Shown here: one piece after another, positions 1-64,000 of the stretch
Numbering within the stretch: position 1 is the stretch's first letter
How the letters are laid out: each line of letters begins with the position of its first letter
Source: Planctomycetota bacterium
GTDB taxonomy: Bacteria; Planctomycetota; UBA11346
DNA: 64,000 nucleotides
Assembly: GCA_023150565.1 (NCBI GenBank)
Contig: JAKLKR010000005.1
Span: 1 to 64,000, forward strand
Direction of reading: 5' to 3'
Program-made: the position numbers and the translations under genes
The notes under the pieces: model-generated
What the model was told of the DNA's origin: nothing
What the model saw: the letters and a program-made list of their open reading frames with translations, nothing else
The model's database searches: none

Positions 1-38
1 CGGCCCGGAGGGCCGCGCTCCCGGGGTAGGGCACCACC

Positions 39-800
39 ATGCTGCGTGAAGCCTGGTGGTGGCTGAGCACCCCCTGCCCGCCGTGGGCGCGCGGCCTCGG
101 CCTGCTGGCCGAGAGCTGCGCCATCGGCGCCCGCGCCCGGCGCTGCGCCGAGCACTGGGCCGGCCACCGCGCGCGCTGCCAGGAGCTGATCGCCGCCCAT
201 GCCCCGGCCGGCGGCCGGGTGGCGGTGCTGGGCTCGGGCTGGCTGCTCGACGTGCCGGTGGCGGCGCTGGCGGCGCGCTGCGCCACGGTGGCGCTGGTGG
301 ACGCCGTGCATCCGGCGCCGGCCCGCCGGGCCGCACGCGCCCACCCGCGCTTGCGCCTGGTCACCGCCGACCTCTCGGGCGCGGGCCCGGCGCTGTGGGC
401 GGCGCGCGGGGAGCGGCTGCTGCCGGCGGTGCGGCCGCCAGGCTGGGCCGACCTCGGCCTGGAGCCGCCCGACCTGGCGGTGAGCGCACTGCTGCTGTCG
501 CAGCTCCCGCTCGCCCCCCTGGGCTGGCTCGAGCGCCAGGGGGCGGCGCCGGCGCCGGCCGCGCGCGAAGGGTTCCGCGCCGAGGTGCAGCGCGGCCACC
601 TGGCCCTGCTGCGCGCAGCCCGCGCCTGGCTGCTGCTCACCGACGTCAACGCCAACGGTGCGCCGCTGCTCGCCGGGGTCGAGCTGCCCGAGCCGCTGGC
701 GGAATGGGACTGGCCGGTGGCGCCGGCGGGCGAGGCCGGCGCCACCGCGGTGGTGCACCGGGTGCGGGCCTATGCCGGGGGCCAGTCAACCGCGTGCTAG
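39..800 (+). CDS. Hypothetical protein with Rossmann/SAM-methyltransferase-like motif (VAVLGSGWLLDVP...VALVDAVHP)
   Basis: ORF 253 aa; glycine-rich motif followed by acidic residue at end of beta2, as in class I methyltransferases. Confidence 0.55.
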   Translation: MLREAWWWLSTPCPPWARGLGLLAESCAIGARARRCAEHWAGHRARCQELIAAHAPAGGRVAVLGSGWLLDVPVAALAARCATVALVDAVHPAPARRAARAHPRLRLVTADLSGAGPALWAARGERLLPAVRPPGWADLGLEPPDLAVSALLLSQLPLAPLGWLERQGAAPAPAAREGFRAEVQRGHLALLRAARAWLLLTDVNANGAPLLAGVELPEPLAEWDWPVAPAGEAGATAVVHRVRAYAGGQSTAC

Positions 801-854
801 CGGAAGCGTCTTTCGTGCGGTTGCGCCGAGGTGCGCCGGGTATTTTACACCGCC

Positions 855-3269
855 ATGGCCAGAACCCCCCGCCCCGCCCCCCTGCTCGCCGACGGCCTGC
901 CCGCCGGCCACATCCTGCGCGAGGCGCAGTGGATCTGGCCCGGCAACGGCACCTACCTGGTCAACTGCTTCGCCCACTTCCGCCACGACTTCCGCCTGGC
1001 GGCGGTGCCCGGGAAGGCGCCGTTCTTCATCACCGCCGACCAGCACTACCGCCTGTGGGTGAATGGCAGCTACGTCTGCCGCGGCCCGGCGCGCGGCTAC
1101 CAGAAGCACTGGCCGTTCGACGAGGTCGACCTGGCGCCGTTCCTGCGCGCCGGCGCCAACTGGATCGCGGTCGAGGGCTACAACCCCGGGGTGTCGACCT
1201 TCCAGTACCTGCACCAGACCGCCGCCGGCCTGCTCTGCGCCGGACGCTGGGGCGCCACCACCGTGCTCAGCGGCGAGGGCTGGCTGATGCGCCGCGGCCC
1301 GGCCCAGCGCGAATACGTCGCCCGCCATTCGCTGCAGCTCAACTTCCAGGAGCATGTCGACCTGCGCGCCGACGACCGCGCCTGGATCACCGCGCGCAAG
1401 GCCCCCACCGGCTGGAGCCTCGAGCGCCGCCTCTACGAGATGTCGCGCTGCGCCTTCGCCCGCCCGCCCTGGGAAGGGGTCGAGGAGCGCGGCATCCCCC
1501 TGCTCGAGGAGCGCACGGTGGTGCCGCAGCGGGTGGCGGGATCCGCCGCCGGACGCTGCGCCGCGGGCTGGCGCGGCTGGGACAACGTCGCCTGGCCGTT
1601 CTCCGCCGAGGGCAGGGCCGCGCGCTGGAAGGCCGACGGGGTGCGCTGGCGGCGCACGGCGCAGTGGCTCGAGGTGGTGCTGCCGGCGGCCGGGACCGAG
1701 GGCTGGAGCGCGGCCACCATCGACGTGGGCGGCTACACCTGGGCCAGCGCCGAGGTCGAGGTCGCCGGCGCCGCCGGCGGCGAGGTGGTCGACATCCTGC
1801 ACCAGGAGCGCCTGGTGGGCGAGCGCGGCGACCTGCGCAAGCCCGGCGACGGCTGCCTGATCGCGCTCGGCAACCGTCTGACCACCGCCCCCGGCACCTG
1901 CCGCCACGACTTCTACCAGCTGCTCGGCTTCGGGGTGATGACCCTGGTGGCGCGCGGCACCACCCGCGCGCTGACCGTGCGCGTGCGCCTGCGCACCGGC
2001 ATCTACCCCTTCGCCATGCGCGGCCGCTTCGCCTGCGGCGACGCCGTGCTCGACGGCATCGAGGCCGCCTGCGCGCGCACCCAGCGCATCTGCGCCGGCG
2101 ACGCCTACGTCGACACCCCCTGGCGCGAGCAGGCGCAGTGGTGGGGCGACGCGCGCGTGCAGGCCGCCAACACCTTCCACCTCGACGGCGACGCCCGCCT
2201 GCTGGCGCGCGGCATCCGCTCCATCGCCGGCCAGGACGGCCCCGGCGGGCTGACCTACGGCCACGCCCCCACCATCGCCTACAACTGCATCCTGCCCGAC
2301 TTCGCGCTGACCTGGATCCTGACCCTGCGCGACCACTGGTGGCAGACCGGCGACGCCAGCCTGGTGCGCGAGCTGTGGCCGCGGGTCGAGCGCATCCTCG
2401 GCTACTTCGACTCCGACCTCGCCCGCCACAAGTCCGGGCTGCTGCGCCACGACCGCCGCCTGTGGCTGTTCGAGGACTGGTCGACGCTGTGGAAGGGCGA
2501 GGTGCCGACTTTCCTCAACCTGTGGTACCTGCACGCCCTCCAGCAGATCCAGCCGGTCCTGGCCGCCGCCGGCATGCGCCGCGAGGCGGCGGCGATCCGG
2601 CGCCGCAGCGACGCCCACGCCAGGCTCTGCCTGGCCCGGCTGTGGGACCGCAAGCGCCGGCGCTGGCTGGCGGGGCTGGATGCGCCCAAGGGCCAGGAAT
2701 CGGTGCACGACCAGACCCTCGAGCTGCTCAACGGCCTGGTGCCGGCGGCGCACGACGGCCTGGTGCGCGACTTCCTGCTGCCCTTCCTGCGCGGCGAGGC
2801 GGTGCCGGGGCCCAAGCCCTCGGCGTTCTGGTCGTACTACGTGCTGGCCGAGGCCGGCCGCCGCGGCTTCGCCGAGGACTGCCTGGCCTTCATCCGCCGC
2901 CACTGGGAGCCGATGCTGGCCACCGGTACCACCTGGGAGGACTACCAGTGGAAGGAGGACGGCGGCGGCACCGCCAGCCACGCCTGGACCGCGCACCCGT
3001 GCGTGCACTTCCCGCAGATCCTCGCCGGCATCCGCCAGCAGGCCGCGGGCTGGGCCGCGGTCAGCATCGCGCCCCAGCCGATCGCCGGCCTGGACCGCGC
3101 CGAGGCCCTCGTGCCCAGCCCGCGCGGCGACATCACCAGCCGCTGGGAGCGCCGCGGCGACGCCATCCGCCTGAGCGTGTCGGTGCCCAAGGGCGTGAAG
3201 GCGGAGATCCGCCTGGGCAGGCAGCGCAAGCTGCTGCCAACGGGCGGCAGGCTGGTGCTGGAAGGCTGA
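855..3269 (+). CDS. Alpha-L-rhamnosidase-like (GH78-type six-hairpin) glycosidase
   Basis: Long ORF (track 831..3269, likely ATG at 855); motifs WIWPGNGTYLVNCFAHFRHDF, DTPWREQAQWWGDARVQA, SAFWSYYVLAEAG typical of GH78-like proteins. Confidence 0.75.
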   Translation: MARTPRPAPLLADGLPAGHILREAQWIWPGNGTYLVNCFAHFRHDFRLAAVPGKAPFFITADQHYRLWVNGSYVCRGPARGYQKHWPFDEVDLAPFLRAGANWIAVEGYNPGVSTFQYLHQTAAGLLCAGRWGATTVLSGEGWLMRRGPAQREYVARHSLQLNFQEHVDLRADDRAWITARKAPTGWSLERRLYEMSRCAFARPPWEGVEERGIPLLEERTVVPQRVAGSAAGRCAAGWRGWDNVAWPFSAEGRAARWKADGVRWRRTAQWLEVVLPAAGTEGWSAATIDVGGYTWASAEVEVAGAAGGEVVDILHQERLVGERGDLRKPGDGCLIALGNRLTTAPGTCRHDFYQLLGFGVMTLVARGTTRALTVRVRLRTGIYPFAMRGRFACGDAVLDGIEAACARTQRICAGDAYVDTPWREQAQWWGDARVQAANTFHLDGDARLLARGIRSIAGQDGPGGLTYGHAPTIAYNCILPDFALTWILTLRDHWWQTGDASLVRELWPRVERILGYFDSDLARHKSGLLRHDRRLWLFEDWSTLWKGEVPTFLNLWYLHALQQIQPVLAAAGMRREAAAIRRRSDAHARLCLARLWDRKRRRWLAGLDAPKGQESVHDQTLELLNGLVPAAHDGLVRDFLLPFLRGEAVPGPKPSAFWSYYVLAEAGRRGFAEDCLAFIRRHWEPMLATGTTWEDYQWKEDGGGTASHAWTAHPCVHFPQILAGIRQQAAGWAAVSIAPQPIAGLDRAEALVPSPRGDITSRWERRGDAIRLSVSVPKGVKAEIRLGRQRKLLPTGGRLVLEG

Positions 3270-3285
3270 GGTGCGGAAGGACCTC

Positions 3286-3345
3286 GACCGCCGCGACGCC
3301 ACGGAATACGAAGAGATTCGACCACGGCGGCGCGGCGGAAACATG
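3286..3345. repeat. Intergenic repeat arms (CTCGACCGCCGCGACGCCACGGAA; GATTCGACCACGGCGGCGCGGCGG)
   Basis: Same entry motif (G)ATTCGACC plus CCACGACG/GGCGGCGC units seen at 17258, 47987 and 54804. Confidence 0.7.
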
Positions 3346-3361
3346 CCTGGAAGGAGAAGAG

Positions 3362-3391
3362 GGATCACCGCCACGACGCTACGACGCCACG
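3362..3391. repeat. Left 30-bp inverted repeat flanking GxxExxY gene: GGATCACCGCCACGACGCTACGACGCCACG
   Basis: Exact reverse complement of 3845..3874 (30/30 by manual comparison). Confidence 0.92.
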
Positions 3392-3450
3392 AGGAAAGGG
3401 CCTTGTGAGGTCAGGCGTCGTCGCAGTCGTACGCCGGCTTTGGGATGCGT

Positions 3451-3876
3451 TCACTGCGGCGTGCGCACAACGCGGCGGATACCGTCTCGTAGCTTCGGCA
3501 CGTTGAAATTGATCAGCAGAGCGAGCTGAAGGCCGGTGATCTTGAGGTAGGTCAGGGCCTGGGCGGTGTGGATCGGGGCAAGGAGATCGACCGCCTTCAA
3601 CTCGACGATCAGGCGTTCGTCCACCAGCAGGTCCAGACGCAGCCCGGCTTCGACTTCGATCCCGTCATATCGGATCGGCACCACCACCTGCCGGCGGTGG
3701 GCAAGGCCGCGTTTGCCCAGCTCATGGCACAGGCACGCCTCGTAAACCGACTCCATCAGCCCCGGCCCCAATTCCCGATGGACGGCAAAGGCTCCGTCGA
3801 TGACAGCTGATGCCAATGCATCTACCACCGGATTCACGTCTTTCCGTGGCGTCGTAGCGTCGTGGCGGTGATCCAT
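3451..3876 (-). CDS. GxxExxY protein (PD-(D/E)XK nuclease-like superfamily)
   Basis: 141 aa; motifs HRELGPGLMESVYEACLCHELGKRGL, GLRLDLLVDERLIVELKAVD, LTYLKITGLQLALLINFNVPKLRDGIRRVV. Confidence 0.93.
   Translation of the reverse strand: MDHRHDATTPRKDVNPVVDALASAVIDGAFAVHRELGPGLMESVYEACLCHELGKRGLAHRRQVVVPIRYDGIEVEAGLRLDLLVDERLIVELKAVDLLAPIHTAQALTYLKITGLQLALLINFNVPKLRDGIRRVVRTPQ
3845..3874. repeat. Right 30-bp inverted repeat, overlapping the 5' end of the GxxExxY CDS
   Basis: CGTGGCGTCGTAGCGTCGTGGCGGTGATCC is the exact reverse complement of 3362..3391; encodes N-terminal DHRHDATTP. Confidence 0.92.
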
Positions 3877-3892
3877 CTGCTTTGTTCCCTGT

Positions 3893-4573
3893 TCAATACT
3901 CCGGGCCGACCCCGTCGGCCACCGCGCGCAGGGCGAGGGGGTCGGTGACGGTGAAGCCCTCGGCGTCGCGCGCCAGCAGGCCGGCGTCGATCAGGCGGCG
4001 GAGGGTGCGCGAGAGGGTCTCGGGGGTGAGGTTGAGGTGGCTGGCGAGGTGGCGCAGGGCCGAGGGCAGCACCACCCGGCCGTCGACCCCGGCGCTGCGC
4101 TCCAGCAGGTGGCGGGCGAGGCGGCCGGCGGCGTCGCGCAGCACGATGTCCTCGAGCAGGCCGGTGAGGTGGTGCACCCAGGCGCCCATGCCCACCAGCA
4201 GGTCGCGGCACAGGCGGTGGTCGGCGGCGAGCAGCTCCTGCACCTGGGCATCGGGCAGCAGCACCGCGGCGGTGTCCTCGATCACCTCGGCCCAGGCCGG
4301 GCAGGGGAAGCAGCCCAGGCAGGCGACCTCGGCGAAGGTCTGGCCGGGGCCGGCCAGGTGCAGGGTGTGGTCCTTGCCCGAGGGCGCGATCTTGAAGATG
4401 CGCGCCAGGCCGGTGCCGACCACGTAGATGCCGGGGCAGGGGTCGTCCTGGCGGAACACGGTGTGGCCCTTGGCCAGGGACACCGGGCGCGCGATCGCCA
4501 CCAGGGCGCTGCGGGCGGCGGGCTCGACGCGGGCGAACAGGCGGCAACGCTGGATGATGGCGGCTGGTTCCAT
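3893..4573 (-). CDS. Crp/Fnr family transcriptional regulator
   Basis: cNMP-binding-like N-term (KGHTVFRQDDPCPGIYVVGTGLARIFKIAPSGKDHTLHLAGPGQTF) and HTH (LRHLASHLNLTPETLSRTLRRLIDAGLL); start ATG at 4573. Confidence 0.85.
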   Translation of the reverse strand: MEPAAIIQRCRLFARVEPAARSALVAIARPVSLAKGHTVFRQDDPCPGIYVVGTGLARIFKIAPSGKDHTLHLAGPGQTFAEVACLGCFPCPAWAEVIEDTAAVLLPDAQVQELLAADHRLCRDLLVGMGAWVHHLTGLLEDIVLRDAAGRLARHLLERSAGVDGRVVLPSALRHLASHLNLTPETLSRTLRRLIDAGLLARDAEGFTVTDPLALRAVADGVGPEY

Positions 4574-4654
4574 GGGCTGGCGGTCGTACCCCGGGGGCGC
4601 CGGCGGGCCAGGGCCGGCGGTTCCCCGCCGCCAGGACGGGCCATCATCGCCGGG

Positions 4655-4972
4655 GTGGATGCGCTGCTGCTCGGCTTCCTGATCTCGGTCCCCGGCCTGA
4701 CGGTGGCGGCGATCGGCTTCGCCCTGCTGCGCCTGTGGCAGCGCCGGCGGCGGCTGGCGCTGGTGCTGGCGCAGAGCTGCAAGGGCTGCGGCGAGCCCTT
4801 CGAGGACGCCCTCGCCGAGTACCTGGGCGCGCCGCCGCCCGAGGAGCTGGCGCGCATGGACCGCTTCCAGCGCCGCTTCGCGGTGTTCCAGGTGCGCTGC
4901 ATGGGCTGCGGCGCGCTCAACACCTGCACCGCCGACGGCACCCCCTACCGGGCGCGCTACGGCGAGGGCTGA
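4655..4972 (+). CDS. Small membrane-anchored zinc-ribbon-like hypothetical protein
   Basis: GTG start; N-terminal TM then CKGCGEPF...CMGCGALN paired CxxC motifs; 3' end overlaps hisS 3' end by 16 bp. Confidence 0.6.
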   Translation: MDALLLGFLISVPGLTVAAIGFALLRLWQRRRRLALVLAQSCKGCGEPFEDALAEYLGAPPPEELARMDRFQRRFAVFQVRCMGCGALNTCTADGTPYRARYGEG

Positions 4973-6267
4973 GCCGGCGCTTCCAGCGGCACGCGGTTCT
5001 CGACCCGCTCGCTGCCGCCCAGCACGCGCTCGACCGCCACCCCGGCCTTCACCTCGTTGCCGCCGATGATGTAGAGACGCCCGGCGCCGTCCTGCTCGGC
5101 GCGCTCGATCACGTTCTTGAAGCGCCGGCAGGCGTAGTCGACCACCACCGTGCGGCCCTGGGCGCGCAGGCGGGCGGCGAAGCGGTTGGCGACCGCGAAC
5201 TCCTTGGCCGACATCGGGAACACCACCGCGTCGAGCCCGCGCCCGAGGGCCGGCAGGCGGCCGAGCTCGGCCAGCACCTCGGCGATGGGGATGTCGCCGA
5301 AGCCGAAGCCGACCATCGGGACGGGGCTGCCGCCGAGGGTCTCGGTGAGGCGGTCGTAGCGTCCGCCGCCGGCGATGGCGCGGCGGAAGGTGCCGGCCTG
5401 GGCGAACACCTCCCACACCGTGCCGGTGTAGTAGCTCAGCCCGCGGATCACCGACAGGTCGATGCGCACCAGGTGGGCGATGCCCCAGCTCGCCAGCAGC
5501 TCCATCAGCTCGCGCAGCGCCACCAGGCCGGGATTGTCGGCCGGCACCGCCGCCGCCAGGGCGTCGAGGCCGCGCACATCGAGCAGGCGCAGGATGGCGG
5601 CGCCGCGCTCGCCGTCGACCCCGACCTTGGCCAGCTCGGCGAGGGTGCCCTCGTCGCCGATCTTGTCGCGCTTGTCGATGCACACGCACACCTGGGCGAA
5701 CTGCTCGCCGCGGATGCCGAGCTGCTCGAGGGCGTGGCCCAGCACCTGGCGGTTGGACACCCGCCACACCACCTCGGGCTCGCCGGCGCCGGCATCGACC
5801 TTGAGCCCGACCCGGCGGCACAGCTCGGCCTGGGCCGCCATCAGCTCGGCCTCGGCCGCCACCGAGGCCAGCCCGACGCAGTCCATGTTCCACTGGAAGT
5901 GCTCGCGCTTGCGCCCGCGCTGGGTCTCCTCGTACCGGAAGCACTGCGGGATGGCGAACCAGCGCGCCGGCAGCGGCAGCGAGGCGCCCTTGGCCATCAC
6001 CATGCGCGCCAGCGACGGGGTCAGCTCGGGGCGCAGGGCGACGTGGCGGTCGCCCTTGTCGCGGAAGTCGTAGAGCTGGCGGGTGATCTCGTCGCCGGCC
6101 TTGCGGATGTAGAGCTCGGCGTGCTCGAGCACGCAGGCGTCGTACTCCTCGTAGCCGAAGCTGCGGGCGATGTCGCGGAAGTGCCCGAACAGCCAGCTCC
6201 GGAGGCGCATGTCCTCGGGATAGAAGTCGCGGGTGCCCTTGACGCTCTGCAGTTCGATGATGGCCAT
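4957..6267 (-). CDS. hisS: Histidyl-tRNA synthetase
   Basis: VKGTRDFYPEDMRLRSWLF, ALRPELTPSLARM, FRYEETQRGRKREHFQWNMD, GGGRYDRLTETLGG class II aaRS motifs. Confidence 0.95.
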   Translation of the reverse strand: MAIIELQSVKGTRDFYPEDMRLRSWLFGHFRDIARSFGYEEYDACVLEHAELYIRKAGDEITRQLYDFRDKGDRHVALRPELTPSLARMVMAKGASLPLPARWFAIPQCFRYEETQRGRKREHFQWNMDCVGLASVAAEAELMAAQAELCRRVGLKVDAGAGEPEVVWRVSNRQVLGHALEQLGIRGEQFAQVCVCIDKRDKIGDEGTLAELAKVGVDGERGAAILRLLDVRGLDALAAAVPADNPGLVALRELMELLASWGIAHLVRIDLSVIRGLSYYTGTVWEVFAQAGTFRRAIAGGGRYDRLTETLGGSPVPMVGFGFGDIPIAEVLAELGRLPALGRGLDAVVFPMSAKEFAVANRFAARLRAQGRTVVVDYACRRFKNVIERAEQDGAGRLYIIGGNEVKAGVAVERVLGGSERVENRVPLEAPAQPSP

Positions 6268-6338
6268 GCTCGCTCCGGGAGGGGCGGCATGGTCGCCGGG
6301 GCGGGCGGCAGGCAACCTGGAGCCCTTGCGAGAGCCGT

Positions 6339-6458
6339 GGACGGCTCTTCCGGAGCGTCGACGCCCACGTCGACGCCGCGCTGACGCTGCCATGGTCCCA
6401 GATCGGCGCACAGGAGGCTCCGTCGACGTGGACGTCGACGCTCCGAATGCGGCCGTCC
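6339..6458. repeat. Intergenic inverted repeat, GGAGCGTCGACGcCCACGTCGACG family
   Basis: Left arm 6339..6375 and right arm 6421..6458 are imperfect inverted copies; left half recurs at 49028..49092. Confidence 0.8.
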
Positions 6459-6501
6459 GCCATGCTCCCGCCTTGGCTTTTCGCCCTCGGGCGGAGCCCC
6501 G

Positions 6502-7503
6502 CTAGCGTTGCTTCCAGGCGCGCTTGCCGGCCTCCTCGACCAGATCGACGTAGACCAGGTTGCCGCGCTCGCCGCCGACGCCGACCTCGCCCAGCGAGGC
6601 CGGGGAACCGTCAGCGCGGCCAGTAAGGAACAGGCCGCGCCAGGACGGCGCGGCGGGGCGGTTGGCGATGCCCTCGAAGGCGCCTATCACCGAGATGGCG
6701 TTGGCGTAGCTGCGGCTCCAGGTGCCCACCCGCCAGGTCGGGTAGTAGCCCAGGCCGTCGCGCATCTCGGCCATCTGGTCGGCGCTGCCGGCCGAGCATG
6801 AGGCGATCACCAGGCAGGCCAGCGGACGCGCCGGACGGGTGCCACCGAAGGTCTCATAGAAGGCCTTGTTGGCGCGCAGGTGCTGGTCGATCGACACCCC
6901 GGCGATGGTCGAACCCTGGCCGTGGCCGAGCAGGAAGACCGCGTCGGGGATGGGCGGCGAGGCCTCCAGCAGGCGGTGCAGGGTGGCGAACACGCCATGG
7001 AACTCGGTGGCGCGCTCCTGGCCGAACTGCACGCACACCGAGGTCTTGCCTCCGCTCCGCAGGGAGGCGTGGTCGACCCCGGGCGCGTCCAGGCGCAGGG
7101 TCTTGACCGTCGGCGCCGCTCCGCGGCCGCCGACCGCCGGGGTGGCGGGGGTGGCGGGGGTGGCGGGGGCCGCCACTGGGCGCTCGCCGGGCTGGTCCGC
7201 AAGGGCTACGCGGCCACGGGGCGCCGCCGGCCGCGGCTCGGCCGCCACCGGTCGGCCCGACCCCGCCGCCTGGGCCTGGCGCTCCGCCTCGGCGGTGGCC
7301 CGCAGGCGCTGCAGCGCAGCCAGGTCGAGACCAGGATCGGCGTCGATCCCGTAACGCTCGCGCAGCTGCCGCTGCAGACGCTGGCGGGCGGCCTGGTCCT
7401 CGGCGGCAGCGGCAGCGGAGGCGCTCCATTCGCGCTCCTGGTCCGCCTGCCATGCCTCGGCCCACCGCCGGCGCAGGACCGCCAGCTCGGTGCCGGCATC
7501 CAC
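6502..7503 (-). CDS. Hypothetical coiled-coil/Pro-Ala linker protein with C-terminal caspase-like (clan CD) domain
   Basis: Hydrophobic strand + HG (AVFLLGHGQGS) and strand + C (CLVIASCSAGS) in His-then-Cys order; GTG start at 7503, the true start may lie slightly upstream. Confidence 0.6.
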   Translation of the reverse strand: MDAGTELAVLRRRWAEAWQADQEREWSASAAAAAEDQAARQRLQRQLRERYGIDADPGLDLAALQRLRATAEAERQAQAAGSGRPVAAEPRPAAPRGRVALADQPGERPVAAPATPATPATPAVGGRGAAPTVKTLRLDAPGVDHASLRSGGKTSVCVQFGQERATEFHGVFATLHRLLEASPPIPDAVFLLGHGQGSTIAGVSIDQHLRANKAFYETFGGTRPARPLACLVIASCSAGSADQMAEMRDGLGYYPTWRVGTWSRSYANAISVIGAFEGIANRPAAPSWRGLFLTGRADGSPASLGEVGVGGERGNLVYVDLVEEAGKRAWKQR

Positions 7504-7614
7504 CTGCTGGCCGAAGCGTTCGCGCAGGCCCTCGATCAGCGCCAGGCGTTCGCCCAGGCCGAGCGGCGATGCGCATCGCCCGCCAGCCTACCGCACCGGC
7601 AGGCTGAAAACAAC

Positions 7615-7643
7615 GCACCCCCGGAGGGGACCTCCGGGGGTGC
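7615..7643 (-). terminator. Rho-independent-like hairpin downstream of ppdK
   Basis: GCACCCCCGGAGG-gga-CCTCCGGGGGTGC perfect 13-bp stem, about 30 bp past the ppdK stop. Confidence 0.75.
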
Positions 7644-7674
7644 GCGACGTCCGTTCAGCGACGTTCAGGCGGGA

Positions 7675-10443
<2,769 letters not shown>

Positions 10444-10605
10444 GATCCGCTCCTGAATGGGGAGTTGGTGGGGATGGGTGATCTGGTGCCGCAGGCGTTG
10501 GCCACGCCGGTCGCGGGGCCGGCAGACTAGAACCCGCGCCGTGCGGTCAACGCATGGCCTGGGTGCGGGCGCCGTATAGGGGACGCGGGCGTCTGATCCG
10601 CCCGT

Positions 10606-11781
10606 TCATCGCGCGTGCTGGCGTGCGCAGTGCAGCAGTTCCTCTGGGCTGGAGGCGCTGCCATCGAGCCAGGCGTCCTCCATCGCGCGCAGGGCCTGGC
10701 CCAGCTGCGGTCCGGGGGCGAATCCCGCCTGGAGCAGGTCCGCCGCCCCCAGCGGGCACCGGCCGCGTTTCCCGGCCAGGTCTTGCCATTGTCTGTAAAT
10801 ATCTGCCTTGTCTGGGTCTAAAGCGGACGCGAAAGCCACCAGCGATGGGTTACGCTGATCCTGCAGATGACGCTGGCGCGCGCCCGCCGGCAGGGCCGCC
10901 AGGGCCGGGGCGGTGGCGATCAGCCAGGGCACATCGCGGCGCCAGCTCGCCGGCGCCGGCTGGACCTGCAGCCAGGCGCGGGCGCCCTCGGCCCCGAGCG
11001 GGTGCAGCCAGGCGGCCAGGGTCGCCTCGCGCGGCGCCAGCCCGAGCCGCTCCAGCACGCTGGCGGCGGGGCCGGGGTCGAGGCCGGGGGTGATCGCCTG
11101 CAGCCGGCCGGCGGCGGCGCACAGGCGGCAGAACGCCGCCCCCGCCCCGCTGTCGAGCGCCTTGCCCAGCTCGGCCACCACCCGCTCGCGGCTGACCCCG
11201 GTGAGATCGCAGGCGCACACCGCCTGCCAGGTGGCGGTCTCGACCGTGAAGCCGAGCACGGCGGCGAAGCGCAGGGCGCGCAGCACGCGCAGGCGGTCCT
11301 CGCCCAGGCGGGCGGCGGCATCGCCCACCGCGCGCACTACCCCGGCGGCGAGATCAGCGCGGCCGCCGACGTGGTCGGCGATGGTGCCGTCACAGGGGTC
11401 GAGGAGCAGGGCGTTGACGGTGAGGTCGCGGCGCTGCACGTCCTCCTGCGCGCTGGCGAAGCGCACCCCGGTGGGACGGCGGCCGTCGATGTACAGGCCG
11501 TCGGCGCGGAAGGTGGCGACCTCGACCTCGTGGCCCGGGGCCAGCACCACCACCACCACCCCGAAGGCCTTGCCCACCGCCACCGTGCGCGGGAACAGGC
11601 GCTCGACCTCCTCGGGCGGGGCGGCGGTGGCTATGTCGATCTCGTCCACCGCGCGTCCGAGCAGCAGGTCGCGCACGGCGCCGCCGGCGATCCAGGATTC
11701 GTGGCCGGCGGCGCGCAGCACGCTGATGACCGCCCGCCCATCGGCCCACACCCCGTCGTGCGGAACCGCCACCCGCTCCAT
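10606..11781 (-). CDS. cca: CCA tRNA nucleotidyltransferase / poly(A) polymerase family
   Basis: GGAVRDLLLGRAVDEIDIATAAPPEEV, RRDLTVNALLLDP, EDRLRVLRALRFAAVLGF. Confidence 0.9.
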   Translation of the reverse strand: MERVAVPHDGVWADGRAVISVLRAAGHESWIAGGAVRDLLLGRAVDEIDIATAAPPEEVERLFPRTVAVGKAFGVVVVVLAPGHEVEVATFRADGLYIDGRRPTGVRFASAQEDVQRRDLTVNALLLDPCDGTIADHVGGRADLAAGVVRAVGDAAARLGEDRLRVLRALRFAAVLGFTVETATWQAVCACDLTGVSRERVVAELGKALDSGAGAAFCRLCAAAGRLQAITPGLDPGPAASVLERLGLAPREATLAAWLHPLGAEGARAWLQVQPAPASWRRDVPWLIATAPALAALPAGARQRHLQDQRNPSLVAFASALDPDKADIYRQWQDLAGKRGRCPLGAADLLQAGFAPGPQLGQALRAMEDAWLDGSASSPEELLHCARQHAR

Positions 11782-11792
11782 CGCCGTCGCCC

Positions 11793-12938
11793 TCAGGTGG
11801 GCAGGCTGATGGGCATGATCAGGTAGGTCACCCCGGGCTCGCGCATCACCAGGCCGCGGCCCATCTCGATGGTTATCTTCTCGCTGCGGTAGGCGCGCAG
11901 CACGTCGCTGAGGTAGTGCGCGTTGAGGCCGAGCTTGATGGTCGAGCCCTCGTAGGCGCAGGTGACCGGGATGCGCACGCTGCCGTTGGTGTAGTTCAGG
12001 TTGCTGAACACCGCCCGGCCGGGATCGAGGGTGAGCACGATGCCGCGGCTGGTCTGGTTGGTCATCAGCGCCGCGCGCCGCACCGCCGACGACAGCTCGG
12101 CGGTGGTGAAGGTCACGGTGGGGTTGCTGCTGGCGGCGAGGGCGCCGCGGTAGCTGGGGAAGGTGCCTTCGACCAGGCGGCCGGACAGCTCCGCCTGCAG
12201 GCCGTCATCCATCGCCAGGCGGGCGAACACCGTGCGTCCGGCGAAGGCCAGCTCGATGCTGGCCGGCTTGGCGGCGCCGACGATGCGCTGCAGGTGGGAC
12301 ACCACCCCGCTCGGCAGCACCGCCTGCACCGTGCCGCCATCGGCCAGGGCGAAGGACTCGTTGCGCTCCAGCGCCTCGCCCAGCACCTTGCCGTCGGTGG
12401 CGGCGCACACGATCTCGCCACCGCCGATGGAGAGCAGCAGGCCGGACAGCACCGCGCTGGTACGGTCCTTGTCCATGGCGAAGGAGGTCTGGCGCAGCAT
12501 CTCCTCGAAGCGCGCCCCGGCGATGGCGAAGGGGGTGACATCGGCGGGGAAGGCCGACACCGGCGGCAGGGTCTCGCCGATGACCGCAGGAATGTCGTAT
12601 TCGCCGTCGGCCAGCTCCACATGCAGCACCCGGCTGTCGCCGCGGCTCTGCAGTTCCAGGCTGACGGTGGCCGAGGACGATTCCTTGACGATGGCGGCGA
12701 TCTGGCGCGCGCTCACCACCGCCTGCCCCGGCGAACGCACCTCGACCCGGCGCACCACGCAGCGCAGGCTGACCTGCTGGTCGGTGGCCACCACTTCGAG
12801 GTGAGCGGCCTTGGCATCGAGCAGCAGGTTGGTGAGGATGGGTTTGGTGCTGTTGGCAGGCACCACCGCATCAGCCGCCTGGATGGCGGTGAGGAAGTGC
12901 TGACGGTCACAGTGGAGTGCGAGCGATCCTTCGGACAT
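11793..12938 (-). CDS. dnaN: DNA polymerase III beta sliding clamp
   Basis: MSEGSLALHCDRQHFLTAIQAADAVVPANSTKPILTNLLLDA; C-term YLIMPISLPT. Confidence 0.93.
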   Translation of the reverse strand: MSEGSLALHCDRQHFLTAIQAADAVVPANSTKPILTNLLLDAKAAHLEVVATDQQVSLRCVVRRVEVRSPGQAVVSARQIAAIVKESSSATVSLELQSRGDSRVLHVELADGEYDIPAVIGETLPPVSAFPADVTPFAIAGARFEEMLRQTSFAMDKDRTSAVLSGLLLSIGGGEIVCAATDGKVLGEALERNESFALADGGTVQAVLPSGVVSHLQRIVGAAKPASIELAFAGRTVFARLAMDDGLQAELSGRLVEGTFPSYRGALAASSNPTVTFTTAELSSAVRRAALMTNQTSRGIVLTLDPGRAVFSNLNYTNGSVRIPVTCAYEGSTIKLGLNAHYLSDVLRAYRSEKITIEMGRGLVMREPGVTYLIMPISLPT

Positions 12939-13102
12939 GATCGTCAATCTTCTACCGTCACCCTCAGCGATGTCAAAACCTTCAGTATTTCGTAAAGTAC
13001 GGTACGACATACACTTAGGAAACAGGAGCAAAGTCAGCAACGGTGCATCTGCTGAGCATCGTGGACAGGGGCGGGGCGGGGCCACCATGCGCATTGTCAG
13101 CC

Positions 13103-13558
13103 ATGGTCAGTAAAACCATCCTTCACACAGCGACCCTCGCGTTGCTGTACAGCGCCCTGACGGGGTGCGCAGGTGGCCGTCCGGGCGAGGCGGCCTCCGG
13201 CGACAAGGGTGCGTCACCAGCCGTGAGCCAGGCGATGAACAGCAGCGATACCGCCGATCTCGACCGCATCATCGCCGAGAATCCCGCCGCCGCCAATGTC
13301 GCGGAACTGCGCCGCCTGCGCAATGCCGTGCAGGACAGCCGCCGCGAGCAGACCACCGATGCGCAGAAGGACCGCCTGGGCTGGCAGGAGCGCGATCCCC
13401 ACGACCGCCGGCGGATGATCGAGGTGGCCAAGCCCGACCGCCTGGTGATGCGCCCGCGCCGCACCCTGGACAAGCTCGAACTGCGTCCCGGGGGCAAGGA
13501 CGACCCCTTCGCCAACGCGATGGAATTCGGTCCGATGCGCGTAGATCCGCTCTATTGA
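13103..13558 (+). CDS. Hypothetical lipoprotein
   Basis: Signal peptide with lipobox-like LLYSALTGC; no family recognised. Confidence 0.6.
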   Translation: MVSKTILHTATLALLYSALTGCAGGRPGEAASGDKGASPAVSQAMNSSDTADLDRIIAENPAAANVAELRRLRNAVQDSRREQTTDAQKDRLGWQERDPHDRRRMIEVAKPDRLVMRPRRTLDKLELRPGGKDDPFANAMEFGPMRVDPLY

Positions 13559-14061
13559 GGCAGCGCTTCGCCGACCGTGATGATCGACAGCAGCGCCTGC
13601 TGCACGCGCGCGATGTCGGCCTCGGTCATGCCGGGGTCGCCCAGGCGCCAGCGGGCGTGGTCCTCCTTGTCCTCCAGCACCAGTTCCGCGCGCGTGCCCT
13701 CGGGATGGGCGTCGAGACGGAAGGCGCGCGCACGCACCAGGCACAGCGCCACCACGTAGCACAGGCACTGCTCGGGGCGGCGCGGGATATCGCGCAGGTC
13801 GACGAACAGCTTGCGCAGCACGCCGATGTCGAGCTTGACCTGGCGGCGATTCTCCTGCGGCTTGGGAACGCGCTGGCGCCACCAGCTGACGAAGCCGGCG
13901 CGGTCGGCGGTCTCCCAGCATTCCTCGCTGAAATCCCGGCGCGCGAAGGTGGTGTCCGGATTGGCCACCAGCCCGGAGAAGAACACCTCGCCGGGCGCCA
14001 GCGCGCGGCCGCTGGCGGCGCAGGTGAGGGTCGAAGCCGAGATCTTGCCGTCCCAGTCCAC
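13552..14061 (-). CDS. Conserved hypothetical protein (C..SGRALAPGEVFFSGL...RRDFSEECW...WWRQRVP)
   Basis: GTG start at 14061; sequence pattern resembles a conserved planctomycete protein of unknown function. Confidence 0.6.
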   Translation of the reverse strand: MDWDGKISASTLTCAASGRALAPGEVFFSGLVANPDTTFARRDFSEECWETADRAGFVSWWRQRVPKPQENRRQVKLDIGVLRKLFVDLRDIPRRPEQCLCYVVALCLVRARAFRLDAHPEGTRAELVLEDKEDHARWRLGDPGMTEADIARVQQALLSIITVGEALPQ

Positions 14062-14149
14062 GGGCGGGGATGGTCGCCCTCGCAGACGGGTGGCAAGGAC
14101 GATGCCCAGGCCCGGCTTCCAAATCCCGCCAGCGCCCGACATTCCCGCC

Positions 14150-15970
14150 ATGCCCGGCGAGCCCCCCGAGATCATCCAGCTGCCCGAGGCGGTGGCCAAC
14201 CAGATCGCCGCCGGCGAGGTGGTCGAACGGCCGGCGGCGGTGGTGAAGGAGCTGGCCGAGAACAGCCTGGATGCCGGCGCCACCCGGGTGACGGTGCGCA
14301 TCGCCGATGGCGGCCGCCGCCTGGTGGAAGTCGAGGACGACGGCCACGGCATGCGCCCCGAGGACCTGCGCCGCGCCCTCGGCCGGCACGCCACCAGCAA
14401 GCTGCGCTCGGCCGACGACCTCTTCCGCATCGCCACCCTCGGCTTCCGCGGCGAGGCCCTGCCGTCGATCGCGGCGGTGAGCGAGCTCGAGCTGGTGTCG
14501 CGGCCGCACGCCGCCCCCGGCGGCTGGCGGCTGGCCCTGGCCGGCGGCCAGGAGACCGCCTTCGCCCCCTGCGCCGCCGCCCCCGGCACCCGCATCGCGG
14601 TGCGCAACCTGTTCTGGAACGTGCCGGCGCGGCTGAAGTTCCTCAAGAGCGAGGCCTCCGAGGCCGGTCACGTCACCGACCAGGTGCTGCGCCTGGCCTT
14701 ATCGCATCCCCAGACCGCCTTCCGCCTGGAATCCCAGGACGAGGCGGTGCTCGACCTGCCGGGGGCGGCCGACCTCGCCCAGCGCATCCGCGCGCTGTTC
14801 GGCGCCGGCTTCGCCGACGGCCTGCTGCCGGTGGCGAGCGCGGGCGGGGCGATGGAGGTGACCGGCTTCGTCGCCCATCCGCGCGAGGCCAAGCCCACCA
14901 GCAAGCGCCAGTACCTGTTCCTCAACGGCCGCTTCGTGCGCGACAAGCTGCTGCTGGCGGCGGTGCGCGAGGGCTTCAAGGGCTTCCTCGAGCCGCGCCT
15001 GCACGGGGCGGTGGTGCTGCACCTCGATCTCGATCCCGCCCAGGTCGACGTCAACGTGCACCCGACCAAGGCCGAGGTGCGCTTCCGCTCAGAGGGCGAG
15101 GTGTTCGCCCTGGTCAGCCGCGCCATCCAGGACGCCCTCACCGGCGCCGAGCGCGCGCCAACCCCCCTGCTCGACGCCGCCGAGCGCGCCGGCGGCGCGG
15201 TGGTGCAGCGCATCGTGGTCAAGCCGGCCGCCCCACCCCCGACCGTGGTGGTGCAGGAGCGCTTCCTGCCGCCGGAGCCGCCCCCGGTCGCGCCCGGCGC
15301 GCCGCAGGTGCTGCCGCCGCCGCCCCGCCCGGCGCGCGCCCAGGAACCGGCCCCGGCCTACCAGGCGGCGCCGCCGCCTGCCCCCGTGCCGGCCGCCCCC
15401 CCTGGTCCGCGCATCCGCCAGGTGGTGCAGCTCGCCGACACCTTCCTGCTGATCGAGACCGAGCGCGGCATCCGCCTGGTCGACCAGCACGCCCTGCACG
15501 AGAAGGCGCTGCTGGCGCTGCTCGATCCCGCGGTCGGCGACGCCGCCCGCGACGGCCGCCAGGAGCTGCTGGTGCCACGCCTGGTCGACCTGGCGGCGCA
15601 CGAGGTGGCGGCGGTGAAGCCGCACCTGGCCGAGCTGGCGGCCTTCGGCATCGAGGCCGAGGTGTTCGGCCCCACCCAGCTGGCGGTGCGCGCCCACCCG
15701 CCGCGGCTCAGGCGCCTGGACTGGGTGCGCTTCTTCGCCGACCTCGCCGCCGACGGCGCGGCGCGCACCGCCGAGGCGCTGCGCGAGCGCTTCCGCCACC
15801 GCGCCGCCTGCCATGCCGCGGTCAAGGCCGGCCAGCGCCTGTCGCCCGACGAGCAGCGCGAGCTGGCCGAGCTGCTGTTCCGCGTCGACGGGCTCGAACA
15901 CTGCCCGCACGGCCGGCCCACCACCCTCGACCTGACCTTCGCCGACCTGGCCAAGAGGTTCCAACGATGA
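14150..15970 (+). CDS. mutL: DNA mismatch repair protein MutL
   Basis: IIQLPEAVANQIAAGEVVERPAAVVKELAENSLDAGAT, GFRGEALPSIAAVSEL, QYLFLNGRFVRDKLL, VDQHALHEK. Confidence 0.96.
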   Translation: MPGEPPEIIQLPEAVANQIAAGEVVERPAAVVKELAENSLDAGATRVTVRIADGGRRLVEVEDDGHGMRPEDLRRALGRHATSKLRSADDLFRIATLGFRGEALPSIAAVSELELVSRPHAAPGGWRLALAGGQETAFAPCAAAPGTRIAVRNLFWNVPARLKFLKSEASEAGHVTDQVLRLALSHPQTAFRLESQDEAVLDLPGAADLAQRIRALFGAGFADGLLPVASAGGAMEVTGFVAHPREAKPTSKRQYLFLNGRFVRDKLLLAAVREGFKGFLEPRLHGAVVLHLDLDPAQVDVNVHPTKAEVRFRSEGEVFALVSRAIQDALTGAERAPTPLLDAAERAGGAVVQRIVVKPAAPPPTVVVQERFLPPEPPPVAPGAPQVLPPPPRPARAQEPAPAYQAAPPPAPVPAAPPGPRIRQVVQLADTFLLIETERGIRLVDQHALHEKALLALLDPAVGDAARDGRQELLVPRLVDLAAHEVAAVKPHLAELAAFGIEAEVFGPTQLAVRAHPPRLRRLDWVRFFADLAADGAARTAEALRERFRHRAACHAAVKAGQRLSPDEQRELAELLFRVDGLEHCPHGRPTTLDLTFADLAKRFQR

Positions 15971-17244
15971 GCGCGTCCGCCGCCGACTCCCTCTGCCGCT
16001 TCATCGACGCCGCGCCGGCGCCGGTGTTCGCCGCCAACGCCCTGGTCGAGACCCTCGCCGGCGCCGGCTTCGCCCAGCTCGATCCCGCCGCCCCGCGCTG
16101 GGACCTCGGGCCTGGCGGCTGGATGGTGCGGCGCGGCAACGCGGTGGTGGCCTTCCGCCTGCGTTCGCGCCGGATCGCGCGCCTGGCCCTGGTCGGGGCC
16201 CATGTCGACAGCCCGCACCTGCGGCTCAAACCCAACGCCGCCTATGCCTGCGAGGGCTGCCTGCAGCTGGGGGTCGAGGTCTATGGCGGCGCCCTGCTCA
16301 ACAGCTGGCTTGACCGCGATCTCGGCCTGGCCGGCAGCGTCGCCCTGCGCGACGGGCGGCTGCGGGCGGTGCGCCTGCACCGCGCCCTCGCCCGCGTCGC
16401 CCAGCTCGCCATCCACCTCGACCGCAAGATCAACGACGACGGGCTCAAGCTGAACCCGCAGTCGCACCTGGCGCCGCTGTGGGGGCTGGCGGGCAAGGAT
16501 GCCGACGCCGCCGGCGAGCTGCGCGCGCTGCTCGCCGAGGCCGCCGGCTGCGCCGCCGACGAGATCGCCGGCCACGACCTGGCGCTCTACGACCTCACCC
16601 CGGCGGCCACCGGCGGGGCGCGCGGCGAACTGCTGTTCGCCGGCCGGCTCGACAACCTGGCCAGCTGCCATGCCGGGCTGTGCGCGCTGCTGGCGGCCGG
16701 CGAAGGCCCCGAGGACGTGCTGCCGGTGCTGGCCTGCTTCGACCATGAAGAGGTGGGCTCGGCCTCGGCCACCGGTGCCGAGGGCCCGGCCCTGGCCCAC
16801 ACCCTGGAGCGCATCGCCCTCGCCCTCGGCATCGGGCGCGAGGCCTGGCTGGCGGCCCTGGCCGGTTCGCTGATGGTGAGCGCCGACATGGCGCACGCGG
16901 TGCACCCCAACTGGCCCGAGCGCCACGAGCCCCGCCACAAGCCGCGCCTGGGCGGCGGTCCGGTGCTCAAGAGCAACGCCAACCAGCGCTACGCCACCGG
17001 CGCCGCCGGTGCCGCGCGCATCCGCGCCCTGGCGCGCGCCGCCCAGGTGCCGCTGCAGGACTTCGTCGCCCGCACCGACCTCGGCTGCGGCTCGACCATC
17101 GGCCCGGCGGTGGCGGCCGGGCTGGGGCTGGAGGTGGTCGACCTGGGTTCGCCCATGCTGTCGATGCACTCGGCGCGCGAATGCGCGGCCGGGGCCGACC
17201 AGGTGGCGATGATCGCGCTGCTGACCGCGGTGCTGCGCGGCTAA
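15967..17244 (+). CDS. M18 family aminopeptidase
   Basis: GAHVDSPHLRLKPN, RKINDDGLKLNPQSHLAPL, CFDHEEVGSASATGAEGP, MAHAVHPNWPERHEPRHKPRLGGGPVLKSNANQRYAT; ATGA overlap with mutL stop. Confidence 0.93.
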   Translation: MSASAADSLCRFIDAAPAPVFAANALVETLAGAGFAQLDPAAPRWDLGPGGWMVRRGNAVVAFRLRSRRIARLALVGAHVDSPHLRLKPNAAYACEGCLQLGVEVYGGALLNSWLDRDLGLAGSVALRDGRLRAVRLHRALARVAQLAIHLDRKINDDGLKLNPQSHLAPLWGLAGKDADAAGELRALLAEAAGCAADEIAGHDLALYDLTPAATGGARGELLFAGRLDNLASCHAGLCALLAAGEGPEDVLPVLACFDHEEVGSASATGAEGPALAHTLERIALALGIGREAWLAALAGSLMVSADMAHAVHPNWPERHEPRHKPRLGGGPVLKSNANQRYATGAAGAARIRALARAAQVPLQDFVARTDLGCGSTIGPAVAAGLGLEVVDLGSPMLSMHSARECAAGADQVAMIALLTAVLRG

Positions 17245-17257
17245 GCCGGAATCCGGA

Positions 17258-17384
17258 GACTCGACCGCCACGACGCGGCGACGCCACGGCCCGAAAGGGG
17301 CTTCTGCCGACGTCCCGTACCACCCGACGGGTGAAGGCGACACGCGCTCGAAGCCCATTGCTCGTGGCGTCGTGGCGGTGATCC
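17258..17384. repeat. MITE-like intergenic inverted repeat (CCACGACG family)
   Basis: Left arm GACTCGACCGCCACGACGCGGCGACGCCACGG, right arm CTCGTGGCGTCGTGGCGGTGATCC; interior resembles 47987..48119. Confidence 0.8.
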
Positions 17385-17405
17385 CTCTGCGCTACCCAGG
17401 CTGAA

Positions 17406-18260
17406 TCAGGCCGCGGGGCCGCCCGGCCGGCGGGGCGAGAGCAGGTACTTGCGGATGCTGGCGAAGGCGCGGCTGAGGTCGCGGCTGGTCTTGAGCACCG
17501 CGCAGGCGTCCTTGACCTCGCTGTCGCCGCTGTGCTCGGCCAGGCTGGCGACGAAGCGCACCACCGCGGCGGCGCCGTAGCGGGCGTCCTCGACATAGGT
17601 CATGATGCGGAACACGTTGAAGCGCACGTCGGGCGGGCGGCGCAGGAGCAGGGCGGGGAACAGCGGCGCCAGGCGCACCGGGGCCAGGCTCCTGCTGTAG
17701 GTCTTGGCCACCGTCTCCAGGGTGCCGCCCTGGCGCTGGGCCTCGCCGCCGAACTCCGGCTCGGGCCATTCCGAGATCCGTCCCAGGCAGTCGAGGATGC
17801 GTTCCAGCCCCTCGGGGGTCTGGGCCAGGTCGGGCATCTCGGCCTGGTGGTCGCTCAGCCATTGGCGGGCCTGGGCGTCGAGGATGCGCATCGACTTGAT
17901 GAACTGCTTGAAGCGCTGGAACTCCCGCCAGTCGCCGAGCAGGAAGAAGTCGCGCGCCACCAGCAGCTCGACCGGCGCCGCCTTGGGATCGTGCTGGGGG
18001 GTGCGCAGCTGGCGGCTCAGCCAGCACAGCACCTTCTCGCCCTTGCCGTAGGTCTGCTTGATCGAGACCTGGTTGTCGAACACGTACTTGCGCTCGAGGT
18101 AGATGGGATCCGGCACCTCGCGGGTGCGGACCACGAACATCGCCTCCTGGAGCTGCTCGTGGTGGCGGTTCTCCATCGGCCCGGAGAGGGTCAGCAGGTT
18201 CTCGGCCAGGCCCACCTGGGTGATGAGCTGCTCATCGAGGACCGCACCCTTGCTGCTCAT
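17406..18260 (-). CDS. Hypothetical protein
   Basis: 285-codon ORF (ATG at 18260) with coherent amino-acid composition; no family recognised. Confidence 0.6.
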   Translation of the reverse strand: MSSKGAVLDEQLITQVGLAENLLTLSGPMENRHHEQLQEAMFVVRTREVPDPIYLERKYVFDNQVSIKQTYGKGEKVLCWLSRQLRTPQHDPKAAPVELLVARDFFLLGDWREFQRFKQFIKSMRILDAQARQWLSDHQAEMPDLAQTPEGLERILDCLGRISEWPEPEFGGEAQRQGGTLETVAKTYSRSLAPVRLAPLFPALLLRRPPDVRFNVFRIMTYVEDARYGAAAVVRFVASLAEHSGDSEVKDACAVLKTSRDLSRAFASIRKYLLSPRRPGGPAA

Positions 18261-18348
18261 GGGCGGCAGTATGCGGGGCGGCGGCGGATGCGGAAGGGGT
18301 CGCCGCCGCCATTGCGCCGCAGGCGCAGCGGGAACACTCCCGCCCACC

Positions 18349-19839
<1,491 letters not shown>

Positions 19840-19851
19840 CACCCTGTGCCA

Positions 19852-19883
19852 CAGCCGGCGGCCGCGCGCGTGGCCGCCGGCTG
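19852..19883 (+). terminator. Terminator-like hairpin after gltX
   Basis: CAGCCGGCGGCC-gcgcgcgt-GGCCGCCGGCTG 12-bp perfect stem directly after the gltX stop. Confidence 0.6.
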
Positions 19884-19916
19884 CGCGTCGGCACCGCCGG
19901 CCACGCTGCGCCGCCC

Positions 19917-22238
19917 ATGCTGCGCACCCTCGCCACCCTGCTCATGCCGGCGCTGCTCGCCGCCGCCGTCACCCCCGAGACCACCGCCCTGGTGATCAAC
20001 GGCGACAGCCCCGCCAGCCTGGCGGTGGGCAACGCCTGGCTGCGGCAGCGCGCCATCCCGCCCGCCCACGCCGTGGTCCTGCGCGGGGTGCCGGTGGGCG
20101 AGCGCTGCAGCTTCACCGACTACCGCGAACGCATCCTGCGCCCGCTGCTGCAGCACCTGCGCAACCGGCTGCTCGAGCACCGCATCGAGGCGGTGGCCTT
20201 CGCCCCCGACTTCCCCATCGCGGTGGGGGTGGGGGTGGCCGAGCCCGGCCCCCACACCGGCGGCAGCGCCGCGCTGACCGGCCTGACCGCGCTCGCCGCC
20301 CTGGTCGAGGACGGCCGCGGGCACTGGACCGCGCTCGACGCCAACCCCGCCTACCGCCAGCCCGGCGGCCTGCCGGCGATCCCCGCCCTCGGCCAGCGCA
20401 ACGAGCAGCGCGGCAACCAGGCCCAGCGCCTGCTCGAGGCCAAGGACATCGCCGGGGCGGCCGAGCTGCTGGCGGCGATCGACGCCGACCAGCCCGGCAA
20501 CCCCCTGGTGCTCTACGACCTCGCCTGCTGCCAGGCTCTGCTCGGCCGCACCGAGCAGGCGCTCGCCAGCCTGGAACGGGCCGAGGCGGGCGGGTTCACC
20601 AACTGGCGCCACGCGCGCAAGGACGACGACCTCAAGGGCCTGCGCGGCGACGCGCGCTTCCAGGCGGTGCTCGAACGCATGCGCCAGCGCCGCGTCACCG
20701 CCCCCGCCACCGTGCCGCTGGCGCGCGCCACGCGCTGGCGCGAGGACGGCGCCGCCGGCACCCAGCCGCCCGACCAGGGCCTGCTGCCGGCGATCATGCT
20801 CGCCGTCACCAGCGGCGACGGCCTGGGCATCGAGGCATCGATCGCCAACCTCCGGCGCGCGGTCGCCGCCGACGGCACCCGCCCGGCGGGCACCGTCTAC
20901 ATCGCCCGCAATGAGGACGTGCGCAGCACCACCCGCGAGTGGGCCTTCCTGTCCCTGGTCGACACCCTGCAGGCGCGCGGAGTGCGCGCCGAGGTGGTCG
21001 AAGGCCGTATCCCCGAGGGCAAGGCCGACGTCGCCGGCGCGGTGGTGGGCATCGCCGACTTCGACTGGGCCAAGGGCGGCAGCACCATCCTGCCGGGGGC
21101 GATCTGCGAGCACCTGACCTCGTGCGGCGGCATGCTCTGGCCGGGCGCCGGGCAGACCCACATCACCGCCTGGCTGCGCGCCGGCGCCGCCGGCAGCAGC
21201 GGCGCGGTCGAAGAGCCCTACGCCATCCAGGCCAAGTTCCCCTCGCCCTTCATCCAGGCGCACTACGCCGCCGGCGCCACCCTGATCGAGGCGTTCTACC
21301 TCTCGCTCGCCGGCCCCTACCAGATGCTGATCGTGGGCGAACCGCTGTGCGCGCCCTGGGCGCAGCCGCCGCTTCTGGCGGCGCCGTCGGTTGGCCGGGC
21401 CCCGGCCGGACCCGGCATCGAGACGGTCGAGGTGTGGGTGGATGGCGATCTGGTCGCCACCGTGGCCCCGGGGGCGGCGCTGCCGCCGCCCGCCGGCCTG
21501 TGCCCCGGCACCCACGAGCAGCGTCTGGTGGCGGTGGGCGCCCACGGCCGCGCCCGCCTGGTCGCCCCCCTGGTGGTGCCCGGCGCGGCCCCCTCCGCCA
21601 GCGCCCCGGTCCAGGTGGCGCTCGACGGCGAGCTGGTGGTCGAGGCGCGCGGCGCCGGCCGGCTGCGCCTGATGGGCCTGGCGGGCGAGCTGGCGGCCGG
21701 CGACGGGCCGCAGGCGCGCCTGGCGGTGCCGGCGGCGCGCCTCGGGCTGGGGCATCCGCCGCTGTGGATCGAGGCGGTCGATGCCGGCGGGCGCCTGGTT
21801 GGGCGCAGCGCCGAGCTGGCGGTGGCGGTTACGGCGGTGCGCCAGCCGGCGCTCGCCGCCCCGGCCGATGCCCGTCCCGGCGCCCTGGCGCTGCCGGTTG
21901 AGGGCGAGCCGCGCGCCATCGGCGGCGCCTGCGCCGGCGGCGAGTGGCTGGCCAAGTCCGGGCTCGACAAGAAGGGCGGCGCGGTCGAGGCCTGGTTCCA
22001 GGTGCAGCGCGACGGCCTGTTCCAGCTGCAGTGGATGGGCGGGCGGGTGCACAAGCTGGCGCTCGATGACGGCCCCGAGCGCGAGGTCCCCGGCGCCGGC
22101 TGGCACTGCGCCGACCTCGCCGCCGGCTGGCACCGGGCGCACTTCATCCTCGGCGACAAGGGCGGCTGCGAACTGCGCCTGGGCAACGACGGCACCTGGC
22201 CGCTGGACGACAGGCGGGTCAGCCACCAGCCGCGGTGA
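19917..22238 (+). CDS. TIGR03790 family protein with inserted TPR-like segment
   Basis: ETTALVINGDSPASLAVGNAWLRQRAIPPAHAVVLRGVP; SCGGMLWPGAGQTHITAWLRAGAAGSSGAVEEP; insert NPLVLYDLACCQALLGRTEQALASLERAEAGGFTNWRHARKDDDLKGLRGDARFQAVLERM. Confidence 0.8.
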   Translation: MLRTLATLLMPALLAAAVTPETTALVINGDSPASLAVGNAWLRQRAIPPAHAVVLRGVPVGERCSFTDYRERILRPLLQHLRNRLLEHRIEAVAFAPDFPIAVGVGVAEPGPHTGGSAALTGLTALAALVEDGRGHWTALDANPAYRQPGGLPAIPALGQRNEQRGNQAQRLLEAKDIAGAAELLAAIDADQPGNPLVLYDLACCQALLGRTEQALASLERAEAGGFTNWRHARKDDDLKGLRGDARFQAVLERMRQRRVTAPATVPLARATRWREDGAAGTQPPDQGLLPAIMLAVTSGDGLGIEASIANLRRAVAADGTRPAGTVYIARNEDVRSTTREWAFLSLVDTLQARGVRAEVVEGRIPEGKADVAGAVVGIADFDWAKGGSTILPGAICEHLTSCGGMLWPGAGQTHITAWLRAGAAGSSGAVEEPYAIQAKFPSPFIQAHYAAGATLIEAFYLSLAGPYQMLIVGEPLCAPWAQPPLLAAPSVGRAPAGPGIETVEVWVDGDLVATVAPGAALPPPAGLCPGTHEQRLVAVGAHGRARLVAPLVVPGAAPSASAPVQVALDGELVVEARGAGRLRLMGLAGELAAGDGPQARLAVPAARLGLGHPPLWIEAVDAGGRLVGRSAELAVAVTAVRQPALAAPADARPGALALPVEGEPRAIGGACAGGEWLAKSGLDKKGGAVEAWFQVQRDGLFQLQWMGGRVHKLALDDGPEREVPGAGWHCADLAAGWHRAHFILGDKGGCELRLGNDGTWPLDDRRVSHQPR

Positions 22239-22256
22239 GGGCGGCGCCGCGGGCGG

Positions 22257-22374
22257 CTCTTCCCTGGGACCGCCGGGCTCCAGCCCGGCAATTCGGCGCG
22301 TCCGGATCTACCGCGCCGATGTCCGCACGATCAGCATGGCTGCCGGGCTGGAGCCCGGCGGTCCCAGGGAAGAG
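22257..22374. repeat. Palindromic intergenic element CTCTTCCCTGGGACCGCCGGGCTCCAGCCCGGCA
   Basis: 22257..22290 and 22341..22374 are exact reverse complements (34/34), 50-bp spacer; sits between convergent gene ends. Confidence 0.92.
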
Positions 22375-22396
22375 GTGCGTCTGCCCCTGGCCACCT

Positions 22397-23731
22397 TCAG
22401 GCGAATTCGGCGTAGATCGCCTTGATCGCGGTGGCCAGGTCGGCCTCCTCGACCCCGACGATGATGTTCTGCTCGGACGAGCCCTGGTCGATCATGCGCA
22501 CGTTGACCCGCGCCTTGGCGAGGGCGGTGAACAGGCGCGCCGCGGTGCCGATGGCGTGGTTCATGCCCTGGCCGACGGTGGCCACCAGGGCCATGCCCGG
22601 GCTGGCCTTGACGTTGTCGGGGTGGACCGCCGACTGCAGGTCCTCGAGCAGCTGCTCCAGGCGCGAGGTGCCGTCCTTGTCCACCAGCTGCTTGTCGCTC
22701 ACCACCACGCTCATGGTGTCGATGCCGGTGGGGGTGTGCTCGTAGCTGATGCCCAGGCGCTCGAAGGCGTCGAGCACGCGGCGGCCGAAGCCGACCTCGC
22801 CGTTCATCAGCGCCTTCTCGATCTGGATGACGGTGAAGCCCTTGGTGCCGGCGATGCCCACCACCACCTGGTGGCCGGGATCGCGGCTGGCCACGATCAT
22901 GGTGCCGGCGTCGGCGGGTCGGTTGGTGTTGCGGATGTTGATCGGGATGCGCTTCTCGCGCACCGGGAACACCGCCTCCTCATGCAGCACGTTGGCGCCC
23001 ATGTAGGACAGCTCGCGCAGCTCGCCATAGGTGATCTCGTTGATCGCCTTGGCCTCGGCCACCACCCGCGGGTCGGTCATGAGGAAGCCCGACACGTCGG
23101 TCCAGTTCTCGTACACCGCCACCCGGCCGGCGAGGGCGCGCGCCACCACCGAGCCGGTGACGTCGGAGCCGCCGCGGCTGAAGGTCTTGACCTCGCCGGC
23201 GGCGGACTGGCCGTAGAAGCCGGGGATGACGTAGCGCCCCGGGCCCGACAGGCGGGCGGCGATGGCGTCGTAGCTCCGGGGGTCGAGGCGGCCGGCGCGG
23301 TCGAAGAACACCACCTCGGCGGCATCGACGTATTCGGCGTCGAGCAGGGCGGCGGCGACGCGGCCGTGGATGGCCTCGCCGCGCGAGGCGGCGTAGTCGG
23401 CCGAGGCCCCGCCCTCGATGCGGCGGCGGGCCTCGTCGAGGGCCGGCTTGAGGTCGAGGTTCAGCCCCAGCTCGGCGGTGATGGACAGGAAGCGCGTCTC
23501 GATGGTCTGCCACACCTGGCCGAGCGCCTGGCCCTGGCGGGCGAGCTGGTGGGCGAGGTACAGCAGGTCGGTGACCTTGGTGTCCTTGGCGTGGGCCTTG
23601 CCGGGGGCCGACACCACCACGAAGCGCCGGCGCGGATCGGCATCGATGATGGCCTTGACCTTGCGCAGCTGGTCGGCGGTGGCGACCGAGGTGCCTCCGA
23701 ACTTGGCCACGATATCCTGCGACGCGCCCAT
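22397..23731 (-). CDS. lysC: Aspartate kinase
   Basis: VAKFGGTSVATADQLRKV, FSRGGSDVTGSVVARAL, C-terminal ACT repeats. Confidence 0.93.
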   Translation of the reverse strand: MGASQDIVAKFGGTSVATADQLRKVKAIIDADPRRRFVVVSAPGKAHAKDTKVTDLLYLAHQLARQGQALGQVWQTIETRFLSITAELGLNLDLKPALDEARRRIEGGASADYAASRGEAIHGRVAAALLDAEYVDAAEVVFFDRAGRLDPRSYDAIAARLSGPGRYVIPGFYGQSAAGEVKTFSRGGSDVTGSVVARALAGRVAVYENWTDVSGFLMTDPRVVAEAKAINEITYGELRELSYMGANVLHEEAVFPVREKRIPINIRNTNRPADAGTMIVASRDPGHQVVVGIAGTKGFTVIQIEKALMNGEVGFGRRVLDAFERLGISYEHTPTGIDTMSVVVSDKQLVDKDGTSRLEQLLEDLQSAVHPDNVKASPGMALVATVGQGMNHAIGTAARLFTALAKARVNVRMIDQGSSEQNIIVGVEEADLATAIKAIYAEFA

Positions 23732-23848
23732 GGATGGCTCCTGCTCAGCGGTGGAGCGCGGGACGCTAGCGGGAATCAGGGAAAGTCACGTATCCAGTCC
23801 AGGCCGGTCGGCATCGCCCCCGGTCCCCGGCGCCTGTCCGTGGGGCGC

Positions 23849-24283
23849 TCAGCGGGCGCCCACCACCTTGTTCACCCAGGCGACGAAGCGCAGGTCGTTC
23901 TCCATCTTGCCGACGTGGTCCATGGCCAGGAAGTCGCCGCCGCGGCCGTACAAGGCCACCGCCGGGACCAGCTTGGTGTCATCGACCGTGAGCAGCGACA
24001 AGGCCGCCGGGGCCGAATTCAGCGAACGGGCGTCGGGAACCCGCACCACCACCCAGTCGCCCATCTCCTGGGCCCAGCGTTTGAACTCGGCGCCGGCGAT
24101 GAAACGGTTCTCGATCGTGCGCGAGCGGTCGCTCCACGTCCCACCCAGGATGAACACGCAGAGCGGGCGGGCGCGCTCCTTGGCCTTGGCGCGCGCCGCG
24201 TCCAGGTCCGCCACCGAGGTGATGTCCTGGGCCATGGCCCAGGACATCACCAGCGACAACAGCGCGCCGGACACCAGCCTCAC
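23849..24283 (-). CDS. Secreted thioredoxin-fold-like protein lacking the CxxC pair
   Basis: GTG start overlapping upstream stop (GTGA), signal peptide, ARPLCVFILGGTWSDRSRTIENRF aligns by eye with W-C-x-x-C region of thioredoxin-like proteins. Confidence 0.55.
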   Translation of the reverse strand: MRLVSGALLSLVMSWAMAQDITSVADLDAARAKAKERARPLCVFILGGTWSDRSRTIENRFIAGAEFKRWAQEMGDWVVVRVPDARSLNSAPAALSLLTVDDTKLVPAVALYGRGGDFLAMDHVGKMENDLRFVAWVNKVVGAR

Positions 24284-27200
24284 TGCACCACCCGGGTCCA
24301 GCCGCCCACGCCCGAGGCGGTCACGCCGAACGGGGTGTTGGGCGGGGTGCCCTCCTCGGTCAGCAGGTCGTCGTTGAAGGTCATGTTGCGGTTGGGCGGC
24401 CAGTAGACCGGCAGCGAGCCGTAGGGGGCGGTGGCGCTGTTGGCGGCTCCGCCAGAGGGCAACGCGGTGGTGCCCGACCGGCACCAGTCGGGGTCGCCGC
24501 CGCCCCAGCCGGTGAGGGCGCTCCAGCCGGTGTTGCAGTGCCAGCCCATCAGGCCATAGGGCGAGCGCCCGGCGGTGCGGGCCTCGGCCAGCAGGTAGGC
24601 GCGGGTGTAGCGGCACGAATCCATCACCACCAGGCTGCCGGTGTAGTCCATGGTGCGGGTGGTGGTCGGCCGGTTGGGATTGCCCCAGTCCTCCATGAAC
24701 AGCATGGTGTTGACGAAGGGCGCGCCCTCGCCGTTGAATACGCGGTACTTGGTGGTGGGCTGGTTGTTGGTCAGGATGCAGGTGCGGTACTGGGTATCGA
24801 GCGATACCGGGAAGCCGCTGACCCGCGCCAGCGGCAGGGTGGTGCTGTCGGTGACCCGGCCGTCGTCGATCGTGCCGATCCCGGCGCGTTGATAGTTGGC
24901 ATAGGTCCAGGAGTTGGACAGCAGGGTCACGTTGTCGCCCATGATCGCCAGGGGGGTCCACTTGGGGGTGTTGTCGGTACCCTTCACATTCCAGCCCTTC
25001 TGGGTGTTGTTGAGGTTGCCCTTCACATACAGGCTGTTGGGGGTGACGATGCTGGTCTTGCCGGTGCCGAACTTGGTGCTGGTGCTGACCCAGCCCCAGT
25101 CGATCGCATCGCCGTTCGAGAGCATGATGCCGTGGTGGAAGTCCTCCCACGGGATGGGGGCCTGGAGCTTGCCGCGGTCGGCACTGTTCACGGCGACCAG
25201 GCGGTTGGTCAACGCGGTCTTATCGGTGGCGGGCGCGGTATAGCTGGCGGTGGCGGCGTAGGCCAGCGGCACCAGGTTGGAATTGCTCAGCACCGAGGTC
25301 TGGTTGGGCAGGTCCGGGTTCCAGGGGTTGTAGGTGGAGGGGGTGGGATTGCGTGGATAGCGGTTGTAGCGGGCGGCATAGATCAGGCCCGAAAAGCGGT
25401 TCTTGAGCAGGTCGGTGGCGAGCGGGTTGACCCCCTGGTAGGAATTCGTCGACCACTTGTAGGCGGCGTTGGGCAGGGTGCGGTTCTTGAGGTAGTCCTG
25501 CAGGTTCACCAGGTTGATGTCGAGCACGGTGGTGCGGGCCAGGCGCTCGCGTTCAACGGTGGTGAGATAGCTGCCGTTGGTGGTGGTGCCGGTCTCCTTC
25601 TCGACCCAGGTTGAACGCGCGAGCGGAACATAGGACGAATCGAGGTCGCCCTCGTTCCACCAGCGCGACTGGCTCCAGAAGAAGCGGGTGTTGTAGAACC
25701 AGTTCTCGGAGGCGATGCGGTCGGCGTCGGCTCCGGAACTCGCCTTGGTGTAGCTGAAGAAATCCTCGGTGATGTCCAGCGGGCCCCAGAACACCTGGTA
25801 CTGGCTGCACAGGTAGCTGGTCAAGTTGTCGATCAGACGTCCCGCGGTGGTGGCCGAGGCGTGGACCCAGAGGGCCGCGCTCGCCTCCCAGTCGGCGTTG
25901 TTGAGGGTGGTGGCGGGGTTGACCTTGTTGGTGGAGTCGGCGCTGGCGGTCTCGACCTGCAGGCCGGCGAATTTGACCTGGACCCGGCGGTCACGGCAGT
26001 TGTTCTTGAGCGAGTTGCTGGACTGGTCCCAGGGGTTGGGCAGGTAGGCGTTCGACTGCACGCACGGGCCGACGATCCAGTCGGTCGACCAGGCGGCGGG
26101 GATGGCGCTGTCGGCCGAGGTCAGGAAGTCGGTCGGCATCCCGTCACCGGTGGGCCCGGCGGTCCGGGTGGCACCCGCCGCCACGGTGCGCCAGCGGGCA
26201 TCGGTGCCGCCGGTGGGGGCGCTGGTGGAGGCGAAATACTTGAAGATGAACCCAGTGGAGTCCTTCTCGATGCGCAGGAGCAGGATGGTGACCTTGGCCC
26301 AGTTGGGATTGGTGGGCGGGGTCGGGCTCACGGTCGAGGTATGGTTGGCGGTGCACTCGTAGATGTCACCGTTGTACCACACCAGGCTGCCGGCCACGGT
26401 GGAGGAATTGGCCCGGTAGCTGATGGATGAACTGCCCCAGCGCGGGATCTGGGCGTCTTCCCAGAACGGCGGGTTGACCGGGGTGGTGGAGTTGTAGGTG
26501 CCCAGGCCGGGACCGGGCGAAGCGTCGGTGGTGGCTGCGGTGCCGGTGCCGGTGTTGTAGAACGGCTTGTAGAGCGCGGTGTCGTTGCTGCCGTTGTAGC
26601 CGTCGGAACGGAAGACGATGGAGCCGTCTGCTTCGGTGGGCTGGAACGGGGTCAGGGTAGGGGGCATGTAGCTGGTGGTCCAGGTGGTCCAGGGCGCGAC
26701 CGCGGGTGCCGACGCAAGGGCCGAGGTGGGCAGGCCGCTGAGCGGCCCCGTATACACCATGGGCGGGAAGCTGCGGGTGGTGGGCAGGGTGGTGACCAGG
26801 TTGGGCTGCAGGTATTGGCTCGACAGCCAGGTGAAATTGGCCAGGGAGGCGGTCGACGGGGTCAGCACCTGCATCAGCACCGGGGTGCCGAAGGCCCAGG
26901 TGCCTCGGGCCGAGATGTAGGAATTGGTCTCGATGCGCTTGTAGGTGGCGGAGCTGCCATCATGCAGGATGGCGACCTTGCGCGACCCGGTCAGGGCGGC
27001 CGGGTTGCTGGCGGTCAGGGTGAGGGTCGCCGCCGTCACTGCGGCCGGGGCGGTGATGGCCGTGGTGTTGGCGAGATCGGTGGGGTTGGCGGGCTGCGAG
27101 AAGGTGGGCGGGGTGGCCCGCGCGGCGAAGCTGGTGACGCCAGATACCGCTGCCTTGATGTCGTTCTGCAACTGGGTCTCGGTCAGGCCTTTGGACGTAT

Positions 27201-30200
27201 ACCAGGTCTTGGCGGCGGCATAGCTGCCGAGGTTGGTGAACACCACCGCCGAGGAACCGTCCGACCAGGGCGAGTTGGTCTGTGGATAGCTTTTCGGTGT
27301 GCCATAGCTGTCCACGATGTGGCTTGAGGGGGTGTAGGTGGCCCCCCCGTCGTTGGCCCAGATCGGGATGCGGTAGGTGGTATTGGAGATGAAGCCCTGC
27401 CCAGGGTTGAAAGAGACCGAGGTGTAGGTGCCCGACGGGGCGGACAGGTTCTGCAAGGTCCAGTTCTTGGCCGAGGCAGTGGGATTCGCGGCGTAGCCCC
27501 CGCCGAAGGTGGGATCGATCCAGATGGTCTTGCCGGTCCAGCCATTGGCCCAGGTGGCGGCGGTGACGGGGGTGGTCACCGCGGTCATGCTCTGCTGGAA
27601 ATTCACATTATGCCCGCTCAGGGTCCAGTCCTCGTAGCCGCTGTAACCCTGGGAGGTGCGGTTGCGGTACCAGGTGGTGCGGGATTCCTTGCGGAACTTC
27701 CAGAACTTCTTGATCTCGTAGGGGCCACGCACCAGGCTGAACGCCGGGCGTGCCACCGGACCTTCACCGGTCGAGATGGTGGCGGCCGGCAGGGAGCAGG
27801 CGGTGCCGCTGTCGACCGCGCCGGTGGCGTCATTACCCTGGCTGACGATCTTGTCGGTGTAGGTGTTGGCGACGTTGGTGTTCACCGCAGAGGCGCCGTA
27901 CACGCTGCCGGTGGCGGGCTTGATGTCCTGGATGATGCACACGTTGCCCGGCTGCAGCGAGCCGATCTTGGTGGCGTCATCGGCGCTGAGGGGATCGCCC
28001 TTGCCGGTGAAGTAGCGGTTGGTGCCGGCGATGGTCACCGACTTGGGCACGCTGCGCTCGAACCGTCGCTGCAGCACGATGCCGCGCTCGGGCGAATAGC
28101 ACAGGGCGACATAGGGATCACGGCCGTTGAGCGCGTTGGTCGAGAGGTTGAGGGTGGTGGTGACCTCGGCAGCGGCACGGTTGATCGGCCGCACCATCAG
28201 CCCGGCGAGCGGATCATAGTTGGGTGCGGTCCATTGCGGCTGGCCGCTGGCATCGACCGGGGTCAGGAACTTGCCGGTGGCGTCAGGCACCAGGCGGGTC
28301 TGGACCGAGGTGAAGTCAGCCTTCGAGAAGTAGTTGTCGGCCTTGGTCATGTCCACCACCGGACCGGTGTTGTTGCTGACGTTGGCGCGGGTGCGCTTGA
28401 GGTGGATCACCCGCCAGTTGTCACGATAGAAGCCGAAGGGGTCCTGCGACACCTCGTTGGCCACGTCGTTGCCGCTGTAGGAGGCGTCGCGGTTCCAGGC
28501 CGACTTGCCGTCGCCGCCGCGCCGCACCGCGGTGGTGACGGTGAGCACGCCGCCGAGCACGGGATTGCGGGTATAGGTCTGGTTGTGGACGGTCTTGTCG
28601 GCGACATTGTTGATGAACTCGCTGTAGATGCCGTGCACCACCTTGGTGTTGTAGGTCGAGGGGTTGGCGGTGCCCGGCATCGACGAGACGAACATCTCGG
28701 TGAAGGGCCACAGGGTGATGTCCTTGTGCTTGCCGTAGGCGTAGGGCACGAAGTCGGCGCTGGCCGAGGTGCGGTCGGGCAGGTAGCCGCCGGTGGCGTC
28801 CTTGCCGAAATAGCGGAAGTCCGGCACCGGGCGCTCGCGGATGATCAGGCCGACCTTGGCCGGCAGGGCGCTGGCGGGGACCGCCGTGCCGTCGATGGCG
28901 GTGGCCTTCCAGCCGATGAAGCCGTAGTCGTCGGTGGCCGAGTTGGCCATCACTCGCTGGAAGTAGAAGTCGTTGGATCCCAAGGCGTAGCGCACGTACT
29001 GGCCAGGCGACTCGATGACCCCGCTGGGGGCGCTGGCGAGGGTGGCGGTGTAGGCGGTGGTGGTGCTGCCAGCGCTGTCGGTGATGAACAGCGGCAGGGC
29101 GGCGGTGTGGTCATCGCCACGTTCGCGCCAGGCGGTCATCTGGGCGCTGGTGCTGGGCAGGCTGGACAGGTCGGGATAGAGGACGGCCTGGGCTTCGAGC
29201 GGACGGTTGGCCAGGGTCTCGGGCAGCTGCTTCACCTGGGCGCCGGTGACCTTGGTGCGGGCGAAGCCGCTGAAGCCGTTGGGCGGATTGCCCTGCGAGG
29301 CGGTCAGCCACAGGTTGGTGGTGCGCTCCTTGTCGCGCGCGTCGTTGCCGCTGTCGGGGGTCTGCCAGTTGCCGGTGATGGCGGTGCCGTTGATCTGGCG
29401 CTTGGTGTCGTCGGCCGCCAGCTGGGTGGCCGGCGAGGTCACCAGCTTGCTGTCGCTGGTCACCCGGTAGGGGTTGACGAAGCCGCCATTGAAGGTGGCC
29501 GCCGCCAAGGTGCTGTTGACCGGGCCGTCCTGGGCGTCCAAGGGGGTGCCGGTGAAGATCAGGCTGTAGTGGCTGGTGGTGGCGCTGGCCGGGGCCCAGC
29601 CCGGGTTCTTCATCGGGAAGCCGCCGAAGAAACCGTACATCGCCGGCTTGGCCAGGCGGAAGATGCCGTCGACACCGGTGACGCGCACGCGCGCATCCTT
29701 GATCTCGCTCCAGTAGCTGGTCTGGGTCGGCGGCGTCTTGTTGAGGTTGCCGCCGATGTTCTTGGCGACGTAGCTGGTGTAGGAGCTGGTGCCGGAATCG
29801 TAGAAGCGCACGCGGTCGTTGTAGACGTAGGTGGTGGTGGAGTTCCATTCCATCGGCCCCAGGTAGGTATCGCCGTTGGTCGGCCGCACGGCGTTCCAGT
29901 CGTTGGTCTCGGTGCTGGCGCCGAGGTAGATCGAGCCGTTGGAATGGACATTGCCGAACACCTTGATGGCAGGCCCGTGCGACAGCTCGAGGTCGCCCTT
30001 GACCCCCTTCTGGGCATAGAAGATCACATAGCGGAACAGCGGTTCCTTATTGACCGAGACGTAGCGTGCCCCCTGGGCGCGGGCCCTGGTATCGCCCTCG
30101 ATCGTCTTGTTGGACCCGTCATCGGTGCACAGGCGGGCCTCGGCCGCGACCCGGAACAGATAGATGGTGTCGTTGGAGCGCCAGGCGTCGGTGGTGGGGG

Positions 30201-30654
30201 CGCTGGTGAGCTTGAAGGTGGACGGCGGCTCCCAGTTGATGTCGGGCGAGGGATTGGCGAGGAAGGTGATGGTGTTGCCGCTGGCGTCCTTGGGCGCCGA
30301 GCGCACCGGCTCGACCTTCCAGCGCACCTCGCACTCGCCGAAATACTCCAGGCCGTAATTGTTCGACCATTCCGCGAACTGGCTGGGATCGCCGGCCTCG
30401 GCGAGCTGGATCACGCGCTGCTCGCGGCGGGCCAGCACCGCTTCCAGCGCAGCCTGCACCTTGAGGTGGTCCTGGCCGGCGGAGGCCTGCTTGTGGCTGT
30501 AGATCGCCCCCTCGCTCGACAGCAGGATGAGCGCGGCGACCATCGCCACCACCCCGAGGGCGAGGATGAGGGCGGTACCGGAACGCGGAGAGCGGTTCCG
30601 GCGGAACGGGAGGGAGCCGTGGGTGATCATGGGAGCTCCTGCGTCAGGTATCAT
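24280..30654 (-). CDS. Giant (2,124 aa) PilX/GspK-like pseudopilin-type protein
   Basis: N-terminal single TM (SGTALILALGVVAMVAALILLSSEGAIYSHKQ) in a pilus operon; start 30654 or 30630. Confidence 0.7.
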   Translation of the reverse strand: MIPDAGAPMITHGSLPFRRNRSPRSGTALILALGVVAMVAALILLSSEGAIYSHKQASAGQDHLKVQAALEAVLARREQRVIQLAEAGDPSQFAEWSNNYGLEYFGECEVRWKVEPVRSAPKDASGNTITFLANPSPDINWEPPSTFKLTSAPTTDAWRSNDTIYLFRVAAEARLCTDDGSNKTIEGDTRARAQGARYVSVNKEPLFRYVIFYAQKGVKGDLELSHGPAIKVFGNVHSNGSIYLGASTETNDWNAVRPTNGDTYLGPMEWNSTTTYVYNDRVRFYDSGTSSYTSYVAKNIGGNLNKTPPTQTSYWSEIKDARVRVTGVDGIFRLAKPAMYGFFGGFPMKNPGWAPASATTSHYSLIFTGTPLDAQDGPVNSTLAAATFNGGFVNPYRVTSDSKLVTSPATQLAADDTKRQINGTAITGNWQTPDSGNDARDKERTTNLWLTASQGNPPNGFSGFARTKVTGAQVKQLPETLANRPLEAQAVLYPDLSSLPSTSAQMTAWRERGDDHTAALPLFITDSAGSTTTAYTATLASAPSGVIESPGQYVRYALGSNDFYFQRVMANSATDDYGFIGWKATAIDGTAVPASALPAKVGLIIRERPVPDFRYFGKDATGGYLPDRTSASADFVPYAYGKHKDITLWPFTEMFVSSMPGTANPSTYNTKVVHGIYSEFINNVADKTVHNQTYTRNPVLGGVLTVTTAVRRGGDGKSAWNRDASYSGNDVANEVSQDPFGFYRDNWRVIHLKRTRANVSNNTGPVVDMTKADNYFSKADFTSVQTRLVPDATGKFLTPVDASGQPQWTAPNYDPLAGLMVRPINRAAAEVTTTLNLSTNALNGRDPYVALCYSPERGIVLQRRFERSVPKSVTIAGTNRYFTGKGDPLSADDATKIGSLQPGNVCIIQDIKPATGSVYGASAVNTNVANTYTDKIVSQGNDATGAVDSGTACSLPAATISTGEGPVARPAFSLVRGPYEIKKFWKFRKESRTTWYRNRTSQGYSGYEDWTLSGHNVNFQQSMTAVTTPVTAATWANGWTGKTIWIDPTFGGGYAANPTASAKNWTLQNLSAPSGTYTSVSFNPGQGFISNTTYRIPIWANDGGATYTPSSHIVDSYGTPKSYPQTNSPWSDGSSAVVFTNLGSYAAAKTWYTSKGLTETQLQNDIKAAVSGVTSFAARATPPTFSQPANPTDLANTTAITAPAAVTAATLTLTASNPAALTGSRKVAILHDGSSATYKRIETNSYISARGTWAFGTPVLMQVLTPSTASLANFTWLSSQYLQPNLVTTLPTTRSFPPMVYTGPLSGLPTSALASAPAVAPWTTWTTSYMPPTLTPFQPTEADGSIVFRSDGYNGSNDTALYKPFYNTGTGTAATTDASPGPGLGTYNSTTPVNPPFWEDAQIPRWGSSSISYRANSSTVAGSLVWYNGDIYECTANHTSTVSPTPPTNPNWAKVTILLLRIEKDSTGFIFKYFASTSAPTGGTDARWRTVAAGATRTAGPTGDGMPTDFLTSADSAIPAAWSTDWIVGPCVQSNAYLPNPWDQSSNSLKNNCRDRRVQVKFAGLQVETASADSTNKVNPATTLNNADWEASAALWVHASATTAGRLIDNLTSYLCSQYQVFWGPLDITEDFFSYTKASSGADADRIASENWFYNTRFFWSQSRWWNEGDLDSSYVPLARSTWVEKETGTTTNGSYLTTVERERLARTTVLDINLVNLQDYLKNRTLPNAAYKWSTNSYQGVNPLATDLLKNRFSGLIYAARYNRYPRNPTPSTYNPWNPDLPNQTSVLSNSNLVPLAYAATASYTAPATDKTALTNRLVAVNSADRGKLQAPIPWEDFHHGIMLSNGDAIDWGWVSTSTKFGTGKTSIVTPNSLYVKGNLNNTQKGWNVKGTDNTPKWTPLAIMGDNVTLLSNSWTYANYQRAGIGTIDDGRVTDSTTLPLARVSGFPVSLDTQYRTCILTNNQPTTKYRVFNGEGAPFVNTMLFMEDWGNPNRPTTTRTMDYTGSLVVMDSCRYTRAYLLAEARTAGRSPYGLMGWHCNTGWSALTGWGGGDPDWCRSGTTALPSGGAANSATAPYGSLPVYWPPNRNMTFNDDLLTEEGTPPNTPFGVTASGVGGWTRVVQ

Positions 30655-32126
30655 CGCGGCAGGCCGACTGCGTCGGTACCGAGGATCTGGGCGATGGAAT
30701 CATTGGATTCGGAGTTTTTGTCAGTCTGGGTGTTGCGGCCGCGCATGGCGAGGGTGGTTTCGACCAGGCGGGTGACGGTGGCGCCGGTGCCGGCGGTGGC
30801 GCGCGCGCCCAGGTACAGGCGGACGCGGACCTGGTTGATGTCGAAGCCGTTGAAGTCGTTGACCGCGGGGAATGCGGTGCGGTCGGCAGAGGACAGGCTG
30901 GAGACGGAGCGGAAGGTGTCGAAGCAGATGCGCATCACATGGTCGGACAGGATGCGGTCGACCACCAGGCCATAGGTGCCGTCATCGGAGATCTTCTGCC
31001 CCAGTTCGGTCCCCCAAGCCGGGTTGGTGATCTCGCCGCCGAGGGTGGGGGAGGTGCCGGTCCACTTGGCCTTGTGCGCCCGCACCAGGCGTCCGAAGCC
31101 GATGCGCGACGGGACCACGCAGTAGGAATAGGCCTGGAGGTCGGCAGCGTAGGCGTCCTTGATCGCGCCGGCGGTGGCGGTGGCGGCCAGGGGCGGGATG
31201 TAGTCGAATTCGAAGGCCCGGCCGGACGTGGTGCGCCAGTTCATGCCGATCGTGCCGGCAGTGGGGTCGCTGAGGTAGCCGGCCTCCATCACCACCCCAT
31301 AGGGGAAGTTGTTGGCGTTGTAGATGGTGGAACCGGGGATGGCGTAGGCGTTCCAGCCGATCACCGCCCCGCCCAGGTCCTTGGTCGCGTACCAGCCGGA
31401 GGCGCGGAAGATCTGCAACTGGTCGTGATACCCGGGGGTGGACCATTGCTGCCGGGTGCCCTTGAACTTGAGCAGCGGGGCCATGTCGCTGGCGCCGGTG
31501 TAGCTGTTGGTGCTTTCGTTCCAGGCGGAGACGGTCGAGCGCAGGAAGAGGATCTCCTGGCTGCGGGCGTAGAAGGAGCGGTACCAATAGTCGAGCTGGG
31601 CGCCGACGGTGGAACCGGTGGCGGTGCCACGGCTCACCGCGTCGGCGTGGGCATCGGTGGCGTTCTTGGTGAAATCCTCGGGCACCCCGATGTCGACTTG
31701 GCCCGCATCGTGCCAGCTGGTGGGGTGGTGGGAGCCGTCGATGCCCCCGATCACCACCATGTTGGCCGGGCGGTGGGACCAGGCGAACTGGGAACCCAGG
31801 CCGGTGGTGATCGCCGGGGAACCTGGCGACTGGATCTGGACAAAGGGGTAGTAGCGCAAGGCGCGGTCGGCCGTGGCCGAGGCCCCGCTATAGGAGCTGC
31901 GCGGCTCGGTGGGGAACTCCCAGGCCGAGGAGGCGAGATCTTCGCGGATCGAGGCCATGATGCGGGTGGATTCCACCGCCAGATCGTCCTGCATGGTGGC
32001 GAAGCGGTCGTAGTTCTGCCCCGCCATCAGCGACTCCATCGCCAGGGCCACGACGGTGGCGAGCAGGGCGATGGAGATCATCACTTCCATCAGGGAGAAG
32101 GCGCCGTGACGTCGGGTGCTGTTCAT
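30651..32126 (-). CDS. Prepilin-type N-terminal cleavage/methylation domain protein (PilW/GspJ-like)
   Basis: MNSTRRHGAFSLMEVMISIALLATVVALAMESLMAG. Confidence 0.85.
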   Translation of the reverse strand: MNSTRRHGAFSLMEVMISIALLATVVALAMESLMAGQNYDRFATMQDDLAVESTRIMASIREDLASSAWEFPTEPRSSYSGASATADRALRYYPFVQIQSPGSPAITTGLGSQFAWSHRPANMVVIGGIDGSHHPTSWHDAGQVDIGVPEDFTKNATDAHADAVSRGTATGSTVGAQLDYWYRSFYARSQEILFLRSTVSAWNESTNSYTGASDMAPLLKFKGTRQQWSTPGYHDQLQIFRASGWYATKDLGGAVIGWNAYAIPGSTIYNANNFPYGVVMEAGYLSDPTAGTIGMNWRTTSGRAFEFDYIPPLAATATAGAIKDAYAADLQAYSYCVVPSRIGFGRLVRAHKAKWTGTSPTLGGEITNPAWGTELGQKISDDGTYGLVVDRILSDHVMRICFDTFRSVSSLSSADRTAFPAVNDFNGFDINQVRVRLYLGARATAGTGATVTRLVETTLAMRGRNTQTDKNSESNDSIAQILGTDAVGLPR

Positions 32127-32134
32127 GGGCGGGC

Positions 32135-32902
32135 TCATTTCTTCCGTCCGGTGATCAGTTCCAGGGAACGGTCGCGGTCCGGTTCGCTGGGCAGGCAATA
32201 GACAGCGATCACGCGGATCACCAGGGGGTCGTTGGCACCGACCTGGTTCCAGGCGGAGTTGGTAGTGTCGAGCCGGAAGCGGGCCCGTTCGGTGGCGCTG
32301 GCGAGCTTGGCCTTGAAGTCGGCCGGGGTGGTGTAAGCGGCGTCCTCACCGTCCATTAGGCCGGGTTCGCTGGTGATCGGGACGCCGCTATCGTCGAGCC
32401 GGGTGATCCCGCGGTAGAACTCGACGTAGACGCGCAGGTTGAGCCCCAGGGGCTTGGACAGCAGGCCGGCGGCGATCAGGCTGTCATCCCCGGCGGTCTC
32501 GACCAGCGGGCCACTATTGCCACCAGGGACGACCGGCAGGTCCTGAAAGCGGTATTGGGCCCAGGGGGCAGAGCCGATCTGGTCTTCGTGGGCGGCCTGC
32601 AGGCGATCGACGAGGGAAAACAGCACCTGGTTCACCGCCACCACGTCAGGGGCCTCCTTGCGCGTGCTGTTCAGGTTGGCCATGTTGCCCAGGATGCTGG
32701 TGATCGCGATCGCGATGATCGCGAAGGCCATCATGATCTCCATGATGGTCATGCCGGCGCGCAGGATCCCGCGGGCGGGAACGCGGCCTGGAACGGTGGT
32801 GGGCTGGTGCATGGGCGTGGTATCCCGCTGGTCGGCGGTCATGGTAGACATCGGGAGGCTGATCCCCAGGTGGACGAGTGTGGAGATATCCACCAGGGCC
32901 AT
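32135..32902 (-). CDS. Prepilin-type protein (PilV/GspI-like)
   Basis: ARGILRAGMTIMEIMMAFAIIAIAITSILGNMANLNSTR; start overlaps pilT stop (TAATG), although an internal start is possible. Confidence 0.8.
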   Translation of the reverse strand: MALVDISTLVHLGISLPMSTMTADQRDTTPMHQPTTVPGRVPARGILRAGMTIMEIMMAFAIIAIAITSILGNMANLNSTRKEAPDVVAVNQVLFSLVDRLQAAHEDQIGSAPWAQYRFQDLPVVPGGNSGPLVETAGDDSLIAAGLLSKPLGLNLRVYVEFYRGITRLDDSGVPITSEPGLMDGEDAAYTTPADFKAKLASATERARFRLDTTNSAWNQVGANDPLVIRVIAVYCLPSEPDRDRSLELITGRKK

Positions 32903-34284
32903 TACTGCCCGGGTCGTCGCCAATTGCTGGCCTGGCCGCCGGCCGGGGGCGGCGGCGGGTTGGGTGGCAGCTGTCCCCCGCCCTGGGGCGGGCGTTGGGG
33001 CTGCTGCTGATGGGCCGGCGGCTGTGCGTCCTGGCCCTTCATCTTGACCACCATCGGGCCGCCCTGCCCGGGCGGGGCGCCACCCACCACCTCGGCGGCG
33101 GGGGCGGCCTTGGCCGGGGCCGCCGGGGCGGGGGCCTCCTTGGGCGCGCCGCCTTCGGCCATGCGCTTCAGTTCCGCCTGGCGGGCCTGGTCGGCGGCCT
33201 GGATCTGGGCTTCGACATCGTGGCCCAAGCCCTTGAGCTTCTTGATGATGTCTTCCTTGTCGAGGCTCTTGTCGTAGGCGTCCATGGGCTCGACCTTGCC
33301 GTCCTTGACCAGCTTCTCGAGCGCGTCGTTGAGCAGCTGCATGCCGTAGCGCGCGCCCACCTGCATCTGGCTGGGGATCTGGAAGGTCTTGCCCTCGCGG
33401 ATCAGCGCCGACACGCCGGAGGTGACCAGCAGGATCTCGAGCGCGGCGCAGCGGCCGCCGCCCTTCTTCTTGAGCAGGTTCTGCGCCACCACGCCCTTGA
33501 GCGAGCCGGCCAGCATCAGGCGGATCTGCTCCTGCTCCTCGGCGGGGAACTGGTTGATGATGCGGTCGACGGTGCTGGCGGCGGTCGAGGTGTGCAGGGT
33601 GCCGAACACCAGGTGGCCGGTCTCGGCGGTCTCGATCGCGATGCGGGTGGTCTCGAGGTCGCGCATCTCGCCCACCAGCACGATGTCCGGGTCCTCGCGC
33701 AGGGCGGCGCGCAGGGCGCGGGCGAAGGACTTGGTGTGGGCGTGGACCTCGCGCTGGTTGAGCAGGCACTGCTTGGCCGGGTGCACGAACTCGACCGGGT
33801 CCTCGATGGTGATGATGTGCTCTTTGCGGTTGGCGTTCAGCCAGTCGACCATCGCCGCCAGGGTGGTGGACTTGCCCGAGCCGGTGGGGCCGGTGACCAG
33901 CACCAGGCCCTTCTTGAACTCGAGCATCTTCATCACCCCCCAGGGCAGCCCGAGCTGCTCGGCGGTGAGGATCTTGTCGGGGATGCGGCGGAACACCCCG
34001 CCGGGCCCGAAGCGGTCCATGAAGTAGTTGCAGCGGAAGCGTCCGCAGCCCTCGAGCGCGTAGGCGAAGTCGGTGTCCCAGCCCTCCTCGAACTCCTTGA
34101 GATTGCGCTCCGGGCAGATCTCGGAGAGGATCTTCCACATCTGTTCGCGCGACAGCTTGGGGATGTTCGGCAGCGCCACCATGTCGCCGCTTTCGCGGAT
34201 CATCGGCGTGTGCTCGGACGTCATGTGCAGGTCCGAGGCCTTTTTTTCGGTCATCATGCGGAACAGCTGGTCGATCCAGGCCAT
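32902..34284 (-). CDS. pilT: PilT/PilU family type IV pilus retraction ATPase
   Basis: GLVLVTGPTGSGKSTTLAAMVDWLN, HIITIEDPVEFVH, LVGEMRDLETTRIAIETAETGHLVFGTLHTSTAASTVDRII. Confidence 0.93.
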   Translation of the reverse strand: MAWIDQLFRMMTEKKASDLHMTSEHTPMIRESGDMVALPNIPKLSREQMWKILSEICPERNLKEFEEGWDTDFAYALEGCGRFRCNYFMDRFGPGGVFRRIPDKILTAEQLGLPWGVMKMLEFKKGLVLVTGPTGSGKSTTLAAMVDWLNANRKEHIITIEDPVEFVHPAKQCLLNQREVHAHTKSFARALRAALREDPDIVLVGEMRDLETTRIAIETAETGHLVFGTLHTSTAASTVDRIINQFPAEEQEQIRLMLAGSLKGVVAQNLLKKKGGGRCAALEILLVTSGVSALIREGKTFQIPSQMQVGARYGMQLLNDALEKLVKDGKVEPMDAYDKSLDKEDIIKKLKGLGHDVEAQIQAADQARQAELKRMAEGGAPKEAPAPAAPAKAAPAAEVVGGAPPGQGGPMVVKMKGQDAQPPAHQQQPQRPPQGGGQLPPNPPPPPAGGQASNWRRPGQ

Positions 34285-34366
34285 GGGAGCCTCCGTGGAC
34301 CCTCACGGTAGCACAGGATCGCCAGCGCGCCAAGCCACCGGATGCAGCGCCCCGGCGGGCGCCGGG

Positions 34367-34859
34367 TCAACCGCCCAGGGCCTTGACCAGGGTGACCAGC
34401 CCGAGGTGTTCCAGCCCGCGCCAGGTGATCATGGCGCCGGCGGCCAGGGCGGTCACCGCGGTGGCATAGAAGGCGATCCACAGCGGGGTGGCCAGCACCA
34501 GGGGGATGAAGCCGAGGATCCTGTTGCCGGCGAAGTAGCCCACCGAGGCCTTGCGCAGCCACTGGCCGAGGGGCCAGAACAGCCAGAAGGCGCTGATGAA
34601 CACCAGCACCCCGAGGAACACCTCGCCGATGCGCCACCAGGCGGCGGCGCCGTGCAGGTCGGCCACCCCGCCGCGCAGCACCGGACCGCCCTGCCAGCCC
34701 ACCGCGCACCAGGTCACCAGCAGCAGGGGCAGGATGGCGGCGAGCAGGAACAGGCGCAGGCCGCGACCGAAGGTCAGGTCGAGGCTGCCGCCCCCGCCCC
34801 CCTTCCCCTTGCTCTTGCCGCTGTCCTCGCCGGCGGGTTTCTTGGGCTTCTTCTTGTCG

Positions 34860-34867
<8 letters not shown>
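34367..34867 (-). CDS. Hypothetical membrane protein with Lys/Gly-rich N-terminus
   Basis: MADDKKKPKKPAGEDSGKSKGKGGGGG then 3-4 hydrophobic segments. Confidence 0.55.
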
Positions 34868-36164
<1,297 letters not shown>

Positions 36165-36208
36165 GGGCGTACCTTGTGCGCGGACGGAGCGTGGGGTAGC
36201 GTAAGGGC

Positions 36209-36808
36209 GTGATCTACCTTGCCAGCAAGAGCCCGCAGCGCGCCATGCTCCTGACCCGCGCCGGCGTCCCCTTCACCGTGGTCGCCAGCGCCGCCGACGA
36301 GGAGCAGGTGACCGCCGGCGCCCCCCAGGTGCTGGCGCTCGACCGCGCCCGCGCCAAGGCCGAGGGCGCGGTGCTGCCGCCCGGCGCCGCCGGGGTGGTG
36401 CTGGCCGCCGACACGGTGGTGGCGCTCGGCCGCCAGGTGTTCGGCAAGCCGGCCGACGACGACGACGCCCTGCGCATCCTCGGCGCGCTCCAGGGCACCA
36501 CCCACAGCATCTTCACCGGGCACTGCTGCCTGCTGGTGAACGCCGACGGCAGCCGCGGCCCCGCCGCCTGCGCGGTGGCGGTGGCCAAGGTCAGCATGCG
36601 CCCGGTGCAGACCGCCGAGCTCAAGGCCTACATCGCCACCGGCGAGCATCGCGACCGCGCCGGCGCCTATGCCATCCAGGAGTCCGGCGACCGCTTCGTC
36701 ACCGAGGTCCAGGGGGCGATGGGCACGGTGATCGGGCTCAACCTCGACTCGGTGGCGCGCATCTACCGCGAACTGACCAACCTGCCCCTGCCGGGGAACC
36801 GGCCGTGA
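36209..36808 (+). CDS. maf: Maf-like nucleoside triphosphate pyrophosphatase
   Basis: IYLASKSPQRAMLLTRAGVPF, VLAADTVVALGRQVFGKP, AYAIQESGDRFV. Confidence 0.92.
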   Translation: MIYLASKSPQRAMLLTRAGVPFTVVASAADEEQVTAGAPQVLALDRARAKAEGAVLPPGAAGVVLAADTVVALGRQVFGKPADDDDALRILGALQGTTHSIFTGHCCLLVNADGSRGPAACAVAVAKVSMRPVQTAELKAYIATGEHRDRAGAYAIQESGDRFVTEVQGAMGTVIGLNLDSVARIYRELTNLPLPGNRP

Positions 36809-37545
36809 TCGCCATCCTGAGCGACCTGCACGCCAACCTCGAGGCCACCGAGGCGGTGTTCCGCACCTGCGAAGCGCTGGGGGTGAAGTCCTACTGGTGC
36901 CTGGGCGACGTGATCGGCTATGGCCCCGACCCGGTGGCGGTGGCGCGCTACGCCAAGGAGCGCTTCGAGTCGAGCCTGATGGGCAACCACGAAGAGGCCC
37001 TGGTCACCGGCCGCCACCGCTTCAACCCGCATGCCGCCCAGGCCATCGACTGGACCCGGCGCATGCTGCGCGCCGGCGGCGGCGGGCTGATGGAATGGTT
37101 CGCCGAGCGCAAGGCCTTCGCGCTCAAGGGCAACGTGCTGATGGTGCACGGCTCGATCTACGACCCGGTGCACGACTACGTCGACGAGCCCGAGAACCCG
37201 ATCGAAGCCAACCAGATGATCGAGACCCTGAACCGCGACTTCAGCGGCTTCGACCTGTGCTTCGCCGGCCACAACCACACCCCCTTCCTGGCCACCACGG
37301 TGGGGGTGATGATCCCCCACGACGGGCACCGCAGCTTCCGCCTGCCCAAGGGCCACAAGGCCTACATCTGCGTCGGCTCGGTGGGCCAACCGCGCGACCG
37401 CGACGTGCGCGCCAGCTTCGCCACCCTCGACGGCGAGCAGCTGACCTTCCACCGTGTGCCCTACGACCTGCGCGCCACCCAGGCCAAGATCCGCACCCAC
37501 GGCCTCAACGAGTTCCTGGCGGAGCGGCTGGCGGAAGGGATCTGA
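36805..37545 (+). CDS. Metallophosphoesterase (YfcE/MPP-type)
   Basis: IAILSDLHANLEATEAV, CLGDVIGYGPDP, GNHEEAL, CFAGHNHTPF; GTGA start overlaps maf stop. Confidence 0.9.
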   Translation: MIAILSDLHANLEATEAVFRTCEALGVKSYWCLGDVIGYGPDPVAVARYAKERFESSLMGNHEEALVTGRHRFNPHAAQAIDWTRRMLRAGGGGLMEWFAERKAFALKGNVLMVHGSIYDPVHDYVDEPENPIEANQMIETLNRDFSGFDLCFAGHNHTPFLATTVGVMIPHDGHRSFRLPKGHKAYICVGSVGQPRDRDVRASFATLDGEQLTFHRVPYDLRATQAKIRTHGLNEFLAERLAEGI

Positions 37546-37603
37546 AGCCCACTGGGGCGTTGCAACCCACGGCATCCCTTGACCATCCGGCCCCGGAGGC
37601 CTC

Positions 37604-38890
37604 ATGGAACGCTGCGCGCTGGGACTGGTCGGCTGGGGGACGGTGGGTGGCGGGGTGGTGTCGATCCTGGCCCGCGATGGCGCCCTGCTCGCCGAACGCA
37701 CCGGCATCGACCTGCGCGTCAAGACCATCGTCACCCGCACCCCCTCGCGGGTGCGCGCCCAGCGCCCCGACGGCGCCGCCATCGGTGACCGCCTCGAAGC
37801 CATCCTCGACGACCCCGAGATCCGCGTGGTGGTGCTGCTGGTGGGCGGCACCGGCGAGGCCAAGGCGATCTGCGAACGCCTGATCCGCGCCCGCAAGCAG
37901 GTGGTCACCGCCAACAAGGCGCTGATCGCGGTGCACGGCGACGAGCTGTTCGCGCTCGCCGCCCAGCACGGGGTGGGCATCGCCTTCGAGGCGGCGGTGG
38001 CGGGCGGCATCCCGGTCATCGCCGCCCTGCGCGACGGCCTGGTCGCCAACCGCATCGAGTCGATCTGCGCCATCCTCAACGGCACCTGCAACTTCATCCT
38101 CACCAAGATGGAGGTCGAGAGCCGCGACTACCGCGACGCCCTGGCCGAGGCCCAGCGCCTGGGCTACGCCGAGGCCGACCCCACCCTCGACGTCGACGGC
38201 ACCGACACCGCGCACAAGCTCGCCATCCTGGCGCGCATCGCCTTCAACCGCTCGGTCCCCCTCACCTCGGTGCGGGTCGAAGGCATCCAGGGCGTGAGCG
38301 CGCGCGACATCGCCTCGGCACGCACCATGGGCTGCCGCATCAAGCTGCTGGCGGTGGCCAAGAGCCGCCCCGAGGGCATCGAGCTGCGCGTCGCCCCCAC
38401 CCTGGTCCCGCTCGACCACCCCCTGGCCTCGGTGATGTGGAACCACAACGGCGTGCACGTGGTCGGCAACGCCACCGGGCCGCAGCTGTTCACCGGCCAG
38501 GGCGCCGGGGCCGAACCGACCGCCTCGGCGGTGCTGGCGGACGTGGTCGACGTGGCCAGCGGCCGCTACCAGGCCACCACCGCCCACTACCGCTTCTTCC
38601 AGCCCGCCTCGGCCCCGGCCTTCCTGCCCGAGACCGAGGAGGTCACCAGCAGCTACGCCCGTTTCCTGGTCCCCGACCGGCCGGGCGTGCTGGCCGGGAT
38701 CATCAACAGCCTGGCCCACCATGGGGCGTCGGTGCTGAGCATCCATCAGGGCGCCGCTGATCCCCAGGGGCAGACCTCGATCGAGGTGACTACGCACCCC
38801 ATGCGCGGCGGTGCGTTCCTGGCGGCGGTCAGCGAGGTCGATCGTCGCGGGCTGACGCTGTCGCCGACCACCTGTTATCGTCGCCTGTAG
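37604..38890 (+). CDS. hom: Homoserine dehydrogenase
   Basis: LGLVGWGTVGGGVVSIL, VVTANKALIAVHGDELF, NGTCNFILTKME, EADPTLDVDGTDTAHKLAIL, C-terminal ACT domain. Confidence 0.94.
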   Translation: MERCALGLVGWGTVGGGVVSILARDGALLAERTGIDLRVKTIVTRTPSRVRAQRPDGAAIGDRLEAILDDPEIRVVVLLVGGTGEAKAICERLIRARKQVVTANKALIAVHGDELFALAAQHGVGIAFEAAVAGGIPVIAALRDGLVANRIESICAILNGTCNFILTKMEVESRDYRDALAEAQRLGYAEADPTLDVDGTDTAHKLAILARIAFNRSVPLTSVRVEGIQGVSARDIASARTMGCRIKLLAVAKSRPEGIELRVAPTLVPLDHPLASVMWNHNGVHVVGNATGPQLFTGQGAGAEPTASAVLADVVDVASGRYQATTAHYRFFQPASAPAFLPETEEVTSSYARFLVPDRPGVLAGIINSLAHHGASVLSIHQGAADPQGQTSIEVTTHPMRGGAFLAAVSEVDRRGLTLSPTTCYRRL

Positions 38891-38908
38891 TACGACATAA
38901 ATAGTATA

Positions 38909-38924
38909 TGTTCCACGTGGAACA
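38909..38924. promoter_or_regulatory. parS-like 16-bp palindrome TGTTCCACGTGGAACA
   Basis: Perfect palindrome matching the established parS core pattern, 85 bp upstream of parA. Confidence 0.88.
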
Positions 38925-38979
38925 CCTGTCTATGAGTATCATCCGAGGTGGGCCCCCCTGCACGTGGTCTCCTCGCCTC

Positions 38980-38993
38980 GTTCCACGTGGAAC
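38980..38993. promoter_or_regulatory. Second parS-like site GTTCCACGTGGAAC immediately 5' of parA ATG
   Basis: Perfect 14-bp palindrome ending one base before the ATG at 38994. Confidence 0.88.
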
Positions 38994-39728
38994 ATGACCA
39001 CCGTCCTGGCGGTCTCGAATCAGAAGGGCGGCGTCGGCAAGACCACCACGGTGGTCAATGTGGCCGCCTTTGCCGGCCTGGCGGGAAAGCGGGTCCTGGT
39101 GATCGACAACGATCCTCAGGCGAACGCCACCAGCGTCTTTGCGGCTGGTCAGGGCACGGGAACGGTCTATGGCAGCCAGGAACCGGTGGCCACCAGCGAG
39201 GAAGGGGTGTGGATCTGCCCCGCCACCGCCGACCTCATCGATGATGAGCGGCGCCTGTCCAAGCAGGATGCGGGACGCTTCGCCCTGCGGCGTCGGATCG
39301 ATGCTCTGCGGCCATCCTTCGACCTGATCATCATCGATTGCCCGCCCACACTCAATTACCTGCCCATGAATGCCCTGCTGGCGGCAGATCATCTCCTGCT
39401 GCCGGTGCAGACGGAATATTTCGCCCTGGAAGGCCTGACCCAGCTGTTGGCCTTTCTGGAAGACTTGCGGGTCGATTCGGGCGCCCAATGCGACCTGCTG
39501 GGGGTGGTGCTGACCATGTTCGACCAGCGGCACCCCTTGTCGCACCAGGTGGCGGCGGAAATCACCAAGCATCTGGGTCAGCGGGTCTTCACCACCCCGA
39601 TACCCCGTGATGTGGCTCTGGCGGCAGCCCCCAGCCACGGCCAATCCATTGTCCGCTATGATCCCTTGAGCCCTGGGGCTCTGGCTTATGCTGTGGTGAC
39701 CAAGGAGATCCTGCGTGGCCTTAAGTGA
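38994..39728 (+). CDS. parA: ParA family ATPase (chromosome partitioning)
   Basis: VLAVSNQKGGVGKTTTVVNVAAFAGLAGKRVLVIDNDPQANAT, DLIIIDCPPTLN. Confidence 0.95.
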   Translation: MTTVLAVSNQKGGVGKTTTVVNVAAFAGLAGKRVLVIDNDPQANATSVFAAGQGTGTVYGSQEPVATSEEGVWICPATADLIDDERRLSKQDAGRFALRRRIDALRPSFDLIIIDCPPTLNYLPMNALLAADHLLLPVQTEYFALEGLTQLLAFLEDLRVDSGAQCDLLGVVLTMFDQRHPLSHQVAAEITKHLGQRVFTTPIPRDVALAAAPSHGQSIVRYDPLSPGALAYAVVTKEILRGLK

Positions 39729-40596
39729 TTCCAGCCTTGGCCGCAGCATGGCGGATGTGCTCTCCAAAACCGTGCGCCGTGAGCCGCCGCGGGGCTACCT
39801 GGAAGTTGACATCGGCCTGGTGGTGCCGTCGAGCAAGAATCCGCGCACCTACTTCGATGATAGTGGATTGAAGGAGCTGGCCGAGTCGATCGCCACCCAC
39901 GGAATTCTTCAGCCAATAGTTGTTTTGCGGCGCGAGGTCGGCTACGAGATCGTTAGTGGCGAGCGCCGCTACCGTGCGGCCAAACTGGCCAACCTGACCA
40001 AGGTGCCGGTGGTGATCCGCGAAGAGGATAATCCCCAGCATGTGGCCGAGCTGCGTTTGGTGGAAAACCTCCAGCGCTCCGACCTCAATCCGATGGAGGT
40101 CGCCCATGGCCTCCAGTCGTTGATCGCGGAACACGGGCTCACGCATGAAGAGGTGGCCGCGCGGGTGAACAAGGACCGCTCGACGGTCACCAACCTGCTG
40201 CGCCTCACCGGCCTGCCGGAGGCCATCCAGACCCTGCTCGTATCCGGGCAGTTGTCGACCGGCCACGCCAAGCTGCTGCTCGGGGTGGCCGACGCCGACT
40301 GGCAGCTGAAGCTCGCCCGCCTGGCGGCGGAGCGCCAGATGTCGGTGCGCGAGGTCGAACGTCTGGCCAAGCTCGGGCCCGCCGGCCTGCAGCCGCCGAC
40401 CCCCACCGCCAAGCCGCCGCACCTGCGTGAGATCGAGGGCAACCTCAAGCTGCTGTTCGGCACCACCGTGAGCGTGCGCGAGCGCGCCAACGGCACCGGC
40501 ACCGTGACCCTGCATTTCCACAGCAAGGATCACTTCAGCCGGGTGATCGCGATCATGGACCGCTTCGTCAAACAGGCGAATCTCAAACAGGACTGA
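39715..40596 (+). CDS. parB: ParB/Spo0J family partition protein
   Basis: PSSKNPRTYFDDSGLKELAESIATHGILQPIVVLRREVGYEIVSGERRYRAAKLA, LRLVENLQRSDLNPMEVAHG; GTG start overlaps parA. Confidence 0.95.
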   Translation: MALSDSSLGRSMADVLSKTVRREPPRGYLEVDIGLVVPSSKNPRTYFDDSGLKELAESIATHGILQPIVVLRREVGYEIVSGERRYRAAKLANLTKVPVVIREEDNPQHVAELRLVENLQRSDLNPMEVAHGLQSLIAEHGLTHEEVAARVNKDRSTVTNLLRLTGLPEAIQTLLVSGQLSTGHAKLLLGVADADWQLKLARLAAERQMSVREVERLAKLGPAGLQPPTPTAKPPHLREIEGNLKLLFGTTVSVRERANGTGTVTLHFHSKDHFSRVIAIMDRFVKQANLKQD

Positions 40597-40624
40597 CGCG
40601 CAACTACGGGAAAAAGAGAAGGGT

Positions 40625-40650
40625 GGTTTCACCGCGGCGACACGGCGATG
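40625..40650. repeat. Single repeat arm GGTTTCACCGCGGCGACACGGCGATG
   Basis: Matches reverse complement of arm at 54891..54915 (GGTTCACCGCGGCGACACGGCGACG). Confidence 0.6.
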
Positions 40651-40706
40651 TCGGTGGCCGATTCCCCGGCGGCGGAAGGTGGGCAGACTGCCGGCGAGGT
40701 GCAGCC

Positions 40707-41237
40707 ATGACGACCACTGCGCATCGTTCCACCCTGGCCGACCTGGAGCAGCATCCCGGTCGCTGCGAACTCATCGAAGGGGAGATCATCGCGATGGCAC
40801 CGACCGGCCTTGAGCATGGACGTTCCTCCCGCCAGCTCGTGGTGGCGCTGGCGCAGTGGGCGGTGGGTCATCCCTTCGAAGTGCTGGTGGGTGATACCGG
40901 CTTCATCTGGTCGGAGGACACCGTGCGCGCGCCGGATGTGGCGGTGATCACGGCAGACCAGGCAGCTGCCGCGCCGGTGCGGGGGTTCTTGCCGTTCCTG
41001 CCGCTGGTGGCGGTGGAAGTGGTGTCCCCCAGCGACGCCTGGAGCGATGTGCAGGAAAAGGCCGCCGGCTGGCTGGAGCACGGCACGGCGATGGTCTGGC
41101 TGGTGGACCCCCGGCGGCGGCGGGTCGAGGTGTGGAGTGCGAATGGCCAGGTGCAGCGGCTGGACACCAGCGGCACCATCGAGGGCGGCACCATCCTGCC
41201 AGGCTTCCGCGTCGCAGTGGCGGCGCTTTTCGGCTAA
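40707..41237 (+). CDS. Uma2 family (restriction-endonuclease-like fold) protein
   Basis: CELIEGEIIAMAPTGLEHG, APDVAVITAD, LVAVEVVSPSDAWSDVQEKAAGWLEHGTAMVWLVDPRRRRVEVW. Confidence 0.9.
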   Translation: MTTTAHRSTLADLEQHPGRCELIEGEIIAMAPTGLEHGRSSRQLVVALAQWAVGHPFEVLVGDTGFIWSEDTVRAPDVAVITADQAAAAPVRGFLPFLPLVAVEVVSPSDAWSDVQEKAAGWLEHGTAMVWLVDPRRRRVEVWSANGQVQRLDTSGTIEGGTILPGFRVAVAALFG

Positions 41238-41287
41238 AACCGCGCGGCGCCGGTGGGTCGCGGTTGATCACGTTCCGCGCGCGGACC

Positions 41288-42316
41288 CTACTCGCCGACC
41301 ACGAACACCGGCACCACCCAGGCCTTGGCGTGGGCGGCGGCGGCGAGCAGGCGGGTGCGGGCGGCGATGTCCTGGCGGCGGTTGGTGGCGCGCTCGACCT
41401 GCACCCCCACCGCGCGCAGGGCCGGTTTGGCGCCTGCCCCATAGTGGGCGGCCAGCAGGGCGGACAGGGCGGCATCGTCCAGCACCTGGCCGGCGTGGCT
41501 CAGGCGGGCGTCATCGGCCAGGGCCAGGGTGAGCGGCAGTTCGCAGCGGCGGACCACCAGGCGGATACGGGTGCCAGGGGGCGGGCAGATCGAACTATTG
41601 GTCTCGAAGCGGGTGTCGTTGACCGCGCCTGGGAAGGGGCTGGCGAACAGCGCATCGGGTTCGTCGAAGTTCACCGCCACCGACTTGGTGCTGTCGAGCA
41701 TGAACTGCTGGCGGGCGGCGGGCTGGCCGTCCGGGCCGCTGCCGTGCAGGGCCAGGAAGCGGCTGCCGGTCCACACGTAGGGCAGGGCGGGATAGGGGGT
41801 GTCGGTGACGCGGTCGCGCACCAGGGCCGAGGCCGGAACCCCCAGCCAGCCCTGGTCGCCGCGCCACTGCACCTCGAGCGCGACCGCGATCCCGCGCGCC
41901 GGTTGGCCGGTGCCCTCCTCGGCGGGCTGGCCGTCGACGGTCAGGCCGAGGCTTTCGATGCAGGCGGCCTTGACCAGCTGGCCGATGGTGGTGTCGAGCC
42001 GGATGAGGGTCTCGTGGATCTTGCCGTCCTTGAGGCAGGCTAGCACCTCGAGCCCGTCCACCGGGCCCTGGTCGATGTTCATCACCCCTTCGAGGGCGAC
42101 GTGGCGGCCGCGTACCCGGCGGATGCCGGGCGCCAGCTCGTCGCCTGCCGCCTCTTCGACCGCCTGCGGGCGTACCCGCGCCACGGTCGGCAGGGCGGAA
42201 AGCGGGTCGGCGCTGGCGCTGGGCAGGGGCTTGGGGGCGGCCGGGGCCTGGTGCTCGGCCGCGGGGCAGGCCGCGGCGCAGGCCAGCAGCAGGGGCAGGG
42301 CGGCGGCGATCCTCAT
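41288..42316 (-). CDS. YdjY-domain-like secreted hypothetical protein
   Basis: Signal peptide; EGVMNIDQGPVDGLEVLACLKDGKIHETLIRLDTTIGQLVKAACIESLGL. Confidence 0.6.
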   Translation of the reverse strand: MRIAAALPLLLACAAACPAAEHQAPAAPKPLPSASADPLSALPTVARVRPQAVEEAAGDELAPGIRRVRGRHVALEGVMNIDQGPVDGLEVLACLKDGKIHETLIRLDTTIGQLVKAACIESLGLTVDGQPAEEGTGQPARGIAVALEVQWRGDQGWLGVPASALVRDRVTDTPYPALPYVWTGSRFLALHGSGPDGQPAARQQFMLDSTKSVAVNFDEPDALFASPFPGAVNDTRFETNSSICPPPGTRIRLVVRRCELPLTLALADDARLSHAGQVLDDAALSALLAAHYGAGAKPALRAVGVQVERATNRRQDIAARTRLLAAAAHAKAWVVPVFVVGE

Positions 42317-43431
42317 CGGCGGCTCCGGGCGGCGAGGGCCTTGGCGGGCTTGGCAGCGGGGCTGGCGCAGGCCGCCAGCAGGGCCTCGGCCAGGATGCGG
42401 CAGGCGGCCTCGCCGCCGCGCACCGGATCGGCGCAGGGCAGGCCGGTGGCCTTGGCGGCGGCCTTGACCGCATCGGCGGCGGCGCGCTCGTCGAGCTCGC
42501 AGGTGTTGAGCGACACCGCCACCACCCGCCCGGGATGCAGGGGGGCGAGCAGGCGTTCGTACATGGTGATGTAGTCGCCCAGGGGCGGCACCGGCACATC
42601 GGTGTGGCGCAGGGTGCGGCGCGAGGGGTTGTGGCACAGCACCATGGCGTCCGGGCAGGCGCCGTGCAGCAGGCTGAGGGCGGTGCCGCCGGAATAGGGC
42701 GACAGGATCGAGTTCTGGCCCTCGACCACCAGCAGGCCGGCGCCCAGGCGGTCCTCCTCCAGCACCAGGCGCTCGGTCCAGCCGGCGGCGAAGTCGGCGG
42801 GCACGCGGTCGATGGCGATGCCGCGGCCGGTGACCAGGATGCCGTCCTGGCTGGTGCTGACGAAGCGGGTGCGAGGCGCGCCCTTCATGCCCTGCAGGTG
42901 GCGCACCAGCGCCAGGGCGGTGGTGGTCTTGCCGATGTTGGCGTCGGTGCCCACCGTCATCACCCGCCGCGCGCGCGTGCCGCGCGCCTTGCCGGTGGCG
43001 GTGACGCGGTCGTATTCCGGCGGCTTGCGCAGGTTGACCAGCTCGACCGCGTGGCGGGCGGCGAGCGCCACCAGGTTGGGGTCGTTGCCCACGCTCTCGT
43101 GCAGGCCCGAGATCACCCCCACGCGGTTGCGGATCGCCTCGTAGACCGGCGGGCGCAGGTCGTCGGGCAGGAAGCCGCCGGGGGTGGCGACGCCGATCAC
43201 CAGCCACTCGATGCCGAGGGCGATGGCCTCGGCCATGGTCGCCACCACCGGGATGGGGTGGTCGAGGTCCTCGCCGGCCGAGGCGCACCCGGCCAGGGTG
43301 CTGTCGATCACGCACACCACGTCCTCGGGCCGGAAGCGCAGCAGCGCCATCGCGGTCTTGTTGCGGTAGATGTCCTGCGAGCCCTCGATGAGCACGCCCA
43401 GGCGCTTGAACACACGGGTGGGAACCGGCAT
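42313..43431 (-). CDS. DUF1611 domain-containing protein (P-loop)
   Basis: VMTVGTDANIGKTTTALALVRHLQ, GLLVVEGQNSILSPYSGGTALSLLHGACPDAMVLCHNPSR. Confidence 0.85.
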   Translation of the reverse strand: MPVPTRVFKRLGVLIEGSQDIYRNKTAMALLRFRPEDVVCVIDSTLAGCASAGEDLDHPIPVVATMAEAIALGIEWLVIGVATPGGFLPDDLRPPVYEAIRNRVGVISGLHESVGNDPNLVALAARHAVELVNLRKPPEYDRVTATGKARGTRARRVMTVGTDANIGKTTTALALVRHLQGMKGAPRTRFVSTSQDGILVTGRGIAIDRVPADFAAGWTERLVLEEDRLGAGLLVVEGQNSILSPYSGGTALSLLHGACPDAMVLCHNPSRRTLRHTDVPVPPLGDYITMYERLLAPLHPGRVVAVSLNTCELDERAAADAVKAAAKATGLPCADPVRGGEAACRILAEALLAACASPAAKPAKALAARSRR

Positions 43432-43501
43432 GGCCGCACTATCACGGCCGCGTGCGGGGTGGGAAGGGCCGCGGCATGCTCATGCCGCCGCCAGGCCATG
43501 C

Positions 43502-44158
43502 CTATTCCGCCACCACTCCCGGCAGGGCGGGCACGAACAGCACGTCGTCGAGGGCTTCGGGAGCGCTGCCGGCGCGCCAGCGCACCAGGTGCTGGCGGCC
43601 GTCGGCCTCGGCCACCGGCGCCACCAGGATGCCGCCGGGGGCGAGGCGGGCGGCCAGTTGCGCGGGCAGGCCGGGGCAGGCGCAGGCGACGTGGATGGCG
43701 TCGAAGCGGCCGCTGGCCAGGGCCAGGGCGTCGCCATGCACCAGCTCGACGCCGGGCGCCAGGCCGGCCAGCAGGGGGCGCGCCGCCGCCGCCAGCGCCC
43801 CCTGGCGCTCCACCGCCAGCACCTGTCCGTCCGGGGCGGACAGGCGCCAGAGCAGGGCGGCGGCGTAGCCCGAGCCGGCGCCCACATCCAGCACGCGCAT
43901 CCCCGGGCGCAGGGCGAGCAGCGCGAGCATGCGCGCCACCAGGCGCGGCTGCGAGATGGTCTGGCCGCAGCCGATCGCCAGGGGGGCGTCGTCGTAGGCG
44001 GAACCGCGGCCCTCGGCCGGCACGAACAGGTGGCGCGGCAGCGCCGCCATCGCCGCCAGCACGCGCTGATCGCCGCAGTCCGCCAGCTGGTCGCGCACCA
44101 TGCGCGCCCGCCGGCGGCGGTCGGCGGGCAGGTCGCTCAGGGCCGCAGGTTGGTCCAT
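43502..44158 (-). CDS. pcm: Protein-L-isoaspartate O-methyltransferase
   Basis: PRHLFVPAEGRGSAYDDAPLAIGCGQTISQPRLVARML, MRVLDVGAGSGYAAALL. Confidence 0.9.
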   Translation of the reverse strand: MDQPAALSDLPADRRRRARMVRDQLADCGDQRVLAAMAALPRHLFVPAEGRGSAYDDAPLAIGCGQTISQPRLVARMLALLALRPGMRVLDVGAGSGYAAALLWRLSAPDGQVLAVERQGALAAAARPLLAGLAPGVELVHGDALALASGRFDAIHVACACPGLPAQLAARLAPGGILVAPVAEADGRQHLVRWRAGSAPEALDDVLFVPALPGVVAE

Positions 44159-45843
44159 GCCATCATCGTCGGCGCGCGCCGCCGGGCGGCGTCGGCCCAC
44201 AGGCGCAGGCGCGCCGGCAGCACCCCGGCGGCGGTGCGCGCCAGCCCCAGGCGGGCGAGCAGGCCGCGGTGGCGCGGCAGGCGTTCGAGCGGCAGCTGTT
44301 CGGCCACCCCGGCGCGTGCGCGGGCGTGCGCCACCGCCACCGCCAGGGTGCCGAAGCCGTCGGCGAGGCCGTTGGCCACCGCCTCCTCGCCGGTCCACAC
44401 CCGTCCGCCCGCCAGGGCGGCGACCTGCTCGATGGGCAGGTTGCGGCCGCGGGCCACGATCTGGTGGAAGCGGTGGTCGGTGGCGGCGATCACCGCCTCG
44501 AGCGCGCGCCGGCGCTCGTCGTCGAAGGGGCTGGCGAGGTCGTCGAGCCCGGCGCGCGGCCCGGTGCCGACCGCGTGGTGGCCGATGCCGAGCAGGCCGA
44601 GCGCCCCGCTGGCGTCGGGCATCATCGCGAACACCCCGATCGAGCCGGTGATGGTGGTGCGGTGCACCAGCACCTCGTTGGCGGCGCAGCCGATGTAGTA
44701 GCCGCCGCTGGCGGCGACCGAGTCGAACAGCGCCACCACCGGCTTGTCCTTGGCGATGCAGCGGCGGATGGCGTGGTGGATGCGGTCGGAGGCCCCGGCG
44801 GAGCCGCCCGGCGAGTTGATGCGCACCACCACCGCCACCACCCGCTCGTCCTCGGCGAGGTCGGCGAACGCCTCGCTGGTGTCCTCGCCGGCGATGGTCT
44901 CGCCCGGCACCGAGTCGCCGCCCTCGACGATCTCGCCTTCCAGCTCGACCACCGCCACCACCCGCGGGTGGCGCGGGCGGTCCTCGCCGTCGACCAGCAG
45001 GCGCCAGAACGAGAGCAGGCCGGCGAGCGAGCCGAGGTCGTTGCGCGTGCCGGCATCCTGCTGCCAGCGCACCGGCTCGGGCAGCGCCGCCAGCCAGTCG
45101 CCGGTCTCGGCGGCGCGGTCGGCGAGGCGCAGCGCCACCGCGCGCTCGGCGGTCTGCGGAGCCTCGGCGCGCGCCGCCGCCAGCGAGGCCGACGGGCAGG
45201 GGGGGCGGCCGGCGAGGCGCAGCAGGCTGGCGTCGAGGCCGTCGACCAGGCGGCGCAGGTCGGCCTTGGCCGCCGGGCTGGGGGCGTTGCGGGTGAAGGC
45301 CTCGTGCGCGGTCTTGTGCTCGCCGCTGGCCACCGCGTGGACCTTGACCCCGATGCGCGCCAGGGCGTCGCCCAGGTACCACGAGTCGAGGTACAGGCCC
45401 ATGGCCATCAGCACCCCGGCCTCCGACATCACCACCTCGTCGCAGGCCGCGGTCAGCACCAGGGCGCGGTCGTCGAGGCCGTCGACCAGCGCCACCACCC
45501 TGCGCGCCGGACGGGGGTCGGCCTGGCGTTCGGCGCGCAGCACCTCGGCCAGCTCCTCGGCCGCCGCCAGGGTGGGCGCGAAGCCGCCGCTGAGGTCGAG
45601 CACCAGGGTGTTCTCGGGCGCGCGCAGGGCCTGGCGCAGGGCCACGGTGGCGTCGTGCAGCGAGGTGTCGCCGTCGGCGAACATGCCCGGCGCCGGCTGC
45701 AGCGGCAGGCTGCCGGCGAGCGGCACCACCAGGGTGCCGCCGGCGGCGGGTCCGGCCTCGGCCCTGGCCTTGCCCTCGGCGGCGGTGGTGACGGCGGCCG
45801 GCAGCAGCAGCGCCGACAGCAGGAGCAGGCGGGGGGCGTTCAT
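44137..45843 (-). CDS. sppA: Signal peptide peptidase SppA-type S49 protease
   Basis: VVRINSPGGSAGASDRIHHAIRR, KPVVALFDSVAASGGYYIGCAANEVLVHRTTITGSIGVF. Confidence 0.9.
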   Translation of the reverse strand: MNAPRLLLLSALLLPAAVTTAAEGKARAEAGPAAGGTLVVPLAGSLPLQPAPGMFADGDTSLHDATVALRQALRAPENTLVLDLSGGFAPTLAAAEELAEVLRAERQADPRPARRVVALVDGLDDRALVLTAACDEVVMSEAGVLMAMGLYLDSWYLGDALARIGVKVHAVASGEHKTAHEAFTRNAPSPAAKADLRRLVDGLDASLLRLAGRPPCPSASLAAARAEAPQTAERAVALRLADRAAETGDWLAALPEPVRWQQDAGTRNDLGSLAGLLSFWRLLVDGEDRPRHPRVVAVVELEGEIVEGGDSVPGETIAGEDTSEAFADLAEDERVVAVVVRINSPGGSAGASDRIHHAIRRCIAKDKPVVALFDSVAASGGYYIGCAANEVLVHRTTITGSIGVFAMMPDASGALGLLGIGHHAVGTGPRAGLDDLASPFDDERRRALEAVIAATDHRFHQIVARGRNLPIEQVAALAGGRVWTGEEAVANGLADGFGTLAVAVAHARARAGVAEQLPLERLPRHRGLLARLGLARTAAGVLPARLRLWADAARRRAPTMMAWTNLRP

Positions 45844-45966
45844 GGGCGGGCGGCAGTAGAAGCGGCTGGCGGGCGGGCGCCATCGCGCGCCTGCCGCGCG
45901 CCGCTGCCGCGGCGCGATGCGCGGGCGGCGGCTTGCACCCCGCCCCCAGCGGCTCAACTGCGGTCC

Positions 45967-46851
45967 ATGCGCCAGATCCTTCTGCTTGCGGCCGGGCTCG
46001 TGCTCGCCGGCCTCGCCACCGCCTGCTCCACCCGTCCGGGGGTGGCCTGGCCGCCCGCAGGCAAGGTCAAGGGCACCCCGGTGCTGTTCGCCCCGGTCGA
46101 CATGGGGCCGCTCGCCACCATCCATCCCACCGGCTCCGACACCTGGTGCGAGGACCTGGCGGTGCGCCTGAGCATGTTCTGCCGCAGCGCCGACGGCTTC
46201 GCCGGGCGCGCCCTGCCCGGCTCCGCCGATCCCGCCTGGAACGCCGGCCTGCCGCCCGCGACCAAGGGCGCCGAGGTGGTGGTGCTGACCCGGGTGACCG
46301 CGCTCGAGGACACCTCCAGCCCCTCCGCCGGCCGCCGCTACACGGTGTCGATCGAGATGCGTGCGCTCGACCCCCAGGGCCGCGAGGTGTGGCGGCGGGT
46401 GATGCGCGGCGACGCCGAGGGCGTCGACCTGGCCAAGCCGCCCGGCCCCGCCGGACGGCTGGAATGCCGTGCCGGCTGGGCCGCGGCCACCAACGCCTGC
46501 AGCGGCCTGACCGAATGGCTGAACGTGCGCGCGACCATGGGCCCGGCGGCGATGGCTGCGACTGCTCCGGCGGCGCCGGTCGCCCCCGCCGCCCCGCCGC
46601 TGCCGGCGGGCGAGGTCGAACTGGCGCTCGACAGCGTGCCGGCCAACGCCGACGTGCTGGTCGACGGCCAGCTGCGCGGCACCACCCCCTGCACCCTGCG
46701 CCTGTCCGCCACCGCGGCGGTGACCGTGCGCCTGGAGCGCGCCGGCAGCCAGCCGTGGGAACGCCGCCTGACCCCGGCCGCGGGCATGCGCCTGGCCCCC
46801 GCCCTCGCCCCGCTGGCGGCCGGGCCGGCCACGGCGGCGCCGGCGCCGTGA
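45967..46851 (+). CDS. Lipoprotein with C-terminal PEGA-like domain
   Basis: Lipobox LAGLATAC; VELALDSVPANADVLVDGQLRGTTPCTLRLSATAAVTVRLERAG. Confidence 0.75.
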   Translation: MRQILLLAAGLVLAGLATACSTRPGVAWPPAGKVKGTPVLFAPVDMGPLATIHPTGSDTWCEDLAVRLSMFCRSADGFAGRALPGSADPAWNAGLPPATKGAEVVVLTRVTALEDTSSPSAGRRYTVSIEMRALDPQGREVWRRVMRGDAEGVDLAKPPGPAGRLECRAGWAAATNACSGLTEWLNVRATMGPAAMAATAPAAPVAPAAPPLPAGEVELALDSVPANADVLVDGQLRGTTPCTLRLSATAAVTVRLERAGSQPWERRLTPAAGMRLAPALAPLAAGPATAAPAP

Positions 46852-47963
46852 AGATCGCGGTCGTCTGCTACCCGTCGGTGGGCGGCTCGGGGGTGGTGGC
46901 CACCGAGCTGGCGATGCACCTGGCCGACCGCGGCCACCAGGTGCACGTGGTCAGCTACGAGGTGCCCTTCCGCCTCGACCGCTTCCGCGCCAACCTCACG
47001 TTCCATGCCGTGACCATGGGCGAGTACCCGCTGTTCCGCTACCCGCCCTACACCCTCAACCTGTGCAACAAGCTGATCGAGCTGGTGGACGAGTTCGGCA
47101 TCGAGCTGATCCACAGCCACTACGCCATCCCGCACGCGGCGGCGGCGTGGATGGCGCGCGAGGTGCTGCGCGGGCGCGGGCGTGATGTGCGCCTGGCCTG
47201 CACCCTGCACGGCACCGACATCAGCCTGGTCGGGCGCGAGCGCGGCTACCACGAGCTGACCCGCTTCGCCATCGACCGCCAGGACGTCATCACCACCCCC
47301 AGCCGCTGGCTGGCGGAGCAGACCGAGCAGCACTTCGGCATCGCCGCCGGGCGCCAGCTGGTGATCCCCAACTTCGTCGATCTGCAGCGCTTCCGCCCCG
47401 AGCCCGCCCCGGCGGCGCGCGCCTGCCTCGCCCCGCCCGGCTGGAAGGTGCTCACCCACGTCTCCAACTTCCGCCCGGTCAAGCATGTGGCCGACGTGGT
47501 CGGCGCCTTCGCGGTGCTGCGCCGGCGCATGCCCGCGGTGCTGGCGCTGGTGGGCGACGGCCCCGACCTGCCGCTGGCCGAGGAGCGCGCGCGCGAACTG
47601 GGCGTGCGCGACGACCTGCGCATCCTCGGCAGCCAGCGCCCGGAGGCGATCCTGCAGGCCAGCGACCTGTTCCTGCTGCCCAGCCGCAGCGAATCCTTCG
47701 GCCTGGCCGCGCTCGAGGCCATGGCCTGCGGGGTGCCGGTGATCGGCTATGCCCTGGGCGGCCTGCCCGAGGTGGTCGAGGACGGGGTCAGCGGGATGCT
47801 CTGCCCGGAGGGGGTCGACGTGTGCCTGGGCACCCTGGCCGCCGACCTGCTCGACAACCCCCCGCGCTACGCCGCCATGCGCGCCGCCGCCCGCGCCCAG
47901 GCCGAGCGTTTCGCCCCCGCCCCGGTGGTGGACGCCTACGAGCGGGCGCTGGGCGGCCGCTGA
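46848..47963 (+). CDS. bshA: N-acetyl-alpha-D-glucosaminyl L-malate synthase BshA-type GT4
   Basis: KIAVVCYPSVGGSGVVATELAMHLADRGHQVHVVSYEVPFRL, IELIHSHYAIPHAAAAWMA, TLHGTDISLVG; GTGA overlap with upstream CDS. Confidence 0.9.
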   Translation: MKIAVVCYPSVGGSGVVATELAMHLADRGHQVHVVSYEVPFRLDRFRANLTFHAVTMGEYPLFRYPPYTLNLCNKLIELVDEFGIELIHSHYAIPHAAAAWMAREVLRGRGRDVRLACTLHGTDISLVGRERGYHELTRFAIDRQDVITTPSRWLAEQTEQHFGIAAGRQLVIPNFVDLQRFRPEPAPAARACLAPPGWKVLTHVSNFRPVKHVADVVGAFAVLRRRMPAVLALVGDGPDLPLAEERARELGVRDDLRILGSQRPEAILQASDLFLLPSRSESFGLAALEAMACGVPVIGYALGGLPEVVEDGVSGMLCPEGVDVCLGTLAADLLDNPPRYAAMRAAARAQAERFAPAPVVDAYERALGGR

Positions 47964-47986
47964 GCACGGTTCGCCCCAGAATCAGC

Positions 47987-48119
47987 GATTCGACCGCCAC
48001 GGCGCCACGGCGCCACGGTCGGAGGTGGACTTACGCCGACTCCCCCTCACCCAACGGGTGAAGGGGCTGATCTGCATCGGCCGTTTCCTCGTGGCGTCGT
48101 GGCGTCGTGGCGGTGATCC
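47987..48119. repeat. MITE-like intergenic inverted repeat (CCACGACG family)
   Basis: Left arm GATTCGACCGCCACGGCGCCACGGCGCCACGG; right arm CCTCGTGGCGTCGTGGCGTCGTGGCGGTGATCC; interior similar to 17258..17384. Confidence 0.82.
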
Positions 48120-48225
48120 ATCTCTTTGCTGCGGCCCATTGGCACAACCGGTGCATCCTGGCCGGGCGATGGGTCATCCTGGCGCGGTCGGTCAGGTTGG
48201 TGGGGGGTCGGTCGTCACCGTCCTG

Positions 48226-48591
48226 ATGGCTCCCGCACGCCTGCTGCCGCTGCCCCTGCTGGTGCTGGTGGCCCTGCTCACCGTGCTGGTGGCGGGCGAA
48301 CCGGTGGTGGCTGCTGCCCGTGGACCCTTCGCCACCACCTGCCAGGTGGTGGCGGTGGCGGCTGCCCGGGTCGTCCGCCCGGCCGTGCCGCTCCCGCTGG
48401 CGGTGGCAGCGCCGGTGCCCGATGCCTCCGCCGCAACCCCTTCCGCTCCTGTCTTCCCCCGCCACCGCTCCCAAGCCCCGCCGTCGGCGATGATGTGCGC
48501 CATCCATCATCACCCCGAACCCAGCGAGGGCAGCCATGCCACGTCGTCTCATCCTCACCACCGCCACCCTGGCGGCCTTCCTCACCTCTGA
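48226..48591 (+). CDS. Possible small secreted protein with His-rich C-terminus
   Basis: Hydrophobic N-terminus and no better frame in the interval; overlaps the next CDS by 56 bp. Confidence 0.25.
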   Translation: MAPARLLPLPLLVLVALLTVLVAGEPVVAAARGPFATTCQVVAVAAARVVRPAVPLPLAVAAPVPDASAATPSAPVFPRHRSQAPPSAMMCAIHHHPEPSEGSHATSSHPHHRHPGGLPHL

Positions 48592-48997
48592 AGCCCGGCT
48601 GTTCGCTGGTGGCGCCGAGCGTGCCGCCCCGCCGGCGCGCAATGCCAGTTCCCGGCCATTTTCGGCCCGGCAGCCGCACCTGCTCGAACTCGATGACCAA
48701 CTGCTGGCGGTCGAGGTGCCGGTGCGCGCCCGCCTGGTGCCGGGCACCGTGCTGCCGGTGGCGGTGCAGAGCGATCCGCCGCTGCCTGCCGGGCGCGCGC
48801 TGCACCTGTGGGTGGGGATCAAGAACGGCTGGGGTTCGCAGGCCTGCCGCGCCCTGCCCGAGCCCGGGCTGGCGGGATTCCTCACCGCCCGGGTCGAGGT
48901 GCCCTGGCCGCTGCCGGCGCAGTCGCGCCTGTGGCTGGGGCTGGAACGCGCCGACGGCCGGGTGGCCAAGGCCGCGCTGGCGGTGGCCCCGGTCTGA
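48536..48997 (+). CDS. Hypothetical secreted protein
   Basis: Signal-peptide-like N-term; RBS-like GAGGG upstream; no family recognised. Confidence 0.5.
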   Translation: MPRRLILTTATLAAFLTSEARLFAGGAERAAPPARNASSRPFSARQPHLLELDDQLLAVEVPVRARLVPGTVLPVAVQSDPPLPAGRALHLWVGIKNGWGSQACRALPEPGLAGFLTARVEVPWPLPAQSRLWLGLERADGRVAKAALAVAPV

Positions 48998-49027
48998 AAC
49001 GGACGGCCCGCTGGCGTCTGGCCATAG

Positions 49028-49092
49028 GCGGCTCTTTCGGAGCGTCGACGCCCACGTCGACGCCGCGCTGACGCCGCCATGGTCCCGGATCG
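49028..49092. repeat. Second (half) copy of the GGAGCGTCGACGCCCACGTCGACG element
   Basis: About 60 of 66 bases identical to 6341..6406 by manual alignment. Confidence 0.75.
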
Positions 49093-49162
49093 GTGCTGGC
49101 CGGCCGCGGTCAGGGCCACTGTCGTCGAGCAAGCGCGCGAACCGCAGGAATAGGCAGATGCG

Positions 49163-49240
49163 CCCCTGGGACCGCCGGGCTCCAGCCCGGCAATTCGCGT
49201 TTGAAAACTGCCGGGCTGGAGCCCGGCGCTCCCAGGGAAG
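49163..49240. repeat. Second copy of the GCCGGGCTCCAGCCCGGC palindromic element
   Basis: Left CCCCTGGGACCGCCGGGCTCCAGCCCGGCA, right TGCCGGGCTGGAGCCCGGCGCTCCCAGGGAAG; same arms as 22257..22374. Confidence 0.85.
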
Positions 49241-49261
49241 AATCGTCAAACGCCCTTGCGC

Positions 49262-50950
49262 TCAGGGCGCGGCGACCTCGTCGATGATGATGCCCACCGG
49301 GTAGGCGTAGGAGTCCTTGCCGACGTAGCTGGCGGTGCCCTTGATGATCAGGCCCTCCTTGGCGAACTTGGCCTTCTTGGCCGCCAGCTTCTGCCATTCC
49401 TTGTGCGCGGGCGAGCCCTTGAGCAGGTAGCCGAAGGCGTACTTCATGCTCATCTCGGCCTCGCCGGGCAGGTTCAGGGCCACGCAGTCGTAGTTGTCGC
49501 GCGCCGCCGCCGCCAGGTGCCACTCGGTCTTGCCCGGGCCCATGCCGGCGCGGATCTGCACCGGCTTGTCCTTGAGATCCTTGAGCCCGGCGGCGCCCTT
49601 CTTCAGCGCATCCCATGGGGTCTCGGCATAGGCCTTGGCCTCGGCCGCCGGGGCCGCCGCCCCGCCCGCCGCCGCCGGCGCGCCGCCGCCGGCGTAGGTC
49701 TCGAAGGTCTTGTCGACCTGCACGCCCTTGCCGGGGATCTTGGAGACCAGGTTGCCCACCACCTTGTCGAGGGGATAGGCCATGCCCCAGTTCTTGCGCG
49801 GGCTGCCCGGTTCGGCCTGGAGCGGCAGGCCGAGGGCCTGGCGCCACTGGTTCATGGCGTCCATGTTCAGCTTGCCCGGCTTGCTGGCGACGAAGTTGCT
49901 GAACTTCTCGAACCACTCCTTGTCCGGGTTCAGCTTGGGGTCGTCGATGACGTTGTCGGCGCTGCCCTTGGCGCAGCGGTAGCTCTCCGGGTCCTTGTTG
50001 AGGTCCGCGATCTCCTCCGGCTTCCACAGCAGCAGGTTGGCCTTGGAGGCGTCCATGTAGGCGTAGGGCCCGCCCATGCACTGGGCGAAGACGTTGCCCT
50101 TCATCACCGTCTCGTCGTTGCCGAAGTTGTTGTTCACCGCCACGCCGTAGTTCTGGCCGGCGTCCTCGCACTGCATGAAGGCGATGACGTTGTCCTGGAT
50201 GATGGTCTTGCCCTGGCGCCCGACCATGATGCCGATCGAGCCGCCCTTGCCCGGCTGCTGCCAGCAGAAGGCGATGGTGTTGTTCCTGATCGTGATCACC
50301 GAGTCGGGCTGCGCCGAGCGGGTCTCGATCGCGCTGTAGAAGGTGTTGAGGATGAAGTTGTTGGCGACCTCGTTGCCCTCGCCCTTCCAGGTGCAGTAGA
50401 CGCCGTCGCCGTAGGGGTTGAGCAGGATCGAGTTGCGCAGCTTGATGGTGCCCACGCCCTCGACCAGCATGCCCGGCTCGCAGTCCTTGGGCTGGATCTT
50501 GCCGCTGGCGTCGTAGCTGTTGCGCGCCTGGGCGTTGAACACGAAGCCGTCGACGATCAGGCCGCTGACGTCGACGCCCTGCTTGCCGGCGAGCATGCCG
50601 TCGGGCTGGCCGACCACGCCGCCCTTGTAGTCCTTGGCCTTCTCGAGGATGGTGAGGTTCTTGAACGGGTTGCGGCTGCTGAAGTCGGCGGTGTAGCCGC
50701 CCACCAGGGTCAGCTGGGGCACATTGACCACCCAGTGGCCGCAGCCGGTCTTGCCGTAATAGGTGCCGGCCGCGATGTGGATGACGTCGCCGCGGGCGCA
50801 CTTTTCCAGCGCCTTCCACGCCACCCCCAGGGGCTTGTCCTTGGCGCTGCCGTCGCCGTCGGCGCCGGCGCGCACGTACCAGTCGGCCGCGGCCAGCGGG
50901 GCGCAGGCCAGGGCGCAGAGGGTGGCGGATCGGAGCAGGGAAGTGCGCAT
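49262..50950 (-). CDS. Secreted right-handed parallel beta-helix protein
   Basis: DWYVRAGADGDGSAKDKPLGVAWKALEKCARGDVIHIAAGTYYGK; successive IRNNTI / IQDNVI / MKGNVF rungs. Confidence 0.8.
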   Translation of the reverse strand: MRTSLLRSATLCALACAPLAAADWYVRAGADGDGSAKDKPLGVAWKALEKCARGDVIHIAAGTYYGKTGCGHWVVNVPQLTLVGGYTADFSSRNPFKNLTILEKAKDYKGGVVGQPDGMLAGKQGVDVSGLIVDGFVFNAQARNSYDASGKIQPKDCEPGMLVEGVGTIKLRNSILLNPYGDGVYCTWKGEGNEVANNFILNTFYSAIETRSAQPDSVITIRNNTIAFCWQQPGKGGSIGIMVGRQGKTIIQDNVIAFMQCEDAGQNYGVAVNNNFGNDETVMKGNVFAQCMGGPYAYMDASKANLLLWKPEEIADLNKDPESYRCAKGSADNVIDDPKLNPDKEWFEKFSNFVASKPGKLNMDAMNQWRQALGLPLQAEPGSPRKNWGMAYPLDKVVGNLVSKIPGKGVQVDKTFETYAGGGAPAAAGGAAAPAAEAKAYAETPWDALKKGAAGLKDLKDKPVQIRAGMGPGKTEWHLAAAARDNYDCVALNLPGEAEMSMKYAFGYLLKGSPAHKEWQKLAAKKAKFAKEGLIIKGTASYVGKDSYAYPVGIIIDEVAAP

Positions 50951-51042
50951 GGACGACCTCGGTGGAAGTCCCGAACCATACCCCCGTAGTACCCCGGTTG
51001 GCAAGGGGCAGTCGCGTCGGGCTTGTGTTGGCGTGGCACAGC

Positions 51043-51064
51043 TGTAGACTGTCGACAGTGGACA
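51043..51064. promoter_or_regulatory. Operator-like palindrome TGTagACTGTCGACAGTggACA at GntR start
   Basis: 12-bp perfect core ACTGTCGACAGT (51048..51059) with matching TGT/ACA flanks. Confidence 0.6.
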
Positions 51065-51741
51065 ATTCATCAGCCAACGCCGACGATCCCCTCGCCGACT
51101 CACGCCGCTCCCTCGCCACCGGGGTGGGCGAGCGCATCGAGGCGCTGATCCTGGGGGGCGGGCTCAAGCCCGGCCAGCGCATCAATGAGGTGCGGCTGGC
51201 CGCCGAGCTGCGGGTCAGCCGCGCCCCCATCCGCGAGGCCTGCCGGCGGCTGGAACGCCACGGCCTGGTCGAGATGCGCCCCAACCGCGGCGCCTTCGTG
51301 TGCACCCTCGATGCCCGCGACATCGCCGAGCTGTACGACCTGCGCGCCGCGCTCGAGGACCTGGTCGGCCGCCGCGCCGCCGAACGTTGCGATGCCGCCC
51401 GCCTTGACCAGCTGGCGGCGCTGCTGGCCGAGATGGCGCGGCTGGCCGTCGCCAGCCCCAGCCGCGAGTACTTCCTGGCCAACCAGCGCTTCCACGCCGC
51501 CATCGTCGCCGCTGCCGCCAGCCGCCACCTGGCCGACGCCTATGCCGGGGCGGCCAAGCGCCTGGCGCTCTACCGCATCGGCCACCAGGCCAGCGCCGCC
51601 GACATGGCCGCCTCGCTGGCCGAGCACCAGGGCATCCTCGCCGCCCTGCGCGCGCGCGATCCAGCCGCCGCCGGCCGCGCCCTCGCCGACCACTGCCGCA
51701 GCGGCTACCACCGCCACCTCGGCGCCGGCAGCACCCCGTGA
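51058..51741 (+). CDS. GntR family transcriptional regulator (FCD/FadR-like)
   Basis: GVGERIEALILGGGLKPGQRINEVRLAAELRVSRAPIREACRRLERHGLVEMRPNRGAFV; GTG start. Confidence 0.9.
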   Translation: MDNSSANADDPLADSRRSLATGVGERIEALILGGGLKPGQRINEVRLAAELRVSRAPIREACRRLERHGLVEMRPNRGAFVCTLDARDIAELYDLRAALEDLVGRRAAERCDAARLDQLAALLAEMARLAVASPSREYFLANQRFHAAIVAAAASRHLADAYAGAAKRLALYRIGHQASAADMAASLAEHQGILAALRARDPAAAGRALADHCRSGYHRHLGAGSTP

Positions 51742-52646
51742 CCGCCGATCCGCCGATCCTGATCGCCATCGGCCTGCTCGCCGGGGTGATCGCCTCGCTG
51801 CTCGGCCTGGGCGGGGGCATGCTGATGACCCCGTTCCTCGCCGGCCTGGGCCTGCCCCTGCCGCTGGTGGTGCCCACCAGCACCTGCGCCATCGCCGGCA
51901 CCGCGGCCATGACCGGGGTGCTCAACTGGCGCCAGCGCAACGGCGGCGACCTGCGCCTGGCGGCGCTCATCACCCTGGCGATGGTGCCGGCGCTCGAGGC
52001 CAGCACCTGGATCAACCGCTGGCTGCGCGGGCTCAACCCGGCGCTGGCCGACGGCCTGATCGGCGGGCTGTTCATCCTCATGATGGCGTGGTCGCTCCAC
52101 GCCGTGCTGCGTCCGGGAAAGCCCCTGGCCGGCCCCGATCCCTGGCCCGGCCCGGGAATGCGCCTGGGCGACGGCCGGCGCTGCTCGCTGGCGCGCCTGG
52201 GGCTGGGCGGCAGCGCCGCCGGGCTGATGGGCGGGCTGCTCGGCATCGGCGGCGGACGGGTGCTGGTGCCGCTGTTCAGCGGGCCGCTCGGCCTCGACAT
52301 CAAGGCGGCGATCGCCACCAGCTCGCTGTGCATCCTGTTCTCGTCCTGCTATTCCACCGCCTCGTTCGGCGCCAAGGGCCTGGTCGAATGGCCGGTGGCG
52401 GCCTGGCTGCTGTGCGGCTCGCTGCCCGGTGCGTGGCTGGGCTCGCTGGCGCTGGCGCGGGTCGACCGCGAGCGCCTGCGCCGCACCTTCGCCGGCCTGT
52501 CGATCGCCGCCATGGCGGCGATGGCCCTGGCCCCGTTCGGCTGGCGCCGCACCGCCATGGCCATTCTCATCGTCGCTTGCGCCTGGGTCGGCTGGGTGGC
52601 GCTGCGCTCGGTGATACGCCCACCCCCCGCACCCGCCGGAGCCTGA
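51738..52646 (+). CDS. TauE/SafE family sulfite/anion exporter
   Basis: GVIASLLGLGGGMLMTPFLAGLGLPLPLVVPTSTCAIAGTA, GLLGIGGGRVLVPLF; GTGA overlap with the GntR stop. Confidence 0.9.
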   Translation: MTADPPILIAIGLLAGVIASLLGLGGGMLMTPFLAGLGLPLPLVVPTSTCAIAGTAAMTGVLNWRQRNGGDLRLAALITLAMVPALEASTWINRWLRGLNPALADGLIGGLFILMMAWSLHAVLRPGKPLAGPDPWPGPGMRLGDGRRCSLARLGLGGSAAGLMGGLLGIGGGRVLVPLFSGPLGLDIKAAIATSSLCILFSSCYSTASFGAKGLVEWPVAAWLLCGSLPGAWLGSLALARVDRERLRRTFAGLSIAAMAAMALAPFGWRRTAMAILIVACAWVGWVALRSVIRPPPAPAGA

Positions 52647-52647
52647 C

Positions 52648-53391
52648 ATGCGCCGCATCGCCGACCTGCCCTACCGCGCCATCACCCCCAGCGAGCGCGG
52701 CACCGCCGACCTCTATCTGCCCGACGCGCCGGAAACCGACTGCCTGGTGTGGTTCCACGGCGGCGGCCTGGTCGAGGGCGACAAGGGCGGGCCGCAGCCG
52801 CCCATGCTGATGCCCGCTGGCTGGGCGCTGGCCTGCGCCAACTACCGCCTGCTCCAGCACGCGCCCTTCCCCGCCTGCATCGAGGACGCCGCCGCCGCCC
52901 TGGCCTGGGCGCCGCAGGCGCTGCAGGCCGCCGGGGTGCGCTGCCGCCGCCTGGCGGTGGGCGGCTGCTCGGCCGGCGCCTACCTGGCGGCGATGGTGGC
53001 GCTCGACCGCTCGTGGCTGGCGGCAGCCGGGGCCGCCGACCTGCGCGTGCACGGCGCCTTCCCGCTCAGCGGGCAGATGGCCAGCCACTTCGCCTACCGC
53101 GGCAGCATCGGCCATCCCGCCTGGCGGCCGCTGGTCGACCGCTTCGCGCCGCTGTGGCACGTGCGCGCCGACGCCCCGTCCCTGCTGCTGGTGGCGGCCG
53201 AGAACGACATGCCCTGCCGGCCGGAGGAGAACCGCTACCTGGTGGCGGCGCTGCGCGAGGCCGGCCACCGCGCCGCCGAGTGCCACGTCATCCCCGGGCG
53301 CGACCACGGCACCATCGGCGCCTTCATGAGCGACCCCGCCGACCCGGTGGTGCGCCTGATGCACCGCTTCCTGGCCGGCCTGCCGGGCTGA
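52648..53391 (+). CDS. Alpha/beta hydrolase (esterase/lipase-like)
   Basis: LVWFHGGGLVEGDKGG, LAVGGCSAGAYLAAMVAL, GRDHGTI. Confidence 0.85.
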   Translation: MRRIADLPYRAITPSERGTADLYLPDAPETDCLVWFHGGGLVEGDKGGPQPPMLMPAGWALACANYRLLQHAPFPACIEDAAAALAWAPQALQAAGVRCRRLAVGGCSAGAYLAAMVALDRSWLAAAGAADLRVHGAFPLSGQMASHFAYRGSIGHPAWRPLVDRFAPLWHVRADAPSLLLVAAENDMPCRPEENRYLVAALREAGHRAAECHVIPGRDHGTIGAFMSDPADPVVRLMHRFLAGLPG

Positions 53392-53431
53392 AGGGCTATC
53401 GTTAACTGCTCACGCGATTTACCAGCTGAAC

Positions 53432-53680
53432 CGGCGCAAACGGCGCCCGATCCGCGTAGCGGATCGCACGGCGCAGCCGTGGGTTCGGCGGTTGCCGACG
53501 CTTGCGGGGGGCAGCGCCGGAGGCGCGTTCCTGGGGGGCCGAGGCCCCCCAGAAGGACCCGCCGGGCGCAGCCCGGCGCCCCGCCTCAGCGGGGCTTCCG
53601 CCGCAGGCGGAAGGGGCCTGTGCAGACACCTGCGTCTTTCCCCGCCGGGTTGGCCCCTGGCGGGGCGGGCCGGGGGGCTA
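53432..53680. repeat. Cluster of about 8 tandem short hairpins, several with GNA triloops
   Basis: Perfect stems read at 53432..53446, 53449..53465, 53467..53481, 53514..53526, 53531..53552, 53560..53578, 53578..53595, 53595..53613. Confidence 0.85.
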
Positions 53681-53703
53681 CGCTCGCGGCCCCGGAGACC
53701 GCT

Positions 53704-54786
53704 ATGAGCGTCCAGAAGTCCGATGGCATGTCCTATGCACCCAAGGGCAAGCCGGCCCCGGTGGTGAAGCCCGGCGAGTACCGCTTCGCCGCCATGCACC
53801 TCGACCACGGCCATATCTTCGGCATGTGCAACGGCCTGCTCGAGGCCGGCGCCGAGCTGGTGAAGGTCTATGATCCGGATCCGGCCAAGGTGGCCAACTT
53901 CGTCAAGACCTACCCCCAGGCGCAGGTGGCCAAGGACGCGCGCGAGATCCTCGAGGACCCCGCCATCCGCCTGGTGGCCGCCGCCGCCATCCCCAGCGAG
54001 CGCGGCCCGCTCGGCTGCCGGGTGATGGAGCACGGCAAGGACTACTTCACCGACAAGACGCCCTTCACCAGCCTGCAGCAGCTGGCCCAGGCCAAGCGCA
54101 CGGTGGCAGCCACCGGCAAGCGCTACTTCGTCTACTTCAGCGAGCGCCTGCATGTGGAATGCGCGGTCGCCGCCGGCGAGCTGGTGCAGCAGGGGCGCAT
54201 CGGGCGGGTGGTGCAGGTGATGGGCCTGGGGCCGCACCGCCACGGACCCGCCGGCAGCCGGCCCGACTGGTTCTACCGCCGCGCCCAGTACGGCGGCATC
54301 CTCGCCGACATCGGCAGCCACCAGGTCGAGCAGTTCCTGCACTACACCGGCAACACCGAGGCCACGGTGCAGATGGCCAAGGTCGCCAACTACCGCTTCC
54401 CGCAGTTCCCGGAGTTCGAGGACTTCGGCGACTTCAGCGTGATCGGCGGCAACGGCGCCACCGGCTACCACCGCGTCGACTGGCTGAACCCCGAGGGCCT
54501 GTGCACCTGGGGCGACGGGCGCACCGTCCTGCTCGGCACCGAGGGCTACATCGAGCTGCGCAAGTACTGCGACGTGGCGCACGACAAGGCCGGCGACGTG
54601 CTGATCCTGGTCGACCATAAGGGCGAGCAGCGCATCCCGGTGGCGGGCAAGGTCGGCTTCCCCTTCTTCGGCCAGCTCATCCGCGACAGCCTCGACCGCA
54701 GCGAGACGGCGATGACCCAGGCGCACATCTTCAAGGCCGCCGAGCTCTGCCTGCAGGCCCAGGCGGTGGCGGTGCGCGTCGGATAG
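53704..54786 (+). CDS. Gfo/Idh/MocA family oxidoreductase
   Basis: HIFGMCNGLLEAGAELVKVYDPDPAKVANFVKTYP, GKDYFTDKTPFTSLQQLAQAKRTVA, GGILADIGSHQVEQFLHYTG. Confidence 0.88.
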   Translation: MSVQKSDGMSYAPKGKPAPVVKPGEYRFAAMHLDHGHIFGMCNGLLEAGAELVKVYDPDPAKVANFVKTYPQAQVAKDAREILEDPAIRLVAAAAIPSERGPLGCRVMEHGKDYFTDKTPFTSLQQLAQAKRTVAATGKRYFVYFSERLHVECAVAAGELVQQGRIGRVVQVMGLGPHRHGPAGSRPDWFYRRAQYGGILADIGSHQVEQFLHYTGNTEATVQMAKVANYRFPQFPEFEDFGDFSVIGGNGATGYHRVDWLNPEGLCTWGDGRTVLLGTEGYIELRKYCDVAHDKAGDVLILVDHKGEQRIPVAGKVGFPFFGQLIRDSLDRSETAMTQAHIFKAAELCLQAQAVAVRVG

Positions 54787-54803
54787 GCAGGAGAAAGCCA
54801 AGA

Positions 54804-54952
54804 GATTCGACCACGGCGGCGCGGCGGCGCGGCGAAGATAGGAGAGGAAGATGCTCCTCTCGGGCTGGGAATTCGACTTTTTCTTCCGCCGCGTCGCCGT
54901 GTCGCCGCGGTGAACCCACTCATCCTTCCGCCACGTCGCCGTGGTCGAAACG
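54804..54952. repeat. Intergenic inverted repeat (variant of the CCACGACG family, three arms)
   Basis: GATTCGACCACGGCGGCGCGGCGGCGCGGCGAAG ... CTTCCGCCGCGTCGCCGTGTCGCCGCGGTGAACC ... CTTCCGCCACGTCGCCGTGGTCGAAA. Confidence 0.75.
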
Positions 54953-54960
54953 CTTCCCTG

Positions 54961-56469
54961 TTACTTCCGCAGCCCCAGCAGCACCCCCAGCCCGGCCACC
55001 GCCACCGCGATGGTGCGGGCGGTGCCGGGTTCGAGCTGGAGCGCCGCCAGCAGCAGGATCGCCGCCAGCACCGCGCCCAGGCCGACCCCGGCCGGGCGCT
55101 GCGCCACCAGCTCGTCGATGCGGTCGGGGACCTGGCGCAGGCGGTTCCAGAACGCGCGCAGCTCGGCGAAGGCGTCCGAGGCCAGCGCCAGGGGCGAGGC
55201 CAGGCGCGCCAGGCGCGGGCGGGCGATGTCGACCAGGGTGCGCTCCGGGTCCAGCTCCAGGCACAGGCCCTCGACCAGGCCGAGGGCGCGCACCAGCACC
55301 ACGGTGTGGCGCGGGAAGACGATGCCGCGGCAGTTGCGCAGGAACGAGCCGGCCTTGGCCGCGAGCGCGGCCTGGCGCAGGCTGCCCTTGAAGGTGAGCG
55401 GGTTGAGCCTGCCGAGGCCTTCGTAGATCTCGCGCGCCAGCCGGCGCAGGGCGGCGCGGTCGGCGCCCGGCACCAGCACCCCCAGCTCGGCGAGCGCGTC
55501 GACCATGCCGTCGACGTCGTCCTGGCCCAGGCGGGCGAGGAAGCGGCGGTAGGCCTGGCGCTCGGCCGCGCCGACCTCGACGGTCATGCCGAAGTCGATC
55601 ACCCAGGTGGTGCCGTCGGGCGAGCGGATGAGGTTGCCGGCGTGCGGGTCGCCGTGCACCAGGCCCTCGTCCACCAGCATGTCCAGCCAGGCGTCGACCA
55701 CCCGCACCGCCAGGCCCTTGCGCTCCGGCATGGGCACATGGCCGACCCCGCGCGCGAGGGTGGCGCCGGGGGCGAACTCCATCACCAGCACGCGCTCGCG
55801 GGTGTGCGCCCACAGCACGCGCGGGGCGCGCAGCCCGCGCCGGGCCAGCAGCGGGCGCAGGCGGTCGGAGGCCAGGCCCTCGTGCAGGTAGTCCTGCTCC
55901 TCGCGCGCGGTGCGGGTGACCTCCTCGGCCACCAGGTGCAGCGGCCAGCCCGGGTACATGGCCTGGAACAGGCGCAGCGCCAGCCGGGTCAGGCGCAGGT
56001 CCATCGCCACCGCCGGAGCCAGGTCGGGGTATTGGATCTTCACCGCCACCGCCGCCCCGCAGGCGGTGCGGGCGTGGTGGACCTGGCCGAAGCTGGCGCT
56101 GGCCAGGGGGGTGGGGTCGATCCACGCCAGGTGGTCGGCCACCCTGCCCTCGAAGGCGCGTTCGAGGGTGGGCAGCATGGCCGCGAGGGCGCGCGGCGGT
56201 GCCTGGTCGCGCAGGTGCGCGCAGGCGTCGACGTAGGGCAGGGGGAAGAAGTCGGGCCGGCTGGCGATGTACTGCCCGAGCTTGATCAGCAGCGCCCCGC
56301 GCCGACGCGCGTAGGAGGCCAGCCAGCGCGCGCCCAGCCGGTGCACCTGCCGACGCCAGGGCCGCACCGCCGGTTCGCACCAGCGGGCGATGAGGGCGCA
56401 GGCGGCGTACTGCCAGCCCAGCCAGGCGATGAGCAGCAGCCCCTCGCCGCCGCGCAGCAGCACACCCAC
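54961..56469 (-). CDS. ABC1/AarF/UbiB-family atypical kinase
   Basis: LIKLGQYIASRPDFFP, LASASFGQVHHARTACGAAVAVKIQYPDL, DEGLVHGDPHAGNLIRSPDGTTWVIDFGMTVEV. Confidence 0.9.
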   Translation of the reverse strand: MGVLLRGGEGLLLIAWLGWQYAACALIARWCEPAVRPWRRQVHRLGARWLASYARRRGALLIKLGQYIASRPDFFPLPYVDACAHLRDQAPPRALAAMLPTLERAFEGRVADHLAWIDPTPLASASFGQVHHARTACGAAVAVKIQYPDLAPAVAMDLRLTRLALRLFQAMYPGWPLHLVAEEVTRTAREEQDYLHEGLASDRLRPLLARRGLRAPRVLWAHTRERVLVMEFAPGATLARGVGHVPMPERKGLAVRVVDAWLDMLVDEGLVHGDPHAGNLIRSPDGTTWVIDFGMTVEVGAAERQAYRRFLARLGQDDVDGMVDALAELGVLVPGADRAALRRLAREIYEGLGRLNPLTFKGSLRQAALAAKAGSFLRNCRGIVFPRHTVVLVRALGLVEGLCLELDPERTLVDIARPRLARLASPLALASDAFAELRAFWNRLRQVPDRIDELVAQRPAGVGLGAVLAAILLLAALQLEPGTARTIAVAVAGLGVLLGLRK

Positions 56470-56475
56470 CGGGGA

Positions 56476-56718
56476 TCAGGCGCCGGCGGGAGGGGGGGTG
56501 GCGGGAGCCGCGGGCGCGGCCGGCGCCGCCGGAGCGGTGCGCGCGCGGGCGCGCTCCTCGGCGGCGTTGATGGCGGCGACCCCGGCGAGCAGGGCCTCGC
56601 GCGCGGCTGAGCGCAGGTGGCTGCGCACACCTGGCGGCACCACCTGCTCGGCGGCGGTCTCGGCGGCGGAACGCAGGTGCTGGGCGGCGGTACGCAGGTG
56701 CTCGCGGCTGGCGCTCAT
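56476..56718 (-). CDS. Small Ala-rich hypothetical protein
   Basis: 81-codon ORF ending just before the UbiB-like CDS; low-complexity PAAPAAPAAPATPPPAGA tail. Confidence 0.4.
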   Translation of the reverse strand: MSASREHLRTAAQHLRSAAETAAEQVVPPGVRSHLRSAAREALLAGVAAINAAEERARARTAPAAPAAPAAPATPPPAGA

Positions 56719-56817
56719 GGCGGGCCCTCCGCCGACCATGCTAGCAGGGAGCTGGAATGCTGGAATGCCGGAATTCCGGAGGTCCCCAGCGATATTCCAG
56801 CATTTGGCCTTCGCTTC

Positions 56818-57279
56818 TCAGCCCTCGGCCAGGTGCTCGGCGCGGCGGCGCGCCCGCAGCGCGGTGCGCTGGTCGCCGCGGTCCTGCGCCACCCGGGCCA
56901 GGAAGGCCCAGGCCCCGGGTTCGCCCGGTGCCGCCGCCACCACCGCCCAGGCCTGGCCGAGCGCGGTCGGCTCGTCGCGCAGCCAGGCGGCGCAGGCGGC
57001 GCGGTGCAGGGCGCGCACCTGGGCGGGGTCGAGGATGCGCCGGTGGTGCTGCCACCAGCGCACGCCGGCCACCGCCGCTGCGCTCAGCGTCCAGGCCGCC
57101 AGCGCCGCCAGGCGCAGCAGGGCGGCGCCATCGGCGCCGGCGAACTCGTCGGCGAGCAGCGCCACCGCCGCCAGCGCCGCCAGGGCGAGCAGCAGGGGCA
57201 GCCCGGCGGCGGGCCGGCCGTCCCAGGTCAGCCCGGCCCCGGGCAGCACGACATCGGCGGCGATCACCAGCCAGCGCAT
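56818..57279 (-). CDS. Hypothetical membrane protein with C-terminal helical repeat
   Basis: Hydrophobic N-terminal half; C-term AWAFLARVAQDRGDQRTALRARRRAEHL. Confidence 0.5.
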   Translation of the reverse strand: MRWLVIAADVVLPGAGLTWDGRPAAGLPLLLALAALAAVALLADEFAGADGAALLRLAALAAWTLSAAAVAGVRWWQHHRRILDPAQVRALHRAACAAWLRDEPTALGQAWAVVAAAPGEPGAWAFLARVAQDRGDQRTALRARRRAEHLAEG

Positions 57280-57349
57280 GGGCGGGGATGGTCGCCCGCC
57301 GGTGGCGGTGGCAACCGGCTTCCGCGGCCTGGCCGGGGGCTGAGGCCGC

Positions 57350-58984
57350 TCAGTCACGGCCGTCGAGGCGGATCTCGGCGGTGCGCAGGGCGCCGGCGGC
57401 GTCGGCGTGCGCGGCGGTGACCTCGAGCACGTTGATCCCGTCCTGCAGCGCCGCCGCCGGCACCCGCCAGGCCAGGGTGGCGTCGGCGCGCTCGAGGCCG
57501 TCCAGGCGCCAGCCCAGGCGCGAACGCTCGGCCAGCGACGGCGAACGCGACGCCGACGGCGCCAGCACGCGGGTGTTCCAGCGCACCTCCAGCCCGCCCG
57601 GCGCCAGGGTGCGCGCATCCGCGCCGTGCAGGCCCAGGCTCAGCTCGCCGCCGCCGGCGGCGGGGCGGCGGCCGCAGTCGATGCGCACCGTGATGGTGCG
57701 CTCCATGCGCCCGAAATCCCAGCCCGGGGTGCGGTTGGCGAGCGGCGCCGGCAGCGGCGCGGCGCCGGCGCCGGAACCCGGGGCGCGCATGCCGGCGCCG
57801 GCGGCGGCGTGGATGCGCGCCCGCCGCGCCAGGGCCTCGGCCGAGCCGGCGGTGCGCAGCAGGTCGGCGAGGTCGTCGCGCCGGCCGTCGCTCTCGGCGT
57901 AGCACTCGTTGAAGAAGTACAGCCCGTCGCAGCCCCGCCCCAGGGCGGCGGCGGCGCAGCCCAGGTGCACCTCGTGGTGGGCGGCGGGGACGCAGCCGGG
58001 GTAGGGTTTGACCAGGTCGGCGCCGTGCGTCAGCAGGCGCACGCGCGGGCCGAGCAGCCGGCGCCACAGCGCCAGCGGGTACTCGCACCACGCCTCGCCG
58101 CCGAAGTTCGACAGCACCACCTGGTCGACCAGGCCGCGCTCGGCCCACGCCGCCACGTCGTAGCCCAGTTCGAGGCAGGTGGCGGGCTCGGCCGGCACGC
58201 GCACCCCCAGGCGGATGGGATGGCCGCGCCGGCGCGCGGCGGCGTCGGCGATGGCGCGCACCTCGGCGGTGAAGTCGCTGAGGATGGCGCAGCCGGCGGT
58301 CTCGCCGCCGGGGGCGAAGTTCATCCCCCAGCGCAGCCAGTCCATCTCGAAGCCGTCCAGGTCCCAGCGTTCGAACACCTCGCTGACGAAGGCGATCTGC
58401 TCCTGGCGCACCGCGGCGTGGGCCCAGTCGAAGGCACCCTCCCAGCTGCGTTCGGGGCGGTAGGGCGCACGCCGCCACTCGGGGTGGTCGAGCCAGCGCT
58501 GGGCCTGGCACAGCAGCACCCAGCCGTGGTCGTCGGGGGCGCCGCCGGCCTCGGCGATGGCGCGCTCCTTGAGGCCGTGCGCGTCGTTCATGCGCGCGGT
58601 CAGCCAGCCCTCGATGCCGTGCCGGCGGCAGCGCGCCAGCCACACCGCGAACTGGTCGATGCCGCGCCCGCGGTTGAGCAGCCACAGGTTGTGCACCCAG
58701 TTGCGGCCGTGGTCGCCGGCCACCAGGCCGCGCCGGCCGGGCGGCAGCACGCGCAGGAAGGGCTGGTCGTCGGGGCCGTCGGGCTGGTAGCCGTGGTACA
58801 GCGGCTCGCGTGTGCGGCTGTCGAACAGCGCCTTCTGCATGGTCACGCAGAACAGCAGCGCCGCCACCTGGGTGCCCTCGGCATAGAAGTCGACCAGGCG
58901 CTCCAGCCCGGCCACGCACATGTCCTCGGCCGGATGGCAGGCGTAGAAGTGGGCGTCGTCCTCGTTGAGGTGGAGGTTGCGCAT
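57350..58984 (-). CDS. Putative TIM-barrel glycosidase-like protein
   Basis: 544 aa; WDLDGFEMDWLRWGMNF, RLGVRVPAEPATCLELGYDVAAWAERGLVDQVVLSNFGG; resembles GHL10/family-10-like hypothetical proteins. Confidence 0.55.
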   Translation of the reverse strand: MRNLHLNEDDAHFYACHPAEDMCVAGLERLVDFYAEGTQVAALLFCVTMQKALFDSRTREPLYHGYQPDGPDDQPFLRVLPPGRRGLVAGDHGRNWVHNLWLLNRGRGIDQFAVWLARCRRHGIEGWLTARMNDAHGLKERAIAEAGGAPDDHGWVLLCQAQRWLDHPEWRRAPYRPERSWEGAFDWAHAAVRQEQIAFVSEVFERWDLDGFEMDWLRWGMNFAPGGETAGCAILSDFTAEVRAIADAAARRRGHPIRLGVRVPAEPATCLELGYDVAAWAERGLVDQVVLSNFGGEAWCEYPLALWRRLLGPRVRLLTHGADLVKPYPGCVPAAHHEVHLGCAAAALGRGCDGLYFFNECYAESDGRRDDLADLLRTAGSAEALARRARIHAAAGAGMRAPGSGAGAAPLPAPLANRTPGWDFGRMERTITVRIDCGRRPAAGGGELSLGLHGADARTLAPGGLEVRWNTRVLAPSASRSPSLAERSRLGWRLDGLERADATLAWRVPAAALQDGINVLEVTAAHADAAGALRTAEIRLDGRD

Positions 58985-58997
58985 CGCCCCAGGTTAC

Positions 58998-59026
58998 AAG
59001 ATATGTCTGATATATCAACTGGACAA
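58998..59026 (-). promoter_or_regulatory. Candidate promoter with embedded palindrome TGATATATCA
   Basis: Minus strand TTGTCC-17 nt-TATCTT, about 14 bp from the start of CDS 57350..58984; unusually AT-rich for this window. Confidence 0.4.
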
Positions 59027-59104
59027 CCGGTGGCATGGGGCGGTGGTGGCCGTCGTCGCCGTTCCTCCTTCCTCCGGCCACCGTCCTCCTATCCATGGCC
59101 GCCC

Positions 59105-60376
59105 ATGACCCCGCTGCCCGAGCGCCTGCGACCGCGCACCCTCGACGAGGTGGTGGGCCAGCCCGGCCTGATCGGGCCCGAGGGGGTGCTCACCCGCCTG
59201 CTCGCCGCCGGCCACCTGCCCTCGCTGCTGCTGTGGGGGCCGCCCGGCTGCGGCAAGACCACCATCGCGCGCCTGCTCGCCGAGCGCCTCAACCTGCGCT
59301 TCGCGCCCTTCAGCGCGGTGCTGGGCGGGGTGCCCGAGCTGCGCGCCATCCTCGACGAGGCGCGCGCCTGCTGCAACCTGGGCCAGGGCACCCTGCTGTT
59401 CGTCGACGAGATCCACCGCTTCAACAAGGCGCAGCAGGACGCCCTGCTGCCGCACGTCGAGTCGGGCGGGGTGCTGTTCGTCGGCGCAACCACCGAGAAC
59501 CCGTCGTTCAGCGTCAACCGCGCCCTGGTCAGCCGCTGCCGCACCTTCGCCCTCGCCGCCCTCGACCAGGCGGCGCTGGCGGCCCTGGCCGAGCGCGCCG
59601 CCAGCCACCCCCAGGGCCTGCCCGGGCTGCGCCTGGCCGCGGACGCGCGCGACCCGCTGCTGCGCCTGTCCTCGGGCGACGGGCGCCGGCTGCTCATCCT
59701 GCTCGAAGGCGCGCACGCGCTGTGCCCCGGCGGCGAGGTCACCGCGGCGGCGGTGGCGCAGGTGGCGGCCGCGCCCACCGCCGACCACGACAAGCACGGC
59801 GAGAACCACTACGACGTCGCCAGCGCCTTCATCAAGAGCATGCGCGCCAGCGACGTGCAGGCGGCGCTGTACTGGCTGGCGCGCCAGCTCGAGGCGGGCG
59901 AGGACGCGCTGTTCGTGGCCCGGCGGGTGGTGATCTTCGCCAGCGAGGACGTCGGCCTGGCCGACCCCCAGGCGCTGGTGGTGGCCACCGCCGCGCTCAC
60001 CGCCACCGCCAACATCGGCATGCCGGAGGCGATCTATCCCCTCACCCAGGCGGTGGTGTACTGCGCCACCGCGCCCAAGTCGAACGCCACCAAGGGCTAC
60101 TTCGCCGCCGCCGAGGCGGTGCGCCGCCACCCCGGCGCGGCGGTGCCGCTGTTCCTGCGCAACGCCCCCACCGGGCTGATGAAGGAGCTGGGCTACGGGC
60201 AGGCCTACGTCTACGACCACGACACCCCCGACCACTTCGCCGGCCAGGCCTGCCTGCCCGCCGAGCTGGCCGGCGAGCAGTTCTACCGCCCCGGCCCCTT
60301 CGGCTTCGAGAAGGACATCGCCAAGCGTCTGGAATGGTGGGAGGCGCGGCGGAAACGCCCGGCGGGGGGGCAGTAG
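59105..60376 (+). CDS. rarA: Replication-associated recombination protein A (RarA/MgsA AAA+ ATPase)
   Basis: RPRTLDEVVGQPGLIGPEGVL, LLWGPPGCGKTTIARLLAE, LLFVDEIHRFNKAQQDALLPHVESGGVLFVGATTENPSF. Confidence 0.95.
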   Translation: MTPLPERLRPRTLDEVVGQPGLIGPEGVLTRLLAAGHLPSLLLWGPPGCGKTTIARLLAERLNLRFAPFSAVLGGVPELRAILDEARACCNLGQGTLLFVDEIHRFNKAQQDALLPHVESGGVLFVGATTENPSFSVNRALVSRCRTFALAALDQAALAALAERAASHPQGLPGLRLAADARDPLLRLSSGDGRRLLILLEGAHALCPGGEVTAAAVAQVAAAPTADHDKHGENHYDVASAFIKSMRASDVQAALYWLARQLEAGEDALFVARRVVIFASEDVGLADPQALVVATAALTATANIGMPEAIYPLTQAVVYCATAPKSNATKGYFAAAEAVRRHPGAAVPLFLRNAPTGLMKELGYGQAYVYDHDTPDHFAGQACLPAELAGEQFYRPGPFGFEKDIAKRLEWWEARRKRPAGGQ

Positions 60377-60469
60377 GTTCCTGATCCTGTCGGCTCCATG
60401 CCGATTATTTGCGGTCAGGCGGGGCCGCCCAAGGTGGGCGCGATCTTCGGGCTGCAGGCGCCTGCTGGC

Positions 60470-61663
60470 TCACACCAGGGCGCGCTCGACCTCGACCGGG
60501 GCGGCGTAGTCGACGCCGTCCAGCTCGAAGCCGAACAGCGAGCGGAACTCGCGCTTGAAGCCGGCGTAGTCGCCCAGGCTGGCGAGGTTCTCGGTGGTGA
60601 CCCGCTCCCACAGGCCGGCGACCTCGGCCTGGATGTCGGCGGCCATCTCCCAGTCGTCGACGCGGATGCGGGCGTGGTCGTCGACGGTGGGGGTGCGGCC
60701 GGGGGCGTAGTGGTCGCGGAACAGGCGGATGATCTGCTCGATCGTGCCCTCGTGCTTGCCGGCCTGCCGCATCACCTTGTAGAGCAGGCTGATGTACAGC
60801 GGCACCACCGGGATGGCGCTGGAGGCCTGGGTCACCAGGGCCTTGTTGACGCTCACCCACGCGGCGCCGCCGCAGCGGCGCTGGAGGTCGGCGGACAGGC
60901 GCCTGGCGGTGGCTTCGAGGTGGTCCTTGGCGCCGCCGATGGTGCCGGCGCGGTAGATCGCGTGGGTCATCTGCGGCCCGATGTAGCTGTAGGCCACGGT
61001 GCGGAAGCCGGGCGCCAGCAGGTCGGCGGCGGCCAGGGCCTCGACCCAGCGGAACCAGTCCTCGCCGCCCATCACCTTGCGGGTGGCGGCGATCTCGGTC
61101 TCGCTGGCCGAGGGCAGGGTGATGGGGCCGATCTGGTCGGTGTCGAGGTTGATGGTCTTGCTGGTGAAGGCCGGGCCGATCGGCTTGAGCACGCTGCCGT
61201 AGGTCTCGCCGTTGATGGGATCGGTGCGCTTGGGGCTGGCCAGGCTGTAGACGAAGGTGTCGAGCTTGCCGAAGCGGGCCTTGAGGCGGGCGAGGGCCTG
61301 GTCGCTGATCTCGGTCGAGAAGGCGTCGCCGTTGATCGTCTCGACGTGGCGGCCCTCGGCCTTGGCCAGGCGGTGGACCTCGGCGAGGTTGTACCAGCCG
61401 GCCGAACCCGGGCGGTCGCCCTGACCTGGACGCTCGTAGGCCACGCTCAGCGCTTCGGCGCCGTGGCCCCAGATGGCGGTGATCAGCGAGGACAGGCCGT
61501 AGCCGGCGCTCGAGCCCACCACCAGGGCGCGGCCGATGCCTTTGCCAGGCCCGCCAGCCCGGGCCAGCTCGACCTGGCGGCGGACGTTGGCGGCGCACCC
61601 TTCGGGGTGGGCGGTGAGGCAGATGAAGCCGCGGATGCGGGGGTTGATGACGGCCTGGGTCAT
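60470..61663 (-). CDS. fabV: FabV-type trans-2-enoyl-ACP/CoA reductase
   Basis: INPRIRGFICLTAHPEGCAANVRRQVELAR, LVVGSSAGYGLSSLITAIWGHGAEALSVAYERPG, VYSLASPKRTDP. Confidence 0.93.
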   Translation of the reverse strand: MTQAVINPRIRGFICLTAHPEGCAANVRRQVELARAGGPGKGIGRALVVGSSAGYGLSSLITAIWGHGAEALSVAYERPGQGDRPGSAGWYNLAEVHRLAKAEGRHVETINGDAFSTEISDQALARLKARFGKLDTFVYSLASPKRTDPINGETYGSVLKPIGPAFTSKTINLDTDQIGPITLPSASETEIAATRKVMGGEDWFRWVEALAAADLLAPGFRTVAYSYIGPQMTHAIYRAGTIGGAKDHLEATARRLSADLQRRCGGAAWVSVNKALVTQASSAIPVVPLYISLLYKVMRQAGKHEGTIEQIIRLFRDHYAPGRTPTVDDHARIRVDDWEMAADIQAEVAGLWERVTTENLASLGDYAGFKREFRSLFGFELDGVDYAAPVEVERALV

Positions 61664-61697
61664 GGGGCGTCCTTGCAAAGACGTACGTGCGAGAAGG

Positions 61698-62489
61698 TCA
61701 AAGGAGGCGGCCGCGCAGCCGCTTGAGCTGGGCGGCGGGATCGGCGCTGGTGATCAGCGATTCCCCCACCAGCACCGCGTCGACCCCGGCCTCTTCCAGC
61801 CGGCGGCAGTCGTCGCGGCTGGCGATGCCGCTTTCGCTCACCACCACCCTGCCGCCACCCAGCAGGGCGGGAAGCAGGGAGAACGTGGTTTCGAGGCTGA
61901 CGCGGAAGGTGTGCAGGTCACGGTTGTTGACCCCGACCAGGTCGGCGCCCACCGCCAGGGCGTCGACCGCCTCGTCGGCATCGTGGACCTCGACCAGCAC
62001 GTCGAGGCCGATCTCGCGCGCGAAGCCGAGCAGGTCGCGCAGCCGGCCGCGCTCCAGGCAGGCGGCGATCAGCAGCACGCAGTCGGCGCCGGCCAGGCGC
62101 GCCTCGGCGATCTGGCGGTCGTCGACGATGAAGTCCTTGCGGATCGCCGGCAGCGAGACCTCGCGCACCACCCGCTTGAGGTGGTCGAGATGGCCGAAGA
62201 AGAAGCGCGCGTCGGTGAGCACCGACAGGCAGTGGGCGCCGCCCAGCTGGTAGTGGTAGGCGGTCAGCACCGGGTCGTAGTCCTGCACGAAGACGCCCTT
62301 GGAGGGGCTGCCCTTCTTGCACTCGGCGATGACGTGGACGGTGTCGCCGGCGTCGCGGCGCAGGGCGGCGCGGAAGCCGCGGCAGGGCGGCAGGTCGCGC
62401 AGCAGGGCGCGGTCCACCGCCGGCAGCAGCGGCAGCTCGGCGGCGCGCTTGTGGGCGACGATCTCGTCGAGGATGGTGGCGGCGGCCAT
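61698..62489 (-). CDS. trpC: Indole-3-glycerol phosphate synthase
   Basis: ILDEIVAHKRAAEL, VIAECKKGSPSKG, LSVLTDARFFFGHLDHLKRVR-like, LVGVNNRDLHTF, VVSESGIASRDD. Confidence 0.94.
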   Translation of the reverse strand: MAAATILDEIVAHKRAAELPLLPAVDRALLRDLPPCRGFRAALRRDAGDTVHVIAECKKGSPSKGVFVQDYDPVLTAYHYQLGGAHCLSVLTDARFFFGHLDHLKRVVREVSLPAIRKDFIVDDRQIAEARLAGADCVLLIAACLERGRLRDLLGFAREIGLDVLVEVHDADEAVDALAVGADLVGVNNRDLHTFRVSLETTFSLLPALLGGGRVVVSESGIASRDDCRRLEEAGVDAVLVGESLITSADPAAQLKRLRGRLL

Positions 62490-62491
62490 GC

Positions 62492-63604
62492 TCAGAGGTC
62501 CCTGCCCACCGCCTGGTCGATGGAGCGCAGGCCGGCGCGCGCGACCCGTTCCGACAGCCCGGCGTGGATGCGCCGCACCAGCAGCGGTCCGTGGTAGATG
62601 AAGGCGGTGTAGACCTGCACCAGCGAGGCGCCCAGGCCGATCTTGCGCCAGGCGGATTCCGCCGAGTCGACCCCGCCCACCCCGATCACCGGCACCCGCC
62701 CGGCGATGCGCCGGGCCACCCGCGCCAGCACCGCGTCGGAGCGCGCGCGCAGCGGCGCGCCCGAGAGGCCGCCGGCGCCCAGCGCCGCCACCGCCGCCGG
62801 ATCGGTGCGCAGGCCGTCGCGGGTGATGGTGGTGTTGGTGGCGATCAGCCCGTCGAGCCGCGCCTCGAGCGCCACGTCGACCGCGGCGTCGATGCCGGCG
62901 TCGGCGAGGTCGGGGGCGATCTTGAGCAGCAGGGGGGTGCCGGGGGCGACCTCGTCGAGCTCGCGCCGCACCGCTTCCAGCAGCGGGCGCAGGTGGGCCT
63001 CGCCCTGCAGGTCGCGCAGCCCGGGGGTGTTGGGGCTGCTGACGTTGACCACCACGTAGTCGGCCAGGCGGCCGAGGGCGCGCACCGAGCGCGCGTAGTC
63101 CTCGGCGGCGTGCTCCAGCTCGACCACCTTGGTCTTGCCCAGGTTGATGCCGAGCGGGCAGGGCGGCCGGCGCGCGCCGCCGGCCTGGTCGTAGCGCCGG
63201 GCCAGGCGCGCGGCCATGGCCGCGGCGCCATGGTTGTTGAAGCCCATGCGGTTGATCAGCGCCTCGTCGCGCACCAGGCGGAAGGCGCGCGGCTTGGGGT
63301 TGCCGGGCTGGGCCTGGCCGGTGACGGTGCCGACCTCGAGGTGCGAGAAGCCGAGCGCCGCCAGCGCCTCGATGCCCACCGCCTCCTTGTCGAGCCCGGC
63401 CGCCAGCCCGATCGGGCCGTTGAAGCTGCGCCCCCAGCGCACCAGCGCCAGGCGGGGGTCGCTGGGGGCGAGCAGGGCGCGCATCCCACGGCAGAGCGGG
63501 GCGAAGGCGGACCCCAGCGCCAGGCAGCCCATGGCCAGGTCGTGGGCTGATTCGGGCTGCTTGCGGAAGAGCGCCGGGCGGAGGAGGTCGCGGTAGGGGT
63601 CCAT
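62492..63604 (-). CDS. pyrD: Dihydroorotate dehydrogenase (quinone, class 2)
   Basis: [99 protein letters not shown]. Confidence 0.95.
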
Positions 63605-63711
63605 GGACGGCGGGGCATCCTCGCCCGCGCCGCCATTCCGCAACCGCCCGCCCGCCGGCGGGTCCCATCCGGCAATTGCCCTGGACGGGGCGCGCCGAGA
63701 CTCCGCGCCGC

Positions 63712-64000
63712 ATGTCCGACGCCCCCGCCCTGCTCGCCGAGGCCGCCCGCCTGGCCGAGGCCGCCTTCGCGCACTGGCTGCCGCCCGAATCCGAAGCCCC
63801 GGCGCGGCTGCACCGCGCCATGCGCTACAGCATGCTGGCGGGCGGCAAACGCCTGCGTCCGGCCCTGGTGCTGGCCTGCTGCCGCGCCGCCGGCGGCAGC
63901 GACGCCGCCTGCGCCCCGGCGCTGGTGGCGGTCGAATGCTTCCACACCTACACCCTGATCCACGACGACCTGCCGGCGATGGACGACGACGACCTGCGGC
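63712..64000 (+). CDS. Polyprenyl (farnesyl/geranylgeranyl) diphosphate synthase, truncated by window end
   Basis: [43 protein letters not shown]. Confidence 0.92.

Follow-up and report, generated by a model that had tools for sequence, protein, structure and literature searches.

The minus-strand gene that we call Big (24280..30630 of the window, the whole 64,000-nucleotide stretch of DNA analyzed here) encodes a giant minor-pilin-like protein of 2,116 aa. Judged by its sequence, Big is an expanded pseudopilin with an HpsA-type core into which carbohydrate-binding modules have been inserted. On balance, we favor the view that it is a giant modular minor pilin that presents a carbohydrate-binding adhesin and serves as the tip-capping K subunit of a V-J-K set comparable to GspI-GspJ-GspK. 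The location at the tip, the binding, and the use of Big in a pilus rather than in a secretion pseudopilus are what we infer from the evidence that follows.

A giant gene closes a tight pilT operon

The frame that the earlier note reported was confirmed at 2,124 open codons (24280-30654, minus strand, in the ORF list of the window). The first ATG, at 30654, overlaps the stop codon of the upstream gene; the in-frame ATG at 30630, which is preceded by CAGGAGCTCCC, is the likelier start and yields the product of 2,116 aa. Codon third positions are GC rich in the manner of coding DNA (GC3 = 0.92; genome GC, 72%), and homologs in other genera span the full length. An end-to-end alignment of 11 giants, one of them the window protein, shows 27 to 33% identity (about 30%) and many invariant residues, mostly near both ends. 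Given the coding-type GC3 and the full-length homologs, Big is a true gene and not a chance frame. Relatives were detected in 22 of 61 related genomes, counting the source genome, and none were found on searching viral contigs and plasmids. One giant relative appears frameshifted close to its 3' end (L045, 10077-16337), and in genomes of family f31 (G171, G197, G157, G209, and G251), several core matches contain a single in-frame stop codon.

Big is the last of four minus-strand genes that almost touch one another, in the order pilT-V-J-Big. The first, pilT (32902..34284), encodes a 460-aa retraction-type ATPase (TIGR01420, 438 bits). V (32135 to about 32851; about 238 aa) is a prepilin of the GspI/PilV/ComGE type by resemblance, and J (30651..32126; 491 aa; PF07963), with Ala at −1, is a prepilin in the GspJ/PilW position. 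Both prepilins have Glu5, and together with pilT they are the neighbors that the earlier note had recognized upstream of the giant frame. No major pilin, assembly ATPase, or H subunit was seen in the operon. Over the whole source genome (6 Mb) there are at least 150 N_methyl matches and five PilT proteins over the cutoff, besides a single prepilin peptidase and seven matches to secretins. PilY1 had no match in 61 genomes in a search run without a positive control. Big is followed downstream by a small gene for a thioredoxin-like protein (within 23849-24277) and by an aspartate kinase gene (22397-23731). An aspartate kinase is also encoded close to the complete or fragmentary giant pilin module at L048, L049, L050, L054, and L068; a functional link is not evident.

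The N-terminus resembles that of a tip minor pilin

The N-terminus of the window protein reads MITHGSLPFRRNRSPRSG/TALILALGVVAMVAALILLSS. Residues 1-18 (30577..30630, minus strand) form a predicted type III-like prepilin leader that ends in R-S-G (residues 16-18), and the single N-terminal hydrophobic segment follows it directly. Aligned homologs share this arrangement: a mostly basic leader is closed by Gly (Ala in one) and succeeded by a hydrophobic stretch that has no Glu at +5. Glu5 is missing from all 28 aligned Big sequences and is invariant in the V (23/23) and J (24/24) homologs. From the alignment and a single-sequence AlphaFold2 model, residues 19-79 (30394..30576, minus strand; TALIL, with no Glu at +5) are predicted to form the pilin alpha1 helix. 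In that model, which is of low confidence overall (mean pLDDT, 42.5), the helix begins directly after Gly18, reaches a pLDDT of about 60 to 70 over much of its length, and gives way to strands. The C-terminal model was unusable (pLDDT, 27.8) and was discarded. A fold search with the low-confidence N-terminal model returned nothing below an E value of 0.1; EpsI:EpsJ, at rank 10 with an E value of 0.81, was not counted as evidence.

In type 4 filaments, a minor-pilin tip complex is capped by a subunit that lacks Glu5 (PMC10191384). As read from the sequence features above, the N-terminus of Big is probably of this tip minor pilin type. The earlier note had described the N-terminal transmembrane segment as PilX style. 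Its position and the pilin-like N-terminus were right, with a helix predicted, albeit at low confidence, just behind the leader, but the window protein matches neither PilX_N (PF14341) nor N_methyl (IPR012902/PF07963) nor a GspK model.

A shared core has grown by insertion

Two regions of Big belong to a core shared with much smaller proteins. Near the N-terminus, homolog alignment defines the motif PLFxYxIFY..GDLE..G.VHSNGxIY (residues 197-237; 29920..30042, minus strand); at the other end, a C-terminal domain (residues 1826-2116; 24283..25155, minus strand) is common to relatives of 570 aa and, through those, to HpsA. Of 248 genomes from the phylum, 53 have a member recognized by a profile of this C-terminal core. 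Complete frames are about 540 to 890 aa long outside the window's family and about 940 to 2,470 aa inside it, where sister lineages measure 940 to 1,570 aa and the giants, one clade, about 1,900 to 2,460 aa. In a tree of the C-terminal core, the small forms fall on one side (100/100), the forms of 940 to 1,570 aa lie between, and the eight sampled giants make one clade (100/99). Read from these lengths and this tree, Big is the product of stepwise enlargement by insertion. A PDB profile search with the family found nothing.

The insertions include candidate sugar-binding modules. Residues 1405-1442 (26305..26418, minus strand) match the chitin-binding type CBM5/12 (PF02839) with 29.3 bits as a lone segment versus 21.4 bits in the whole protein (cutoff, 26.2), and their best PDB match is chitinase A1 (1ed7; E = 5e-4). 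A second, diverged CBM5/12-like module at residues 262-312 (29695..29847, minus strand) is the homolog of a segment that Pfam assigns to CBM_5_12 in one relative (L039); scanned alone, the window copy had no CBM Pfam match. In the relatives, the inserts between the conserved core ends comprise PA14, GLEYA, Golvesin_C, CBM5/12, and DUF1349/GH43_C2 lectin-like domains, several of which are carbohydrate-binding types. PA14 occurs in all 10 giant relatives, in one of them below the Pfam cutoff; it was ruled out for the window protein, in which a PA14 model made from those 10 proteins finds none. We suspect, from reading the sequence alongside Pfam matches in relatives, that one lectin-type (DUF1349/ConA-like) domain of the window protein is split by a long insertion (GLMVR...YVALCYSPERG, residues about 810-852). 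The inserts of Big add up to roughly 1,500 residues, the greater part of which matched no known domain. That the set of modules varies among relatives is as expected for ligand-binding parts.

V, J, and Big travel together

Linkage was counted over the 29 loci, among them the window, whose upstream DNA could be read. In 25 of these, J is the gene immediately upstream of Big, and V adjoins J in 24 of the 25; at L044 the module is rearranged, with V (14491-15129) behind Big rather than before J. The V-J-Big module is old. V resembles GspI/PilV/ComGE, and 6 of 23 V homologs weakly match Verru_Chthon cassette protein B. In each stretch of up to 20 kb, a prepilin motif search found almost only V and J; the abundance of prepilins in such genomes therefore does not account for the linkage. 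In one genome that has a full module (L051), two divergent family copies about 8 kb apart have no prepilin neighbors (L056, 5964-10409 and 18419-19900).

A pilT gene adjoins the module at seven loci (the window, L039, L040, L043, L046, L048, and L065), upstream, downstream, or divergently oriented, and is not adjacent at some others. The module-adjacent PilT proteins of other loci share 69 to 81% identity with the window PilT; the four other full-length PilT proteins of the source genome share 35 to 50%. The earlier note would have taken its reading as refuted had the homologs been encoded away from pilus genes; they have prepilins next to them in 25 of 29 loci and pilT in seven.

The length of J tracks that of Big: with kinship ignored, rho is 0.89 for 22 loci and 0.81 when only the window's family is counted. 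The length of V does not do so inside the family. Such coupling of J and Big without V is as expected if J touches Big.

A proposed tip adhesin and its alternatives

Under our preferred reading, the prepilin peptidase would cleave Big after Gly18, and V, J, and Big would together prime a retractable type IV pilus as its tip complex. Having no Glu5, Big would sit at the very top. Filament assembly would bring its head of about 2,000 residues outside, where the CBM5/12-type and other beta-rich modules may bind polysaccharide such as chitin-like glycans, matrix, or cell-surface sugars. Retraction of the fiber by PilT would then pull the cell or the substrate. The earlier note had proposed a surface adhesin on, or capping, a type IV pilus-like machine. 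The pseudopilin-like N-terminus, the conserved context of pilus genes, and the sugar-binding modules speak for that proposal; it is held back by the low confidence of the structural model and by an HpsA-type pseudopilus as a competing possibility.

That competitor is the main one. V-J-Big could instead top a secretion pseudopilus (T2SS-like or HpsA-like), its modules engaging an exported polysaccharide or enzyme and not serving as an external adhesin. We give this perhaps a one-in-several chance, since the core matches HpsA of the hormogonium polysaccharide (HPS) system in 12 of 28 sequences (best E, 2.5e-24), the N-termini are GspK-like, and a genome with seven secretins could accommodate a T2SS-like machine. 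Moreover, hpsA sits with the pseudopilin genes hpsB-D, thought to aid polysaccharide export (PMC6495340, PMC4284469). However, a review holds that HPS may exit via a Wza-type protein, with T4P attaching to HPS (PMC12288463), an arrangement that would suit an adhesin as well. Neither a glycosyltransferase nor a secretion gene was seen among the neighbors examined, and the window module, like those of six relatives, has a retraction ATPase gene beside it. A T2SS is not known to have a PilT.

It is improbable, though it deserves some weight, that Big never enters a filament and uses its prepilin-like helix only as a membrane anchor, as a protein of the surface or periplasm. Its size, far beyond that of known minor pilins, would suit this, as would the missing Glu5 and the one genome (L056) in which two copies lie apart from any prepilin gene. 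Against it stand the 25 of 29 loci in which Big is conserved next to Glu5 prepilins and the joint variation of J and Big in length. The last alternative, a fused or chance frame in a genome of 72% GC, where antisense frames are long too, is refuted by full-length homologs in many genera with conserved N- and C-termini, and we assign it a negligible probability.

Returning to the tip adhesin, we tentatively propose, at slightly less than even confidence, that giant tip pilins of about 1,900 to 2,460 aa are specific to this lineage and arose as a 570-aa HpsA-core K subunit grew stepwise by taking in exchangeable sugar-binding modules, uniting a pilin and a PilY1-like adhesin in one chain supported by a co-enlarged J; by extension, cyanobacterial HpsA would be a K-type tip pseudopilin. 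If so, Big would be among the largest pilin-like subunits described, with a whole adhesin built into the tip subunit and no need for a separate PilY1 protein. It would also stand for a class of modular pilins that any survey relying on the N_methyl motif overlooks, and for HpsA, whose function is listed as unknown, a role at the tip of a pseudopilus could be put to the test. A search of open papers for giant or large pilins turned up no description of Big.

Comparison with known systems

The Verru_Chthon cassette, with proteins A to C (TIGR02600, TIGR02598, and TIGR02599), combines a long protein with prepilins and in this respect is similar to V-J-Big. Cassette protein A (TIGR02600) was rejected as a relative, having no match among Big homologs or in the source genome. 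PilY1/PilC tip adhesins share with Big the proposed role of a large modular T4aP tip adhesin; unlike them, Big is pilin-like itself and does not match the PF05567 beta-propeller.

Like GspK, PulK, and PilK, Big comes third in its gene set, behind an I-like and a J-like prepilin, lacks Glu5, and has a hydrophobic N-terminal helix. Weak GspK matches (best, 5e-4) occur in 6 of 28 Big sequences, below the family cutoff and at the N-terminus where coordinates are shown. Big differs in that no GspK globular domain was detected and in its length, which is several times that of GspK (307 positions in the NCBIfam model).

Modular type IV pilins, such as PilB and PilC of Streptococcus sanguinis, join a pilin module to grafted binding domains, and PA14 and lectin modules are already known among them (PMC8179133). 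The binding domains that liken Big to these are CBM_5_12 in Big and PA14 in its relatives. The survey by Raynaud et al. in 2021 was keyed on IPR012902, and its most domain-rich case has 860 residues (PMC8179133). Big lacks IPR012902, is more than twice that long, and carries its modules inside the core rather than at the end; it is far larger than the modular pilins described and is missed by N_methyl-keyed surveys.

The core is related to that of HpsA of filamentous cyanobacteria (NCBIfam NF038301), also a large protein encoded next to pseudopilins. Short and mid-size homologs match its C-terminal core at model positions of about 1320-1445, some with a second stretch. These are the 12 partial matches among 28 sequences, which lie in the C-terminal core where coordinates are shown. 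No individually scored sequence approached the NF038301 cutoff of 400 bits (best, 67), and the window protein had no match, its link to HpsA running through intermediate homologs. Big differs from HpsA in the pilT gene next door and in its inserted sugar-binding modules; no polysaccharide gene cluster was seen, and no glycosyltransferase or secretion gene among the neighbors examined. Published accounts call HpsA a hypothetical membrane protein or list its function as unknown, and they place its gene with those of the pseudopilins HpsB-D (PMC6495340, PMC4284469). Our data suggest that HpsA, too, may be a K-type pseudopilin.
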